The translations under genes were made by a program, and so were the position numbers. DNA of 64,000 bases from Akkermansia muciniphila (GTDB taxonomy: Bacteria; Verrucomicrobiota; Verrucomicrobiia; Verrucomicrobiales; Verrucomicrobiaceae). The stretch is taken from NCBI GenBank assembly GCA_945882215.1, contig CAMCWM010000002.1:1-64000 (forward strand), given 5' to 3'. Positions 1-64,000 of this stretch are shown in pieces (position 1 is the stretch's first letter; the number at the start of each line of letters is the position of its first letter). The notes beneath the pieces are model-generated. The model made no database searches, had not been told where the DNA came from, and saw nothing but the letters and a program-made list of their open reading frames with translations.

Positions 1-77
1 ACCATGCTATTGTCCCCCGCTTCTTTCGAAGTCTCATCCCGTTGCCGGGCCAAGGTTAGGTTGTTGGAGTCATTCAT
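1..77 (-). CDS. 5' end of a further leftward gene (partial, hypothetical)
   Basis: Reading leftward from an ATG at 77 gives 25 open codons beginning MNDSNNLTLARQRDETSKEA and running off the window. It continues the series of minus-strand genes, lies 39 bp past the DUF932-like stop codon, and is preceded by a small hairpin (92-107) as other genes of this block are. No strong ribosome binding site is seen. The product cannot be assigned from 25 residues. Confidence 0.3.
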   Translation of the reverse strand, partial: MNDSNNLTLARQRDETSKEAGDNSM

Positions 78-91
78 TTTCAGCTAGAATG

Positions 92-107
92 GCAGGGCTT
101 TCCCTGC
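92..107 (-). terminator. Small intergenic hairpin
   Basis: A 6-bp perfect stem GCAGGG/CCCTGC with a 4-nt loop lies in the 39-bp gap between the DUF932-like gene and the next leftward start. It has no T-run, so termination is doubtful. It is listed because hairpins occupy the same place in the other gaps of this block. Confidence 0.25.
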
Positions 108-116
108 GTTCATGAT

Positions 117-518
117 TCACGCCTCACGGCGCACCAAATTATCACAAACCAGAACCGCGGCCCCGGCGACAATGCCGGCGGGGAAGGTCTTGTCGTGGCT
201 GTTACGCAGTCCGAGCACCCAGCAGTAGTCGTTGCTGGATTTCTGGGCGTGGACTTCCATCAGGCCGAAGTAGCGCTGGCCTTCGTGAGACAGCGAGTGT
301 GCCTGCGTGCCGATGCGCAGGTTGGTGGTGGCGAGAGTCTTCTGCACCGTGGTGATAAGCTGATGATGAGGGATCGGACACCAACTGTCGGTATGACGTG
401 GAGTGGATACGGCGCGGACTTCGTCGAGGTCCACATGGGAGGCTCCGCAGTGAAGGGTGAGGTTCGGGCTGCGGCGTGTCGGGGTGACGGGGGCAAGTAG
501 ATCAAAATTGGCAATCAT
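117..518 (-). CDS. DUF932-like protein, apparently truncated
   Basis: 133 residues. The C-terminal part (GLRNSHDKTFPAG and VLVCDNL) resembles the core signature of DUF932 phage/plasmid-associated proteins, where a similar segment is followed by a further 100-200 residues. Here the frame stops a few residues after VCDNL, so the protein looks like the N-terminal half of the family, either truncated or a natural short form. The start is supported by AGAAAGGAAC about 10 nt upstream of the ATG. DUF932 proteins are common on plasmids and prophages and their biochemical role is not established. The gene follows the clamp gene, with a strong terminator between them. The family match is from memory of motifs, not a search. 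Confidence 0.55.
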   Translation of the reverse strand: MIANFDLLAPVTPTRRSPNLTLHCGASHVDLDEVRAVSTPRHTDSWCPIPHHQLITTVQKTLATTNLRIGTQAHSLSHEGQRYFGLMEVHAQKSSNDYCWVLGLRNSHDKTFPAGIVAGAAVLVCDNLVRREA

Positions 519-542
519 AGTCGTGTGTTCCTTTCTGGAATG

Positions 543-579
543 AAAAAGGGCCGGACACGCAGCGTGCGCATCCGGCCCT
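543..579 (-). terminator. Rho-independent terminator after the clamp gene
   Basis: On the minus strand an 8-9 bp GC-rich stem (AGGGCCGGA/TCCGGCCCT) with a 15-nt loop is followed at once by a T-run (TTTTTCATT). It lies about 20 bp after the clamp stop codon and directly before the AAAGGA ribosome binding site of the DUF932-like gene. Confidence 0.8.
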
Positions 580-598
580 GGGTTGAGTGTGTGTTCGG

Positions 599-2035
599 TT
601 ACAGCTTGAGGCCTTGGAGCGTGCGTAATGTGTAGCGCACCGAGTTGAACTCCTTGCTGCTGGTCTTGTGTTCGCGGTGGATGGACTTCAGCTTCAACGA
701 CAGGTCACGCAGGAGGTTGAACCCATCGGTGAACTTGTCCCGGATTTGCAGGGTCAGGTCGATGGCTTCTTCGAGGGCGGATTTGCTGTCGTTGGCGGTT
801 GGTCCTTCAGAGTTTGGAGTCGTGATCATAGGTGTGGTGGGTTGGGGTGGTGTTGGAGGTGGCACTGGCCGGGAAGGCGGCAGAGTCACTGGAGCGGGGG
901 CTGGTTTTGCCGCCTCTTGCGGAGAACCCTCCACAGCGCGCAGTTGCATCACGATCATCTGCCGTCCTTGGCTGTGGAAGCGCAGAGGGGCGGCCTGATC
1001 CATGAGGCTGATGGTGTTGAGACCGTAGTGCAGTGCTTTGATGAGCAGCTTGCGGTTGACGAAGATCGTGATCTCCGGGCCAGTGGCTTGAACATCAGGC
1101 ACTGGCACGCGCAGCCAGGGTTCGGCATGACTGTCTTTGCCGAGCAGCAGGAACTGCCCCTGCCGCCATTCCAGTCCGATGCAGAACAACCGCTCATCGT
1201 GACAGGGCATGCGCTGGATGAGCCGGATGAGCGTGTCCAGTTTGGCCGGGGCGATGGTGATATGGGTTTTGGCAGCATTGGGATTGGGGATGGTGACGCG
1301 CCAGTCAGGATAGTTGCCTTCGATCTGTTTGGCGATGAACCGCCAGCGGCGGCTGCTGAGCTGGACGTGTTTATCATCCGCCTTGAACTGCCATTCACCG
1401 TCCGCGTTGAACTCCCTCCAGCCGAGGAACTTGTGGTTCGGAAGGATGAGGGAGTGTTTCAGCGGCAGCGCGAACGAGTTCGCGCTGTACAGATGCTTGC
1501 CATCCGTGCCGACGATGTAGTTGGCCTTGGGATTGCAAGTGTCGATGAACGTGCCGTTGAGTACGTAACGGCTGCTGTCGATGCTGTCGCAGTCCATCGC
1601 TTCGAGGATCGATTCCCGAACCGCGGCGGGCAGCGGGACAGCGTCTGCCTGGAGGCGCGGTGTCACGGGAAACTCTTCCGGTGCCACGAAGGTCAGCTTC
1701 GATTCGCCAAACTCGTTTCCCAAAGGGAAGCGGATGATGCTGGCTTCAGGACTGGCCTCGACTTCGATGGTCTCGCCCCGGCCGCAGTTTTTAACGACTT
1801 GAGCGAGCTGATCATAAGGAAGCAGCATGGTGGCAGGCGGGCCTGCGGCGGGGTGTTCGAGGCGCATGGTGACGAAGCGGTCGAGATCGGTGCCGGTCAA
1901 GGCGATCCAACCGTCAGCCGTGCGTTCGACTTTGAGGTGATGCAGGACCGGGAGAGTGGCTTTGGCGTTGATCACTTTGCCGAGTCCTGCGAGCGCGGAC
2001 TTCAGTTCCGCGACGGGGAGTGTGATGGGTTGCAT
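599..2035 (-). CDS. DNA polymerase III beta sliding clamp-like protein with C-terminal extension
   Basis: About 478 residues from the ATG at 2035; the ORF track start at 2074 adds 13 unlikely residues. Residues 1-370 resemble DnaN: an N-terminal segment like MQPITLPVAELKSALAGLGK, followed by clamp-like repeats such as ALTGTDLDRFVTMRL, TYDQLAQVVK-type and NYPDWRVTIP segments. Clamps encircle DNA as a dimer and tether polymerase, ligase and repair enzymes. A proline-rich linker (about 375-405) leads to an unusual helical C-terminal domain of about 70 residues. The usual DnaN is about 370 residues, so this is an element-specific paralogue rather than the housekeeping copy, which would sit beside dnaA. 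It is followed by a terminator. The clamp assignment is fairly secure; the extension has no recognised function. Confidence 0.75.
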   Translation of the reverse strand: MQPITLPVAELKSALAGLGKVINAKATLPVLHHLKVERTADGWIALTGTDLDRFVTMRLEHPAAGPPATMLLPYDQLAQVVKNCGRGETIEVEASPEASIIRFPLGNEFGESKLTFVAPEEFPVTPRLQADAVPLPAAVRESILEAMDCDSIDSSRYVLNGTFIDTCNPKANYIVGTDGKHLYSANSFALPLKHSLILPNHKFLGWREFNADGEWQFKADDKHVQLSSRRWRFIAKQIEGNYPDWRVTIPNPNAAKTHITIAPAKLDTLIRLIQRMPCHDERLFCIGLEWRQGQFLLLGKDSHAEPWLRVPVPDVQATGPEITIFVNRKLLIKALHYGLNTISLMDQAAPLRFHSQGRQMIVMQLRAVEGSPQEAAKPAPAPVTLPPSRPVPPPTPPQPTTPMITTPNSEGPTANDSKSALEEAIDLTLQIRDKFTDGFNLLRDLSLKLKSIHREHKTSSKEFNSVRYTLRTLQGLKL

Positions 2036-2054
2036 AAGAGGATATGGGGTGAAC

Positions 2055-2093
2055 GCCAGCAGCCCATGCACCAATGAAGGCGCATGGGCTGGC
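2055..2093 (-). terminator. Intergenic hairpin between ligase and clamp genes
   Basis: An imperfect long stem pairs GCCAGCAGCCCATGC with GCATGGGCTGGC around a short loop, filling the gap between the ligase stop codon (2110) and the clamp start (2035). It lacks a T-run, so it may attenuate, protect mRNA ends or be a weak terminator. Confidence 0.4.
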
Positions 2094-2109
2094 AGCGTGG
2101 TTGGGTTGG

Positions 2110-3177
2110 CTAGGCGGCTGCCTGCATCTCCTCAGCTTTGTATTTGAGCTGGGTGGTGATGCATTCAGCAGCGCGGATGTCCTCACGCGGTCCGAGGTAC
2201 ACTGGCTGGTAGATGGAGCCGGATTCTCGAAACGCGTAGAGGTAGCGGCATTCCACGACGGCTCCGGGGGATGGAATGTCGTGGTTGGATGGGATGGTGA
2301 CGTTGCCAGCAGGGCGCACTTTTTCGTCCTCAAACAAGATCAAGGCGACGCTGCGCTTGTTGTTCGCTTTGGCGACGATAAACGAGGCTGTCTCATAGAA
2401 CTTATGCTTGAGCTGGGTGCCGCCGGAGTTGGGACGACCGGCGATGTAAGGAGCGTCGCTGTGTTTGAAGACAACACCCTCGGCATGGCGCTTCCTGAGT
2501 TGATGGAAGTGCTGTTGTTTCTTCGCCGTGGTGCAGTGGCTTGCCACCAGTTCGATGTGCCGATGCTGGAACGAGGCCAGGAGGTTCATCAAGTGCAGGG
2601 AGCGTTCGCCACAGCGCCGGCCCCGGATGTCATCGTCGGCGATGAACAGGAGATCGAAGGCATGCAGGGTGTCACCAATGGCCTCACCATCCATGAGGAA
2701 ATCCCCAGCACATGCCGAAGCTTCCGCGATGAGGGGTGCTGGCAGCGCGACGGTGAGTCCCAGGCGGTTGATGCCGGTGATGGTGTCGCCCTGCTTGTGG
2801 ATGAGCAGTCGTCGGCCATCCTTCTTCTCCTGCATCCAGTAGGCAGGATCGTGGATGAGCTTTTCCAATTCGTGTGTCTCCACCGGGTTCAACAACTGCG
2901 GCAGAATGCCGGAGCGGACCTTGTCGGTGTGCTGGAGCGGAGCGCTGGCTTCGCCAGCGTGGTAGCCCTTGGCGGTCTTCTCCCGGATGAGCTTGTCGTA
3001 GATGGCTTTGGCGGTCTGATATGCGACCGGCATTGGCGTCTTGCTGCCGGTGTTGAGCGTGGAGCCGCGACGACCATAGGCGAAGTGCACCATGAAGCCG
3101 GCATCCTTGGGTTGGATGCTGGCCTGATACACTTTGTCGGAGGGGCCTTCGCGGAAGTACAGGGTGATGCTTTCCAT
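2110..3177 (-). CDS. ATP-dependent DNA ligase with N-terminal WGR domain
   Basis: 355 residues from the ATG at 3177, chosen because GAAAGGACATT lies at ribosome-binding distance; the longer ORF start lacks this. Residues 1-75 form a WGR-type domain (YGRRGSTLNTGSK, followed by the usual helix), a nucleic-acid-binding module best known from PARPs. The rest is a nucleotidyltransferase: motif I KKDGRR at about 118-123 (first Lys is the AMP acceptor), motif III FLMDGEAIG, motif IV EGVVFKHSD, and motif V LKHKFYE. A short OB-fold-like tail follows. It would seal nicks by an adenylated intermediate. Host replication normally uses NAD-dependent LigA, so this is accessory. It is flanked by a terminator upstream and a hairpin downstream. 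Confidence 0.8.
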   Translation of the reverse strand: MESITLYFREGPSDKVYQASIQPKDAGFMVHFAYGRRGSTLNTGSKTPMPVAYQTAKAIYDKLIREKTAKGYHAGEASAPLQHTDKVRSGILPQLLNPVETHELEKLIHDPAYWMQEKKDGRRLLIHKQGDTITGINRLGLTVALPAPLIAEASACAGDFLMDGEAIGDTLHAFDLLFIADDDIRGRRCGERSLHLMNLLASFQHRHIELVASHCTTAKKQQHFHQLRKRHAEGVVFKHSDAPYIAGRPNSGGTQLKHKFYETASFIVAKANNKRSVALILFEDEKVRPAGNVTIPSNHDIPSPGAVVECRYLYAFRESGSIYQPVYLGPREDIRAAECITTQLKYKAEEMQAAA

Positions 3178-3202
3178 GAGTTGAATGTCCTTTCGTGAAT
3201 GC

Positions 3203-3237
3203 AAAAGAGCCGGATGACCTTGCGATCATCCGGCTCT
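3203..3237 (-). terminator. Rho-independent terminator upstream of the ligase gene
   Basis: A perfect 12-bp stem (AGAGCCGGATGA/TCATCCGGCTCT) with an 8-nt loop is followed on the minus strand by TTTT. It ends the membrane-protein transcription unit and stands about 10 bp before the ligase ribosome binding site. Confidence 0.8.
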
Positions 3238-3279
3238 GCTGGGGTTGAGATGTTGGGGTGTGGCTTGAGAGCCGTCGTG

Positions 3280-3798
3280 TTAGTAGTTGTTGTAGGGATC
3301 GCGGCGTTGTTGTTGCTGTTGGCGCATGCGCATGACGAGGATCGAGCGGCCGATGGAGACCAACCCGGCAATGAGGCCGATGACCAGCATGACCGAGAGC
3401 GGTACCAACACGAGGTTGGAGGTCGTCTTGGTGATCAGGTCGATCCAGACGTTGAACTGCTTCAAAGCCAGCGTGACCAGCGGCGCCACCAGCAAGGAGG
3501 GCACCGCCAGCCCGAAGGCCAGCCGCAGGTTGAACTTGAACCACTCTCTGAGCGTTCCCTGCGGTGAGAGCCAGTATTCGAACCGGCGGCAGGTGTAGCT
3601 GATGGTCTCTACGGAGCGTTCAATGGCGCTCAACTGCGGCAGGTCTTGATCAACCTCCGGTTCGGGCAACGGTTCAGGCTGCCATCGACGGATGACGATC
3701 TGGCGCATCTGCTTCGCCCAGGTGGTGGTGGGCACCGTTGGCACCTGCCGATTGAGTGGTGGTTGGGATGGTTCGTCCCAGTCTTCTTGTGGCATCAT
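3280..3798 (-). CDS. Hypothetical membrane protein
   Basis: About 172 residues from MMPQEDWDEP at 3798; the ORF track start at 3879 adds a low-quality N-terminus. The first 90 residues are soluble and acidic/proline-rich (EPLPEPEVDQDLP). Two hydrophobic segments follow (LAFGLAVPSLLVAPLVTLAL and LVPLSVMLVIGLIAGLVSI), then a basic, glutamine-rich tail (RMRQQQQQRRD). This is a two-span inner-membrane protein with both long ends probably cytoplasmic. Its start lies inside the preceding gene, implying translational coupling. No family is recognised. Confidence 0.6.
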   Translation of the reverse strand: MMPQEDWDEPSQPPLNRQVPTVPTTTWAKQMRQIVIRRWQPEPLPEPEVDQDLPQLSAIERSVETISYTCRRFEYWLSPQGTLREWFKFNLRLAFGLAVPSLLVAPLVTLALKQFNVWIDLITKTTSNLVLVPLSVMLVIGLIAGLVSIGRSILVMRMRQQQQQRRDPYNNY

Positions 3799-4054
3799 AG
3801 TGTTGACGTGTTTTGGCCCCGAGGGCCGTTCCGATGACAAACAACAACACGCAGCCCAGCGCGAGAGTGCCGGTGGCAACTTCCCAGCGGTTGGTGGTGG
3901 CGTGTTGTTCCGATATTTGCTCTTCGAGCTTGGTGATCTTGGCGCGGTACTCCGGACCTAGATCCGGCGGTGGGGGTGGCGGATCTTTGAAGAACCAGCC
4001 TGCATAGGCCGCCGGTGAGAGCAGCAGGCAGGCAACGAGGATGAGATGTTTCAT
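3674..4054 (-). CDS. Small exported membrane-anchored protein, unknown function
   Basis: 126 residues. A signal peptide (MKHLILVACLLLSPAAYAG) is followed by a proline run (DPPPPPPDLG), a short coiled-coil-like helix (AKITKLEEQISEQHA) and one membrane span (VATGTLALGCVLLFVIGTALG). The frame then continues 45 residues into the start of the next gene, an overlap of about 125 nt. The natural end may be near the span, where a TGA in another frame overlaps the next gene's ATG, so a recent single-base frameshift is possible. The topology recalls small Rz/holin-accessory or conjugation-entry proteins, but no specific family is claimed. Confidence 0.55.
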   Translation of the reverse strand: MKHLILVACLLLSPAAYAGWFFKDPPPPPPDLGPEYRAKITKLEEQISEQHATTNRWEVATGTLALGCVLLFVIGTALGAKTRQHYDATRRLGRTIPTTTQSAGANGAHHHLGEADAPDRHPSMAA

Positions 4055-4087
4055 AAATGAGGGTGGGTGATGGGTTGAGAGGCGGGA

Positions 4088-4906
4088 TTAATGCCATAGG
4101 CGGCATTCGTTGATGAACTCGCAGCTTGAGCAGTGCATCCCAGGCGAAGGGATGAAGTGCTGGCGCTGGAGGCCGTCGAGGTAGGCTTCCATTTGCTTGA
4201 ACAGCCGTGTTTGCTGTTGAGGGCTCATGGAAGGCATCAAGGTGATCACGATCTTGGGGTTCTTGAGTTTGACCAGATGATGGAGCTGGATGCCGGCCTC
4301 GTTGCCGCCGGTGTTGTGGCGGTAGAGGATGGCGTAGCTGCTGGTCTGGATCTCGTTGGTGTGAGCGACCTTTTCTGCATTGGGGGTGCTGGCGCTGGTC
4401 TTGTAGTCGATGACCTGGCGGCGTTGAACCAGATCAAGGATGCCGATCAATCGCGGTAAACCATGGCGGGCCAGGTCAGCTTCAACCGGGACTTCCACGG
4501 CATCAGGTTTGACGTCTGCCGGGAGGTGGCTCTCGCGCAGGTAGGTGTCGAGCAGACGCCAGCCGGTGGTTTTCTCGTCCTCCTCCTCCCCGGCCTTCCA
4601 GGACACTGTGCCTTCTTCGGTATCCGCCCAGGCTGCTGTATAGGCATCGTGAGCCTGTTTGAGCGAGAGCGGTTGTTGCAGCCAGCGTGCCTTGTTCCAG
4701 GCCTTCAACACGGCGTGAACCGCATTGCCGAGATGGAGTGCGGGCGTTTTGGCTTTCTTGAGCCTGAGCACGTAGCGGAAGAAGAACTTCAACCGGCATT
4801 GCAGGAACAGGGACAGCCGTGAGGCCGAGACCTTTTCCTGCAAGCCGGCGATGATGTCTTCCATGCTGGGCTCAGTTTGGGGTGGAGCTTCAGCGACGAT
4901 GTTCAT
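4088..4906 (-). CDS. PD-(D/E)XK nuclease, Cas4/AddB-like with probable Fe-S cluster
   Basis: 272 residues. It has the RecB/Cas4-family pattern: Cys37 in SLFLQCRLKF, a conserved His in GNAVHAVLKAW (His64), the catalytic pair D in GILDLV and DYK in QVIDYKTS, and a C-terminal cysteine cluster HCSSCEFINEC. One N-terminal plus three C-terminal cysteines is the iron-staple arrangement of AddB and Cas4. Such enzymes are DNA exonucleases acting on ends in recombination or adaptation. No Cas1 or Cas2 is nearby, so a role in element recombination or replication is more likely than CRISPR. Its start overlaps the stop of the upstream 169-residue gene by 4 nt, so the two are translationally coupled. Confidence 0.8.
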   Translation of the reverse strand: MNIVAEAPPQTEPSMEDIIAGLQEKVSASRLSLFLQCRLKFFFRYVLRLKKAKTPALHLGNAVHAVLKAWNKARWLQQPLSLKQAHDAYTAAWADTEEGTVSWKAGEEEDEKTTGWRLLDTYLRESHLPADVKPDAVEVPVEADLARHGLPRLIGILDLVQRRQVIDYKTSASTPNAEKVAHTNEIQTSSYAILYRHNTGGNEAGIQLHHLVKLKNPKIVITLMPSMSPQQQTRLFKQMEAYLDGLQRQHFIPSPGMHCSSCEFINECRLWH

Positions 4907-5412
4907 GCTGCTTGGGAGGCTTGATGTTGTGATTGCCAGCGGTTCTGGCGGGCGGGTTTGCCGGCTTTGACCAGCAGGTCCTCGATGAGCTGCGAAGCCT
5001 GCATCTTGTTGAGCTGCTTCACATCCATGTGGAACAACATCTGGGAGAGGTTTTCCGCCTCATCCTTGTCCATCTTGTTGTCGTGGATGATGCGCTGGAT
5101 GAACGATTGCTGGCCGACGGTGCAGTTCCAGCGCTCGTTCTTGATCTGATAGATGCGGCCGTTGCCATTGCTGTGCCCGCTGCCGTTGCTGTGACCATTG
5201 CGATTGCTCTGATCGTTGGCTTGGGGAACGAAGCCTGGGTGTTGGATTTCCTGGTCAACGGCGTGCTGCAGCAGCGCGTAAAGCTGCTGAACTTCCGCTT
5301 GGACCTGGGTGATGTCGGTGAGTTCGATCTCGACCGACGCGCTGAAGCTGTGGCTGCTGTATTGCGGCAGGCCGAGTTTTTTGCTGTAGTTGGCGCTGAG
5401 TTTGATGGCCAT
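4903..5412 (-). CDS. Hypothetical protein coupled to the nuclease gene
   Basis: 169 residues. A well-structured N-terminal part (MAIKLSANYSKKLGLPQYSS and a following beta-rich/helical stretch) is joined by a low-complexity Asn/Ser/Gly/His linker (about 73-95) to a C-terminal helical segment (QRIIHDNKMDKDEAENLSQ, then a helix-hairpin-like region). The start has AAGGAGGACATC upstream, a very strong ribosome binding site. It overlaps the nuclease gene by 4 nt, so the two products are probably made in fixed ratio and may act together, for example on single-stranded DNA. The family is not identified. Confidence 0.65.
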   Translation of the reverse strand: MAIKLSANYSKKLGLPQYSSHSFSASVEIELTDITQVQAEVQQLYALLQHAVDQEIQHPGFVPQANDQSNRNGHSNGSGHSNGNGRIYQIKNERWNCTVGQQSFIQRIIHDNKMDKDEAENLSQMLFHMDVKQLNKMQASQLIEDLLVKAGKPARQNRWQSQHQASQAA

Positions 5413-5486
5413 GATGATGTCCTCCTTGGGATGTGTGTTGGATGTGGTGTGGATTGACGTGAGCAGCCGTCACGAAGCCCGCCAAC

Positions 5487-5520
5487 AAAACACCCGGCCC
5501 TCGTTAGAGAGACCGGGCGT
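5487..5520 (-). terminator. Probable terminator between the 70-residue and 169-residue genes
   Basis: On the minus strand ACGCCCGG and CCGGGTGT form an 8-bp stem with one G-T pair around a 15-nt loop that can itself pair, followed by TTTTGTT. It sits about 75 bp before the 169-residue gene. Confidence 0.6.
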
Positions 5521-5554
5521 AAGGTTGGCAGGAAGGCAGTGGCGGCGTGGTGGA

Positions 5555-5767
5555 CTAGCGGGTGGTGCCAGCCTCTTGAGTGCGGCCCTGAGCCGGGACG
5601 CTCATCTGCGCGGTCGCGATGTTCCAAGCCTCGGTGCCGTGCAGGCAGGAGGTGAGGAGTTCGTTGACCAGCCGTGTCATGGGCCGGCGCAGCCGCCGGC
5701 GTTCATGGTACAGAGCGCAGATGATGACCCGGTCGATGCAGGGCGAATAATGGGTTCGCCTTGGCAT
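5555..5767 (-). CDS. Small hypothetical protein, ribbon-helix-helix-like
   Basis: 70 residues, first gene of the leftward block. The segment LYHERRRLRRPMTRLVNELL has the basic strand followed by an amphipathic helix typical of small ribbon-helix-helix DNA-binding proteins, which would suit an element copy-number or operon regulator. The C-terminal 25 residues look disordered. No clear ribosome binding site is visible before the ATG. The functional assignment is only an inference from composition. Confidence 0.45.
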   Translation of the reverse strand: MPRRTHYSPCIDRVIICALYHERRRLRRPMTRLVNELLTSCLHGTEAWNIATAQMSVPAQGRTQEAGTTR

Positions 5768-6030
5768 GATGGTGGATGAAAGCAGCCGGGAATAAACCCT
5801 AGCGTCTCAAATTCCTATAACGCGGATGGGTGGGAAATTGCAGGCGTCTGCACGAGCCAGAAGGCAATTTTGAGCCATGAGAAAGAATGCACGCTCAAGC
5901 AACCCACGGCACCGAACGTAGATGCACACAGCGGCGAAGTTTGAGGTAGCGGGATCATGCCAAAAAATGGCTGAGAAATGGCAGACGAAAATATATTAAC
6001 ATCCAATCTTTCTGCAATATTTTCCACGTA
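5768..6030. other. AT-rich non-coding stretch at the element edge
   Basis: About 260 bp with no convincing gene; the 70-residue ORF at 5815-6027 has no motif or ribosome binding site. The right half is markedly AT-rich (for example GAAAATATATTAACATCCAA), unlike the GC-rich surroundings. It is the natural place for the promoter of the leftward block and for integrase arm-type sites. Confidence 0.4.
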
Positions 6031-6051
6031 ACTCTTTGAACCTCAAAGAGT
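6031..6051. repeat. Perfect 9-bp inverted repeat abutting the tRNA fragment
   Basis: ACTCTTTGA and TCAAAGAGT flank a 3-nt loop (ACC). The right arm ends on the first base of the tRNA CCA-end complement. It could be the tRNA's downstream hairpin (there is no good T-run) or a recombinase binding palindrome at an attachment site. Confidence 0.6.
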
Positions 6052-6092
6052 GGTGCTCGGGAAGGGACTCGAACCCTTAAGCCTTTCGGCAC
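6051..6092 (-). other. tRNA-Leu 3' fragment (putative attachment-site core)
   Basis: On the minus strand the sequence reads variable arm GTGCCGAAAGGC, T-arm AAGGGTTCGAGTCCCTT, then CCCGAGCACCA: the last 42 nt of a class II tRNA with an encoded CCA end. The long variable arm and the acceptor half point to tRNA-Leu. The D-arm, anticodon arm and 5' acceptor strand are absent; the flanking sequence to the right is sulfatase coding sequence. It is therefore not a functional tRNA but the kind of 3' duplication left by tyrosine-recombinase integration. Confidence 0.8.
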
Positions 6093-7099
6093 AAGATCCC
6101 GCGTCGTGGACCGAGCGCTTCAACAGCCAGGGACCAGAATGGCAGGCCCCCGGCATCGGCGAGACCTTGGAACGCAATCCCGACGGCAAAAAGCCCGTCA
6201 TGGGCGGCAACACCTTCGTCATCGTGGCGGCGGATGGCAATGACATGGTGCATTCTGATGGCAAAACGGCCGCGAAGGCATGCGAACTCATCGCGAAGCA
6301 CTCGAAGGAACCGTTTTTTCTCGCTGTCGGCTACGTGCGACCGCATGTGCCCTTCGTCGCGCCGAAGAGGTATTTCAACCTGTATCCGTGGGAGCAGATG
6401 ACGCTGCCTGAGAAGGTGCCCGGTGATTGGGACGACATCCCGAAGCCCGGCATCAACTACAAGACCAGCGTGAACATGCAGATGGACGTCACACGGCAAA
6501 AGAAAGCCGTCTCCGGCTACTATGCCGCCGTGAGCTTCATGGACGCGCAAGTCGGCAAGGTGCTCGATGCGCTCGAAAAATCCGGCCAGGCTGACAACAC
6601 CATCATCATCTTCACCAGCGACCACGGCTTCCACCTCGGCGAGCACGATTTCTGGGCTAAAGTCAGCCTGCACGACGAATCAGCCCGCGTACCGCTCATC
6701 ATCAGCGTGCCCGGCAAAAAGCCCGGCGTGAGCGATTCGCTCGTCGAACTGCTCGACCTCTACCCCACCACCGCGAAGCTCTGCGGTCTCGACGTTCCCG
6801 CGCGACTGCAGGGCAAGGACATCGGCCCCATCCTCGACGATCCGCAGGCCAAAGTGCACGACACCGTCTTCAGCGTCGCCGGCACGAGCAAGGGCCTCAT
6901 GCTGCGCGACGAGCGCTGGGTCTTCATTCAATACACTGAAGACTCATCAAAAGGCATGGAGCTCTTCGACATGCACAACGATCCGAAACAGCTCACTAAC
7001 CTCGCTTCATCACCCGACCACGTTTCCCGTGTCGAGGAGTGGAAAGCGAAGATCACCGCTAAATTGTTGGCGATACGCGCGAACGACCTCGGCAACTGA
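6093..7099 (+). pseudogene. 5'-truncated sulfatase (iduronate-2-sulfatase-like)
   Basis: About 335 residues remain, beginning DPASWTERFNSQGPEW and ending at a normal stop. They match the C-terminal two thirds of type I sulfatases of the iduronate-2-sulfatase kind: YVRPHVPFVAPKRYF, a FTSDHGFHLGEHDFW metal-site motif, and the C-terminal LYDxxxDPxELxNLA-like segment (ELFDMHNDPKQLTNLA). The N-terminal 130-170 residues, with signal peptide and the formylglycine motif CxPxR, are missing and replaced by the tRNA fragment. The ORF track GTG start inside the tRNA piece is an artefact. The remnant cannot be an active sulfatase. It is followed after 12 bp by the lactonase gene, suggesting a former operon. 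Confidence 0.8.
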
Positions 7100-7111
7100 A
7101 TCCAACCCGTC

Positions 7112-8170
7112 ATGAAAACATTGCTCACCCTTCTCTGCCTCGCCACATCTGCCTTTGCCGGGCCGACCATCGTCTATGTCTCCGAAAGCGGCGAAAAACG
7201 TATCGCCATCTGGTCGCTGGATGAATCGTCCGGCGAATTGACACGCAAGGGCGAAGCGCCGCTGCCTGGAGCACCGGGCAGCCTTTCCATCAGTCCGGAT
7301 CGCAAGCATTTGTATGCCTCCGTGCGCTCCGCGAAGCAGTTCGCCACGCTCGATGTCGATCCAAAATCCGGGGCGCTCTCGAATCCCACCTTCGCCGACG
7401 CAGGCTTCAATGCGGCCTACGTTTTCGCCGACAAAACAGGCCGCTGGCTGCTCGCGGCGTCCTACAGCGAGGGCGTGGTCGGCTTGTCCGCGATCAAAGA
7501 GGGCCGCGTTGAAGGTCCACCCGTCGTCACGCTCGAAACGGGCAAGAAGGCGCACTGCATCCAGGTCGATCCGGCGAACAAGTTCGCCTTCGTGCCGCAT
7601 GTCGGTGAATTGAACAAGGTCGAGCAACTCCGCTTCGACGCGGAAGCCGGAACACTCACACGCAACACGCCGCCGCATCTCCCCGGCGGCGAGGGAGAAG
7701 GGCCGCGGCACATGCAGTTTCACCCGAACGGCAAATGGGCCTACTTCGTGAACGAGCAGGGCAAAAGCGTGACGCTGTGTGATTACGATGCCGCCAATGG
7801 CACGCTCAAAGCCCGCCAAAGCGTGCCCACCGTGCCCGAGGACTGGCGTGACAAAGGCTCCTGCGCCGACATCCACGTCAGTGCCGATGGTCGCTTCGTC
7901 TATGCCTCGAATCGCGGTCACGACAGCCTCGCTGTGTTCTCTGTGAATGCGCAAACCGGCGAACTGACCGCGCACGGCCAGACACCAACGGAAAAGACCC
8001 CGCGTTCCTTCTGCCTCGTGCCTGGCGATCAGTTCGTCGTGTCCGCTGGTGAAGGATCACACAAGCTCATCGTCTTCCGCCGCAACGCCGAAACCGGCGC
8101 TCTCACGCCGCTCAAAACCTACGACTGTGGCAAGGGCCCCGCGTGGGTCATGAGCGTAAAGTTCGACTGA
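7112..8170 (+). CDS. Secreted lactonase-family seven-bladed beta-propeller
   Basis: 352 residues. The signal peptide MKTLLTLLCLATSAFAG is followed by YVSESGEKRIAIWSLDESSG and repeated blades ending in motifs such as SISPDRKHLYAS, HFHPNGKWAYFV-type and HVSADGRFVYASNRGHDSLAVF. This is the 6-phosphogluconolactonase (YbhE/Pgl) propeller family, whose export in this phylum suggests a role on extracellular sugar lactones or simple binding rather than the cytosolic pentose phosphate step. It lies between the sulfatase remnant and an intact sulfatase on the same strand with gaps of 12 and 8 bp, so it is probably co-transcribed. Confidence 0.8.
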   Translation: MKTLLTLLCLATSAFAGPTIVYVSESGEKRIAIWSLDESSGELTRKGEAPLPGAPGSLSISPDRKHLYASVRSAKQFATLDVDPKSGALSNPTFADAGFNAAYVFADKTGRWLLAASYSEGVVGLSAIKEGRVEGPPVVTLETGKKAHCIQVDPANKFAFVPHVGELNKVEQLRFDAEAGTLTRNTPPHLPGGEGEGPRHMQFHPNGKWAYFVNEQGKSVTLCDYDAANGTLKARQSVPTVPEDWRDKGSCADIHVSADGRFVYASNRGHDSLAVFSVNAQTGELTAHGQTPTEKTPRSFCLVPGDQFVVSAGEGSHKLIVFRRNAETGALTPLKTYDCGKGPAWVMSVKFD

Positions 8171-8178
8171 TCCTCTTT

Positions 8179-9654
8179 ATGAAAACACTCACCCTTCTCT
8201 TTTCGATACTCGTCATTCCTCATGCGTCCTTTTCGGCGCAGCCGAACATCCTCTGGTTCGTCGTCGATGACATGTCGGCGAACTTTTCGTGCTACGGCGA
8301 GAAGCTGATTCAAACTCCCGCCGTGGACAAGCTCGCGGCCGAGGGAACGAAGTTCACGCACGCCTTCGTCACCGCGCCAGTGTGCTCGCCGTGCCGTTCG
8401 GCGATGATCACGGGCATGTATCAGACCACCATCGGCTCGCATCATCACCGCAGCGGACGTGGTGAGATGAAAATCCATCTGCCGGAGGGCGTGGAGCCGG
8501 TGCCTGCGCTGTTTCAGAAGGCGGGCTACTTCACCTGCATCGGATCCGGGCTGCCCGCAGGCCCAAATGCGGCAAAAAAGGGCAAGAAGAAAGGCGGCGG
8601 ACTGGGCAAGACCGACTACAACTTTGAATACGACGGCACCCTCTACAACAGCCACGACTGGGCCGGACGCGGTGAAAAGCCCTTCTTCATGCAGGTGCAG
8701 CTCAGCGGCGGCAAACAGCGCGGCGGCACCGATGAACGGGCGCAGGCTCTCTCACGCAACGCGGAGCAGGCCTTTGGCAAAGCCGTGCAGCCTGATGATG
8801 TGACGCTGCCGCCCTACTATCCGCGTGATCCGGTGCTCTTGCGCGATTGGGCCGCCTACCTCGACGCCGTGCGCTTCACCGATCAGCATGTGGGCCGCGT
8901 CATCGCCCGGCTGGAGAGCGAAGGCCTGCTGGAAAACACGCTTGTCATCTTCATGACCGATCACGGCATCAGTCATGCGCGCGGAAAGCAGTTCCTCTAT
9001 GATGAGGGCACGCACGTCCCCTTCGTCGTGCGCGGCCCCGGCATCGCCAAAGGCGCGGTGCGGGATGATCTCATCATGCAGATCGACATGGGCGCGCTTT
9101 CGCTCGCCGCCGCAGGCATTCCGATCCCCGCAAAGATGCAGGGCCGCGACCTCTTCGCGAAGGACTACGAGCCGCGCGAGGCCATCTTCGCCGCACGAGA
9201 TCGCTGCGATGAAACCATTGAGCGCCTCCGCAGTGTGCGCACGGACAAGTTCCTCTACATCCGCAACTTCCATCCCCAACGTCCGCATCTCCAGCCCAAT
9301 GCCTACAAGGACGGCAAATCCATCGTGCAGACGCTGCGTTCGCTTCACGCGGATGGCAAACTGCCCGCCATCTCCGAATCGCTGCTCTTCAGCCCCACAC
9401 GTCCCGCCGAAGAACTCTACGACTACCAGAGCGATCCCTTCCAGCTTACCAATCTCGCCTCGAATCCCGAGTTCAAAACCCAACTCGAATCTCATCGCGC
9501 GAAGCTTGATCAATGGATGACCGACACCCAGGACAAAGGCCCCGAATCCGAAGCCATGTATGACAGCGACATGGTGGAGTATCTCGGCAAAGGCAATCCC
9601 GAGGTCGCGAGGAACATCGCGCTGATGAAACAGTGGGCGAAGGAAGGAAAATAA
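8179..9654 (+). CDS. Secreted sulfatase (type I, formylglycine-dependent)
   Basis: 491 residues from the ATG at 8179, which gives a proper signal peptide (MKTLTLLFSILVIPHASFSA); the ORF track start lacks one. The motif CSPCR at Cys69 fits CxPxR for formylglycine maturation. Metal ligands are visible in VVDDMSANFSCYG and MTDHGISHARGK, and the tail has ELYDYQSDPFQLTNLASNP. A lysine-rich insertion (AAKKGKKKGGG) sits near 133. It hydrolyses sulfate esters on sugars outside the cytoplasm; the substrate cannot be read. It converges with the next sulfatase gene, with only 5 bp between stop codons. Confidence 0.88.
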   Translation: MKTLTLLFSILVIPHASFSAQPNILWFVVDDMSANFSCYGEKLIQTPAVDKLAAEGTKFTHAFVTAPVCSPCRSAMITGMYQTTIGSHHHRSGRGEMKIHLPEGVEPVPALFQKAGYFTCIGSGLPAGPNAAKKGKKKGGGLGKTDYNFEYDGTLYNSHDWAGRGEKPFFMQVQLSGGKQRGGTDERAQALSRNAEQAFGKAVQPDDVTLPPYYPRDPVLLRDWAAYLDAVRFTDQHVGRVIARLESEGLLENTLVIFMTDHGISHARGKQFLYDEGTHVPFVVRGPGIAKGAVRDDLIMQIDMGALSLAAAGIPIPAKMQGRDLFAKDYEPREAIFAARDRCDETIERLRSVRTDKFLYIRNFHPQRPHLQPNAYKDGKSIVQTLRSLHADGKLPAISESLLFSPTRPAEELYDYQSDPFQLTNLASNPEFKTQLESHRAKLDQWMTDTQDKGPESEAMYDSDMVEYLGKGNPEVARNIALMKQWAKEGK

Positions 9655-9659
9655 GCCGG

Positions 9660-11183
9660 CTATTTTCGCGTCCGCGCTGACGAGACGATCTCGTCCATCT
9701 TCGCGATCATTGCCTTCAACCTCTCCGGTTGTTCCGCGCTCACGTCCTTCAGTTCCGCCGCATCATCCGGCAGATAATAAAGCCGATGCACGCCACCGGC
9801 ATCATCGCGCTTCTTCTTCGTGACCACGGCTTTGGACGCGCCTTTGTTCTTCATCCGCACGAGCTTCCACTCGCCCATGCGGAGGCCGAGGTTGTTGCCG
9901 ATGTTGTCTTGCTGGAGCAATGCCTCGCGACCTTTGGCACCTTTTTCGCCGAGGAGAGCCGGGAGGATGTTCCGGCTGTCGAGGCAGGCGTTGTCTGCGA
10001 GAGACGTTTCGGTCAATGCTGCAAAGCTGGCGGCGAGATCGACGGTGCAGACGACTTCATCCGAAACGCCCGGCTGAATGCGAGAAGGCCAGGTGGCGAT
10101 GAAAGGCGTGCGCGTGCCACCTTCATAGACGCTGTATTTACCGCCGCTGAACGGCCCGGCAGGCTCGTGGGAGCCGAGTTGTGTCACCGCGCCATCGACG
10201 TAGCCGTCGTCGAGCACGGGACCGTTGTCGGAGCAAAGCACGATGAGGGTGTTTTCGGCCAGTTTGAGGCGTTCGAGCGTCTTCACGATCTCACCGACGC
10301 TCCAATCGAACTCGACGATGGCATCGCCGCGATAGCCGAGCGTGGTTTTGCCCTGAAAACGCTCGTGCGGCATGCGTGGCACATGGATGTCGTGGCTGGC
10401 AAAATAGAGGAAGAAGGGCTCTTTCGCATGCGCCTCGATCCAGCGGTTCGTTTCGTTGATCCAGGCATCGCCGAGGTCTTCATCGCGGAAGCGTGCGGCG
10501 GTGCCGCCGGTGTAAAAACCGATGCGCCCGATGCCGTTGTGGATCGTCTGGTTGTGACCATGCGTCCAGTTCATGCGCAGCGTGTCGCGATGCGTGATGC
10601 CGGTGGGATGATTTTCATCAGGGGCCTTGTCGCCGACCCACAGCGGGTCTTTCGGGTCGAGATTGCGCACGCGATGATCGTCCACATACACCTGCGGCAC
10701 GCGATCGTTCGTGGTGGGCAGCAGCAGGCAGTGATCAAAGCCGATCTCCAGCGGACCGGGCTTCAAATCGCCATTCCAGTCGGGTTTCGGATCGCCGAGG
10801 CCGAGGTGCCATTTGCCGATGACTGCCGTGGCATAGCCCGCTTTCTTCAAAATGGACGCCATCGTCTCCGTGCCGGGCTTGATCAGCGCCGGACCATTCG
10901 GCGGAGCCACACCGGTGCCTTTTTGGCGAAACGCGTATGTTCCCGTCAGCAGCGAAAATCGCGTCGGCGTGCAGGTGGAAGCACTGCAGTAGCCGCTGGT
11001 GAAGCGCAGGCCGTCGGCGGCGAGTTTGTCGATGTTCGGCGTCTTCACCGCCTTCGCGCCGTAGCAGCCCACATCGCCGTAACCGAGATCGTCCGCCATG
11101 ATGACGATGATGTTGGGCTTCGCCGCAAAGAGCGAAGGGCAGAGGGCGAAGAGCAGAACAAAAGCGGCGCGGAGTCGGGTCAT
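9660..11183 (-). CDS. Secreted arylsulfatase-like sulfatase
   Basis: About 507 residues from MTRLRAAFVLLFALCPSLFA; the ORF track start at 11234 adds 17 residues before the signal peptide. The N-terminal motif IIVIMADDLGYGDVGCYG and the activation motif CTPTR at Cys71, followed by FSLLTGTYAFR, are complete. GKWHLG, SHDIHVPRMPHERF and LCSDNGPVLDDG provide the other active-site residues. This is the arylsulfatase A-like group common in Planctomycetes and Verrucomicrobia. It is divergent from the following sulfatase gene; the roughly 70 bp between them should hold both promoters. Confidence 0.88.
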   Translation of the reverse strand: MTRLRAAFVLLFALCPSLFAAKPNIIVIMADDLGYGDVGCYGAKAVKTPNIDKLAADGLRFTSGYCSASTCTPTRFSLLTGTYAFRQKGTGVAPPNGPALIKPGTETMASILKKAGYATAVIGKWHLGLGDPKPDWNGDLKPGPLEIGFDHCLLLPTTNDRVPQVYVDDHRVRNLDPKDPLWVGDKAPDENHPTGITHRDTLRMNWTHGHNQTIHNGIGRIGFYTGGTAARFRDEDLGDAWINETNRWIEAHAKEPFFLYFASHDIHVPRMPHERFQGKTTLGYRGDAIVEFDWSVGEIVKTLERLKLAENTLIVLCSDNGPVLDDGYVDGAVTQLGSHEPAGPFSGGKYSVYEGGTRTPFIATWPSRIQPGVSDEVVCTVDLAASFAALTETSLADNACLDSRNILPALLGEKGAKGREALLQQDNIGNNLGLRMGEWKLVRMKNKGASKAVVTKKKRDDAGGVHRLYYLPDDAAELKDVSAEQPERLKAMIAKMDEIVSSARTRK

Positions 11184-11256
11184 GCGATGAAAACGAGCCG
11201 TCATGTCGCTGCATTGCGCGGAAGTTTGAATCAATGCCTGCGTTCAAAGCGCAACC

Positions 11257-13314
11257 ATGCGCTTTCTGCTCATCCTCCTTTCGTCATTCGCCATTCTGCA
11301 TTTGCCTCGCTTCGCTCGCCCTTTGGGCAGCATCGGCTTCGCCTTGATGCTGGCTGTCTCGGCTTCGCCTCGGCTGTCATTTTCGGCTCAGCCGAACTTC
11401 CTCCTCGTCATGGCCGACGACATGGGCTTCTCCGACCTCGGTTGCTACGGCAGCGAGATCGAAACGCCCAACCTCGACAAACTCGCCGCTGGCGGCCTGC
11501 GCTTCTCCCAGTTTTACAACACCGCCAAATGCCACAGCAGCCGCGTCAGCCTCCTCAGCGGCCGCTGGAGCCGCCAAGTGGGCGACGAGAGTCTCCAACG
11601 CGCCGTCATCCTCCCCGAAGTGCTCGCGCCCGCCGGTTACTTCACCGCCATGACCGGCAAATGGCACCTCAGCAAACAGCCCACCGACTTCGGCTTTCAG
11701 CGCTACTTCGGCCACCTCTCCGGTGCCACGAACTACTTCACAGGCGACAAAACCTTCCGCCTCAACGGCCAGCCCTTCACCGTCCCTGATACCGGCTTTT
11801 ACACCACCATCGCCAACGTCGATCATGCGCTGAAATTCATCGCCGAAGCCCGCGCCGTGAAAAAGCCGTGGTTCCACTACATCGCCTTCAACGCGCCCCA
11901 TGCACCGCTGCAGCCGTTGGAGCAGGACTTCAAAAAATACCAGGGCCGCTACGACATCGGCTGGGACGCCATCCGCACCGCACGCGTCGCCAAACAAAAA
12001 CAAATCGGCCTCCTGCCCGCCGACAGCGCCGAATCGCCACGCCCCGATCACATTCCCGAATGGACCAAACTCAGCGCCGGGCAACGCAGCGACGAATCCC
12101 GTCTCATGTCCGCCTACGCGAGCCTCATCGACCGCATCGACCAGGAAATGGGCCGCCTCATCGCCGACCTCGAAAAAGCAGGCGACCTCGACAACACCGT
12201 CATCCTCTTCGTCTCCGACAACGGCGCCTGTCCCTTTCATCGCGGCGGTGCCACGCCGAACACCGAGCCCTACCTCGCCACCACACGCTGGGGCGACAGC
12301 ACCGGCTGGGCCTGGGCGCGAAACTCGCCCTTCCGCTTTTATAAGCAGAACCAATTCGAAGGCGGCATCTCCACCCCCGCCATCCTCCACTGGCCCGCCG
12401 GTTTGAAGCAAAAGCCCGGCAGCGTCGTCAGCAGCCCCGCGCACCTCGTCGATGTGCTGCCCACCTTTGCCGAACTCGCCGGAGCCAAGGTCCCCACCAC
12501 CTACCCCGACCGCCAGCCCAGCCCGCTCGCCGGCGTCTCCCTCGCGCCCATCATCGCCGGAGGCCAAATCGACGCCCGTCCTCCCATTCACCTGCTCTTT
12601 TCCACCGACCGCGGCCTGCGCGATGCCGAATGGAAGCTCGTCAGCTTTCAAAGCGGCCCCTGGGAGCTCTACCACATGCCCACCGACCGCGCCGAGCTCC
12701 ATGACGTCGCCGCACAGCACCCCGACATCGTCCAGCGCATGGCCAAGCAATGGCACGACATGACCGCGAACGTCCTCACCGCCAAAGGGAAAGAAGCCCA
12801 GCCCGTCGCCACCGCAGCCACCCCGAAACTCAACCCCGGCTGGTCCCACTACGACGACACGGCCCCCACCAAAACCAAGAGCAAAGCCAAAGGCAAAAAG
12901 AAGCCCGCCCAAGCCGCCGCCACACTTCCCCGAGCCCGCAAAGACACCAAACTCACCGTCTCCGGCTCCCAGCTCATCGTCCACAGTACCGGTAGCGACC
13001 CCGGCCTCGCCTTCGAGCACCTCGCCATTTCACAACCCGGCCCCTACACCCTCGAATTCCGCCTCCAAAGCCACGCCACAGGCCCCGCCGAACTCTACTG
13101 GACCACCGACCCCGAAACGATCCTCCCCAAAGGCAAACACCTCGACTTTGAAGTCAAACACGACGGCGAATGGCACGAGATGAAGCTCCGCATTGATGAA
13201 GCGAAGACGCTCCATGGTCTGCGCCTCGATCCGTGTGGTGGCGAAGGCGAAGTGAAGATCGAAGGGCTCGTTCTCAAAGCCCAAGATGGTAAAGTGCTGG
13301 CGACGTGGCCGTGA
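11257..13314 (+). CDS. Secreted sulfatase with CxSxR motif and C-terminal accessory domain
   Basis: 685 residues, longer than the usual 450-550. A long hydrophobic N-terminus (about 44 residues) precedes FLLVMADDMGFSDLGCYG. The maturation motif reads CHSSR (Cys92), with Ser where Pro normally stands. GKWHLSKQP, FNAPHAPLQP and FVSDNGACPFHRGG are otherwise normal. After residue 535 a Lys/Ala-rich linker (TKTKSKAKGKKK) leads to a C-terminal beta-rich module of about 120 residues resembling carbohydrate-binding or DUF1080-like folds. The CHSSR variant may still be matured by a formylglycine enzyme or another route; this is not visible from sequence. It converges with the gene at 13363. Confidence 0.85.
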   Translation: MRFLLILLSSFAILHLPRFARPLGSIGFALMLAVSASPRLSFSAQPNFLLVMADDMGFSDLGCYGSEIETPNLDKLAAGGLRFSQFYNTAKCHSSRVSLLSGRWSRQVGDESLQRAVILPEVLAPAGYFTAMTGKWHLSKQPTDFGFQRYFGHLSGATNYFTGDKTFRLNGQPFTVPDTGFYTTIANVDHALKFIAEARAVKKPWFHYIAFNAPHAPLQPLEQDFKKYQGRYDIGWDAIRTARVAKQKQIGLLPADSAESPRPDHIPEWTKLSAGQRSDESRLMSAYASLIDRIDQEMGRLIADLEKAGDLDNTVILFVSDNGACPFHRGGATPNTEPYLATTRWGDSTGWAWARNSPFRFYKQNQFEGGISTPAILHWPAGLKQKPGSVVSSPAHLVDVLPTFAELAGAKVPTTYPDRQPSPLAGVSLAPIIAGGQIDARPPIHLLFSTDRGLRDAEWKLVSFQSGPWELYHMPTDRAELHDVAAQHPDIVQRMAKQWHDMTANVLTAKGKEAQPVATAATPKLNPGWSHYDDTAPTKTKSKAKGKKKPAQAAATLPRARKDTKLTVSGSQLIVHSTGSDPGLAFEHLAISQPGPYTLEFRLQSHATGPAELYWTTDPETILPKGKHLDFEVKHDGEWHEMKLRIDEAKTLHGLRLDPCGGEGEVKIEGLVLKAQDGKVLATWP

Positions 13315-13362
13315 TTAGCCGCATTCGCATTACCAAGATGCGTCACATAGTCTGAACAGGAC

Positions 13363-14001
13363 TCATTTATCGTCCATGTATTCGATACGCTTGATGATGG
13401 GAGTGTCGGGATCGCTGTAGTCGACGTAAAACCGATAGCCGGCCATGAAAGTGACATCTTCTCCCGAATTCTCCTGTTTCGGTTTCATGATGGCTCCCGC
13501 CCCCGCTGTAAAGAGAAGCGTGTGTTGATCAATCCACGCGTCGGGATGCTGGAACCAGCGTGACCTGAACTCTTTGAACCTCGGAACCAACCTTTGAATG
13601 ATTTCTCCATCTTCTGGAAGCAAGCACGCCACGAAAGATTTCGGTTCGGCCAGCGAGCCCTTGAGTCGATAAACGCTCAGATGAGAATAGTGACGTTCCT
13701 GGAATTGAATCGCAACCGAGTCCCCAGAACCGTTCCAGAGAACTTTTGTGTGTGTCCGTAGCGGCTGCATATCGGACGAAGGGTCGGCACCGAAGTCGAA
13801 CTCCACCAACCTCTTCTTTGAACGCTTGTCCTCGATCCACATCTTCGGTGCAGAGTCCATCTCATATCCCTTCTGATCTTTATCCGTTGCGATCATCACC
13901 ACAAATTCACTCTGAGGAGACTCGGAACGCGGAACCTCGATTTGTGCATGCGCACATGCAGTGGTCAGAGCAACAACAGCAAGATGGAATATGCGTTTCA
14001 T
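13363..14001 (-). CDS. Hypothetical secreted protein
   Basis: About 212 residues from the ATG at 14001, which begins a signal peptide (MKRIFHLAVVALTTACAHAQ); the longer ORF start is unlikely. The mature part contains FVVMIATDKDQKGYEMDSAP and alternating beta-strand-like segments (SGDSVAIQFQERHYSHLSVYRL), suggesting a small beta-rich periplasmic protein. No catalytic motif or family was recognised. Codon usage is somewhat more AT-rich than the neighbouring sulfatases, consistent with separate ancestry. It stands alone on its strand. Confidence 0.55.
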   Translation of the reverse strand: MKRIFHLAVVALTTACAHAQIEVPRSESPQSEFVVMIATDKDQKGYEMDSAPKMWIEDKRSKKRLVEFDFGADPSSDMQPLRTHTKVLWNGSGDSVAIQFQERHYSHLSVYRLKGSLAEPKSFVACLLPEDGEIIQRLVPRFKEFRSRWFQHPDAWIDQHTLLFTAGAGAIMKPKQENSGEDVTFMAGYRFYVDYSDPDTPIIKRIEYMDDK

Positions 14002-14085
14002 GGTGAGGATAAACGTTTTGTGTTTTGATCTTAGATCGAACAGATGGATCGAGAAAAGAGCCAAGTTGTTCGCGTTCACAGAATA

Positions 14086-14369
14086 ATGCTTCGTCCCATC
14101 GCCATCCCCTTTCTGCTACTCGCCCTTTGCCCTCCACTCTCCGCCCAACCGGCCAAAGCCAAGTCGAAGGCCAATCAGACCAACACCGACGACATGTGGG
14201 CAACCTCGCCGGTTCCGGTGCTGCCGACGAATGTCACGCATCACATCTTCCGCAGTGCCTCAATGCAGCGTGAGGTCGGTTTTTGCCTCTGCCTGCCGCC
14301 GGGTTATGAAAAGGACACGCAGCGGCGCTACCCGGTGATTGATCTGCACGGCACGGGCGGGAATGGCTC
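14086..14369 (+). pseudogene. Truncated esterase paralogue (N-terminal fragment)
   Basis: The first 95 or so residues (signal peptide MLRPIAIPFLLLALCPPLSA, then [20 protein letters not shown] and [20 protein letters not shown]) match the start of the complete esterase at 16008 at roughly 80 percent by eye. After GTGGNGSH the similarity stops and the sequence runs into the 3' end of the opposite-strand AAA ATPase gene. The Ser nucleophile and rest of the hydrolase are absent. It appears to be the 5' remnant of a tandem paralogue interrupted at the ATPase gene. Confidence 0.8.
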
Positions 14370-15818
14370 TCACCCCGACTCGAACATCCGCTCGAACGGC
14401 ACGAGGTAGTCGAAGTAGTCTTCGTCGGCGATGCCGGGGTCGAGTTCGCCTTGATAGACGAGGACGGTGCGGCAGGGCGTGCCTTTGGGGAGCTTCAGCT
14501 TGCGGATTTTTTCCTGCACGTCGGTGATGCAGGAATGGTCGATGCGGCCGCGGAGCTTGATCTCGACGACGTAGAGCGACTTCTTCGTGCGCAGCAGCAG
14601 GTCGATCTGACAGGCCTCCTTGCGCAGGGTTTTGCCCTGGAAATAGGGCGCGGCGTTGAGGATGGGCGTGTTGCCCAGCTCGATGAGGCGCAGGAGCGCA
14701 TCCCGGTTGCTGAGGACGAGGTTTTCAAACTGCAGGCCCATGAGCGTGTCCCACTGCGGCAGTGTCTCGAGCGCACGTTGGCGGAACAGGCCTTTGGCGA
14801 TGCGCTTCCGCTCGGGATCGACGTAGCGGAGGTAGAAGCGCGTGTAGTTGTCGCTCAGGCGATACTTGGCGCTGCGCTGCTCGGTGCCGGTGCTGGGATC
14901 AAACGGCAGGTCGCTGGTGATGAAGCCGGCGCTTTCCAGTTCCGCGAGCGCTTCCGTGACGATGCCGCCGCGGCCCACGTCGCGGTCGCGGCTGAGTTCG
15001 GTGAGTGTTTTCGACGGGCCGCTCAAGGCGCGGCAGATTTCGCGGTAACGATCAGCGCGGCGGTTGAAGACGCTGCTGAACAGGTCATCAAATTCCCGAA
15101 AGAGCAGCCCGCCGGGATCGAAGCACAGGCGGTGGATGTTTTGTTCCGCCGTCTGTGCGGGATCGATCTCCTCCAGGTAGCGCGGCACGCCGCCGGTGAC
15201 GGCGAGGGTCTTGATCTTCTCCAGCACGGGGATGCGCGAGGCCTTGCCACGCCAGAAGGGGATGCACTCCGGCAGCGGCATGGGCGGCAGGGTGAAGACC
15301 CACGAGCACCGGCCCACAAAACCGGCGCTGTTGAGCAAATTTGCCTCGATCCACGATGACATGGAGCCGCAGAGCACGACGACGAGGTCTTTGCGCTGGC
15401 TGAAGAGGTTGTCCCAGGCGATTTTGAGATGCCCGGCGAAGTCAGGATCGCCGATGGCCATCCAGGAGATCTCGTCGAGCAGCAGCACGGTCTTGCCCTT
15501 CTGCGGCAGCACGGTGGCGAGCGTCTGAAAGGCCTGAGGCCAGCTTTCGAGCGTCATCTTCGGCAGAGAGGTCTGCGCGGCGAGCTGCTCGGCAAAGCAG
15601 GCGAGTTGCTCCGCTTTGCCAATGCCCTCGCGCGGCCCCAAGCCCTCGAACTTCAGATAATGATCGCCATATGTCTGCCCGCAGTGCCTGACGAAGGCGC
15701 TTTTGCCGATGCGTCGGCGCCCCTGCACCACGACGAGCGAGGGCTTCGCCTGCCGCAGCAACCGGGCGAACTGGTCCGCGTGGAAACGGCGGCCGTGGAA
15801 GGGAAAGTCGTCTGGCAT
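14370..15818 (-). CDS. AAA ATPase with C-terminal DUF234/PD-(D/E)XK-like domain
   Basis: 482 residues from MPDDFPFHGRR at 15818; the longer ORF start overlaps a palindromic repeat. Walker A is VVQGRRRIGKSAF, Walker B is TVLLLDEISWMA, and a sensor-like VVLCGSMSSWIE follows. A winged-helix region (about 265-330) precedes the C-terminal part CQIDLLLRTKKSLYVVEIK, which has the D...ExK signature of a restriction-like nuclease fold. These DUF234/DUF4143-type ATPases are widespread, often single genes, with unestablished function; defence or selfish roles are suspected. It sits between two esterase copies on the opposite strand, cutting one of them. Three palindromic or half-palindromic repeats lie at its 5' end. 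Confidence 0.8.
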   Translation of the reverse strand: MPDDFPFHGRRFHADQFARLLRQAKPSLVVVQGRRRIGKSAFVRHCGQTYGDHYLKFEGLGPREGIGKAEQLACFAEQLAAQTSLPKMTLESWPQAFQTLATVLPQKGKTVLLLDEISWMAIGDPDFAGHLKIAWDNLFSQRKDLVVVLCGSMSSWIEANLLNSAGFVGRCSWVFTLPPMPLPECIPFWRGKASRIPVLEKIKTLAVTGGVPRYLEEIDPAQTAEQNIHRLCFDPGGLLFREFDDLFSSVFNRRADRYREICRALSGPSKTLTELSRDRDVGRGGIVTEALAELESAGFITSDLPFDPSTGTEQRSAKYRLSDNYTRFYLRYVDPERKRIAKGLFRQRALETLPQWDTLMGLQFENLVLSNRDALLRLIELGNTPILNAAPYFQGKTLRKEACQIDLLLRTKKSLYVVEIKLRGRIDHSCITDVQEKIRKLKLPKGTPCRTVLVYQGELDPGIADEDYFDYLVPFERMFESG

Positions 15819-15831
15819 GGCGAGGCAGAAT

Positions 15832-15954
15832 GTCGATTTGGTGCTGTGTTTTGGCTGGCAATAGAGAGCACGAAATCGACATGCGGTCAATTTTGTGCTG
15901 TTTATAAGTCATTCCATCAGGAGCACGAAATCGACGCCATGTTGATTCGGTGCT
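15832..15954. repeat. Regularly spaced palindromic repeats upstream of the AAA ATPase gene
   Basis: Two 33-bp palindromes (15867-15899 and 15922-15954) share AGCACGAAATCGAC as left arm and a GTYRATTYNGTGCT right arm. A third right-arm copy, GTCGATTTGGTGCT, lies at 15832-15845. The ends fall 54 and 55 bp apart, so units of 33 bp alternate with 21-22 bp unrelated spacers. They cover the ATPase gene's 5' leader and the gap to the esterase. Operator array, REP-like element or relic of insertion are all possible. Confidence 0.8.
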
Positions 15955-16007
15955 GCTGTAGAGATGGCATTGAGAGACGCTGCCCGCCGCGTCGTTTCCA
16001 GCCATCC

Positions 16008-16940
16008 ATGTCTCGCTGCCCTACGACCCTCCTACTTCTTGCCTTCTGCTGCACCGTTTTCGCCCAACCAGCCCAAAAGAAGGCTAATCAAGCCAACTCC
16101 CCCGATATGTGGGCAACCTCGCCAGTGCCGGCGCTGCCGACGAATGTCACGCATCACACCTTTCGCAGCGCATCCATGAAGAGTGAGGTGGGCTACTGCC
16201 TCTACCTGCCGCCGAGCTATGAAAAGAACACGCAGCGGCGCTATCCGGTGATTTACCATCTGCACGGCGCGGGCGGGAACGAGACGCGGAGCGTGTATTC
16301 GGCCAGCGTGCTGCATGAGGGCATTTTGGCAGGCAAACTGCCGGAGATCGTGATGGTCTTCCCGAATGGCGGACGCTCGACGATGTATCAGGACAGCGGC
16401 GACGGGCGCTTCATGGCGGAGACGATGATGATCAAGGAACTCATCCCGCACATCGACGCCACCTATCGCACCATCGCTGATCGCAAGGCGCGCTGCATCG
16501 AGGGCTTCAGCATGGGCGGACGCGGATCGACGAATCTCGCGATGAAATACCCGCAGATGTTTGGCTCGCTCTTCAATCAAAGTGGCAACGTCTATCACGT
16601 CTCCAACGCGAAGAACCTGCCAAACGCCTACCTGGGCGACGATCCGCAGCGCCTGCGTGACAACGACGCCTTCCTGAACCTCACGAAGAACCTCGACTTC
16701 ATCAAAGCCAACCTGCGCATCCAGGTCGCCTGCGGCACCGCCGATCCCGACCATCTCAAAACCGTCCGTGAATACCACGAGGCGCTTACTGCCGCCGGCA
16801 TGCCTCATAGCTATTTCGAGGTCGAAGGCCTCGATCACAACCAGAAGAAGATGATCGACGGTCGCAAAGCCACTTGGTTTGACTTCCACATCGAATCTCT
16901 CAAGCTCAACCACATCGACCTCCACTACCTCAAGCCATGA
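16008..16940 (+). CDS. Secreted esterase (esterase D / acetylxylan- or feruloyl-esterase-like alpha/beta hydrolase)
   Basis: 310 residues from [15 protein letters not shown]; upstream ORF codons are spurious. After the signal peptide come [20 protein letters not shown], the oxyanion region [10 protein letters not shown], the nucleophile motif GFSMGGRGS, and likely acid/His in CGTADPDH and EGLDHN. Family members deacylate polysaccharides or hydrolyse S-formylglutathione-like esters; export here favours removal of acetyl or feruloyl groups from polysaccharides. It overlaps the next gene by 4 nt (ATGA), so the two are co-translated. A degraded paralogue lies 1.9 kb upstream. Confidence 0.85.
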
Positions 16941-17641
16941 AACGACTCCTCCTGCTCCTTTCCGTGTATTCCGTGTTTTCCGTAGGCCATGCTGCAGAGC
17001 CTGCTTTGCTCTTCTCCGACGACTTCGCCCGCGATGAAGCCTCGCCCGGCAAGGAAGACATCGGCAACGGCTGGACCAGCAACAGTGGCTGGCGTGCCAA
17101 AGGCCACCAGCAAGTCGATCTCAAGGACGGCGTCATGCACGTCACCAAGCACGCCGAGGCCGATCACGGCGTCGCCATCTTCCACAACGTCGAGTTTCAG
17201 GACGGAGTTGTCGAATTGCGCTTCAAACTCGGTGATGGCGATGATCTGGGGGTCGATTTCGTGGATCGCGAATTGAAGACCGTCCACGCCGGTCATCTCT
17301 GCATGGCTCGCGTGACCAACAAGAACCTGCAAATCACCGATTCCAAGACCGGCGGCATGGATCTCAAGATTCAGGAACGTCGCAAAGCCGGTGACAAGTC
17401 GCCCGAACTGGCCGCTCTGCTCAAAACCAAGACAAAGTCCTTCAAACTCGATCTCAAGCCCGAAGACTGGCACACGATGCACATCACCGTCGAGGGCGAC
17501 AAAATGACCGTCAAAATCGACGGCGTGGAAACCGGCAGCTTCAGCAGCGAAGGCATCGCGCATCCGACGAAGCGCATGATCACCCTCGCCGTGAACAAAT
17601 CCGCGCAGGTGGACGATGTGAAGGTTTGGAAGCTTAAATAG
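16937..17641 (+). CDS. Secreted concanavalin A-like/DUF1080-type domain protein
   Basis: 234 residues. A signal peptide ([20 protein letters not shown]) is followed by a jelly-roll pattern: [64 protein letters not shown] and a final DDVKVWKL strand. This layout fits the LamG/DUF1080 (3-keto-disaccharide hydrolase) superfamily, which binds or cleaves sugars. No catalytic residue can be named with confidence. It is translationally coupled to the esterase and followed 7 bp later by the NHL gene. Confidence 0.7.
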
Positions 17642-17648
17642 CCCCGCC

Positions 17649-18605
17649 ATGTGCCGCATCTCTCTGCTCTGCCTATTCGCCGCGAGTGTTTTCGCGCAGA
17701 CGCATCACGAAGTTGTGCCCGACTGGCCGAAACTGCCCGAGGGGCATGTTCTCGGCCTTTGTGCCGGAGTGGGAGTCGATGCGCAGAACCGGGTGTTTGT
17801 GTTTCACCGCAGCGGGCGGAAGTGGTCGAATCCGTTTCCGAAGGAACCGATCTCGCAACCGACGGTGAGTGTGTTTGATGGTGCGACGGGCAAGTTGCTG
17901 AGCACCTGGGGTGAAAACCGCTTCATCATGCCGCACGGCCTCACGGTGGATCATGAAGGCAATTTGTGGCTGACCGATGTGGGGCTGCATCAAGTCTTCA
18001 AGTTCACGCCCGAAGGCAAATTGCTCCTCACGCTTGGGGAACGAGCCGTGCCGGGCAATGACCCTGCGCATTTCAACCTGCCCACCGATGTCGCCGTGCT
18101 GCGCGATGGATCGTTTTATGTGAGCGATGGCTACAAGAACACGCGGGTGATGAAGTTCAGCTCCGAGGGCAAGTTTGAGTTCGAATGGGGCACGAAGGGC
18201 AAAGGCGCGGGCGAGTTCAACCTGCCGCACGGCATCGCGGTCGATGCACAGGGCCGCGTGATCGTGTGTGACCGCGAGAACGAGAGGTTGCAGGTCTTTG
18301 ATGCGAAGGGCGGCGTCCTTCACGAATGGAAGGGTCCGCAGATCGGCAAGCCTTACGGCGTGGCGGTTGGTTCCAACGGCCACATCTTTGTCATCGATGG
18401 TGGTTCGCCCTCGCTGCGGCTCTCCGAACGCGGCAAGACCGTCGAACTCGATGCCACAGGCGAAGTGCTCGATTCCTTTGGCACCCATGGCAAAGAGCCC
18501 GGCCAGTTTCAGCTCGGTCATGACATCGCCATTGGCCCTGATGGTGTCGTTTATGTCGCAGAGGGCACCGGTGCTCGGGTGCAGAAGTTTGTGCGGCGGA
18601 AATGA
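17649..18605 (+). CDS. Secreted NHL-repeat beta-propeller
   Basis: 318 residues with a short signal peptide (MCRISLLCLFAASVFAQ). At least five NHL-type repeats are visible, each with the form FxxPxGIAVDxxGxVxVxDxxNxRVxxF, for example FIMPHGLTVDHEGNLWLTD, FNLPTDVAVLRDGSFYVSD and FNLPHGIAVDAQGRVIVCD. Related proteins include the lyase domain of peptidylglycine alpha-amidating monooxygenase and many binding propellers. A function beyond a secreted propeller cannot be given. It is part of the esterase operon by spacing. Confidence 0.8.
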   Translation: MCRISLLCLFAASVFAQTHHEVVPDWPKLPEGHVLGLCAGVGVDAQNRVFVFHRSGRKWSNPFPKEPISQPTVSVFDGATGKLLSTWGENRFIMPHGLTVDHEGNLWLTDVGLHQVFKFTPEGKLLLTLGERAVPGNDPAHFNLPTDVAVLRDGSFYVSDGYKNTRVMKFSSEGKFEFEWGTKGKGAGEFNLPHGIAVDAQGRVIVCDRENERLQVFDAKGGVLHEWKGPQIGKPYGVAVGSNGHIFVIDGGSPSLRLSERGKTVELDATGEVLDSFGTHGKEPGQFQLGHDIAIGPDGVVYVAEGTGARVQKFVRRK

Positions 18606-18645
18606 CCTGCCAAAACCAAAGGTGGGAGCACGTAATTCACAGCCC

Positions 18646-19815
18646 ATGATCACCAACCGTCGTCAGTTCATCGCCACCACCGCTCTCGCGATTCCTTTCA
18701 TCACACGGGCGGCCGCGCCTGCGGCGAAGATCATCGAAACAAAAGTCATCTCCCAGCAGCCGGAGTTTTATCACGGCTGGCCGACAGTGGCGCAGCGAAA
18801 GAATGGCGAGCTGTGGGTGACCTGCTCCGGTGGACGCGAAGCCCATGTGTGCCCGTTTGGAAAAGTCGTGGCGATGAAATCGACCGACCATGGCGGCACA
18901 TGGTCCGCGCCACGGGTGATTTACGACGGACCAATCGATGATCGTGACTCCGGCGTGCTGGAGACGGAGAAAGGCACGCTGCTGGTCACCACCTTCACGT
19001 CTCTGGCTTATGAGGATTCATTCAAGAAGGCTGTGGCGATGGCTGAACTGACTGACAAAGGCTGGGTGTCGAAAGCGATGCCTGCGGAGCGCTATGCACG
19101 CTGGAAAGCCGCGCATGAAAAGCTCAGCGATGCCGAACGCCAGACGCAGCTCGGCGAATGGGTGCTGCGCTCCAGCGATGGCGGTGAAACGTGGTCCAAG
19201 CCGATTCCCACCATCGTGAACAGCCCGCACGGGCCGGTCCAGCTCAAGGATGGCCGGCTGCTCTACGCCGGGAAGCAATTGTGGTCCGGTGACAAGAAGA
19301 TCGGCGTGGCCGAGTCGAAGGACGACGGCCTCACCTGGCAGTGGCTGGCGGAGATCCCGACGCGTCAGGGCGATGACGCCACGAAGTCTTATCATGAGCT
19401 GCACGCCATCGAGGCATCGGATGGCACGCTCATCGCGCAGATTCGCAATCACAACGCCGCGAACAAAGGCGAGACGTTGCAATCCGAATCCACTGACGGC
19501 GGGAAGACGTGGAGCGAACCGCATTCCATCGGTGTCTGGGGCCTGCCTTCGCATCTGCTGCGTCTGCGAGATGGCCGTCTCGTCATGAGCTACGGCCACC
19601 GCCGCAAGCCGTTTGGCAACCAGGCGCGCATCAGCAATGACAATGGCAAAACCTGGGGTGAGGCGACCATTCTCTCCGGCGACGGTGTCGGCGGCGATCT
19701 TGGCTACCCGAGCACGGTGGAGCTGCCGGACGGCACGCTGCTCAGCGTGTGGTATGAAAAAATGGCGGAGCTGAAACTCGCCGTACTGCGGCAGGCGACA
19801 TGGCGGCTGGAGTGA
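18646..19815 (+). CDS. Tat-exported sialidase-family (BNR/Asp-box) protein
   Basis: 389 residues from MITNRRQFIATTALAIPF; the RRQFI motif and mild hydrophobic stretch indicate Tat export. Five Asp-boxes mark a six-bladed sialidase-type propeller: STDHGGTWS, SSDGGETWS, SKDDGLTWQ, STDGGKTWS and SNDNGKTWG. In PVC bacteria these proteins are usually annotated as exo-alpha-sialidase, but substrate specificity is unproven and many are not true sialidases. The ORF track start 380 bp earlier runs through the NHL gene and is spurious. It is preceded by GGTGGGAGC as a plausible ribosome site. Confidence 0.82.
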   Translation: MITNRRQFIATTALAIPFITRAAAPAAKIIETKVISQQPEFYHGWPTVAQRKNGELWVTCSGGREAHVCPFGKVVAMKSTDHGGTWSAPRVIYDGPIDDRDSGVLETEKGTLLVTTFTSLAYEDSFKKAVAMAELTDKGWVSKAMPAERYARWKAAHEKLSDAERQTQLGEWVLRSSDGGETWSKPIPTIVNSPHGPVQLKDGRLLYAGKQLWSGDKKIGVAESKDDGLTWQWLAEIPTRQGDDATKSYHELHAIEASDGTLIAQIRNHNAANKGETLQSESTDGGKTWSEPHSIGVWGLPSHLLRLRDGRLVMSYGHRRKPFGNQARISNDNGKTWGEATILSGDGVGGDLGYPSTVELPDGTLLSVWYEKMAELKLAVLRQATWRLE

Positions 19816-19861
19816 CTTCCAGGCTTGCAAAGTTGTCGCGCTCACGGCTGAATGGCCGTCC

Positions 19862-22741
19862 ATGAAAATTCGCTTTCTTTGGGCGCTCGGTTTCGCCGTG
19901 GTTTCCGCCGCTTTTGCCGCGGACATGCTGCGTCCACCAGGTTTGCGACCGCTGGAGGCTTCGAGTCATGCGCTGGTCGGCGCGCGTGTGGTAACGAGTC
20001 CGGGGAAGGAACTTGAAAAGGGCACGATCATCCTGCGCGAGGGACGCATCGTGGCCGTGGGAGCCGGGATTGATGTTCCCAAAGATGCGCGGATGCATGA
20101 CATGACGGGCACGACGATCTATGCGGGCTTCATCGACGCGCATGTGTCGTTCGCGAAGTCCACGCGCAACGCACCCGAAGAAGGCGGGCCACCGGTGGAA
20201 GAAGGGGTGCTCACCTCGGGAGCCGTAGCACCGTTTCTCGGCGTGAATTCGGCGGCAGGCGGGCCGGGCGCCAAATCCGTCGTCACTCCCGAGCGCCGCA
20301 TGACGCGAGAGCATGCGCCGTCGCAAAAATCACTCGATGCGCTGCGGCATGAAGGTTTCACGGCGGCGAATGTCGTGCCGGACACGGGCGTGATTCGCGG
20401 CGTGAGCACGTTTGTGTCGCTGGCGTCCGGTGATCCCGATGTGGCGATCATCCGGCCAGACACTTTTCAACATGTGAGCATTGATGCGCCACGCTCAGGG
20501 TCGGATGAAGATGAGGACACAAAGCCACGTGCGTATCCGGCCTCACTGATGGGCGTGATCGCGGTGGTGCGGCAGACGTTTATCGACGCAAGGCATCAGG
20601 CGGCGGATCACGCGCATTATGCGAAGCATGCCAAGGATCGTCCACGCCCAGCGCAGGACACGTCATTGGAAGCGCTGCTGCCTGCGGCGGAGAAAAAGAT
20701 GCCGGTGCTGTTTGAACCGGCCAGCGTGCTGATGGTGGAGCGCGCGGCGCAATTGGCGCGTGAGTTCGATTTGCAGCCTGCGCTACTCGCCTGCGGTCAG
20801 GAGTGGCGCAGGCCAGAACTGGCGCGTGCGGCAAAAGCGCCGTTCATCGTGCCGGTGGATTTTCCAGAAGTCGCGAAGCTGCCGGAGGATGACGACTGGC
20901 TCGCGGTGCCGTTTGAAACGCTGCGTGCGTGGGATCATGCGCCGAGCAATGCCGCGCTGCTGCGTCGCGAGGGCGTGGAGATCGCGCTCACGACGCACGG
21001 CCTGGCAAAACGCAGTTCATTTCGCACCAATGCACGTCTGGCCATTGCACGCGGCCTCAGCGCGGACGATGCGCTCGCCGCGCTGACCACCGTGCCCGCA
21101 AAACTCTGCGGCGTGGGTGATCAACTCGGCACTATCGAGGTTGGAAAGCTCGCGCATCTCACGGTGGTGGAGAAAGGCGGCTACTTCGATAAAGACGCCC
21201 GCGTGCGTGAAGTGTGGATCGACGGACGTCAGTTCCAGGCGCCGATCAAAGACGACAAAAAGGACGCCAAGGACAAAAAAGACGATGAGTACGAGGCGAA
21301 AAAATCGGAGAAGAAGGTGCTGCGCGAAAAGCTCACCGCCGCACCGGCACAGCAGGATCGCGGTCCGCTTCTCTCGCCAAAGTCGGTCTTGATCAAGAAC
21401 GCCACGATCTGGACCTGCGGGCCGAAGGGACTCATCGAAAACGCGAGCCTGCTCATCACCAATGGCAAGATCACGCACGTCGGCTCCTTCAAGGTGGAGC
21501 TGTCAGCAGACACGCTGGTGATCGACATTCCCGGCATTCACATCACGCCAGGCCTCATCGACTGCCACAGTCACAGCATGATAATGGGCGGTGTGAACGA
21601 AGGCACGCTGCCCTCCACCGCGATGGTGCGCGTGGAAGATGTGGTGAACTCCGAATCAGAAACGATTCACCAGCAACTCGCGGGCGGACTCACCACCACG
21701 AATCTTTTACATGGTTCGGCGAACCCGATTGGCGGGCAAAACTGCGTCATCAAGCTGCGTGATGGTGCCGCGCCGGAGGATTTGAAGTTCAAAGGTGCTC
21801 CCGGTGGCATCAAGTTCGCGCTCGGCGAGAATGTGAAACAATCCGGCTGGGGTGACGCCTTCAAATCACGCTTTCCGCAGTCACGCATGGGTGTTCCTGC
21901 GTTTCACACGAACCGCTTCACCGCCGCGCAGCAATACATGGCCGAGATCGAGAAGCAGAAACGCGATGGCGGGCCGCCGGTGCGGCGTGATCTCGAACTG
22001 GAGACCATCGCGGAGATCATTCGCGGCGAACGGCTCGTGCATTGTCACAGCTACCGCCAGGATGAGATCCTCGCCTTTTTGCGCGTGATGGAGGGCTTCA
22101 AAGTGCGTGTCGGCACGCTCCAGCACATCCTCGAAGGCTACAAGGTGGCCGATGAGATCGCCCAACACGGCGCAGGCGCGTCGGCCTTCTCCGACTGGTG
22201 GGCTTACAAGCTCGAAGTGTATGACGCCATTCCGCACGCTGGCAGCATCATGCGCGAGCGCGGCGTGCTCGTGTCGTTCAACTCCGATTCGTCGGATCAT
22301 GCGCGTCGTTTGAATCTCGAAGCGGCGAAGGCCGTGAAGTATGGCGGCACCTCCGAGGAGGAAGCGCTGAAGTTTGTGACGCTCAATCCGGCGAAGCAGC
22401 TCCGCATCGACAAATCGGTTGGCTCGCTTGAAGTTGGTAAAGATGGCGATTTCGTCATCTGGAGCGGTCATCCGCTCTCCACATCGTCGATCTGCCTGCA
22501 AACGTGGATCGAGGGCAAACAGTACTTTGAACGCGAAGCCGCGAAACGCCGCGCCGACTCCCGGCACACCGAAAGACTCGCGCTGATTGCCAAGGCCAAA
22601 AAAATCGCCACGGGCAGCAGCACAAGCTCTCCATCTGATGACAAGGCCAAGGCCCGATTTTTCTTCCGCACGCTCGAAGAACGTCAAAACCACCTGTGTG
22701 TGGACTGCTGCATGGAAAGGTCGCTCTCATGGGAAAACTGA
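19862..22741 (+). CDS. Secreted tandem amidohydrolase (degenerate N-terminal plus intact C-terminal domain)
   Basis: 959 residues, about twice a single amidohydrolase. After the signal peptide, domain 1 (about 35-450) has ALVGARVVTSPGKELEKGTI and GFIDAHVSF, where the metal motif HxH has become HVS. A charged linker (DDKKDAKDKKDDEYEAKKS) leads to domain 2 (about 495-930), with GLIDCHSHSM (intact HxH), HCHSYRQDEI and FNSDSSDHARRLN as metal/catalytic segments. Domain 2 is imidazolonepropionase-like and probably hydrolyses a cyclic amide or peptide-like substrate. Domain 1 is predicted inactive. Its end overlaps the next amidohydrolase gene by 13 nt. Confidence 0.82.
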   Translation: MKIRFLWALGFAVVSAAFAADMLRPPGLRPLEASSHALVGARVVTSPGKELEKGTIILREGRIVAVGAGIDVPKDARMHDMTGTTIYAGFIDAHVSFAKSTRNAPEEGGPPVEEGVLTSGAVAPFLGVNSAAGGPGAKSVVTPERRMTREHAPSQKSLDALRHEGFTAANVVPDTGVIRGVSTFVSLASGDPDVAIIRPDTFQHVSIDAPRSGSDEDEDTKPRAYPASLMGVIAVVRQTFIDARHQAADHAHYAKHAKDRPRPAQDTSLEALLPAAEKKMPVLFEPASVLMVERAAQLAREFDLQPALLACGQEWRRPELARAAKAPFIVPVDFPEVAKLPEDDDWLAVPFETLRAWDHAPSNAALLRREGVEIALTTHGLAKRSSFRTNARLAIARGLSADDALAALTTVPAKLCGVGDQLGTIEVGKLAHLTVVEKGGYFDKDARVREVWIDGRQFQAPIKDDKKDAKDKKDDEYEAKKSEKKVLREKLTAAPAQQDRGPLLSPKSVLIKNATIWTCGPKGLIENASLLITNGKITHVGSFKVELSADTLVIDIPGIHITPGLIDCHSHSMIMGGVNEGTLPSTAMVRVEDVVNSESETIHQQLAGGLTTTNLLHGSANPIGGQNCVIKLRDGAAPEDLKFKGAPGGIKFALGENVKQSGWGDAFKSRFPQSRMGVPAFHTNRFTAAQQYMAEIEKQKRDGGPPVRRDLELETIAEIIRGERLVHCHSYRQDEILAFLRVMEGFKVRVGTLQHILEGYKVADEIAQHGAGASAFSDWWAYKLEVYDAIPHAGSIMRERGVLVSFNSDSSDHARRLNLEAAKAVKYGGTSEEEALKFVTLNPAKQLRIDKSVGSLEVGKDGDFVIWSGHPLSTSSICLQTWIEGKQYFEREAAKRRADSRHTERLALIAKAKKIATGSSTSSPSDDKAKARFFFRTLEERQNHLCVDCCMERSLSWEN

Positions 22742-23997
22742 TCACATTTCTTCTCCTCGCGCTCACCACCGCGCACGCCGACACCTTGCTGCTGCGCGGT
22801 GCGGTGGTACACACGGTCGCGAATGGCACGCTCGACACGGGCGATGTGCTCATTCGTGATGGACGCATCGCCGCAGTCGCGGAACGCATCGATGAAAAGG
22901 CGGATCGCGTGCTGGAGCTCAAGGGCCTGCATCTTTATCCCGGCCTTGTGAGTCCGAGCACGGATCTCGGTCTTGTTGAGATCCCCGCACTGCGCGCGGC
23001 GGTGGATGACAAAGAGACGGGTGAGTTCACGCCTGAGGTCGAATCGTGGAATGCGGTGAATCCCGACAGCGAGTTGATCCCGGTGGCGCGTGCGAACGGC
23101 ATCACGCATTTCGCGCCGACGCCGCAGGGAAAATTCATCACCGGCAGCTCCGGCATGATGGCCGCACGCGGCTGGACCATCGAGGACATGCTCGTGCGCC
23201 GCCACACGGCCATGCATCTCGTCTGGCCGGGCCATTCGCTGAAGGTTCCGGGCCCCAATGCACCCGCAGATGCCAAATCGCTCGATGAACAGGCCCGCGA
23301 GCGAAAAGAGAAGGTGCGGGAGATCGAGCGCTTCCTCGCGGATGCCGAGGCGTGGGCCAAACGCGATGCAAAAAGCCCAAAAGTGCCCGCATGGGAGGCC
23401 ATGCAGCCTGTTTTGCGTGGCGAAGTGCCGCTCATCATTCATGCGAACGGTCAGCGCGAAATCCGCGCCGCGCTGACGTGGAGCGAAGCGCATCCCAAAC
23501 TGCGCATCGTGCTCCTCGGCGGACGCGATGCCTGGATGCACGCGGAGGAACTCGCCAGACGCAAAATCGCCGTCATTTACACCGAAGTTTACGCGCTGCC
23601 ATCGCGCTCCACCGACAGCTACGACGTGCAGTTCAGCGCGCCGTCGATTCTGCACAAGGCCGGTGTCACCGTGGCGATCAGCGAGGGACTTGAGCGCGCC
23701 AGCTCCTCCGGTCAGCGCAATCTGCCCTACATCGCCGCACAGGCGGCAGCCTTCGGATTGCCCGTCGATGCCGCGCTGGCATCCATCACACTCATTCCCG
23801 CGCAGATTCATGGCCTCGGCGATCAGCTTGGCAGCATCGAAGCTGGCAAGGACGCCTCGCTGTTCGCCGCCACCGGCGACATTCTCGACATCCGCAGCCA
23901 GGTGAAGCATCTGTGGATCAGCGGTGTCGAGCAATCGCTGGAGTCACGGCACACCCGGCTGGCGGAGCGCTACCGTTCGAGACCGAAGGCGAAATGA
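22729..23997 (+). CDS. Secreted amidohydrolase-like protein lacking the metal-binding HxH motif
   Basis: 422 residues from MGKLITFLLLALTTAHAD (signal peptide); the start overlaps the upstream gene by 13 nt. The N-terminal amidohydrolase pattern LLLRGAVVHTVANGTLDTGD and the C-terminal GDQLGSIEAGKDASLFA are typical, but the metal site reads YPGLVSPSTDLG instead of GxxDxHxH. Other ligand positions (LIIHANGQREI) keep one His. It is probably a non-catalytic partner of the tandem enzyme upstream, matching its own degenerate first domain. The two would be translated from one message. Confidence 0.78.
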   Translation: MGKLITFLLLALTTAHADTLLLRGAVVHTVANGTLDTGDVLIRDGRIAAVAERIDEKADRVLELKGLHLYPGLVSPSTDLGLVEIPALRAAVDDKETGEFTPEVESWNAVNPDSELIPVARANGITHFAPTPQGKFITGSSGMMAARGWTIEDMLVRRHTAMHLVWPGHSLKVPGPNAPADAKSLDEQARERKEKVREIERFLADAEAWAKRDAKSPKVPAWEAMQPVLRGEVPLIIHANGQREIRAALTWSEAHPKLRIVLLGGRDAWMHAEELARRKIAVIYTEVYALPSRSTDSYDVQFSAPSILHKAGVTVAISEGLERASSSGQRNLPYIAAQAAAFGLPVDAALASITLIPAQIHGLGDQLGSIEAGKDASLFAATGDILDIRSQVKHLWISGVEQSLESRHTRLAERYRSRPKAK

Positions 23998-24269
23998 GTA
24001 TTTTGGAAGTCCTGCTCAAGGTCGTGGCTGTTTTCATTCGGTGACAAGGTCCTAGCGTGGCGTCTAACGCTACTCGACTCTGAATGCTTGTTTATTTGTC
24101 ACTAAGCAAATGTGCAGGAAACTGCTGCCAGATTTTTGTTTTTTGAGTCATTATCTTCAGTGAAGATGTACGCGCCATCCTTCATGCCTGATTCCCCTGC
24201 TGCCTCCTCGTCCTCGCCAGAGGATGGAGGCTGCTGCCCAAGTCGTGCGTCTCGACGGGGGCGCGCCAG
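23998..24269. other. Intergenic region before the signalling operon
   Basis: About 270 bp without a supported gene between the amidohydrolase stop and the kinase GTG. It is more AT-rich than its surroundings (TTTGTTTTTTGAGTCATTAT) and should contain the promoter of the three-gene operon. No clear terminator or named binding site was found. Confidence 0.4.
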
Positions 24270-27077
24270 GTGAAGCAAGGTCAACCCCACACACAACAAC
24301 TACTGTTGGCGCTAGTGCCGCCCATGGTGGCCCTGGGTGTGCAATGGACGTTCTGGTCCTCTCTGCAGCCGCAGGTGTTTGTGTTGTTTTACCCGGCGGT
24401 CATTGCCAGTTCGTGGATTGGTGGCCTGCGGGGCGGTGTGGCGGGGACGGCATTTGCCGCCGCGCTGATCTGGTATTTCTTTTTGCCACGACAGTTGTCC
24501 TTCGTGATCGAAGAACCGCGCATGTTGCTGGGGCTGGGTGTGTTCAGCGGGTTGGGCGTGCTTTTTTCCCTGCTGAATGAACGGCTGAGATCGGTCAACC
24601 AGAGTCTTGAGGAGCGTGTGGCACAGAGGACCATGGAACTGGAGGCCTCGCGCAAATCCATCGAGTACAGCGAGGCGCGGATGGCGGGCATTGTCGGCTC
24701 AGCGATGGACGCGATCATCAGCGTGGACAGCGGGCAGACCATCATCCTGTTCAACACAGCCGCCGAGGCGATGTTCCGCTGCTCTGCCGCGGAGACGTTG
24801 AATCAGCCCCTCGACCGATTCATCCCCCAGCGCTTCCGGGAGGCGCACAAAAAGCATGTGCAAGGCTTTGGGCAGACCAGCCACACCTCGCGCTCGATGC
24901 GCTCCCTCGGAACGCTGAGCGGCGTGCGTGCGAACGGTGATGAATTCCCCATCGAAGCCTCCATTTCCCAAGTCGAGGTGTCCGGCCAGAAAACCTACAC
25001 GGTGATCCTGCGTGACATCACCGAACGCAGGGAGGCCGAGGAGGCGCTGCGCGCCAGTGAAGAAGAATTTCGCGCCAGCTTTTATTCGGCCGCTGTGGGA
25101 AAAGCGCAGGTCGATCCCCACACCGGCCGGTACCTGCGGGTCAATGCCAAGCTCTGTGAGATCACCGGCTACTCGGAGGAAGAGCTGCTGCGGAAGACGT
25201 TCGTGGAACTGACGCATCCTGAGGATCAAGTGAACGACAAGGTCGCTCATGAGCGCCTGACACGCGGTGACGTTTCAGGGATCAGCCTGGAGAAGCGCTA
25301 CGTTGGCAAAGACGGCCGGATTGTCTGGGTGAACGTCAGCACCTCGCTCATCAGCGACGAGGACGGCCATCCTTTGCGCACGCTGGCGATCATCCAGGAC
25401 ATCACCGCGCGCAAGGAGGCCGAGGAGGCGCTGCGCGAGAGCGAGGCGCGGTTCGCGAAGATCTTTCGGTCCAACCCGGCGGCCATCTGCATCACCACGA
25501 TGCAGGATGGCAGGTTCATCGAGGTCAACGAGCACTACTGCCAGCTCTTCGATCTCACACGCGAAGAGCTCATCGGCCAGACGTCGTTGAAGCTGGCACT
25601 GTGGGATGATCCGGCCACACGAATCATGCTGATGGAACGGCTGCAGGCTCACGAGCTTGTTCGCGACTACGAGACCCGCTTCCGGCGGAAGAACGGAGGC
25701 CTGATTGATGCCGTGATTTCCATGGAGCTGATCGATTTTCCCGATGAGCAGGAGCCGGTGGTCGTTTCCATGTTCTCTGACATCACCGAGCGCAAGCAAG
25801 TGGAGGCAAAGATCAGCCGGTTGAACGCCGAACTGGAGCAGCGGGTGATCGAACGCACCGCCCAGCTTGAGGCCGTCAATGTTGAATTGAGCAGCAGCCG
25901 GGCCGAACTCCAAAGCCTCTTTGAATCACTGCCGGGCCTGTATCTGGTTCTCACGCCTGACTTCAAGATCGTGGCCGTGAGCGATGCCTACCTCAAGGCC
26001 ACCCTGACGACACGCGAAGGCATTCTGGGCCGTGGATTGTTCGAAGTATTCCCGGACAATCCAGATGATCCGGCGGCAGACGGTGTCTCGAACCTCCGTG
26101 CATCGCTGGATCGTGTGCTGAGCAATGCCACCGCCGACACGATGGCGATTCAAAAATACGATGTGCGCCGTCCTGACGGCACATTTGAAGAGCACTACTG
26201 GAGCCCGGTGAACTCACCGCTGCTGGACGCGGATGGCCGTGTCCGCCATATCATCCACCGCGTGGAAGAAGTGACCGAGTTCGTGCGGCACAAACAACGG
26301 CCCGTTCAAGACGATGCCGCCTTGAGCGCCCGGCTGCAGCAGATGGAGGCGGAAGTCTTCCAAAGCTCCCAAAAAATGCAGGCGGCCAACAAGCTGCTGG
26401 AGACAGCCAACAAGGAGCTGGAATCCTTCTCCTATTCGGTCTCCCATGACTTGCGCGCGCCGCTTCGCGCGATGGATGGCTTTTCCCGTGCCGTGCTGGA
26501 GGACTACGGCCCACAACTCCCTGAAGAAGGCCGGCGCCACCTGCAGATCATCCGCAGCAACACGCAAAAGATGGGGGAATTGATCGACGACTTGCTGACG
26601 TTCTCACGGCTCAGCCGCGCCCCGTTGAACAAGCTGAAGATTGATCCCCGCATGCTCGTGCAATCAGCGCTGAATGAACTGGTGAGCCAGCGTGAGGGCC
26701 GCCAGATCGACCTGCGCATCGAATCACTTCCTGAATGCGAGGGCGATCCCGCGCTGCTGAAGCAGGTCTGGGTCAACCTCCTCTCCAACGCCCTCAAATA
26801 CAGCCGCAAACGCGAGACCGCGGTCATCGAGATCGGGTGCACAACGGAAGATGGCATCCATGCATACTTTGTGCGCGACAATGGTGCAGGATTTGACATG
26901 CGCTATGCCCACAAGCTGTTCGGCGTCTTCCAGCGCCTGCACCGGGCCGAGGACTATGAAGGCACCGGCGTGGGCCTTGCCATCGTGCAGCGCGTCATCC
27001 ATCGACACGGCGGGCGTGTGTGGGCGGAGTCTGTCGTGGATCAAGGCTCCACCTTTCATTTCACCCTCGAAGAATAA
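24270..27077 (+). CDS. Membrane PAS sensor histidine kinase
   Basis: 935 residues from a GTG; in-frame sequence upstream holds a stop at 24189 and no better start. Residues 10-100 form a DUF4118/KdpD-like four-span membrane domain ([19 protein letters not shown]). Then come PAS domains at about 125-245, 255-375 and 385-500 (each ending in DITxRKxAE-like text), a coiled coil, and a further PAS at 545-660. The HisKA H-box is [17 protein letters not shown], the N-box [13 protein letters not shown], and G-boxes DNGAGFDM and GTGVGLAIV. This resembles phytochrome-type kinases that pair with Rcp1 regulators, but no GAF/PHY domain is present. The response regulator follows 8 bp later. Confidence 0.88.
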
Positions 27078-27085
27078 AAGACCTC

Positions 27086-27538
27086 ATGAACACCTCCGCC
27101 ATCATCGAAATCCTGCTCGTCGAGGACAGCCCGGAAGACCTGGAGCTGACCTGCCGGGCGCTGAAAAACGCCAACCTCGGCAATCACATCCACATCGCCC
27201 GTGACGGTGCTGAGGCGCTGGATTTCATCTTCTGCGAAGGCCCGCATGCCGAACGCCGGATCGAGGACACGCCCAAAATGATCCTGCTGGACCTCAAACT
27301 GCCCAAGGTGGATGGCCTGGAGGTGCTGCAACGCATCAAAGGCGATCCGCGTACCAAGCACATCCCTGTCGTCGTGCTCACTTCATCCAAGGAGCAGGCG
27401 GACATCGTGAAAAGCTACGCCCTGGGTGTGAACAGCTACATCGTCAAACCGGTGAACTTTGAAGGTTTCTCCGCTGCCGTTCAGGAACTGGGCATGTACT
27501 GGCTGCTGCTCAATCAACCACCCAAGCTGGAGAAATAG
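27086..27538 (+). CDS. Single-domain response regulator, Rcp1-like
   Basis: 150 residues, only a receiver domain: acidic pocket VEDSPED, phosphoacceptor Asp69 in ILLDLKLPK, Thr/Ser switch VVLTSSKE and conserved Lys in [11 protein letters not shown]. The extended alpha4-beta5 region and the C-terminal [16 protein letters not shown] are typical of Rcp1 regulators that accept phosphate from phytochrome-like kinases. It has no output domain, so it probably relays phosphate or acts by protein contact. It lies between two kinases in one operon. Confidence 0.9.
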
Positions 27539-27539
27539 G

Positions 27540-30611
<3,072 letters not shown>

Positions 30612-30659
30612 AATAATGCCGGCGAACGTCTGGAGGCGTTTGCTGCTCACCAAATAGCA

Positions 30660-31871
30660 TCACTCACGTCGAGGATTCTCGCCGATGTAAGCCGACAGCG
30701 CACGCCCCAAACCTGCGCCGACTTTGCCGTAGCCCTCCACAGACATCAGCGGGCTGTTCCAGCCGGTTTCGAGTGTGACGGAGATCGTGGAGTCGCCTGC
30801 ATTCGCACGCACCCAACCGCTGCTCATGCGGCCGCGTTCTTCATCGGTCTTCACATAGTTCGCGAAGCGATACTTGGGCTGCACTTTGAGCGGCTCAATG
30901 ATGCTGGCGGCGGCGAGGTCGATCCAGCGCTGGTAGTTCCGCTGCTGGATGCCGGTCATGCGTTCAAAGGCAAAAGGACCGAAGAAAAAGATCGGATCAT
31001 CGGCACCAGGATTGTGCAGATCGATGAAGACATCGAGTCCGTGCTTCACGTGGATGTCGCGGATCATGCGCTGCGCAGCCGCCACCTCGGGATAGATCGG
31101 CTCGGCGGCCCAATCGCGGTTGTGATCGCGCGGGATCGCCTCTTTGCCACCGGCACCGATGGCGGCGTTGTCCACGTCCATGATCGGGATGTAGTGCAGG
31201 CAGGTTTTCGCGCGCAGGGCCTTCGCTTCATCACTGGCATACCAAGTGATGAATCCACGCCCCACCTGGCTGCCACCCGCTTCCCAAGCATGCTGCCGCG
31301 AGCCGATCCAGACTTGATGCGACGCGTTTTCATCGCCAATGCGAATGCCATTCACCAGGCGGCCCCCGCGCGTCTTCGCCAGCTCGAAGCGTTTCGCCTC
31401 CGGCAGCTTCGCCGCGATGTCAGTGAGCAGTTTGTCCGCATCACTCGGCACAAACGGCGGCCCCCACGCCAGCGACATCTGCGCAGCCTCTGCTTTGATC
31501 GTGTAACTCATCACCTTCTCCGCGCTCAGCGTGCCTTTGGCCGATGGTTTCCAGGTTGTGCCATCAACACTGATCCAGGCCTGCCTCGGCTGGCACCAAG
31601 CTGCGGCGAGCACGGTCTTGTCACGAAACGGCTTCGTCTGCGCCTGCACTTCGAGCGTGAATTCTTCGCCCGCCGTGAGCCCTTCGAGTTTGAACGACCA
31701 CCAGCACGGCCAGCCGCGCCCTTCATGCAGCGCGGGCATGATGCGCAGCGTCTTCGTGGCTTGATCGAGTTTCACGACCTCGGCGTTGCCGCCTTCGAAA
31801 TCAGTGATCACCCGCACCTCCGCATGCGCGATGAGAGTAACGAGGGGAAGAAGGAGCAGTCGTTGAATCAT
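30660..31871 (-). CDS. Secreted M14-type zinc carboxypeptidase-like protein
   Basis: 403 residues from the ATG at 31871 (the track's 31877 start is a GTG two codons upstream). A signal peptide (MIQRLLLLPLVTLIAHA) precedes a beta-sandwich domain (20-150) like that of cytosolic carboxypeptidases. The peptidase part shows the zinc motif as RQHAWEAGGS (HxxE), RDHNRDW for substrate Arg/Asn, the third zinc ligand in DLHNPGADD, and catalytic Glu in VTLETGW. All expected residues are present, so activity on C-terminal residues or on a cell-wall peptide is plausible. It is divergent from the PQQ gene with only 27 bp between starts. Confidence 0.75.
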   Translation of the reverse strand: MIQRLLLLPLVTLIAHAEVRVITDFEGGNAEVVKLDQATKTLRIMPALHEGRGWPCWWSFKLEGLTAGEEFTLEVQAQTKPFRDKTVLAAAWCQPRQAWISVDGTTWKPSAKGTLSAEKVMSYTIKAEAAQMSLAWGPPFVPSDADKLLTDIAAKLPEAKRFELAKTRGGRLVNGIRIGDENASHQVWIGSRQHAWEAGGSQVGRGFITWYASDEAKALRAKTCLHYIPIMDVDNAAIGAGGKEAIPRDHNRDWAAEPIYPEVAAAQRMIRDIHVKHGLDVFIDLHNPGADDPIFFFGPFAFERMTGIQQRNYQRWIDLAAASIIEPLKVQPKYRFANYVKTDEERGRMSSGWVRANAGDSTISVTLETGWNSPLMSVEGYGKVGAGLGRALSAYIGENPRRE

Positions 31872-31898
31872 CCGCACTCAACGTCACGTTCTGGCTTC

Positions 31899-33305
31899 AT
31901 GAAGCATCTGAGCCTCGTTTTTTCCATTCTTGCCTCCACCTGCCTCGCCGACTCGAACTGGCCGCAGTTTCGCGGCGACGGCGGTCTTGGAGTCGGCAGC
32001 GGCAAGCCACCGGTGGAGTTTTCAGCGGAGAAAAACATGAAGTGGCAGGTCGAGGTGCCGTTTGGACATTCGTCGCCATGCATCTGGGGCGACAAGATCG
32101 CGCTCACCGGTCTCGATGGCGGCAAATTGGTCACGTTTTGCCTGAATCGAGCTGATGGACGCGAACTCTGGCGTGTGGCGGCTCCGGCGGAGAAGATCGA
32201 GGGCGCACATCGCATCGGCAGTCCAGCCGCGCCGACATGTTGCACGGATGGCGAGCGCCTGATCGCGTATTTCGGCAGCTACGGTGTGCTGGCGTATGAT
32301 TGGAACGGCAAGGAGCTGTGGAAGAAGCCGCTGCCAGCGCCGATCGTTGAGTTTGGCACCAGCGCGTCGCCGATCATCGCGGATGGCAAGGTCATCATTG
32401 TCGCGGATCAGGATGTCGGCAGTTACATGGTCGCGCTGGATGTCAAAACGGGCGCGGAAGTGTGGCGCGTGGATCGCAGCGAGTTCCGACGCGGTTTCTC
32501 GACGCCGTTCATCTGGAAGCACGATGACATCGAGGAACTCATCGTGTGCGGATCGTTGTGGGTGCGAGGTTATGATTTGAAGGACGGCAAGCAACGCTGG
32601 TCGGTGCGCGGCATGGCGCGGGTGGCCAATGCCAGTCCGGTGGCGGCGGACGGCGTGCTGCTCGTCTCAAGCTGGAACGTCGGCGGTGACGAAGGCGACC
32701 GCATCGAGATGGAACCTTTTGAAACCTTCGCGGCTGCCAATGACGCGGACAAAGACGGCGTGCTCACGCTCGAAGAATTTCCCAATGGCCCGATCAAGGC
32801 CCGCTACTCGCAGATCGATGCCGACAAGGATGGCAAGGTCACGAAGACGGAGTATGAGGTCATTCGCGGCATGTTTGCCGACGCGGTGAATCAACTCTTC
32901 GCCATCAAGCCCGGCGGCAGCGGCGACATCACGAACACGCACGTCGTCTGGCAGGTGAACAAGCACCTGCCGTATGTCTCCTCGCCCATCGCAGTGAATG
33001 GACGCGTCTTCACGATGAAAAGTGGCGGTCTCGCCAGTGCCTACGACGCCAGAAGCGGCAGCCCGATTTACCAGGCCGAGCGCGTCGATGCCTCCGGCGA
33101 TTACTACGCCTCCGCCGTCAGCGCTGATGGCCGTGTGTATGTCGTTTCGCAACGTGGCACCGTCGTCGTGCTCGATGCGACGAGCGATACGCTGAAGGTG
33201 CTGGCGCGAAATGACCTCAAGGCGTCTGTGTTTGCCTCACCGGCCATCGTCGATGGCGTGATCTATGTGCGAACCGACAAGCATCTGTTTGCGTTTGCTC
33301 AATGA
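31899..33305 (+). CDS. Secreted PQQ-like beta-propeller with an EF-hand insertion
   Basis: 468 residues after the ATG at 31899; the long upstream extension in the track is spurious. A signal peptide (MKHLSLVFSILASTCLA) leads to NWPQFRGDGG and repeated PQQ-like blades (ALDVKTGAEVWRVD, AYDARSGSPIYQAE, VVLDATSDTLKV). Between blades, at about 285-325, two EF-hand calcium loops occur: DADKDGVLTLEEF and DADKDGKVTKTEY. PQQ-like propellers of this type are abundant secreted proteins in the phylum; quinone binding is not implied. It ends 7 bp inside the convergent MFS gene. Confidence 0.85.
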   Translation: MKHLSLVFSILASTCLADSNWPQFRGDGGLGVGSGKPPVEFSAEKNMKWQVEVPFGHSSPCIWGDKIALTGLDGGKLVTFCLNRADGRELWRVAAPAEKIEGAHRIGSPAAPTCCTDGERLIAYFGSYGVLAYDWNGKELWKKPLPAPIVEFGTSASPIIADGKVIIVADQDVGSYMVALDVKTGAEVWRVDRSEFRRGFSTPFIWKHDDIEELIVCGSLWVRGYDLKDGKQRWSVRGMARVANASPVAADGVLLVSSWNVGGDEGDRIEMEPFETFAAANDADKDGVLTLEEFPNGPIKARYSQIDADKDGKVTKTEYEVIRGMFADAVNQLFAIKPGGSGDITNTHVVWQVNKHLPYVSSPIAVNGRVFTMKSGGLASAYDARSGSPIYQAERVDASGDYYASAVSADGRVYVVSQRGTVVVLDATSDTLKVLARNDLKASVFASPAIVDGVIYVRTDKHLFAFAQ

Positions 33306-34573
33306 GCGGGCATGCCGTCGAACATGTTCGGTTTGGTTTTGAGCAGCAGCCAGAACAGCGCGGCACTGGCATACAGCGCGGTAAAGCCGATCAGTACCGC
33401 ATCCCATCCGCCGGCATTCGCTAGGAGCCATGGCACTACGACCGGAAACGCCGCCGCGCCGAGGTTGCCGCACATGTTCATCACGCCGCTGACTGTGGCG
33501 ACGTGCGAGCCGCCGACATGCATCATCACCGTGCTCACGCAGGGATTGGCCACCGCCGCGCAGAACATGCCGAGACTGATGATCAGCACGGCTGCAAGCG
33601 CATTGCTGACAAACCAGGCCGAGAACACCAGGCAGGCACAAACAAACAACGCGATGGCCGGGATGCCCTGCCGGGCGAGTCGCTGGCTGCCGGTCTTGCG
33701 CAGCACCGCATCCGACACCGCGCCACCGAGCAGCGAACCGGTCAGATCGCCGATGAGCGGCAGCGCGGTGAGCCAGCCAGACGTGATCAACTCCACACCG
33801 CGCGCCTCCTGCAGATACGTCGTGAACCAAGTGCCGAAGAAAATGTAGCCCGCCGAACGAAACGCCTGCTGCACGCAGATGCACCACATCGCCGGGCTCG
33901 TCATCAGCAACCGCCACGGCATGGAGGGTGGCTTTGCATCCACGTTCTGCGCACGCTCCGAGCCGGCGGTGATCAGTTGCAGCTCCGCTTCATTCACCGC
34001 TGCATGCTCCGCTGGATGATTGCGAAACCAACGGGTGAACCACACAGCCCACACGATGCCCGGCAGCGCATACCACAGGAACATCGGTCGCCAGCCACAG
34101 GTGAGCACCAGCGCTGCCGTCAGAGGCGCACCCACGATGCTTCCCGCCGACATGAATCCGCCGAAAGCGCCCGATGCCAGGCCCTGTCCCGCACGCGGAA
34201 ACCAGCGTGCCATCACCGAAATCGCGACCGGCACGAGACCGGCCTGCGCCACGCCCACCAGCGCGCGCGACACGACCATCGACGCAAAGCCACCCATGCC
34301 AAATAACGCTGTGGCGAGGGACCAGAGCACCGCAAACAACGGCAGCGCTCGCCGCGCACCCAAGCGCAGGGAAAGTGCCGCCGCAGGAATCTGACACAGC
34401 GCATACGCCCAAAAGAACGCGCTACTCAACCAGCCGGACTGCTCCTTCGTCAGCCCCAAGTCCGCACGGATCGTGCTTTCCGCCGTCCCCACCGCATTGC
34501 GCGTGAGATAAGCCAAAGCCGCAGCCATGCAGAGACCGGCGAGGACGATGAAGCGGGTGTTGCTGGCTTTCAT
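33299..34573 (-). CDS. MFS transporter, anion:cation symporter (ACS) type
   Basis: 424 residues with 12 predicted spans. The opening NTRFIVLAGLCMAAALAYLTRN, the loop motif LSLRLGARRALPLFA and MARWFPRAGQGLASG are typical of the ACS family (hexuronate, galactonate, glucarate and tartrate uptake). It lies 10 bp downstream of a galactonate dehydratase-like gene in the same direction, so the likely job is import of a sugar acid for that enzyme. The exact substrate is inferred from context only. Confidence 0.85.
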   Translation of the reverse strand: MKASNTRFIVLAGLCMAAALAYLTRNAVGTAESTIRADLGLTKEQSGWLSSAFFWAYALCQIPAAALSLRLGARRALPLFAVLWSLATALFGMGGFASMVVSRALVGVAQAGLVPVAISVMARWFPRAGQGLASGAFGGFMSAGSIVGAPLTAALVLTCGWRPMFLWYALPGIVWAVWFTRWFRNHPAEHAAVNEAELQLITAGSERAQNVDAKPPSMPWRLLMTSPAMWCICVQQAFRSAGYIFFGTWFTTYLQEARGVELITSGWLTALPLIGDLTGSLLGGAVSDAVLRKTGSQRLARQGIPAIALFVCACLVFSAWFVSNALAAVLIISLGMFCAAVANPCVSTVMMHVGGSHVATVSGVMNMCGNLGAAAFPVVVPWLLANAGGWDAVLIGFTALYASAALFWLLLKTKPNMFDGMPAH

Positions 34574-34583
34574 GTGTGGAAGA

Positions 34584-35762
34584 TCACCAATCCGTCACCG
34601 CGCCATCCGGGCTGAACTCTCGCAGCACGATCTCCTGCTGGAAGGGATGCTTCTTCACCTCGGCTTCGTTGATGGTGATGCCGAGGCCGGGCTTGGTGTT
34701 GGGGCGGACGATGCGCCCTTTGGTTTCGATGGTGAAGCCTTCTTCGACCACATCCTGCCGCCACGGCACGTCGTTGTGGACGGTTTCGCAGATGATGTAG
34801 CTCGGCTGGCTGAAACCGAACTCCAGCGACGCGGCGGTGCTGACGGGGCCTTGTGGATTGTGCGGTGCCAAAGCGATGCGATGCGCCTCGGCGAGCGCGG
34901 CGATGCGTTTCGCGGCGCTGAGGCCGCCGCAGTGCGTGATGTCGAGCTGGCAGATTTCGACGGCACGTTTCTCGAACATGTCTTTGAAGGCCTCCAGGTT
35001 CGTCACGCGCTCGCCGCTGGCCACAGGCGTGGTGAGGGCGGCGTTGATCTTCGCCAGGCCATCGACGGCCTCCGACCAGCAGGGCTCCTCGAAGAAGTAG
35101 AGGCCGAAATCGTCGAGTGCTTTACCGAATTTCAGCCCCATGGCCGGCGAGGGCCGCGCATGGCAATCGACCATGATGTCGATGTCAGGCCCCACGGCCT
35201 CGCGCATGGCCGCGACGGCTGCGGCAGCGGCACGAACGGGTTTCATGCCCTCGATGGGCATCGTGCTCGGCACGGCCATGCTTTTGAAGGCGGTGTAACC
35301 ATCCGCCACGGCCTGCTGCGCCAGTTCGGCGAAGCGTTTGGCGTTGTCGGCGGGCGTCTGATAAAAATCCTCCATCTTCCCGCCGCCGAGGTGGCAGTAA
35401 GTGCGCACCCAATCACGCACCGGCCCGCCGAAGACCTTCGAGAGCGGCATGTTCGCCACTTTGCCCACGATGTCCCACAACGCGAGGTCGATGCCCGCGA
35501 TCGCCGTGGCCCGCACAATGCCGTGCCCATGCCAAAAGTGCTGCCGATACATCATCTGCCACAGATACTCCACCCGCGTCGGGTCCTCGCCGATGAGCAG
35601 ATGCGACATGTCTTCAATCGCCCCCACGATGCTGCGCGTGTGCCATTCCAGCGTCGCCTCCCCCCAGCCGATGAGGCCGGGCTGGTCGGTGACAACTTTG
35701 ACAAAGACCCAGTTTCGCATCCGCGCATGGCAGACGAGGGTTTCGATTGAAGTGATTTTCAT
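34584..35762 (-). CDS. Enolase-superfamily sugar-acid dehydratase, D-galactonate dehydratase-like
   Basis: 392 residues. The capping domain starts [20 protein letters not shown]. Barrel residues include VDCHARP (metal Asp and general-acid His), FFEEPC (metal Glu), SGERVTN (metal Glu), DITHCGGL and the His in APHNPQGP. This is the mandelate racemase group, galactonate dehydratase (DgoD) subgroup, which removes water from an aldonic acid to give a 2-keto-3-deoxy acid. It is in an operon with the MFS transporter and has an 11-bp tandem repeat 25 bp upstream of the start. Gluconate or other aldonates are also possible substrates. Confidence 0.82.
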
Positions 35763-35786
35763 GGGGTAGGAGGACGGTTTTAGAAC

Positions 35787-35819
35787 CGCTGATAAGACGC
35801 TGATGGAACGCTGATCTAC
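35787..35819. repeat. Three 11-bp tandem repeats CGCTGATnnnn
   Basis: CGCTGAT occurs at 35787, 35798 and 35809, exactly 11 bp apart, with varying 4-bp remainders. It lies in the gap between the dehydratase and the divergent HigBA genes. Helical-phase spacing fits cooperative regulator binding; a dispersed genomic repeat is the alternative. Confidence 0.65.
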
Positions 35820-35892
35820 TGCTCCGCATCACATTTTGTGAAAACCGAAGTTTACACTTCCTCTCGTTCCGTTTTTGCGTATTTTTCTTCCC

Positions 35893-36171
35893 GTGATCAC
35901 TCACTTCGCGGACAAAAACACGCAGGCCATCTTCAAAGGCGAAGCGGTCAAGCGCGTCCCGCTGGAGCTTCAGCAGAACGTTCTGCGCAAGCTCCAGACC
36001 TTGGATGCCGCCACCTGCATCGCCGATCTTCAGGCCATCCCCGGCCTGCATTGCAAAGTCTATATCACACCGCTGTGGAGCATCCGGGTAAACAGCCAGT
36101 ATCGCATCACGTTCACTTTCACCGAGTCGCCGATGGATGTCCGCAACGTGATGTATGCAGACTACCACTGA
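35893..36171 (+). CDS. higB: HigB/RelE-family toxin
   Basis: 92 residues starting at GTG 35893 (VITHFADKNTQAIFKGE); this start matches the family's usual N-terminus better than the TTG 18 bp earlier. The pattern LQQNVLRKLQTLDAATCIADL, PLWSIRVNSQYRITF and VMYADYH fits the HigB mRNA interferases that cleave messages on the ribosome. The toxin gene precedes the antitoxin gene, the normal HigBA order. It overlaps the longer antitoxin ORF but is separated by 43 bp from the chosen antitoxin start. Confidence 0.88.
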   Translation: MITHFADKNTQAIFKGEAVKRVPLELQQNVLRKLQTLDAATCIADLQAIPGLHCKVYITPLWSIRVNSQYRITFTFTESPMDVRNVMYADYH

Positions 36172-36214
36172 AGCGGCTCTGCCGCAGCCCAACAATCCAA
36201 CCCATCCAAACATC

Positions 36215-36547
36215 ATGAACACACGCACGAAGAAGAAGCAGACCGCAGCCTTGACGCCCGCCCACCCTGGCGAGATCCTGCTCAAAGAGTTCCTTGAGCC
36301 GGCGGGCATCAGCCAAGCCAGGCTGTCGCAGGCCACCGGCCTCACCGTGAGCCGCATCAATGATCTGGTCAAAGGACGGCGTGGCATCACGCCTGACAGC
36401 GCCATCCGGCTGGGGGCCGCTTTCGGCATCAGCCCCGGCTTCTGGCTCAATCTCCAGGCCGACTACGACACGCGCATGGCCATGATCGAGAACGGCAGGG
36501 AATACTCCGCCATTGCCAAGATGCCGGAGCTTGCCGCTGCCGCATAG
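36215..36547 (+). CDS. higA: HigA-family antitoxin (XRE helix-turn-helix)
   Basis: 110 residues from the ATG at 36215. AHPGEILLKEFLEPAGISQARL and the helix-turn-helix ISQARLSQATGLTVSRINDL are characteristic of HigA. FGISPGFWLNLQADYD follows as usual. It binds and neutralises HigB and represses the operon. The ORF track start at 36155 lies inside higB. Confidence 0.9.
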   Translation: MNTRTKKKQTAALTPAHPGEILLKEFLEPAGISQARLSQATGLTVSRINDLVKGRRGITPDSAIRLGAAFGISPGFWLNLQADYDTRMAMIENGREYSAIAKMPELAAAA

Positions 36548-36713
36548 AAAACTTGGCATCCCGGTCATGGCCTGACCGCATGCGAAACCACCACGCCCGA
36601 TGACGCTGTATCAATTCACCGTGATCGAAAAATGCCAGGCACATAGCCTGGCAAGGACGGAGTCGTCAGTTCTGCGTAGGACACGGGTAATATAGCTGCA
36701 CAGCGAGAGTTTG
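36548..36713. other. Short non-coding gap after HigBA
   Basis: About 165 bp between the antitoxin stop codon and the end of the opposite-strand frameshifted gene. No supported ORF, terminator or repeat was seen. If the frameshifted gene is not real, the empty stretch would extend to 36976. Confidence 0.3.
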
Positions 36714-37399
36714 TTACGATGTGAGAGGGTGTGTGCGCTGGGTAGTCGGATAGGTCGGCCTTTCCTGAAGAAGTAGCCGGGCACTTTCCCTGTCGAGGTT
36801 ATGCATTGAAAGCATCCGGGGAAACATTTGGCGGCATTGCCAATAGGGGTTCTCGGGTTCACCAAACTCGCCCAATATGAAAACTTGCTGATACGGGCAT
36901 TTCGGGCGGCGCATCATGAGGTGAATGGCGACTTTTACCCAGTCAAACCTAAAGCAAGTTTCCTGCTCAATATGGACTACAAGCCGCAAGTCGCCCCCGC
37001 TGCCTTCTTCAACTTTTTCTCTTCGAGGAAATTGATTAGATCCTCAGTGCCTGGATTCTCCCGACGCCTGTAACTCACCAACTGGCACTGGTGAAACTCA
37101 CGCTCCGCTGGCCCGTCCGGTCCTAGATCGGGAACGAGAACAACGTCCCAGTCGTCAAGCTCCCCCACCTTGCCAGAAAAAAGGTCTTCCATGGTCACAC
37201 ATCCAGGCTGGCTGCCGCGCTCTGGAAAGCCTATCAGGAATCTCTTCCCTTCATGGTGCTCCAGGCAAAGGGTGAAAATGCATGCACTCCATATCTCTCC
37301 GATCCTTCTCTTTAGCTTCGCTCCAGTCTGACGACGGCTCTCGATGGTCTCGACCAACGTCTTGAGATCTACGCAGTAAAAGTGGCAGTTCGGTTTCAC
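36714..37399 (-). pseudogene. Unknown protein interrupted by a homopolymer frameshift
   Basis: Two minus-strand ORFs (37399-36977, 140 residues; 36989-36714, 91 residues) join into one protein of about 228 residues if one G is added to the run of five G at 36998-36994. The first ends LEEKKLKKAAGATCGL before TAG. The repaired reading continues through VVHIEQETCFRFDWVKVA and QQVFILGEFGEPENPYWQC, which looks like real protein. The first ORF contains CHFYCVDLKTLVETIESR and FHQCQLVSYRRREN. No family name is claimed. A sequencing error, a decaying gene or slippage are all possible. Confidence 0.6.
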
Positions 37400-37566
37400 G
37401 ATTCAGACATGTTGGACAACCCTCGCGCATTGACCCGCCCGGTCATGGAATCGAAGTCGCTATTGCGCTCGCTGACACGACTTTGGACTGATGCCCGCCC
37501 GTTTATGCACGACCTCTTCAACATTCCTCATCGTAAGCATCAATCGGGAGCAAACCAGCTCACAAA

Positions 37567-38997
37567 CTACAGATTCGCCGCGATCCGCTGCGCCACCGCC
37601 TCAATCAACTGCTCCAAACTCCCCGCTGCGACGACGGCGATGCTCTCCTGATAGATGCCGCTGTCGTAAAGCTCGCGCGGCGGCAGATAGCTGGCACCCC
37701 AGTCGGCGGCGATGGTGGCAACAACGATGATCTTCTCGGGGAAGCGGCGGCGGAGTTCGGTTTGGAGGAGGGAGTAGCTTTCGCCTTGGACGCCGAGCCA
37801 GAGGGCATCGCCGAGGTGCCAGAGGACGACTTGGAGCGGATACGTTTCGCCGGGCGGGAGCTGGTGGAGACGATGGAGGAGGCGGGTTTTGCGTTCGGCC
37901 ATGGCGCGGCAGTCGGCGGCGCGGGGTTCATCGCCAGCGGCGCGGGCGGTGGCTTCGTCGGCTTTGAATTGATCGAGCTCGGTCTGGGTTTGCTCGGCGG
38001 TGGGCTGACCGGGGCGATAGCGTAGCGGTTCGTGCCAGCGCTGAAGCTTCCACGCGGCTTTTTCGGTCACGTCGATGCTTTGATGCTTCCACGAGCCGAG
38101 CGTGGCACCGGAGACGACGGGGCCGGCATACACAAAGGTCGTCCCAGCGGCGGGAAGGGCGGTGAGAGCTGAAAGCGCGGCGTAACCGAGTTCGCGGCCG
38201 TTTCGATCCGCCACGGCGGTGTCGCCGACGAAGCCTTCGCGCGGGCCGAGTTCGCCGCTGGCACCTTGCAGGAACAAACAGGGAGCGCCGGTGTCGCGTT
38301 CGACGAGTTCGCGCATCGCGCCGATGTAGTCTGGGCTGATGAGCGTGTTTTCCCACGCGAGCGTGGTGGGATGACAGGCGTAGTTCACGATGCTGGCGAG
38401 CATTTTGCCCACATCATCGGTCACGCGGGCGACGATGACGGTGTCATCCACCGGCACGCCGGGATTGTGACCGCAGATGAACTGCTTCCCGTCCCAAAAA
38501 TCGCGATGCGTGGCCAGCGAACATCTCCCACGGCCATACACAATGCCTGCGGGCTTCAGCGAGGCGATGGCGTCGCGGATCAAAGCTCCCGCTTTTTCGC
38601 CGAGTGATTGCAAATACGGCGGAATCAAATCCCCACCTGGCAACGAGGCGCGATCCAACCCCATCAAGCCCGCGCCGTGCGTGTGCGAGAAGACGACGAG
38701 AACCTCCTCCTTCGCCACACCACCGATCTCAGCGGCTTGGGCGATGAGTTGCGCATATTCAGTCGCACCCATCACGCAATGATCGAGTGCGAGCATGATC
38801 TGCCGCTCGCTGCTTTCCATCGGCGCAAAGACTGTCGCCGTGGCCCGCAGTGGTCGATGCACGCCCGTGGCCCGCTCATGCTTCGCCGCGCCCCACATGC
38901 GGTGGTAGATGTCGGCGGGCGGGGTGATGTCGCACCATGCCAGCGCGAAACAGCAGCGGCTTTGCGGTGTGGGGTCTTCGGTGCGGGAGGGATTCAT
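37567..38997 (-). CDS. Neutral/alkaline non-lysosomal ceramidase-like protein
   Basis: 476 residues from the ATG at 38997. The N-terminal RCCFALAWCDITPPADIYHRMWG, the LVVFSHTHGAG metal motif and NYACHPTTLAWENTLISPDY match the zinc-binding core of neutral ceramidases, which hydrolyse the amide bond of N-acyl sphingosines. The protein is shorter than classical ceramidases (about 650-750), lacks their C-terminal immunoglobulin-like domain and has no signal peptide. It may act on a different amide in the cytoplasm. A 76-bp palindromic repeat lies directly upstream of the start. Confidence 0.75.
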   Translation of the reverse strand: MNPSRTEDPTPQSRCCFALAWCDITPPADIYHRMWGAAKHERATGVHRPLRATATVFAPMESSERQIMLALDHCVMGATEYAQLIAQAAEIGGVAKEEVLVVFSHTHGAGLMGLDRASLPGGDLIPPYLQSLGEKAGALIRDAIASLKPAGIVYGRGRCSLATHRDFWDGKQFICGHNPGVPVDDTVIVARVTDDVGKMLASIVNYACHPTTLAWENTLISPDYIGAMRELVERDTGAPCLFLQGASGELGPREGFVGDTAVADRNGRELGYAALSALTALPAAGTTFVYAGPVVSGATLGSWKHQSIDVTEKAAWKLQRWHEPLRYRPGQPTAEQTQTELDQFKADEATARAAGDEPRAADCRAMAERKTRLLHRLHQLPPGETYPLQVVLWHLGDALWLGVQGESYSLLQTELRRRFPEKIIVVATIAADWGASYLPPRELYDSGIYQESIAVVAAGSLEQLIEAVAQRIAANL

Positions 38998-39003
38998 CAA
39001 AGT

Positions 39004-39079
39004 GGTAGAATGATGAGGGGTAAAATGATGGAGAGAAGGAATTCCTTCAGAACATCATTTTACCCGCCATTATTTTACC
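39004..39079. repeat. 76-bp near-perfect palindromic repeat
   Basis: The left arm (27 bp, built from GGTAGAATGATG and GGGTAAAATGATG) is matched by the right arm's complement (GGTAAAATAATG plus GGGTAAAATGATG) with four mismatches. The centre holds a second palindrome, GAAGGAATTCCTTC. It fills the gap between the DUF4838 and ceramidase-like genes and includes the DUF4838 stop codon. It resembles dispersed REP-like elements and could form a long hairpin in RNA. Confidence 0.85.
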
Positions 39080-41546
39080 GTTCAGGCACCAGCAGCGCAT
39101 CGGCCGACGCGGCGAAGCAGTTCGGCGCGTTGAAGAGCCAGATGTGGGAGGGCGAAGTGGGGCCGAAGCTCCAGATCTGGCCATCCGCTCCTTCGGGGAC
39201 GGGAATCGTCACGACTTCATCACTCGCGCTCACTTCAGTGATGATTTTACGGTCCGGGCCGCGAATAGGAAACTTCGGGCCGCTGGCAAAAAGCTGGAGC
39301 TGCTTCGTCCCGGCGGGGACAAGGAAGAACAACTCGCCGAACTGGCCGAGTGTGATCACTTTCTTGCCGCGTTTCGGCAACCAGGTGAGGGATTGACCGG
39401 GCTTGCGCGTGATGCGCCAGCCTGCGGCGCTGTCGTTGCACTCGAAGTAGTACACACCTGCCTGTGGCACCTTGAGCGTGAGCGCATGCACCTCGCCATC
39501 GAGCTTCTGCGCGCCTTCGGTGATCAATTTGCCGTTCGCGTCCTCCAGCTTCCACTTCGCGTCCGCGCGGTCACGATACCACGCGATGGTACCGACGGTG
39601 ATGTCGAGCGTGAGCGAGCTGCCATCACTGTGCATCGCGAAGCGCTCGACACGCTGGATCGCCTGCTGGTGCGCTTTGGGTTTGACACTGGTCTGCTTGA
39701 TCGGCGCGAGTTTGGAGTAATCGAACGCGATCTCAGTAATCTCCGCCGGCTGGAAGTAGTCCATGCCTTCGCGGAACCACTGGTCCGTCTCCGCCTTGGT
39801 CACAAAGCCCGCGTTGATCCATGGCTTCGGCGTTTTGTCGTTCCGCGCCCAGCCCGGCTCCTCGAATTTCTTCGCCGCGTCGCCCGCGAAGGTGCTCTGG
39901 ATGGCGTTCCAGTGGTTCATGTATTCGTAACGCGTGCGATAGGTGAAGGACAGAATATCGAGCGTGAGCTGCTTCTGCCGCGCCTTGTCCTTTTCGTGAT
40001 CAAGCAGCCAGCGCAGGTGGTTGTAGCGCAGGTAGTGCTTCAAGTGGTTGATGCGCACGAGCACGTCCGGACTTTCTGCGGCGAGCTTCGACGCCTCGTC
40101 GAGATCGTGAAACAGCGAGCCGATGAGCTGGCGGCTCATGATTGGCGGCGACTGCACTTTCGGCATCCAGCGCTCGTAGTAGCGTCGCATCGCGGCGGAG
40201 GCGGGGCCGAATGCCTTGTCGTAAAAGTCGGTGGTGATCGCCTTCACATCGGCGTTGGGATTCCACATGAGCTTGTTCGCGACGTAGTAGCCCAGGCCGT
40301 GGACGCCCCAGTTGTTGCCGCTTTCGGCGTCGAAGCTTGTGGCACCGAGCGCGGCGGATTTGCGGATGCTTTCCTGGATGTGGTCGAGCATCGCTCCTTT
40401 GCCGCCGGGCAGTTTGTCGAAGTCCCACAGCCACACGCTGTAGTAATCGTAGAAGCCCATCGACTTGCACTTCTGCGGCCACAGCTCGCGCAGTTCATCA
40501 AAGCTGTAGCGACCACGGATAAAGCCCATCGTGAGCTGCACATATACATTTGGCTCCAGCGCGAAGTCCGGCGGCTCGCTGTGCTCGTTGTAGGCCAGCA
40601 GGCCGATCATTTTGCCGGGATGTGACTTCGCGATGGCTTTTGCCGCGTGATTGGCGAGTCCAAAGACGCGGTTGCTGATGCTGCCGAGCTTCAGGCACTC
40701 CGCGCACTCGCAGTGGCCGTCGCCATCGGAGCAATCCAGCGACACCATCTCCCTGTCGGGATTCTTGGCGAAAAAATCGAGGCACCACTTCACCGCGAAG
40801 TCCTTCACCGCCGGGTTGCTCACGCACATCTGCGGCCCCTGGCGCTTGTCTTTGACCAGCGCGAGATATTCGGGATGCGCGTCGAACTCCGCCTCGTTGT
40901 TCGCGATGATCGTCTGCCACGCATGCCCCGCGTACACGCGAAAAGATGACGCCATGCGGTTGTGCCGCGCCCAGTCCTCGTAGTCCTTCAGGCACGAGCC
41001 GCCGAGCGGATGCTTCTTGTCGTCCGGGAACGGCCCGTAGCCATACCAGATGCGCCGTGCGAGGATTTTGGGTCGTGAGTCTTCGCCAGGTTCGCGGCTG
41101 CGATCGATGGCGAAAAGACTCGGCTTGTTTGGAATGACCTCCCATTCCTTTGCCGGGAAGAACCAGCGGCAGCCGAGCTCCTCCAAAAACGCGAACGCGG
41201 CATGAGAAACGGCCATGTCGGTCGCTCCCGTGAGATGAACGCCATCTTCATCGGTCACAATCGAGTAGGCTTCGCGACCATCGTAAGTGTTGCGAATGGG
41301 AAACGCGTCCTTCACGGCCAAAAAGATTCCCCCTTTTACCTCCGCTCCCGCTTTCACCTCAAACTCCGCGCCGGTAATCCGCTTCAAATAGGAGGACAGT
41401 TCCGCCGCAACCGCCTTGGTTTGATCCGATGCCTCTGGCGAGATCACGATGGGCGAGAGCGCCCGGCCATTCTCCGCGAGGTGAAAGCTGTCCGTGGCGA
41501 GACAAGGCATGGCACAGACGGCCAGAAGAAGAGCGACACGTTTCAT
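39075..41546 (-). CDS. Secreted DUF4838 glycoside-hydrolase-like protein
   Basis: 823 residues from the ATG at 41546 (signal peptide MKRVALLLAVCAMPCLA); the 59 extra residues in the track are spurious. Residues 20-130 form the alpha-glucuronidase/GH20 N-terminal-like domain (SSYLKRITGAEFEVKAG, LEELGCRWFFPAKEWEVIP). A DUF4838 domain follows (VSLDCSDGDGHCECAECLKLG, with CxCxxC), then a TIM-barrel-like region and a C-terminal beta domain (650-823). DUF4838 proteins are thought to act on glycans, but chemistry is unproven. The stop codon lies within the 76-bp palindrome. It is divergent from the propeller gene at 41602. Confidence 0.8.
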   Translation of the reverse strand: MKRVALLLAVCAMPCLATDSFHLAENGRALSPIVISPEASDQTKAVAAELSSYLKRITGAEFEVKAGAEVKGGIFLAVKDAFPIRNTYDGREAYSIVTDEDGVHLTGATDMAVSHAAFAFLEELGCRWFFPAKEWEVIPNKPSLFAIDRSREPGEDSRPKILARRIWYGYGPFPDDKKHPLGGSCLKDYEDWARHNRMASSFRVYAGHAWQTIIANNEAEFDAHPEYLALVKDKRQGPQMCVSNPAVKDFAVKWCLDFFAKNPDREMVSLDCSDGDGHCECAECLKLGSISNRVFGLANHAAKAIAKSHPGKMIGLLAYNEHSEPPDFALEPNVYVQLTMGFIRGRYSFDELRELWPQKCKSMGFYDYYSVWLWDFDKLPGGKGAMLDHIQESIRKSAALGATSFDAESGNNWGVHGLGYYVANKLMWNPNADVKAITTDFYDKAFGPASAAMRRYYERWMPKVQSPPIMSRQLIGSLFHDLDEASKLAAESPDVLVRINHLKHYLRYNHLRWLLDHEKDKARQKQLTLDILSFTYRTRYEYMNHWNAIQSTFAGDAAKKFEEPGWARNDKTPKPWINAGFVTKAETDQWFREGMDYFQPAEITEIAFDYSKLAPIKQTSVKPKAHQQAIQRVERFAMHSDGSSLTLDITVGTIAWYRDRADAKWKLEDANGKLITEGAQKLDGEVHALTLKVPQAGVYYFECNDSAAGWRITRKPGQSLTWLPKRGKKVITLGQFGELFFLVPAGTKQLQLFASGPKFPIRGPDRKIITEVSASDEVVTIPVPEGADGQIWSFGPTSPSHIWLFNAPNCFAASADALLVPER

Positions 41547-41601
41547 GGCGAACTCTACGTTTGCCCGCAAAGACACTTTCAGCACGGGCGTAGTGTCTGG
41601 C

Positions 41602-43131
41602 ATGAAGATGCTCGTGGTTTTTTCTCTGGTCTGCTCGTCGCTGGTTGCCGCCGATCCCATCAACATCGGTTCGCGCCGTGAATTGTTCGTGGATGACTTC
41701 CTCATCGACAAGCTCACTGGCAAGGCCGAGCAGCGCCTGCATCATCCGCAGGCGAAGGAGATCGCCATCAAGCATGACGCGCCGTGGGAGGGCAGCGGCA
41801 CCGGTTATCACAGTGTGTTCAAGGACGGCGACAAGTATCGCATGTATTACAAGGCGTGGCAGCTCACCGTCACGCCGCCGGGAAAAGTGAACACGGGCGA
41901 GCATCCGCTCTTCACCTGCTATGCGGAGAGCGATGACGGCATTCATTGGCGCAAGCCGGAGCTCGGTTTGTTCGAGTTCAAAGGCTCGAAGGCGAACAAC
42001 ATCGTCCTCGCACCCGGAAAGATGGGCGCGGCGAATCCCGATCCCGGCCACATCGCGATCTTCAAGGACGACAATCCCGCCGCGAAGCCGGAGGCACGTT
42101 ACAAGGCCATCGTGCGCTCGGGTTCGCCCAAGGGCCTGCTCGCCTTCCAGTCTGCGGACGGTTTGCACTGGTCGCCGATGCAGGAGACGCCGGTGATCAC
42201 CGATGGTGCCTTCGATTCGCAGAATCTCGCCTTCTGGGATGCGCATAGCGGCGTGTATCGTGCCTACTGGCGCTACTTCACCGGCGGCACGACCGATGAG
42301 AAGAACTGGAAGCCCTCCGGTGATCGAGCCATCCGCACGGCCACCTCGAAGGACTTCCTTCATTGGGAAAACCAGCATGATTTGAGTTACACCGACTCAC
42401 CGAGCGAGCAGCTTTACACCAATCAAGTGAAGCCCTACCACCGCGCTCCTCATCTGCTGCTCGGCTTTCCCACTCGCTATGTCGAACGCGGCTGGTCGCC
42501 CTCCATGAAGGCGCTGCCTGAACTGGAACATCGCGAATGGCGTGCGAAGGCGAACCAGCGCTACGGCACGGCGATCACCGAGGGACTCTTCATGGCCAGT
42601 CGCGATGGCGTGACGTTCAAACGCTGGAACGACGCCTTCCTGCCGCCCGGCATCGAACGCGAAGGCACCTGGAACTACGGGCAGCAATACATCGCCTGGC
42701 ATCTGGTCGAAACGAAGTCCGTGCTCGAAGGCGCGCCGAATGAACTCTCGCTCTACGGAGGTGAGAACTACTGGACCGGCACCAGCAGCGAGTTGCGCCG
42801 TTACACCCTGCGCCTCGACGGCTTTGTCTCCATCCACGCGCCGATGAAAGGCGGCGAACTGATCACGAAACCACTCACCTTCACCGGCAAAGCACTCACG
42901 ATGAACTTCGCCAGCTCTGCCGCAGGTGGCGTCCGGGTGGAGATTCAGGATGTGGATGGCAAAGCGATACCCGGCTTCTCTTTGAACGACTGCGAGGATC
43001 ATTTTGGTGATTCGATCGAGCGCACCGTGGTGTGGAAGAGTGGCAGCGATGTCAGCTCACTCGCCGGGAAGGCGGTGCGGCTGCGTTTTGCGCTGAAGGA
43101 CGCGGACCTGTACTCGATCAAGTTTGAGTAG
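41602..43131 (+). CDS. Secreted five-bladed propeller glycosidase-like protein (GH43/GH32 superfamily)
   Basis: 509 residues from the ATG at 41602 with signal peptide MKMLVVFSLVCSSLVAADP. The opening RRELFVDDFLIDKLTG is the hallmark of a large family of secreted proteins in Planctomycetes and Verrucomicrobia. Repeats such as YRMYYKAWQ, CYAESDDGIHWRKPELGL and FQSADGLHWSPM fit a GH43/GH32-like propeller. The C-terminal 120 residues are a beta-sandwich (LRFALKDADLYSIKF). Catalytic acids cannot be assigned with certainty. It is divergently transcribed from the DUF4838 gene with a 55-bp gap. Confidence 0.75.
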   Translation: MKMLVVFSLVCSSLVAADPINIGSRRELFVDDFLIDKLTGKAEQRLHHPQAKEIAIKHDAPWEGSGTGYHSVFKDGDKYRMYYKAWQLTVTPPGKVNTGEHPLFTCYAESDDGIHWRKPELGLFEFKGSKANNIVLAPGKMGAANPDPGHIAIFKDDNPAAKPEARYKAIVRSGSPKGLLAFQSADGLHWSPMQETPVITDGAFDSQNLAFWDAHSGVYRAYWRYFTGGTTDEKNWKPSGDRAIRTATSKDFLHWENQHDLSYTDSPSEQLYTNQVKPYHRAPHLLLGFPTRYVERGWSPSMKALPELEHREWRAKANQRYGTAITEGLFMASRDGVTFKRWNDAFLPPGIEREGTWNYGQQYIAWHLVETKSVLEGAPNELSLYGGENYWTGTSSELRRYTLRLDGFVSIHAPMKGGELITKPLTFTGKALTMNFASSAAGGVRVEIQDVDGKAIPGFSLNDCEDHFGDSIERTVVWKSGSDVSSLAGKAVRLRFALKDADLYSIKFE

Positions 43132-43246
43132 CAGTCATCAACCATTCGCATGGCTCTATCGGCTTCAGAATGTCCAGCGTTCGCTCACAAACATCGTGAT
43201 GCTTCAAAGCCATTGAAACGTCAGCGTTCTTCGCCAACCAAGCACA

Positions 43247-43765
43247 ATGAGCTACATCATGGTCGATATTGAATCCGACGGCCCGATTCCGGGGGATTAC
43301 TCGATGATCTGCTTTGGCGCGGTTGTCGTGGAGCCAGGACTGGAGCGGACGTTTTATGGTCAGTTGCGGCCGATCTCGGAGAAGTTCATCCCTGAGGCGT
43401 TGGCGGTCAGCGGCTTCACTCGGGAGCAGACTTTGCAGTTCCCGGAACCGGCAACGGTGATGCAAAACTTCGCCGACTGGCTGCGCGGCATCTCTCGGGA
43501 CCGCCCGATGTTCATCTCCGACAACAACGGGTTCGACTGGCAGTTTGTGAATTGGTACTTCCACCACTTCACCGGCGAAAATCCCTTCGGCTTCTCCTCC
43601 ACGAACCTGGGCAGCCTCTACAAAGGCCTCGTGAAGGACACCTCCCCCAACTTCAAGCACCTCCGCCGCACCAAACACACCCACCACCCCGTCGATGACG
43701 CCAAAGGCAACGCCGAGGCACTGCTGACGATGAAGGAGCAGATGGGGCTCAAGATTCGGCTGTGA
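43247..43765 (+). CDS. RNase T-like DEDD 3'-5' exonuclease
   Basis: 172 residues. Exo I is IMVDIESDGPIPGDY, Exo II is FISDNNGFDWQFVNWYF, and Exo III is HHPVDDAKGNAEALL, giving all four acidic residues and a DEDDh-type His. It resembles the exonuclease/RNase T superfamily and a group of small bacterial exoribonuclease-like proteins. It acts in the cytoplasm on RNA or DNA 3' ends; the substrate is unknown. It stands alone, with 17 bp between its stop and the repeat that flanks the Fic gene. Confidence 0.8.
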   Translation: MSYIMVDIESDGPIPGDYSMICFGAVVVEPGLERTFYGQLRPISEKFIPEALAVSGFTREQTLQFPEPATVMQNFADWLRGISRDRPMFISDNNGFDWQFVNWYFHHFTGENPFGFSSTNLGSLYKGLVKDTSPNFKHLRRTKHTHHPVDDAKGNAEALLTMKEQMGLKIRL

Positions 43766-43781
43766 CGAGGAGCGGCGGATT

Positions 43782-43811
43782 GGTCAAGTATAAGTCAAGT
43801 TGTTGGTCAAG
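43782..43811. repeat. 30-bp direct repeat, left copy flanking the Fic gene
   Basis: This copy matches 44875-44904 at 25 of 30 positions with a shared 14-bp core ATAAGTCAAGTTGT. Internally it is built of three GTCAAG hexamers. It lies 51 bp beyond the Fic stop codon. Confidence 0.8.
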
Positions 43812-43862
43812 CAGCGTGGCGGCCGCGCGACATTTGTTGACGCGTTAATGACGAGTCGACTT

Positions 43863-44867
43863 CTAGTGCTTCAGCGAATAGCGTCCGGTTTTCTTGCCTC
43901 CGGTTTTCTCGATCAATCCCGCATCGAGCAGCGGTTGCAGCAGGCCCATGGCACCTTGCTTAGAAATACCGAGGGCCTCCCACAGCTCCGCAGGGGCCAT
44001 GCTGCCGTGGTCGGCGAGCAGTTTGAGCAGTTGCTCCTGTCGAGGACGCAGCACGAGTTTTCCGGGTGACTGGCGGCTGATGCTTTGCACCCGCAGCCAT
44101 GTGCGCTCCAGCGTCTGTCTCAGGCCGATGGCGCAGTATTCCAGCCAGCCGGAGAGGTCTTCCCCGGCCAACCGGACTGCATCAAGGGCGCGGTAGTAGC
44201 CCGGGCGGTCTTCCCAGAAATATTCGTCCACGCTGAAGATGTGATGGCTGTCAAAGCCGCGCCGATAAAGCTCCCACAGACCTAGCGCACGGCCCGTGCG
44301 TCCGTTGCCATCGGCGAAGGGATGGATGTGCTCGAACTGGTAGTGCAAAATGGCCGAGCTGAGCACTGGGGACAGCCCGGTGACCTTGGTGTTCCACCAT
44401 TCGAGCAGTTCAAACATCAGCCCGGAGACATCCGCCGCCGGTGGCGGAAAATGACGCCCCACACGCACGGCGATGGTGCGGTAGCGGCCCGCCTCGCCCT
44501 GATCCATGACGCTGTCGGCGAGCAGGCGATGCAGCTCAAAGAGGTCCTCATGCCGGATTTTCTTCTTCCGGGCGTTCTTTTCGACATAGCGCAGCCCGGC
44601 GAAGTAGTTCAGCACCTCCCGACTCGACCGCCGGTCCGCCGCCGCCAACTCGCGGCCTTCTTCAAGCGCCCGCACCTGCTCCAAGGTCAGTGGATTGCCC
44701 TCAATCGCCGTGGAGGCATGGCCGTTGCGAGTTCGCGTGTCTTTCTGCAACGCCGGAATCCACGACACCGATACCGCCGCGCCCTGAATGCGCTCCCGGA
44801 GCACCGCGATCTCCTCCACCAACGAAAGCAGGCGGGCGCTGATGGTGAATTGCGGTTCGTAAGCCAT
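43863..44867 (-). CDS. Fic-family protein (AMP transferase) with winged-helix C-terminus
   Basis: 334 residues. The Fic motif HIHPFADGNGRTGR is complete, and the N-terminal inhibitory helix motif STAIEGNPLT (class II, S/TxxxE/G) is present, so activity should be auto-inhibited. The C-terminal 80 residues form a winged helix (QEQLLKLLADHGSMAPAELWEALGIS), as in the large SoFic-like group. Such enzymes AMPylate proteins, and some act in stress or toxin roles. The promoter side contains three TTGACT units close to the ATG. The gene is flanked by 30-bp direct repeats, as if a cassette. Confidence 0.9.
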   Translation of the reverse strand: MAYEPQFTISARLLSLVEEIAVLRERIQGAAVSVSWIPALQKDTRTRNGHASTAIEGNPLTLEQVRALEEGRELAAADRRSSREVLNYFAGLRYVEKNARKKKIRHEDLFELHRLLADSVMDQGEAGRYRTIAVRVGRHFPPPAADVSGLMFELLEWWNTKVTGLSPVLSSAILHYQFEHIHPFADGNGRTGRALGLWELYRRGFDSHHIFSVDEYFWEDRPGYYRALDAVRLAGEDLSGWLEYCAIGLRQTLERTWLRVQSISRQSPGKLVLRPRQEQLLKLLADHGSMAPAELWEALGISKQGAMGLLQPLLDAGLIEKTGGKKTGRYSLKH

Positions 44868-44874
44868 GAGAATA

Positions 44875-44904
44875 AGTCAACCATAAGTCAAGTTGTGAGT
44901 CAAG
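44875..44904. repeat. 30-bp direct repeat, right copy upstream of the Fic start
   Basis: Partner of 43782-43811. On the minus strand it reads as three TTGACT units spaced 5-6 bp apart, beginning 8 bp before the Fic ATG. TTGACT resembles a -35 box or an iterated operator, so the copy may regulate fic as well as mark a cassette boundary. Confidence 0.8.
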
Positions 44905-45015
44905 TGGCCACCCAGAGAGGTCTGGTCTTTTGACGTGCTAGCACCATCAACGGAACGTGGCTGGAACTTAACAGCAGACATTGCATCTCAGGATTTACAG
45001 CGAATCTGTCATCAT

Positions 45016-45900
45016 ATGAATTCCAACAGACCAATGCTGGCGGATGCGGAGAGTGATCGTGATTTTCACATCGCGCTCCACAACATCGTTGCTGTCTCAA
45101 ACAGCATGAACGACAAAGACACGGATCGAGTCGGTATGTTGTCGAGTCAGTTGCTTCTACAGTGTGCCATCACTGGCATTACGATTGGAAGTCTGATCCG
45201 CCCTGTATCTCATGAAGGTTTCGGCGACCTGCCGAAACAGTTCACGGTAGTGGATATCCCATCGCTAGCGATATTGACTCGCGGAGTTCTGGAAACCTTT
45301 TTGGTTCACCACCATGTCTGTGTGCAGCAAGTGAGCACCGAGGAGCGGAAGTATCGTCTGCTTTGGTGGGATTGGCATGACGTGTCTGAACGAATCAATT
45401 CGCTTGAAGGTATTGGCTCAAAAGCCCCCAAACTCAGCGTGTTAAAAAAGCGACGGGATAAGCTGAAAATCACTTTGATGAACCATCCATGGCATGGACG
45501 GCAATCCTCAACAAAGCACGGCAAAAGTTTGTTCGACGACTTCACAAAAAACAAACCGCCGAAGGATGCTTTCTTGGCTACAAAGTCTGAAATGGCGAAG
45601 GCTTCAGGAATTCATCCCACCCAGCATTGGATTATCTACAAGAGTCTTTCCCAATACGCACACGCTCAGCCAGTCGCAGTTTCCACTCTTCTCGGCTTAT
45701 CGAAAGACAGTCCTGACTTGCAGATGTACGTTCGACCGCTGGCTCGATATGCCACTTCATATCTGCTTTTGATACTTCGAGATTTTCTGAAGCTCTTCCC
45801 ACAGGCGCGAAGCTTGGTTAATCAAGACTTCGAACGCCTAGAACAGATATGGACTGGAGTCCACGCAAGTGACCTCAAGTCAGTGAAAACGTTTCCGTGA
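45016..45900 (+). CDS. Hypothetical helical protein, possibly DUF5677/HEPN-like
   Basis: 294 residues from MNSNRPMLADAESD at 45016; the track start at 44935 would begin 30 bp from the repeat. It is helix-rich, with IPSLAILTRGVLETFLVHHHV and a later ILRDFLKLFPQARSLV. The central RGVLET pattern recalls DUF5677 proteins, which are thought to be related to HEPN folds, but the RX4-6H nuclease motif cannot be confirmed. Its position beside Fic suggests an accessory or defence island, though the genes are divergent. Codon use is more AT-rich than in neighbouring genes, hinting at transfer. Confidence 0.5.
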   Translation: MNSNRPMLADAESDRDFHIALHNIVAVSNSMNDKDTDRVGMLSSQLLLQCAITGITIGSLIRPVSHEGFGDLPKQFTVVDIPSLAILTRGVLETFLVHHHVCVQQVSTEERKYRLLWWDWHDVSERINSLEGIGSKAPKLSVLKKRRDKLKITLMNHPWHGRQSSTKHGKSLFDDFTKNKPPKDAFLATKSEMAKASGIHPTQHWIIYKSLSQYAHAQPVAVSTLLGLSKDSPDLQMYVRPLARYATSYLLLILRDFLKLFPQARSLVNQDFERLEQIWTGVHASDLKSVKTFP

Positions 45901-45910
45901 TTTAATCGCC

Positions 45911-48187
<2,277 letters not shown>

Positions 48188-48280
48188 TCAAGATGGAGGC
48201 GCAAGATCTCAAGGGAGACCGAAGCACCTTCTTAACCACCTTGAGGGCGAAGCGTTGACCTTTTCACGAATCTGACCGCC

Positions 48281-49687
48281 TCAAGGCCTTGTCTTCGTCA
48301 CCGCATTCAGCACCACGCCGTGATCGTCGCGATGCTCTAGCACGAGCTTGGCCGTGTCGTCGATCATCACGCGCAAAAAGCCGCCCGTTGGCTCTTTGTA
48401 GATGTAGGGCTGCTTGATCTTGCCCTCGGGGTCGGTGGTCTTGGGGCCGCCGGGCTTTTCGCCACGGATGGCGTTTTCGTCGTTCAAAGCACCGACGGAA
48501 AACTCCTCCACGCCGAGTGGGTGGATGCTATGGTATTGCCAATGGCGGTCGCCGCAGAAGGTGAGGACGTTGGTGATTTTTTGATCGATGAGCCACTCAA
48601 AGAAGCTGTCGGCCTCGTGCTTGAAGCCCGCGAGGTTCGTGTGGTTGTCCGTCTTGCTGTTGCGGTCCGGGCCGACCATGGGCGTGGGCGTGATGATGAT
48701 CTTCCAGGCCGCGTCACTGGCTTTGAGCGTGGTTTGCAGCCACTCGCGCTGCTCGCGGCCCCAGATCGACTTTTCGGGGCCGTCGAGCATTTTATTGGGT
48801 GAGCGGAAGTCGCGTCCTTCGACAAACCAGAGCTGCAAATGCTTGTGAACGCGATGCGTGCGGTAGGTGGGTGTTGTGCGGTCCTCCTCATCGAAGATGG
48901 GCATCTGCTCGCGGAAGATTTCGATACCGGTGGTGGGCGCTGGCAACTTTTCGCCACGGAGATCGGCGTCGTTGAAGCGGAAATCGTGATCGTCTTTGGA
49001 CCAAAAAGCAGGTGTGCGAGCGAAGAACTCGATCATGCGCGGAAAGCGGAACTGCTCGTGCCATTTGCGGCGCAGCTCGGGCAAGGTCTGCGCCGCAGGT
49101 TTCGCCGGATGATCGTAATAAACAATGTCTCCCGTGCCGATGAAAAAATCGGGCTTCAGCGCGGCCATGGCAGCGAACGAAGGGTATCCCAGCCGCTTGT
49201 CCTCTTCCGTCGCAGTGACGGGGCCGCCGCCGTTGGCCTTGCCGTGCATGAAGGCGTGGTAGTTCATACAACTACCCATGCAGAAGCTCACGGCGCCGCT
49301 TTCGCTCAGTGTCTTGAAGCTGCGTGTTGGGCCGGGCTTGGCCGATTCACGAGTTTCGCCGAAAACGAGGCGGTAGTGGTAAAGCGTGCCGGGTTTCAGC
49401 CTGCTGGCGCTGCTGCGGATGATGAAGTCGTGATCGGCCTTCGCCTCAGACCACTTGCTGCGTGTCGGCTCGGCAAAGTCCGCCGACTCACTCCACTCAA
49501 AATACGCGACGCCTTCTTTCCCAAGCACATCACCTGTTTCATCGAGCAACGGCCCGGGAATGGCCGTGAGTCGGCTTTGAAGCCAAACAGAGGTCGCGGT
49601 GACCTCGCCTGCCATCTCACCCTGGGCCTGGTAGATTTCGGCGTGGCAGGCTGTGGAGAGCAGGAGAAGAGCGGCGATGAGTTTCAT
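48281..49687 (-). CDS. Secreted PhoD-like phosphodiesterase/alkaline phosphatase
   Basis: 468 residues from the ATG at 49687 (signal peptide MKLIAALLLLSTACHAE). A Fn3-like N-terminal domain leads to metallophosphatase motifs: FCMGSCMNYH, FFIGTGDIVYYDH, FWSKDDHDFRFND and FCGDRHWQYHSIHP. PhoD enzymes use iron and calcium and are often Tat-exported; here the signal looks Sec-type, as in many Verrucomicrobia PhoD-like proteins. It would release phosphate from esters or diesters. About 170 bp of non-coding DNA separates it from the icd gene. Confidence 0.82.
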   Translation of the reverse strand: MKLIAALLLLSTACHAEIYQAQGEMAGEVTATSVWLQSRLTAIPGPLLDETGDVLGKEGVAYFEWSESADFAEPTRSKWSEAKADHDFIIRSSASRLKPGTLYHYRLVFGETRESAKPGPTRSFKTLSESGAVSFCMGSCMNYHAFMHGKANGGGPVTATEEDKRLGYPSFAAMAALKPDFFIGTGDIVYYDHPAKPAAQTLPELRRKWHEQFRFPRMIEFFARTPAFWSKDDHDFRFNDADLRGEKLPAPTTGIEIFREQMPIFDEEDRTTPTYRTHRVHKHLQLWFVEGRDFRSPNKMLDGPEKSIWGREQREWLQTTLKASDAAWKIIITPTPMVGPDRNSKTDNHTNLAGFKHEADSFFEWLIDQKITNVLTFCGDRHWQYHSIHPLGVEEFSVGALNDENAIRGEKPGGPKTTDPEGKIKQPYIYKEPTGGFLRVMIDDTAKLVLEHRDDHGVVLNAVTKTRP

Positions 49688-49726
49688 GCGCCACTGAACA
49701 GCCACGGAAGCCGCCTTCTTGCTGCG

Positions 49727-50428
49727 TTATCGTTTCGGCAGCGCTTTGAGAATGGACTCGATGCACATATCGGCGAGCAGCTTGTAGGCGGGCGCGGTCC
49801 AGTGGAAGCGGTCGCCACGGGCGAGGCTGCGTTTGTCCACCAGCACGCTGTAGAAGTCATTCACGGGCACCTGCATCTCCGCCATAACCTTCGCGGCCAT
49901 GCGGTTTTGCTCGATGATCGCGGGATTGGCCTCGGGATCGAGTTCAGCGGGCTTGTCCTTCACGGTGACGGGCGTGCTGCTGGCCCAGATGAGCTTGGCG
50001 TTCGGCAGCTTCGTCTTGAGCACCTCGACGTAGGCTTTCATCAGCGGCTCGAAGGTTCCCGGTTTGATGCGGCCCTCCTGCCAGCCGTGCAGGCCCATGT
50101 TGAAATGCACCACGTCATACGGCCCATGCGTGAGCACGTCGGCGAGCACTTTGTTCGTGTGCGTGGACTGGCAATACGGATTCGCCCAGACATCGACGTA
50201 AGCCTTGCCCGCTAGCGCGGCGATGGTGTCCTTGCGATAGCCGCCGACGATGGAGTCGCCGATGAGCAGCACACGCGGGAGCTTTGGATCGGTGACCTTC
50301 GCCTTGTCGAGCTTCCAGCCTTGGCCGTCGGCGTGCAGACGTGGATCGGTTTCCGTTGCCGGGGCGATCTTGGCGGGTTCGGCGGCGTGGATGGACAGAG
50401 CGAAGAGGAAAACAAAGGCGTGTTTCAT
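49727..50428 (-). CDS. Secreted SGNH/GDSL hydrolase
   Basis: 233 residues from the ATG at 50428 (signal peptide [17 protein letters not shown]). Block I is [15 protein letters not shown] with the nucleophile Ser, block III is [14 protein letters not shown] (Asn), and block V is [15 protein letters not shown], giving Asp and His. It probably removes acetyl or other acyl groups from carbohydrates, as SGNH esterases beside sulfatases often do. It is in the same orientation as the PhoD gene downstream, 39 bp away, and divergent from the alpha/beta hydrolase gene. Confidence 0.82.
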
Positions 50429-50503
50429 GCGGAGCCGTATCAAACGCGAACTTCCACCGCTTGCGTGCAACTTATTGGTCCCGTACTCTGTTTGCCTCCC
50501 ACC

Positions 50504-51814
50504 ATGCGAACCATCACCTTTTTCCTCCTCGCCACCTCTCTATCTGCGCAAAACGCGCCGTATGATGTTTTTCCTGCCGCCGACCCGCCTTACTACCGCG
50601 TGCGTTATGAGGCGAAACAAACGGGCGATCTGATTTTCCCGGTGAACTACACGATCTGGATTCCGCCGGGTGTGACGTCCGTGCGTGGCGTGATCGTGCA
50701 TCAGCACGGCTGCGGCGAAGGCTCATGCAAATCGGGCCTCACGGGCGCTTTTGACCTGCACTGGCAGGCGCTGGCGAAGAAACACGACTGCGCTCTGCTC
50801 GCGCCATCCTATGAACAGCCGGAGAAGGCCGACTGCCAGATGTGGTGCGATCCGCGCAATGGTTCGGGCGCGGCGTTTCAGAAATGTCTTGTCGATCTCG
50901 GTGCGAAGAGCGGTCATCCCGAGCTCTCGAAGGTGCCATGGGCGCTGTGGGGCCACAGCGGCGGCGGTCATTGGGCGGGCGGCATGATTTTGACGCATCC
51001 TGATCGCGTCGCCGCCGCTTGGCTGCGTTCCGGTGTGCCGTTGCTGAAGGCGAACCCAGACCGCTCGACGATCAAAACGCACACGGTGCCCGAGGACGCG
51101 TTGAAGGTGCCGGTCATGTGCAATCCGGGCACGAAGGAAGGTGTCACGGTCAAAGAGGGCCGCTTTGCTGGTGTGTGGCCCGCGAATGAAGAGTTCTTCA
51201 ACGCTGTGCGTGGAAAGGGCGGTCTCGTCGGTGTCGCGGTCGATCCTCTCACCGCGCACGAGTGCGGCAATCAACGTTACATGGCCATCGCGTGGCTGGA
51301 TGCATGCCTGAGTGTTCGTTTGCCGAAAAACAGCGGCGACCCGCTCAACGCGATGCCAACGGATGGTGCATGGCTCTCGCCGTTGCTGGGCACCGAGGCC
51401 GTTCCTGCCGCCAAATTCACCGGCGATGCGAACAAGGCCGTCTGGCTGCCAAACGAGTCCGTCTCGAAAGCCTGGATGCATTATGTCAACGACACTGCCG
51501 TTCCCGACACGACCCCACCGCCCTCGCCAACCAACCTGCGTGTGAACGGCAACGAACTCGCCTGGGACGCCGAGGCCGATCTCGAAAGCGGCATCGCCAG
51601 CTTCATCATCGAGCGCGATGGACAGGTCATTGGCAATGTGCCCGAGCAGCCCAAGAATCCCTTCGGTCGTCCGATCTTCCAGGGCCTGCAATATAGTGAC
51701 ACGCCAGCGATGCCGCTCGTGAAGATGACTTTCACTGACATGAAGGCCGAGGAGGGCAAAAAGCATGCTTACCGCGTGATCGCAGTCAATACGGCGGGCT
51801 TGAAGTCGAAGTGA
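50504..51814 (+). CDS. Secreted alpha/beta hydrolase with C-terminal fibronectin-like domain
   Basis: 436 residues from the ATG at 50504. The signal peptide is short ([16 protein letters not shown]). The hydrolase part has [17 protein letters not shown], the nucleophile elbow [12 protein letters not shown], and a late His in [11 protein letters not shown]. Residues 345-436 form a Fn3-like module ([28 protein letters not shown]). The presence of six or more cysteines suggests disulfides outside the cytoplasm. It likely hydrolyses an ester; the substrate is not visible. It ends 3 bp from the convergent sialidase-SGNH gene. Confidence 0.78.
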
Positions 51815-51817
51815 GGC

Positions 51818-53551
51818 TCACCTCACCGCGTCGCGAATCGCTGGCACAAGTAACTCGGCGACGAGTTCGTGGCCGAGATCGCCGGGATGCATGCCGTCCG
51901 TGAGCATGGCGTCGATGGTGGTCTTGTGCTTCGCTGCAAAGGCCGGATAAGCGGCGTGGACATCGACCAGCGGCACCTTCAGCTCGGTGGCGAGTTTCCG
52001 CAGGGCATCGTTGTAGCGGATGAGGTTCAATGACTCGAAGCCGTCCTCCGCGTCGGCGTTGTAGGGCGGCTTGCCGTAGAGTTCGCGCAGCTTCGAGGTC
52101 CAGCGCAGTGGATTGGTGGTCATGAGGATGACCTTCGCGCCTTGCTTCTGCGCTTCGGTGATCATGGCGCGGTAGTTGTCGATGAAAGTGCTCAAGGATA
52201 CGCGTGGTTCGGTTGCGGGCGGTTTCTTCCAGACATCCACGGCGGAGTCGTTGATGCCGAATTGCATCACCACGACGCGCGGTTTGTGGCGCAGCACGTC
52301 TTCTTGAAGACGTTTGCGGGCCTGAACGGTTGTGTTGCTCGGGATGCCTGCGTTATGAACGTTGAGCGAGGAGCCGATGCTTTGCAGCGCGGTCTCAACA
52401 CGCGTGGCATACACTTTGACAGCCCCACGCGGCGCGGTGGTGCTGTCGCCGAACATGATGATGCCGCCGGGCTTCGGTTGCGCCTTGGGTGGCGGCACGA
52501 AAACGGGAATCTCACCCGCGCCGAGATCGGCGACGTTGATCTTCATGCGCAGACCGCCCTGCATCGTCGTGATCCACAATTCGCCGGGCTTGCGCTCGTA
52601 AAGGTAGGGATAGGACACGCGGCCTCCGGGCACATAATTCGCCGCGACGATGACTGGCTTCGACCACGAGGCCGCTTCGTCGGCGGAAAAGGCCAGTGAC
52701 AACTCCACGCGGCTCGAACCGCTCTTCGGATCATGACGCGGCGGGGCGTTCCACAGCAGCGCGATGCGGCCATCGGCCAGACGGGCCATCTGTGGACAAC
52801 AGGTCACTGATTGGATTGCCGTTTGCTTCAAGCCGGTCCATTTCAAGCCATCGCGTGAAGTAGCTTCCCACAAAAAGCCCGACTCCGTGCGCAGCAGCAG
52901 GTAAAGCGAGCCGTCCTTGCGCTCGATGACGCTGCCTTCGAGTGATCCAGCGTGATCATGCGTGCCCACGCCGTAATCGAGCATGTCGCCGCGCTGCCAT
53001 GTCTTGCCCAGATCGTCCGAGGCCCACATCACCGTCGCATGCCGCCATTGTGGGATGATTTCCTGCCCCACGAGCACGATGCGGCCGGATTTCATCTGGA
53101 TCAGCGAGTGAATGCAGCCGCACCACGGATCACTGAGCTTCAGCGGCGTTTCCCACGTTTTGCCATCATCGGTGCTGCGGCAGGTGTAGGTGGGCAAGAT
53201 GAATTCCTTCCACGAAACATCCTTCTCACCCCAGCGCCAGCCTTTGGGTTGGGAGCGTTCCGCGAGATTCATCCATGCGGAGATGACGACGCCTTCACGA
53301 GTGCGCAGCAGGGCTCGTTCGCTGCTCACGGTGAACTTCGCAGGCTCCACGAAAAGCGGCGTGTTCGTCCAGGTGCGACCTTCATCCGCGCTGCGCAGCG
53401 CTGTTTTGGCATCCACGCACAGCACACCGCCATCTGCCGTGCTCACGAACGGCCCTTGATGCGCGAAGGGCAATGCTGAGGCTTTAGGGTGAAGCGTCGG
53501 CGCATCGGCAGCGAAGGCGGTGGCACTGAGGAGCAGGAGGAAGCGTTTCAT
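51818..53551 (-). CDS. Secreted fusion of sialidase-type propeller and SGNH hydrolase
   Basis: 577 residues with a short signal peptide (MKRFLLLLSATAFAAD). Residues 20-350 are a BNR propeller with Asp-boxes SADEGRTWT, STDDGKTWE and SDDLGKTWQ. After a proline-rich linker (VPPPKAQPKPGG) an SGNH hydrolase follows: IIMFGDSTTAPRGA (Ser), MQFGINDSAVD (Asn) and DGMHPGDLGHELVA (Asp/His). One protein thus combines a glycan-binding or glycosidase propeller with an esterase, as needed for O-acetylated sialic acids or similar sugars. It lies upstream of nothing on its strand and converges with the alpha/beta hydrolase. Confidence 0.85.
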   Translation of the reverse strand: MKRFLLLLSATAFAADAPTLHPKASALPFAHQGPFVSTADGGVLCVDAKTALRSADEGRTWTNTPLFVEPAKFTVSSERALLRTREGVVISAWMNLAERSQPKGWRWGEKDVSWKEFILPTYTCRSTDDGKTWETPLKLSDPWCGCIHSLIQMKSGRIVLVGQEIIPQWRHATVMWASDDLGKTWQRGDMLDYGVGTHDHAGSLEGSVIERKDGSLYLLLRTESGFLWEATSRDGLKWTGLKQTAIQSVTCCPQMARLADGRIALLWNAPPRHDPKSGSSRVELSLAFSADEAASWSKPVIVAANYVPGGRVSYPYLYERKPGELWITTMQGGLRMKINVADLGAGEIPVFVPPPKAQPKPGGIIMFGDSTTAPRGAVKVYATRVETALQSIGSSLNVHNAGIPSNTTVQARKRLQEDVLRHKPRVVVMQFGINDSAVDVWKKPPATEPRVSLSTFIDNYRAMITEAQKQGAKVILMTTNPLRWTSKLRELYGKPPYNADAEDGFESLNLIRYNDALRKLATELKVPLVDVHAAYPAFAAKHKTTIDAMLTDGMHPGDLGHELVAELLVPAIRDAVR

Positions 53552-53590
53552 GCCAGAATCAGACGCCGCATGCAGCGCCGACCTGTCGGA

Positions 53591-56500
53591 CTATTTCCGC
53601 GCCTGTTTCACCGCTTCGATGGATTTGAGGATGTTGGTCTTCCACACGCCCTGGAGCTTGTCGGGGTTCGCACGGTCCAAAACAGCCAGCGCCTCATCCA
53701 AGCGGCCCTTTCGCGTCAAAATGCGGGCGATGCCTTGCAGAGCACCATACTCGTCGGCACCGCCGATCTGTTTGCGGTCGGCGATGATGGCGTTGTAGGC
53801 TTCGAGGGCCGCGTCGTCGTTCTTGAGGTTGTTTTCGCGGTTTTGGCCTTGAAGGAGCAGGGTCGCGTCGCGGGTGCGCGGTTCGCTGATGAACTCGAGC
53901 GCGGCCTTGAGGTCAGCTTCGGCCTTGTCGCCGGCTTTGGTGATCGAGTAGGCGCGACCGCGAGCATGGAAGCCGTCACCGCGTTTCCAGAAGGGCCATT
54001 TAGAGATGTCTTCGTTGGAGAATTGAGCAATGACTTCGGGTGCTTTGAAGGTGGCGAGCAGGTGTTGCATCTGCGCGGCTTTTTTCACGGGCTCGATGGG
54101 GATGCGCTCGATGATCGCGGGCGCGCTGGCTTTGTCATAGAACGCGGCTTGCTCCAGCGCGGCGGCTTTTTGGAAGTCGGTGATCTTGCCTTCGGCGAGG
54201 GCGAGAAAGGGCGCGGCTTTGCGCTGCTGCGTTGCGTCGCGGAAAGTGAGGGCGAAGTCGGTGACACTGGGATCGGCGTCGAACTTGTGCGACTTGCCGT
54301 CGTAGAAGTGCGCGAACTTCATCGGCTCGTGGAAGCCGTCGATCCCGGTGGGTGAGAGGGCGCTGTGCTCCTGGCCGTCATCGCGGATGCGCTGGCGGCA
54401 GATGTTGATGTGCCAGGGCAGGCTCTGCGTGGGCTTGCGACCGATGATCTGATGCAGCGGGTCGTTTTCGTCCGGCGTGACGGGCAGGCTGATTTCGAGG
54501 GTCCAGTGATCGGCGGCGATGTGCGTGGCGACCTCGGCCTTCGCATCCCAGGTGAACCACTGGCCGCGTGGAGCTCCGCGATCGAGATCGACGACGTGCC
54601 CGGCGGGGCTGATGGCGATCTGATAATAGGAGTGCGTCTCGGTGGCGATTTCGAGTTCGATGGCGTCGCCGTGCCAGATGGCCTGGTCGTCATCGCGTGT
54701 GGAAGCGTTGTGCGGTTTCTCACCGGGGTGTTCGTCGCAGCGGATGGCGAAGACGACGCTGCTTCCCTGCCAGCCGGCTTTGAACGAAGTGCCAAAGGTG
54801 GGCGTGCGTCCGGTTTGCAGCTCGCGCAGGCGGCCGGTGGCGGCGGTGGGGCACTTTTGCCAGTATTCGTCATCGAGTTTGCCATCAATGACGACGTCCT
54901 TTGCATCACCCACGAGCCGAACGACCGGCACGGGGCCACGTTTCTGCCCGAGTTGCTGCGATTTCATGCGCAGGCCTTTGAGGTAATCGTCGATGAGCGC
55001 GAGGCGCTTGCCATACACGCTCGCCGCATCGGCTTTCGTCTTCGCCTTCTCGAAAAGCGCGAGCGCCTCGTCGGCCTTCGCCTTGTCCTCGTCCATGACC
55101 TTCCAGTTCTCCTCGCAGTAGGTAAAGAAGGCCAGCATCTCCGGCTCGGCGGGGCCGTAGAAAAGGCGGCAGTACTCGCGCAGCGCAGCATCGGTGTCGT
55201 AACCCTGGCCGCCCCAGTAAGCGCGGGCGGTGAAATAGACCATGAAGTGATTGAAGCCGATGCCCACCTTGTCGAAATCCTGCCGCACGCTGAGCCAGAT
55301 GTCCTCGCCCTGCGATTTGCCTTTGATGGCGTTCACGCTGTCGCCGAGCGCATGCGCGGCAAAACTCGGCAGATACCATCCGCGGTCGGTGAACGGATAG
55401 TTCTCAAAGATGAGCAGCGGATTGTCCGTCTTTTTTGCCCACGCGGCGCGCAGCGCGTCAGGAGCGGACTCGCCTTCGCCTTTCGATCCCGCTTTGTTGA
55501 TGGGCCTGCGACCACCGACGATGCAGACGAGCACGTTCGGCTCGAGTTTGTCGATCTTCAGCGGCGGCAGCGTGTAAACGCCATACGCGCAGTTCAGCAC
55601 CTTCGCATGCGGATGCGTCTTGCCGACCTCTTTCGCCACGCGATTGACGAAGTCCCACACGTAGTCGCTGAGCAGGCCGCGCTCGTTGCGTTCGGGCGAG
55701 TCCTTGCCCTTGCATTTCTCGCACTGGCAGATGGAGGTGTAGCCGTCCGGCGGCATGATGGAGACGCTGTCGAGTTTGAAGGTGTCGAGCTGTGCCCGCG
55801 CATAACGCACGGTCTCGCGGAAAAGCTCCTCATTCGAGTAGCAAAGCTGGCATTTCGAGTCGCCGGGACGGAAGTCGCGCTTGCCGCCGTAGAGCGCGAA
55901 CCACTCGGGATGCTTGGCAAACACCGCCTCGCGATTTGTCATCGTCGCCATGCCGTGGGCGATCTGCAAACGCTCGTCATTGCGTGTGCCGAGGCGCATG
56001 GCCCACATCGAAGTGTCGTAACCAGCGGTGCTGAAGCGGAAATTGAACTGCCGCAGCGCGAAGTCGGGCTTCACCGTCTCGTCGAGCTTCGACAGTTCGA
56101 TGGTCTTCATCGAAGGCAGCACCTCGCCGAGTTCACCGGGCAGATACCAGCGAGTGCCGAGCTTGTGGAGGAAGCCGCACACCGCGTTGAAGCTGCCGCG
56201 CTCGTCGAGGCCCCAGATTTCGAGTGTTTCGTTCTTTGCCGTCACCGCGCCGTCCGGTTTGCCGGTGTCGCCGGGCAGTTTGAGCCGGTTTTTATACAAA
56301 CCCGCGTTCGGCATGCCATACGGCGCGCCCATGATCTGCTCCCACTCCGCCTGCGCGCGCGGGATGTCGCCATTGTTCCGCGCAAACGGCATCGACGGCT
56401 CGAAATCACTGTCATCGCCGATGAGCGTCATCCAATCCGGCCCTGTGGTGATGCGATATGCGCCATGCTGCAAACCGTCCGCCTTCACCGGATTGTCTGC

Positions 56501-56731
56501 GCTCGCTCCGATGAAGACTTTCACTGCGTTGCCAGTCGGCTGCGTCACGATGGGCAGCCGCGCACCACTGATTTTCTCGATCTGCGTGCGAAACTCATGC
56601 GCCGCAACACGCTGCATGCGCGTGGCTTTGTCGCTGATGACGATCTCAGCTCGTGGCTGGCTGTTTTCGACGAGTAGGGGCTGAGCGTTCAGCATCGAAA
56701 TCCCGAAGAAGAAGGTGAACAGAGTTTTCAT
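53591..56731 (-). CDS. Large secreted DUF4838 protein with CBM9-like and TPR-like C-terminal domains
   Basis: 1046 residues, signal peptide [17 protein letters not shown]. Residues 20-210 form the alpha-glucuronidase N-terminal-like domain ([36 protein letters not shown]). DUF4838 follows ([19 protein letters not shown]), then a barrel-like region to about 640. A CBM9/DOMON-like module ([18 protein letters not shown], residues 645-850) and a helical TPR-like tail (about 905-1046) end the protein. The layout suggests a cell-surface glycan-active enzyme with its own binding module. Its ATG overlaps the stop codon of the upstream sialidase gene by 4 nt. Confidence 0.8.
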
Positions 56732-57849
56732 GGTTTCACAAGGTTGTCAGTGGTGTCTAAATCGAAGCGCACGCTGACCACGCTGTGCTTCTCTTTGCCC
56801 GGGGCATACTTCAGGTAGGTCGTGGCGACGATGGTGCCGTCGGGCAGCAGTTCCATGCCGGGATAGCCGCAGTCGCTGACGCGCTCGGCGTAACTGTGGA
56901 GGAGCTTCACACGGTATTGGCCGGGTTTGCCGCTTTTGATGTCGTCATAGGTGCCGACCCAGGCGACAAAGTGACCTTTCGTCGGGCTGTTGATCGCCTG
57001 ATCGCGAAACGCGACGACCATGCGGCCATCTTGGGTGAAGACTCCGGCATGGCGGTCGCCAGTGAGACCCCAGCTCGTGTTCACAGGCGTGCTCCAGGTT
57101 TGTCCTTCGTCGCGGCTGAACATCACGAGGCTGCGTTCCTTGTGCGTGTTCTCGCGCATCAGGCAGCAAAGCTCCGCGCCGTCCGGCGAGCGGAAGACAA
57201 ACGGCTCGCACGGATTCTTGCCCGCCACGCTCGCGACGACCTTCGGCTCGCTCCAGGTGAATCCGCCGTCCGCAGTGATCGTTTGCAGCACCTCGAGCGG
57301 TGCCTTGTCCGCGCCGCCGGGGCCTTTGTGGAAGAGCCCGAGGTAACGGCCATCTTTGAGCCGCACGATGCTGCTGAAGGTCATCACGCAGGGAAAACCG
57401 AGCGGTGGCATCTCCTTCCACGTTTTGCCCGCGTCCTCGCTCATGATGCTCGGCATGCCCGGGCCTTTGCGATTGCCTTTCGCCGCTGAAAACACCCACA
57501 GCCGCTCTTTACCTGCGGAATCCGTCATGCGGTAGATGCTGGGGCAGTTTTGATGCGTCTTGAAGCCCTCCGGCAGCGTCTCGTCGATGCGCGTCCACGT
57601 TTGGCCACCATCATCGCTCCTCGCCATCGGCCCTGCCGCACCACCGTGATTGATGCACCACACGCAGAAGATCGTTTTGCCATCCGCGAGCAACGTGGTC
57701 GTCGGATGTCCCTGATAAACCTGCTCCGTCCCCGCCGCGATGATCGTGTGACGGTCCTTTTGCCCGGAGATGTCCACGATCGGCAGATCGGGCTTTTCTT
57801 CGGCAAAGACGAGCGAGGCGGTGAGCAGTGAGAGGGCGAGGAGGCGCAT
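56728..57849 (-). CDS. Secreted sialidase (exo-alpha-sialidase family)
   Basis: 373 residues with signal peptide [17 protein letters not shown]. Asp-boxes [27 protein letters not shown] and SRDEGQTWS are regular, and residues typical of the active site appear in [26 protein letters not shown] and [13 protein letters not shown]. This is closer to true sialidases than the Tat-exported homologue at 18646. It is translationally coupled (ATGA) to the big DUF4838 gene, so both are expressed together and may act on the same glycan. Confidence 0.85.
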
Positions 57850-57899
57850 GGGCTATTCAAAACGAAAGTCGTGAAGCCCTTTTGCGCGCTTTCACTCCG

Positions 57900-58541
57900 T
57901 CACAGCCGCTTGATGCGGATGTTGCGATACAAAACGAGGTCGTTGTGCCCCGCGAAGCCGAAATAGCCGCTCGTGCGGTCTTTGCCGGGATGCGGCTTTT
58001 TGCCCATGACCTCGTCCATGTTCACCTTGCTGAGGTCGCAGTCGAGAATCGTCTCGCCGTTCAGCACGACTTTGATGGTGGAGCCTTTGACGGTGACTTC
58101 CTGCACGTTCCACTCGCCGGCGGGCTTCAGGTGACCGCGTTTTGCGGCCACCATGCCGTAGGCGGAGCCGTGATACTGGCGCGGATCGAGCTTCGCATAC
58201 TTCGGCGCATCGTTGTCGAGCACCTGGAGCTCGCACATGCCGACGTAGGCCGTGTCGCCGCTGCCGGGGTAGCGAATCGCGAGTCCGTTGTTCGATCCTG
58301 CGGGAATCAGCACCTCAAAGCGCACGACGAAGTCAGTGTATTCCTCCGCCGTGTAAATGGTGCCGCCTTTGCCGGCCTTGCACGCGATCGCGCCGTCTTT
58401 GACTTCGTAGTTTTCCACCGGGCCTTTCCAGCCGGTGAAGTCCTTGCCATTGAAGATGGACGTGAAGCCCTCCTCATCAGCGGAGAAGGCGGTGGTGGCA
58501 AAGACAGCGAGAGCGAGCAGGAGGCGGCGTGTGAGTTTCAT
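57900..58541 (-). CDS. Secreted DUF1080 (3-keto-disaccharide hydrolase) protein
   Basis: 213 residues from the ATG at 58541; the 29 extra residues in the track are implausible before the signal peptide MKLTRRLLLALAVFATTAFSA. It has the family core: GFTSIFNGKDFTGWKGP, a VVRFEVLIPAGSNNGLAIRYP strand and a GHNDLVLYRNIRIKRL end. Members hydrolyse 3-keto-glycosides; many proteins named DUF1080 are uncharacterised. It is upstream of the sialidase gene by 50 bp in the same direction and divergent from the DUF1592 gene. Confidence 0.85.
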   Translation of the reverse strand: MKLTRRLLLALAVFATTAFSADEEGFTSIFNGKDFTGWKGPVENYEVKDGAIACKAGKGGTIYTAEEYTDFVVRFEVLIPAGSNNGLAIRYPGSGDTAYVGMCELQVLDNDAPKYAKLDPRQYHGSAYGMVAAKRGHLKPAGEWNVQEVTVKGSTIKVVLNGETILDCDLSKVNMDEVMGKKPHPGKDRTSGYFGFAGHNDLVLYRNIRIKRL

Positions 58542-58611
58542 GGCGGAAAGTGGCCTCGAATAACGTGGTCCGATCGCGAGATATTTTCGCCACAGCCATC
58601 GTTTCGCCTTC

Positions 58612-61119
58612 ATGCGCCGACTTTTCATTCCAGGGCTCCTGTTTGCCGCCTCGCTTCATGCCTTTGAGCCGAAGGTGCGGCCGCTGATCGACGCGCACTG
58701 CATCGAATGCCATGGCGAGGACGTGCAGAAGGGCAAATTGCGGCTCGACGGTGAGGTGAGCATGAAGACATGGATCAAAGTGCATGACCGCATCGCCGCG
58801 GGTGAGATGCCGCCAAAGAAGTCCGAGCAGCCGCCGCAGGCTTTGCGGGATGAATCGCTGAAAATCCTGCGCCAGTCGCTGCACGCCGCCTCGCTCGAAC
58901 AACAGCGCACGCAGGGCCGCGTGCCGATTCGTCGCCTGAACGGCACCGAATACGAAAACACCGTGCGCGAACTCGTCGGCACGCGGGTGAAGCTGAAGGA
59001 CCTGCTGCCCACGGATAACAGCGCGGGCGGCTTTGATAATGTCGGCGCCGTGCTGGACCTCTCCTCGACGCATCTGCTGCTGTATCAAGAAGCTGCGGAA
59101 AAGGCCGTCAGCTCCGTGATTCCGGTTCATCCTCACCTGCCGCTCAAAGATCGTCGCACCGGCCGCCAGATCGCGGACACCGGCAGCAACTTCAAACAGA
59201 CGCTCACGCGCAGTTGCTTCCTCAAAGGCGATGCGCTTGTCGTTCACAGCAAACTGCCGCGCTACGGCCTCGTGTGCACGCCGGGCGTGCAGGGTGCGGG
59301 CCGCTACAAGGTGCGCATGTCCGCATGCGCCGTCGGCGCGGCGAACGTGCCCGTGCCGGTCGCGTATTGCACCATCGACCGCGGTCGCGAGCCGCCGGTG
59401 GTGCGTGTCGTCGTCGATTTCCCGCCCGGTGCGCCGCGCGTGATCGAAGCGGAGATCGATCTCGAAGCCGGCGAGGCCTTTGTGCTGCAACTCCAGCTCA
59501 ACTGGGATATCCGCGCGACGAAGAAACCCATCGAAGAACACACCGGCCCTGGTTTTCTCATCGAATGGCTCGAAATCGAAGGCCCCGTCGATGAATTCCC
59601 CTCGCAGGCCTATCGCACGCTTTTTGGCAATGCCGAGCTGATGCCGAAATCCGTCGCCAAAGCAAAAGCGGAAGGCAAAAAGCCGCAGGACTGGAGCAAG
59701 CGCACCAACATCTACCAATGGCTCAACGACCCGCTCGAACCCGTGAGCGCCACGCCGAAGGAGGATGCCGAAAAGCTGCTGCGTGTCTTCATTCCGCGTG
59801 CGTTTCGTCGCCCGGTCGAAGAAGACACGCTGAAGCACTACATCGGCAAAGTGCACGCCAGGCTCGATGCGGGGGAGAGCTTCGTGAATGCGATGACCTA
59901 CGGCTACAAGAGCGTGCTCACCTCGCCGCCGTTCCTCTTTTTCAGTGAATCACCCGGCGAACTCGACCGCCTCGCGCTCGCGAATCGTCTCGCCTACTTC
60001 CTCACCTCGCTGCCGCCGGATGCTGAATTGCTCGCCGCCGACGTCACGAAGCCGGATGAGCTGCGAAAACAAACCGAGCGACTGCTTCAATCACCCCGCG
60101 CCCGCGGCTTCACCGAAAACTTCACCGGCCAGTGGCTCGAACTCCGCAAAATCGACGCCACCATCCCCGATCCGAATCTCTACGGCGACTTCGACGGCAC
60201 GCTGCTCTGGTCGATGCCCGAGGAGACGCGCCGCTTCTTCGACGACGTGCTGCAAAACGACCGCAGCGTGCTCGAGTTCGTCGATTCGACATGGACGCTC
60301 GTGAATCGCCGCCTCGCCGAGCACTACGGCATTGTGGAGGCGTTCGAAGCAGCGGCGAAAGACAATCAGACAGGGAGACAATCAGACAAGGAGACTTCCC
60401 CAATCTCATTGTCTCATGGTCCGATTGTCTCCTTGTCTTCAGTTCCCCAGTCCGAGTTCCGCCGCGTGAATCTCCCCGCAGGCTCGCATCGCGGCGGCGT
60501 GATGACGCAGGGCAGCGTTCTGAAAGTCACCGCCGATGGCACCACCACCTCGCCCGTGCTGCGTGGCAAGTGGGTGCTCGAGCACATTATCGGCAAAGCG
60601 CCGCCACCACCGCCGCCGGACGTTCCTGCCATCGAGCCGGACATCCGTGGAGCCACCACCATCCGCCAGCAACTCGACAAGCACCGCAACATCGCCGCGT
60701 GCAATTCCTGCCATCAGCACATCGATCCGCCCGGCTTCGCGCTCGAGTCCTTCGATCCCATCGGTGGCTATCGTGACTTTTACCGCGCCTCCACACGCAC
60801 GAAGGCCGGCATCGTGCAACTGCCCGGCTACACCGGCCGCGCCTTCTATCGTGGACCCGATGTCGAAAAAGGCGGCGTCACGCATGATGGCAAAACCTTC
60901 ACCACCATCGAGGACTACAAGCGCCTCCTCCTCGCCGATCCCGATCAAATCGCCCGCAACCTCGCCGAAAAACTCCTCACCTACGCGACCGGTGCCGAGC
61001 CGCAGTTCGCCGACCGCGAGGTCATCGAGCAAATCGCCTCCAAGGTGAAAACCAAGAACTATGGCTTCCGCATACTCGTTCATGAGATCGTGCAGAGCAG
61101 GCCGTTTCGCAGCAAGTGA
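58612..61119 (+). CDS. Planctomycete-type cytochrome c protein (DUF1587/1592/1588/1585)
   Basis: 835 residues. The signal peptide (MRRLFIPGLLFAASLHAF) is followed by a heme-binding CIECH (Cys30-His34), then DUF1587 (VPIRRLNGTEYENTVRELVG, about 105-170), DUF1592 (about 450-580; FLFFSESPGELDRLALANRL), DUF1588 (GVMTQGSVLKVTADGTTTSPV, with CNSCHQHIDPPG) and DUF1585 at the end (NLAEKLLTYATGAEP). These proteins are widespread in Planctomycetes and Verrucomicrobia, presumed periplasmic redox proteins, normally beside a DUF1552 gene. Residues 583-610 are a repeat-derived insertion. It is separated from its usual DUF1552 partner by the YhcG gene. Confidence 0.88.
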   Translation: MRRLFIPGLLFAASLHAFEPKVRPLIDAHCIECHGEDVQKGKLRLDGEVSMKTWIKVHDRIAAGEMPPKKSEQPPQALRDESLKILRQSLHAASLEQQRTQGRVPIRRLNGTEYENTVRELVGTRVKLKDLLPTDNSAGGFDNVGAVLDLSSTHLLLYQEAAEKAVSSVIPVHPHLPLKDRRTGRQIADTGSNFKQTLTRSCFLKGDALVVHSKLPRYGLVCTPGVQGAGRYKVRMSACAVGAANVPVPVAYCTIDRGREPPVVRVVVDFPPGAPRVIEAEIDLEAGEAFVLQLQLNWDIRATKKPIEEHTGPGFLIEWLEIEGPVDEFPSQAYRTLFGNAELMPKSVAKAKAEGKKPQDWSKRTNIYQWLNDPLEPVSATPKEDAEKLLRVFIPRAFRRPVEEDTLKHYIGKVHARLDAGESFVNAMTYGYKSVLTSPPFLFFSESPGELDRLALANRLAYFLTSLPPDAELLAADVTKPDELRKQTERLLQSPRARGFTENFTGQWLELRKIDATIPDPNLYGDFDGTLLWSMPEETRRFFDDVLQNDRSVLEFVDSTWTLVNRRLAEHYGIVEAFEAAAKDNQTGRQSDKETSPISLSHGPIVSLSSVPQSEFRRVNLPAGSHRGGVMTQGSVLKVTADGTTTSPVLRGKWVLEHIIGKAPPPPPPDVPAIEPDIRGATTIRQQLDKHRNIAACNSCHQHIDPPGFALESFDPIGGYRDFYRASTRTKAGIVQLPGYTGRAFYRGPDVEKGGVTHDGKTFTTIEDYKRLLLADPDQIARNLAEKLLTYATGAEPQFADREVIEQIASKVKTKNYGFRILVHEIVQSRPFRSK
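60359..60440. repeat. Repeat-derived in-frame insertion in the DUF1592 gene
   Basis: The segment begins with tandem-like copies of AGACAATCAGACA and GGAGACAATCAGACAAGG, then continues with inverted forms (CGATTGTCTCCTTGTCT). It encodes a low-complexity polar stretch with no counterpart in normal DUF1592/1588 proteins, between YGIVEAFEAAAK and SEFRRVNLPAG. It keeps the frame. Confidence 0.8.
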
Positions 61120-61131
61120 GTGCCGGGCGGG

Positions 61132-62355
61132 TTATCGTTTGCCTTTCGTCAGCGCTTTGATCTCCGCGCGATCTTTTTCCAGGAATGCCTTCAGTTGCTC
61201 GGCACTCGGCAGCGATTTGAGATAGCGTGAGACGAAGAGTTTGTTGTCCATGCCCGCCGTGGCGAACTCCACCTCCGCGCCATCGCGGTCACTGCACAGC
61301 AGGATGCCCACGGGCGGATTGTCGCCGGGCTGCGTCATGTTTGCTTTGAACCAGTTCACATAAAAGTTCATCTGGCCCGCATCCTCCGGCTTGAAGGCTC
61401 GGATCTTCAAATCGATGAGCACATGGCAGCGCAGGATGCGGTGGTAGAAAACGAGATCCACGCGATGATGCCGCCGCCCCTCCGTCATGCGGAACTGGCG
61501 GCCCTCGAAGCAAAAGCCCTGGCCCAGCTCGAGCAGGAATTTTTGAAGATGATCCAGCAGCGCCGACTCCAGCTCGTCCTCCGAGTAGCTCGGCAGCTCC
61601 GCCAGCCCGGTGAACTCCAGGACATACGGATCACGCAGCAAGTCGGCGATGCTCTCACGCGGCTCCTGCTTCCGGGCACGCTCGATGACAGCTTTCTTGT
61701 TCTTGGACAGCCCCGTGCGTTCATACAGCAGGCTGCCGATCTGCCGCTGGAGCTGGCGCACGGACCAGTGGCTGCGCAGGCACTCGTTTTCGTAAAAAGC
61801 ACGCTGCCATGGGTCATCGAGGCGGATGAGTTCCAGCAGCTTGCTCCAGGACAAATGGATCACGACCTCTGCCTCCAATGGTGTGGGCACCGCCGCCTCG
61901 CTGCTTTTGCCACCCGTTGGAGATTCCGTCCGCGCTGTGGATGGAATCTGAAGAGGCACAGCCAATTCCGTCCACACCGTGGATGGAATTGCCTTTCCAA
62001 TCTGCGGGTAGGTGAGAAAAAGCTGCCGGCAACGACCCAGAACGATGACTCCCAAACCCTTCATCTTACGCCGCGCCAGATCATCAGCCAGACTCTCCAG
62101 CAGGCGTTCGCCATATTTTGCGCGGTCCGTGCCATGCTGTTGGAACTCCACGATATGTGCCCCGAACAGCCAGTTCCGCAGCACCAATCCTTGATTGGCA
62201 AACGTGGCGACACGTCCGACGATCTGCTCGTTGAGACGAGAGATGGCTGTGACGAGATGTTGATACCCCGTGCCGCGTTTGGCAGCCAGGGTGGACTTGG
62301 CAGTGATTTTCTTCGCCATGATGCGGTCAGTCTTAGCTGGAGGCAGCTTTTTCAT
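61132..62355 (-). CDS. YhcG/DUF1016-family PD-(D/E)XK nuclease
   Basis: 407 residues from ATG 62355, with GGAGAG 11 nt upstream; MAKKITAKS at 62319 is an alternative. The N-terminal DUF1016 domain includes ISRLNEQIVGRVATFANQ and YGERLLESLADDLARRK. The C-terminal nuclease core has ELGQGFCFEGRQFRMTEG, HRVDLVFYHRILRCHVLIDLK (D and DxK) and GQMNFYVNWFK. YhcG proteins are suspected to act in defence or DNA repair and are often found singly or in restriction-type loci. A Pro/Ser/Thr-rich insert (about 125-145) is encoded by two palindromic repeats. The gene faces against both neighbours, splitting the DUF1592/DUF1552 pair. Confidence 0.88.
   Translation of the reverse strand: MKKLPPAKTDRIMAKKITAKSTLAAKRGTGYQHLVTAISRLNEQIVGRVATFANQGLVLRNWLFGAHIVEFQQHGTDRAKYGERLLESLADDLARRKMKGLGVIVLGRCRQLFLTYPQIGKAIPSTVWTELAVPLQIPSTARTESPTGGKSSEAAVPTPLEAEVVIHLSWSKLLELIRLDDPWQRAFYENECLRSHWSVRQLQRQIGSLLYERTGLSKNKKAVIERARKQEPRESIADLLRDPYVLEFTGLAELPSYSEDELESALLDHLQKFLLELGQGFCFEGRQFRMTEGRRHHRVDLVFYHRILRCHVLIDLKIRAFKPEDAGQMNFYVNWFKANMTQPGDNPPVGILLCSDRDGAEVEFATAGMDNKLFVSRYLKSLPSAEQLKAFLEKDRAEIKALTKGKR
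61922..61991. repeat. Two palindromic repeats inside the YhcG coding region
   Basis: Copy 1 (61922-61948) GATTCCGTCC...GGATGGAATC and copy 2 (61963-61991) CAATTCCGTCCAC...GTGGATGGAATTG are imperfect palindromes sharing the core TTCCGTCC/GGATGGAA. They start about 42 bp apart, a multiple of three, and encode the low-complexity insert. Confidence 0.85.
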
Positions 62356-62407
62356 CAACCATCACTCTCCGCGAGAAACGTGCTCTCGCGCATCGTTTAT
62401 AACCGCC

Positions 62408-63664
62408 ATGCCACGCCACGTTCTCGACCGCCGCACGTTTTTGCGCTCCTCCGGCATTGCCATCGGGCTGCCGTTTCTCGATGCGATGATGCCTGTGAGC
62501 GCTGCAGAGACGAAAAAGGCCGCCACAGCGCCGAAACGCGTGCTGCTGGTCGGACGTCCGCTCGGCATGCATGCGCCGAACTTCTTCCCGACGGACACGG
62601 GCAAAAACTACACGCCCAGCCGCTACCTGAAGTTCCTGCAAAGCCGCCGCGATGACTTCACCGTCTTCTCCGGGCTCTCGCATCGCTACGGCGCGGGGCA
62701 TTACGCGGAGGTGGGCCTCTTCACCGGCGTGCATCCCGACTTCATCCGGCCAAACGACATCAAGAACAGCATCTCACTCGATCAAGAAGTCGCGTCGCAC
62801 CTCGCGGGGCAGACGCGGTTCAACTCCCTCGTCATCGGCGGCGGCAGCGCGGCGTGGAACCGCCGTGGCGTGCGGCTGCCCGCCGAGCAGCGCGTGAGCA
62901 GCGTCTTCAAGCAGCTCTTCATCCAGGGCACCACGGACGAAACCGCGCGTGAAATGCGCCGCATCAAGGACGGGCAGAGCATTCTCGACGACGTGCGTGA
63001 TCAACTCGGCAGTCTGAACGCCAAACTCGGCAGCGAGGACCGCGAGCGCCTCGATTTATATGTCTCCTCCATCCGCGAGGCCGAACAAAAGCTGCAACAA
63101 GACGAAACGTGGCAGCGAACCCCGAAGCCGAAGATCGATGTGAAGCCGCCGCAGGAGCTCAGCAGCGCGCAGCTCGTCGAACGCAGCCGCCAGTGGTATG
63201 ACCTCGTGCATCTCGCCTTTCAAACCGACAGCACGCGCGCCATCTCGCTCTGGCTCGGCTCGCAGGACAAGCCGGAGATTCAAGGTGTGAACATCGGCCA
63301 CCACGATGCCTCGCATCACGGCCAAGACCCCGGCAAGCTGGAGCAGCTCGCGCTCATCGAAGACGCCGAGATGCGCGTCTTTGGCGGGTTCCTCGACAAA
63401 CTCAAAGCCAGCACCGAGGGCGACAGCACGCTCCTCGATCGCTCCTCGATCTTCTTCGCCAGCAACCTCGGCAACGCGTCGAATCACGACAACACGAACC
63501 TCCCCGTCATCCTCGCCGGCGGCGGCTACAAGCACGCGGGCCACCTCGCCCACGACAAGCAGAACAACACCTTCCTCTCGAATCTCTTCGTCCGAATGAT
63601 CCAGCAATCCGGCATCGAACTCGACAAGTTCGGCGCCAGCAGCGGCGTGCTCAGCGAGATTTGA
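62408..63664 (+). CDS. Tat-exported DUF1552 protein
   Basis: 418 residues from the ATG at 62408. The twin-arginine signal is DRRTFLRSSGIAIGLPFLDAM. Characteristic DUF1552 text follows: RVLLVGRPLGMHAPNFFPTD, FTVFSGLSHRYGAGHYAE, IGHHDASHHGQDP and ILAGGGYKHAGHLAHDK. The family belongs to the alkaline phosphatase-like fold with DUF1501 relatives and is nearly always next to a DUF1592 cytochrome-like protein, suggesting a periplasmic complex of unknown chemistry. It overlaps the convergent gene at 63651 by 14 nt. Confidence 0.9.
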   Translation: MPRHVLDRRTFLRSSGIAIGLPFLDAMMPVSAAETKKAATAPKRVLLVGRPLGMHAPNFFPTDTGKNYTPSRYLKFLQSRRDDFTVFSGLSHRYGAGHYAEVGLFTGVHPDFIRPNDIKNSISLDQEVASHLAGQTRFNSLVIGGGSAAWNRRGVRLPAEQRVSSVFKQLFIQGTTDETAREMRRIKDGQSILDDVRDQLGSLNAKLGSEDRERLDLYVSSIREAEQKLQQDETWQRTPKPKIDVKPPQELSSAQLVERSRQWYDLVHLAFQTDSTRAISLWLGSQDKPEIQGVNIGHHDASHHGQDPGKLEQLALIEDAEMRVFGGFLDKLKASTEGDSTLLDRSSIFFASNLGNASNHDNTNLPVILAGGGYKHAGHLAHDKQNNTFLSNLFVRMIQQSGIELDKFGASSGVLSEI

Positions 63665-64000
63665 TCAAGCGCACGTAATCGAGGCCCACGAAGCGGTTCT
63701 GCACCGCGTTCGGATTCGTGCCGGTGATCTTCAGGGTCAGTTGGTGAGTGCCCGCGGCCAGTTCGCCGACGGCGTGCTCCAAAACGCCGGTCGTGCCGAC
63801 TTTCGCGAACTGGTAGAGGTCAATCGGAGCGCCGAGCGGCCTCCCATCGAGCGCGGGCTGCACGATGGCGAAATCGGGGGCGCGGGTGAGGACGAGTTCG
63901 AGGGTGTAGGCGGCTTTTTCGGGCGCGGTGAGCTCAAATTCGAGTGAATCCCCTTCTTTGCCGCCGCTCCAAAAAAGTTGTGCATCACCACTCCAGCGTG
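63651..64000 (-). CDS. C-terminal end of a secreted protein with a carbohydrate-binding-like domain (partial)
   Basis: The open frame runs from the window edge, with about 115 residues visible: GDAQLFWSGGKEGDSLEFEL, then LVLTRAPDFAIVQPALDGRPL and a final NRFVGLDYVRLIKSR. This beta-rich layout (display of damage-free sheets, DGRPLG.PIDLY) is the C-terminal binding module found on DUF2961-type and other secreted PVC proteins. The ORF track start at 63863 is internal. The N-terminal part, signal peptide and catalytic domain lie outside the window, so the enzyme identity is unknown. Confidence 0.6.
   Translation of the reverse strand, partial: RWSGDAQLFWSGGKEGDSLEFELTAPEKAAYTLELVLTRAPDFAIVQPALDGRPLGAPIDLYQFAKVGTTGVLEHAVGELAAGTHQLTLKITGTNPNAVQNRFVGLDYVRLIKSR

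Follow-up and report, generated by a model that had tools for sequence, protein, structure and literature searches.

Palindromes within yhcG genes covary with predicted DNA-reading residues of the proteins that they encode

Introduction

A yhcG gene of Akkermansia muciniphila raises the question of why a predicted nuclease gene should carry palindromes inside its own coding sequence, and of how it came to lie between a DUF1592-type gene and a DUF1552 gene. The gene is located in a stretch of 64,000 nucleotides (contig CAMCWM010000002.1), which was analysed as a whole and is called the window here. YhcG is a predicted nuclease of unknown function (PMC1189080), and the open-access papers on YhcG treat it as a predicted nuclease only, with no mention of in-gene palindromes or of a DNA target. 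In two phylum samples, YhcG was found in 43 of 145 and in 88 of 248 genomes, and the 5' part of yhcG is present in 4399 of 5426 E. coli genomes; common as the protein is, it has no known function or target. A first-pass annotation of the window had likened the palindromes to REP elements and had proposed that the gene may be self-targeting or self-mobilising.

The yhcG gene as an insert between DUF1592 and DUF1552

The gene and its surroundings were composed of the following features.

61132..62355, minus strand: yhcG coding sequence with DUF1016_N and PD-(D/E)XK nuclease domains (open reading frame and domain matches, PADLOC PDC-S02)
61189..61644, minus strand: predicted PD-(D/E)XK nuclease domain, YhcG_C (invariant Glu, Asp and Lys kept; fold match)
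58612..61119, plus strand: DUF1592-type gene, left neighbour (open reading frame and domain match)
62408..63664, plus strand: DUF1552 gene, right neighbour (open reading frame, domain match and relatives)
about 61120..62399, no strand: insertion of about 1.28 kb between DUF1592 and DUF1552 (empty site in L267-L274)

The window gene is a member of the YhcG/DUF1016 family (PF17761 and PF06250, COG4804; PADLOC candidate PDC-S02), with which it shares the domains and the conserved nuclease residues. Its product matched DUF1016_N (PF17761) with 90.5 bits against a cut-off of 32.8 and YhcG_C (PF06250) with 179.9 bits against a cut-off of 32.5. The start was assigned to the ATG at 62355, and other in-frame starts are present.

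Comparison with relatives identified an empty site, in which the end of DUF1592 lies approximately 15-20 nt from DUF1552; this was the case in L267 and L268, whose DUF1552 genes are 93-97% identical, and in several more distant relatives. At the same junction, about 1.28 kb more is present in the window and in its sister L006, whose YhcG is 95% identical. This marks yhcG as a recent insert consisting of little more than the gene itself, and the earlier view that an inserted yhcG splits the DUF1592/DUF1552 pair was confirmed. Conservation of YhcG between the two genes, which the first-pass annotation had named as evidence against its idea, was not observed. When the insert ends were compared with the empty sites, neither a clear target duplication nor palindromes were detected, and the DUF1592/DUF1552 junction of the relatives contained no palindrome matching the yhcG dyads. 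A 7-bp inverted repeat, CGCGAGA-AACGTGC-TCTCGCG, was noticed by eye at the edge of the insert just upstream of yhcG (window 62376-62396), and its type is unlike that of the dyads described below.

The two palindromes of the window gene

Palindrome search and translation located the two in-frame palindromes of yhcG that the first-pass annotation had described; they are 25 nt long each and 88% identical to each other.

61965..61989, no strand: palindrome 1, ATTCCATCCAC-GGT-GTGGACGGAAT (coding strand), encoding IPSTVWTE
61923..61947, no strand: palindrome 2, ATTCCATCCAC-AGC-GCGGACGGAAT (coding strand), encoding IPSTARTE, with two A.C mismatches

A.C mismatches were found in both dyads, and neither 25-mer bears a GTAG or CGTC end tag by eye. 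In the genome-wide search that the annotation had called for, the pattern TTCCRTCC-N(3-12)-GGAYGGAA matched the 6.2-Mb draft genome only at the two yhcG palindromes, while the reversed control pattern gave 0 matches, and no further exact copies of the window palindrome were found in this draft. As the pattern occurs nowhere else there, the window palindrome does not qualify as a dispersed REP of this organism. A Rickettsia-type palindromic element (RPE), which is a single element recurring in many unrelated genes, was likewise rejected, the copies in this genome being in yhcG only. The proposed likeness to REPs was also not borne out in the sampled genomes, where palindromes were mostly confined to yhcG genes or their relics; no RAYT-like arrangement was noticed, tags and RAYT genes having been the subject of no systematic search.

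Palindromes across the YhcG family

Sixty related loci were fetched first and their linkers read, and later sampling extended the set to 194 YhcG genes from many phyla; the alignments were automatic and the genomes mostly drafts. In nearly all of the 60 loci, one to several 25-nt dyads were found at the same place in the linker with very different arms, such as ATTCGGGGTCC-AGT-GGACCCCGAAT, ATTGTTCCGAC-ACT-GTCGGAACAAT and ATTTTGCAACA-GCC-TGTTGCAAAAT. In the larger set, 170 of the 194 genes possessed linker palindromes, amounting to 283 dyads, and the other 24 had no clear one.

The number of palindromes was compared with that in synonymous-codon shuffles, which keep the protein and the codon usage, counting arms around a 3-nt centre. 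The 194 genes contained 83 perfect 11-bp arms when 0.1 were expected, and 209 arms with at least 10 of 11 pairs when 5.4 were expected. Controls treated alike showed no excess of perfect arms (1 against 0.2 in 191 flanking ORFs; 0 against 0 in 29 DUF1552 genes).

The palindromes occurred in all three reading frames, one of which was dominant (123/139 in a smaller tally and 273/283 in the full set). Peptides encoded in the dominant frame had the form IxxTxSxE, while the other frames encoded unrelated peptides, for example NSVTSGHGI and KLGNHCLPN. The presence of palindromes in all three frames indicated that the constraint acts on DNA, not on protein. The first-pass annotation had named homologues with the same linker protein and different DNA as evidence against its idea, and the opposite was observed: homologues keep the palindrome while the encoded peptide changes frame. 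The three central bases fitted R-N-Y in approximately 96% of the 283 dyads, and the dyad is thus best written ATT-N8-R-N-Y-N8-AAT.

As for the palindromes found outside yhcG genes, that in L106 matched a short yhcG relic (tblastn E=0.001), and those in L103 and L097 were without explanation. The region L097:2447-2586 holds four yhcG-type palindromes, apparently non-coding, beside an hsdM-like (type I methyltransferase) gene, with no recognisable yhcG relic.

Covariation between protein residues and palindrome bases

Mutual information with average-product correction was calculated between 302 protein columns outside the linker and the 11 half-site positions, over 170 genes with an effective number of 99. 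With residues numbered as in E. coli, the highest-ranking pairs were residue 85 with position 6 (z=11.4), 170 with 10 (z=10.4), 145 with 9 (z=7.8), 88 with 5 (z=6.7) and 171 with 11 (z=5.9), followed by 88 with 4 and 89 with 7/8. All of these pairs scored 0/300 in permutations within clusters of related proteins, and the strongest recurred in two non-overlapping gene sets. Arg85 was accompanied by G at position 6 (94%), Arg171 by C at position 11 (98%), Glu88 by C (84%), Trp/Tyr88 by T, Arg/Lys170 by C, and Ser/Thr170 by G. These preferences are chemically sensible and fit major-groove readout.

The pairings also held between distant proteins. Among protein pairs less than 40% identical, the fraction with the same base at position 6 was 0.82 when residue 85 was common and 0.22 otherwise, and that with the same base at position 11 was 0.92 when residue 171 was common and 0.26 otherwise; sharing of residues 88 and 89 gave smaller gains. 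Moreover, the out-of-frame palindromes mostly obeyed the same pairings, residue 85 in L011 being the one exception, which removes coding-level coupling as the cause.

The positions of these residues were examined in an AlphaFold model of the window YhcG (mean pLDDT 82), for which the underlying alignment was without an E. coli row. E. coli residues 85, 88 and 89 correspond to I105, G108 and R109 of the window protein, and 170 and 171 to V200 and R201. The model predicts that residues 85-89 fall in the first turns of one helix and residues 170-171 in those of another, resembling recognition helices of the helix-turn-helix type.

62011..62049, minus strand: first predicted recognition helix of DUF1016_N, residues 104-116 (AlphaFold, residue mapping, covariation)
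61735..61761, minus strand: second predicted recognition helix, residues 200-208 (AlphaFold, residue mapping, covariation)

The region encoded by the palindromes is a low-confidence stretch of the model between both helices. The earlier statement that the palindromes form the linker between the two domains needs correction: they lie inside the DUF1016_N match (residues 45-214), between the two predicted recognition helices, rather than, in a strict sense, between that domain and the nuclease domain. In the nuclease domain, E244, E248, E261, D285 and K302 (model numbering) were invariant in the YhcG alignment, and the modelled fold resembled a P. abyssi repair endonuclease and EndoMS. No sequence homologue of YhcG was found in the PDB. 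The domain has been related to Holliday-junction resolvases (Kosinski 2005, PMC1189080).

These results strongly suggest that YhcG recognises, at the DNA level, the palindromes carried by its own gene, which we regard as very likely, and that it probably binds them in duplex DNA as a dimer. The idea of a self-targeting gene thus gained support as far as recognition is concerned, since the palindrome bases covary with the putative DNA-reading residues of YhcG itself. In the window pair, positions 8, 10 and 11 agreed with the residue-base code and positions 5 and 9 departed from it. The first helix of the window YhcG is unusual (I105, G108), and because of this atypical helix and the A.C mismatches in both dyads, the window copy may be relaxed or read differently. 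The other full-length YhcG of the same genome (L077; R85, S171) has a different dyad, with G at position 6 and A at position 11, as the code predicts.

Alleles and breakpoints in E. coli

The yhcG gene of E. coli K-12 contains three linker palindromes, and a fourth, perfect one is located 16 bp past the stop codon, between yhcG and nanQ (L066:6971-6995). A BLAST search with palindrome 3 retrieved essentially yhcG only in E. coli genomes, with a median of two places per genome, as expected because the palindrome also matches its own other strand.

Another allele (L114/L116), most of which is held by approximately 470 E. coli genomes, has R85 and W88 in helix 1 where K-12 has K85 and R88. Its palindrome 1 is ATTGTGCAGAC, compared with ATTCGCCAGAC in K-12, so that GTG replaces CGC in the outer half-site; both alleles have the same helix 2 and the same inner half, CAGAC. 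As read from these sequences, helix 1 and the outer half-site are swapped together in this allele, as the family-wide code predicts. The second dyad of the allele, with the old outer bases and one mismatch, is probably a remnant.

Other E. coli alleles had lost palindromes 2 and 3 through deletions of 77-80 bp with at least three distinct junctions, some of them frameshifting, and two of these alleles were present in 206 and 161 genomes. In approximately 720 genomes, including that of ATCC 8739, the end of yhcG coincides exactly with the outer edge of palindrome 3 (L115:1360-1850; L117:1280-1800). The truncated gene is followed by a 101-aa ORF annotated as 'transposase' or hypothetical, which had no Pfam match. 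These breakpoints may be due to cutting of the sites, or to the ordinary slippage that short palindromes undergo.

Possible roles of the intragenic palindromes

We propose that each yhcG gene carries one to several copies of a palindrome recognised by its own protein, placed between the codons of the two putative DNA-reading helices. The site would be the 25-bp dyad ATT-N8-RNY-N8-AAT, which agrees with binding by a YhcG dimer. In either half-site, the first helix (E. coli 85-89) would read positions 4-8, and residue 145 with the second helix (170-171) would read positions 9-11. Binding within the gene would limit transcription of the nuclease gene, namely negative autoregulation by intragenic operators, and a gene arriving alone in a new host would bring its own control along. 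The recognition of an intragenic operator by the gene's own product is here suggested by covariation only. I-TevI provides a precedent for autoregulation by a nuclease (PMC3943268). Against it, copies resembling a gene's own palindrome near the 5' end, proximal to the promoter, were rare (3 of 170 genes; L014, L134 and L204), and it would have to be explained why a nuclease bound to its own gene leaves that gene intact. Autoregulation is the simplest and likeliest purpose, unproven, and we place it slightly short of an even chance, while the explanation as a whole, combining own-gene recognition with an autoregulatory purpose, seems to us reasonably likely.

A role as a general anti-phage target is very unlikely for a specific dyad of such length, and the practical target would therefore be the yhcG gene itself. 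Phage DNA was rejected as a target, the E. coli palindrome being absent from viral contigs. The window pattern gave 36 viral matches, which look like chance because they were without the inner AC/GT and none was in a YhcG gene. YhcG was not found in viral contigs with two protein queries, which detect close relatives only.

The main rival to autoregulation is self-directed cleavage, in which YhcG would bind and cut the palindromes, as duplex or extruded cruciform, in its own or a sister yhcG, resulting in deletion, allele exchange or spread of the gene; the in-gene site would then be a recombination or mobility device. The invariant active-site residues, the fold match to repair endonucleases, the relationship to Holliday-junction resolvases, the breakage of E. 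coli alleles at palindromes and the nearly bare single-gene insert in the window all agree with such a role. However, deletions with 2-3-nt microhomology arise by replication slippage too at any hairpin-prone array, the insert ends are without palindromes or duplications, and the sites and the gene are intact in most copies. We consider self-directed cleavage possible but rather unlikely.

Another explanation is that the palindromes act in the mRNA, as hairpins that YhcG binds or cuts to control translation or stability. The transcripts would indeed form stable 11-bp hairpins with 3-nt loops, but the mismatches in the arms of the linker dyads (72 A.C, 41 G.T and 176 other) showed no G.T excess on the coding strand and resembled those of unconstrained half-sites, a spectrum that fits two half-sites read separately on duplex DNA and argues against an RNA helix. 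In addition, the base-residue pairing resembles helix readout of the duplex DNA major groove, and the further E. coli copy lies just past the stop codon, which makes control through the mRNA improbable.

The chance insertion of a dispersed palindromic element (REP or Rickettsia-type RPE) into yhcG has known parallels in protein-coding palindromes (RPE; GTAG/CGTC repeats, PMC3733652), and yet it is highly improbable, considering that the window genome has no other exact copies, that the palindromes occupy one position in nearly every homologue with sequences that vary between genes, and that they covary with residues of the host protein. Selection of IxxTxSxE as a protein repeat, from whose codons the palindrome would follow, agrees with the recurrent peptides of the dominant frame, but has a negligible probability given the loss of the signal in synonymous shuffles (83 against 0.1) and the unrelated peptides of the other frames.

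Comparison with known systems

No earlier report of a yhcG gene carrying its own recognition site was found in the open-access literature. The closest likeness is to I-TevI, a site-specific nuclease bound at its own reading frame that limits its own expression (PMC3943268). The site of I-TevI is a single one overlapping the 5' promoter of one phage gene, whereas yhcG has several mid-gene dyads, family-wide across phyla, which covary with the protein. Homing endonuclease genes destroy their cut site by their own insertion, whereas the inferred site of yhcG stays intact inside the gene; yhcG was thus rejected as a homing endonuclease gene, which interrupts and destroys its own target. Rickettsia palindromic elements and the GTAG/CGTC REPs located in genes are in-frame coding palindromes like those of yhcG (PMC3733652), but each comprises one sequence family spread over many unrelated genes, in contrast to gene-specific sequences at one place in one family. 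REP/RAYT pairs (REPtrons) similarly associate the gene of a DNA-processing enzyme with palindromes. REPs, however, flank RAYT genes in high copy, while the yhcG palindromes are in-gene and low in copy, and the enzyme is a PD-(D/E)XK protein.

Since the target of each YhcG seems to be present in its own gene, a draft recognition code for this nuclease family can be derived from genome data alone. The own-gene targets are directly testable substrates, including those of E. coli K-12. The arrangement may represent a new type of architecture: a stretch of coding sequence that also serves as a binding site for the protein it encodes. Its confirmation would give access to the function of a large orphan family and provide a self-indexed set of protein-DNA specificities.

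Palindromes in ORF6N genes

ORF6N, which is unrelated to YhcG, appears to have the same architecture, and this suggests a more general one. In 19 ORF6N genes, 10 perfect 10-bp arms were found when 0 were expected, in more than one reading frame. It is conceivable, though unlikely, that yhcG and ORF6N are examples of a general class of genes that move horizontally and bear the site of their own product as a coding self-tag. The YhcG nuclease would then act on this tag, whether in its own gene, in sister alleles or in incoming copies, leading to allele replacement, exclusion of like genes or mobility. The gene-specific coding dyad was located approximately 17 codons before the FTEQG motif, both in ORF6N genes near yhcG (L018 and L039) and in a separate sample (L296-L324); the dyads of the former lie at L018:2742-2768 and approximately 2412-2441, and at L039:2713-2737.
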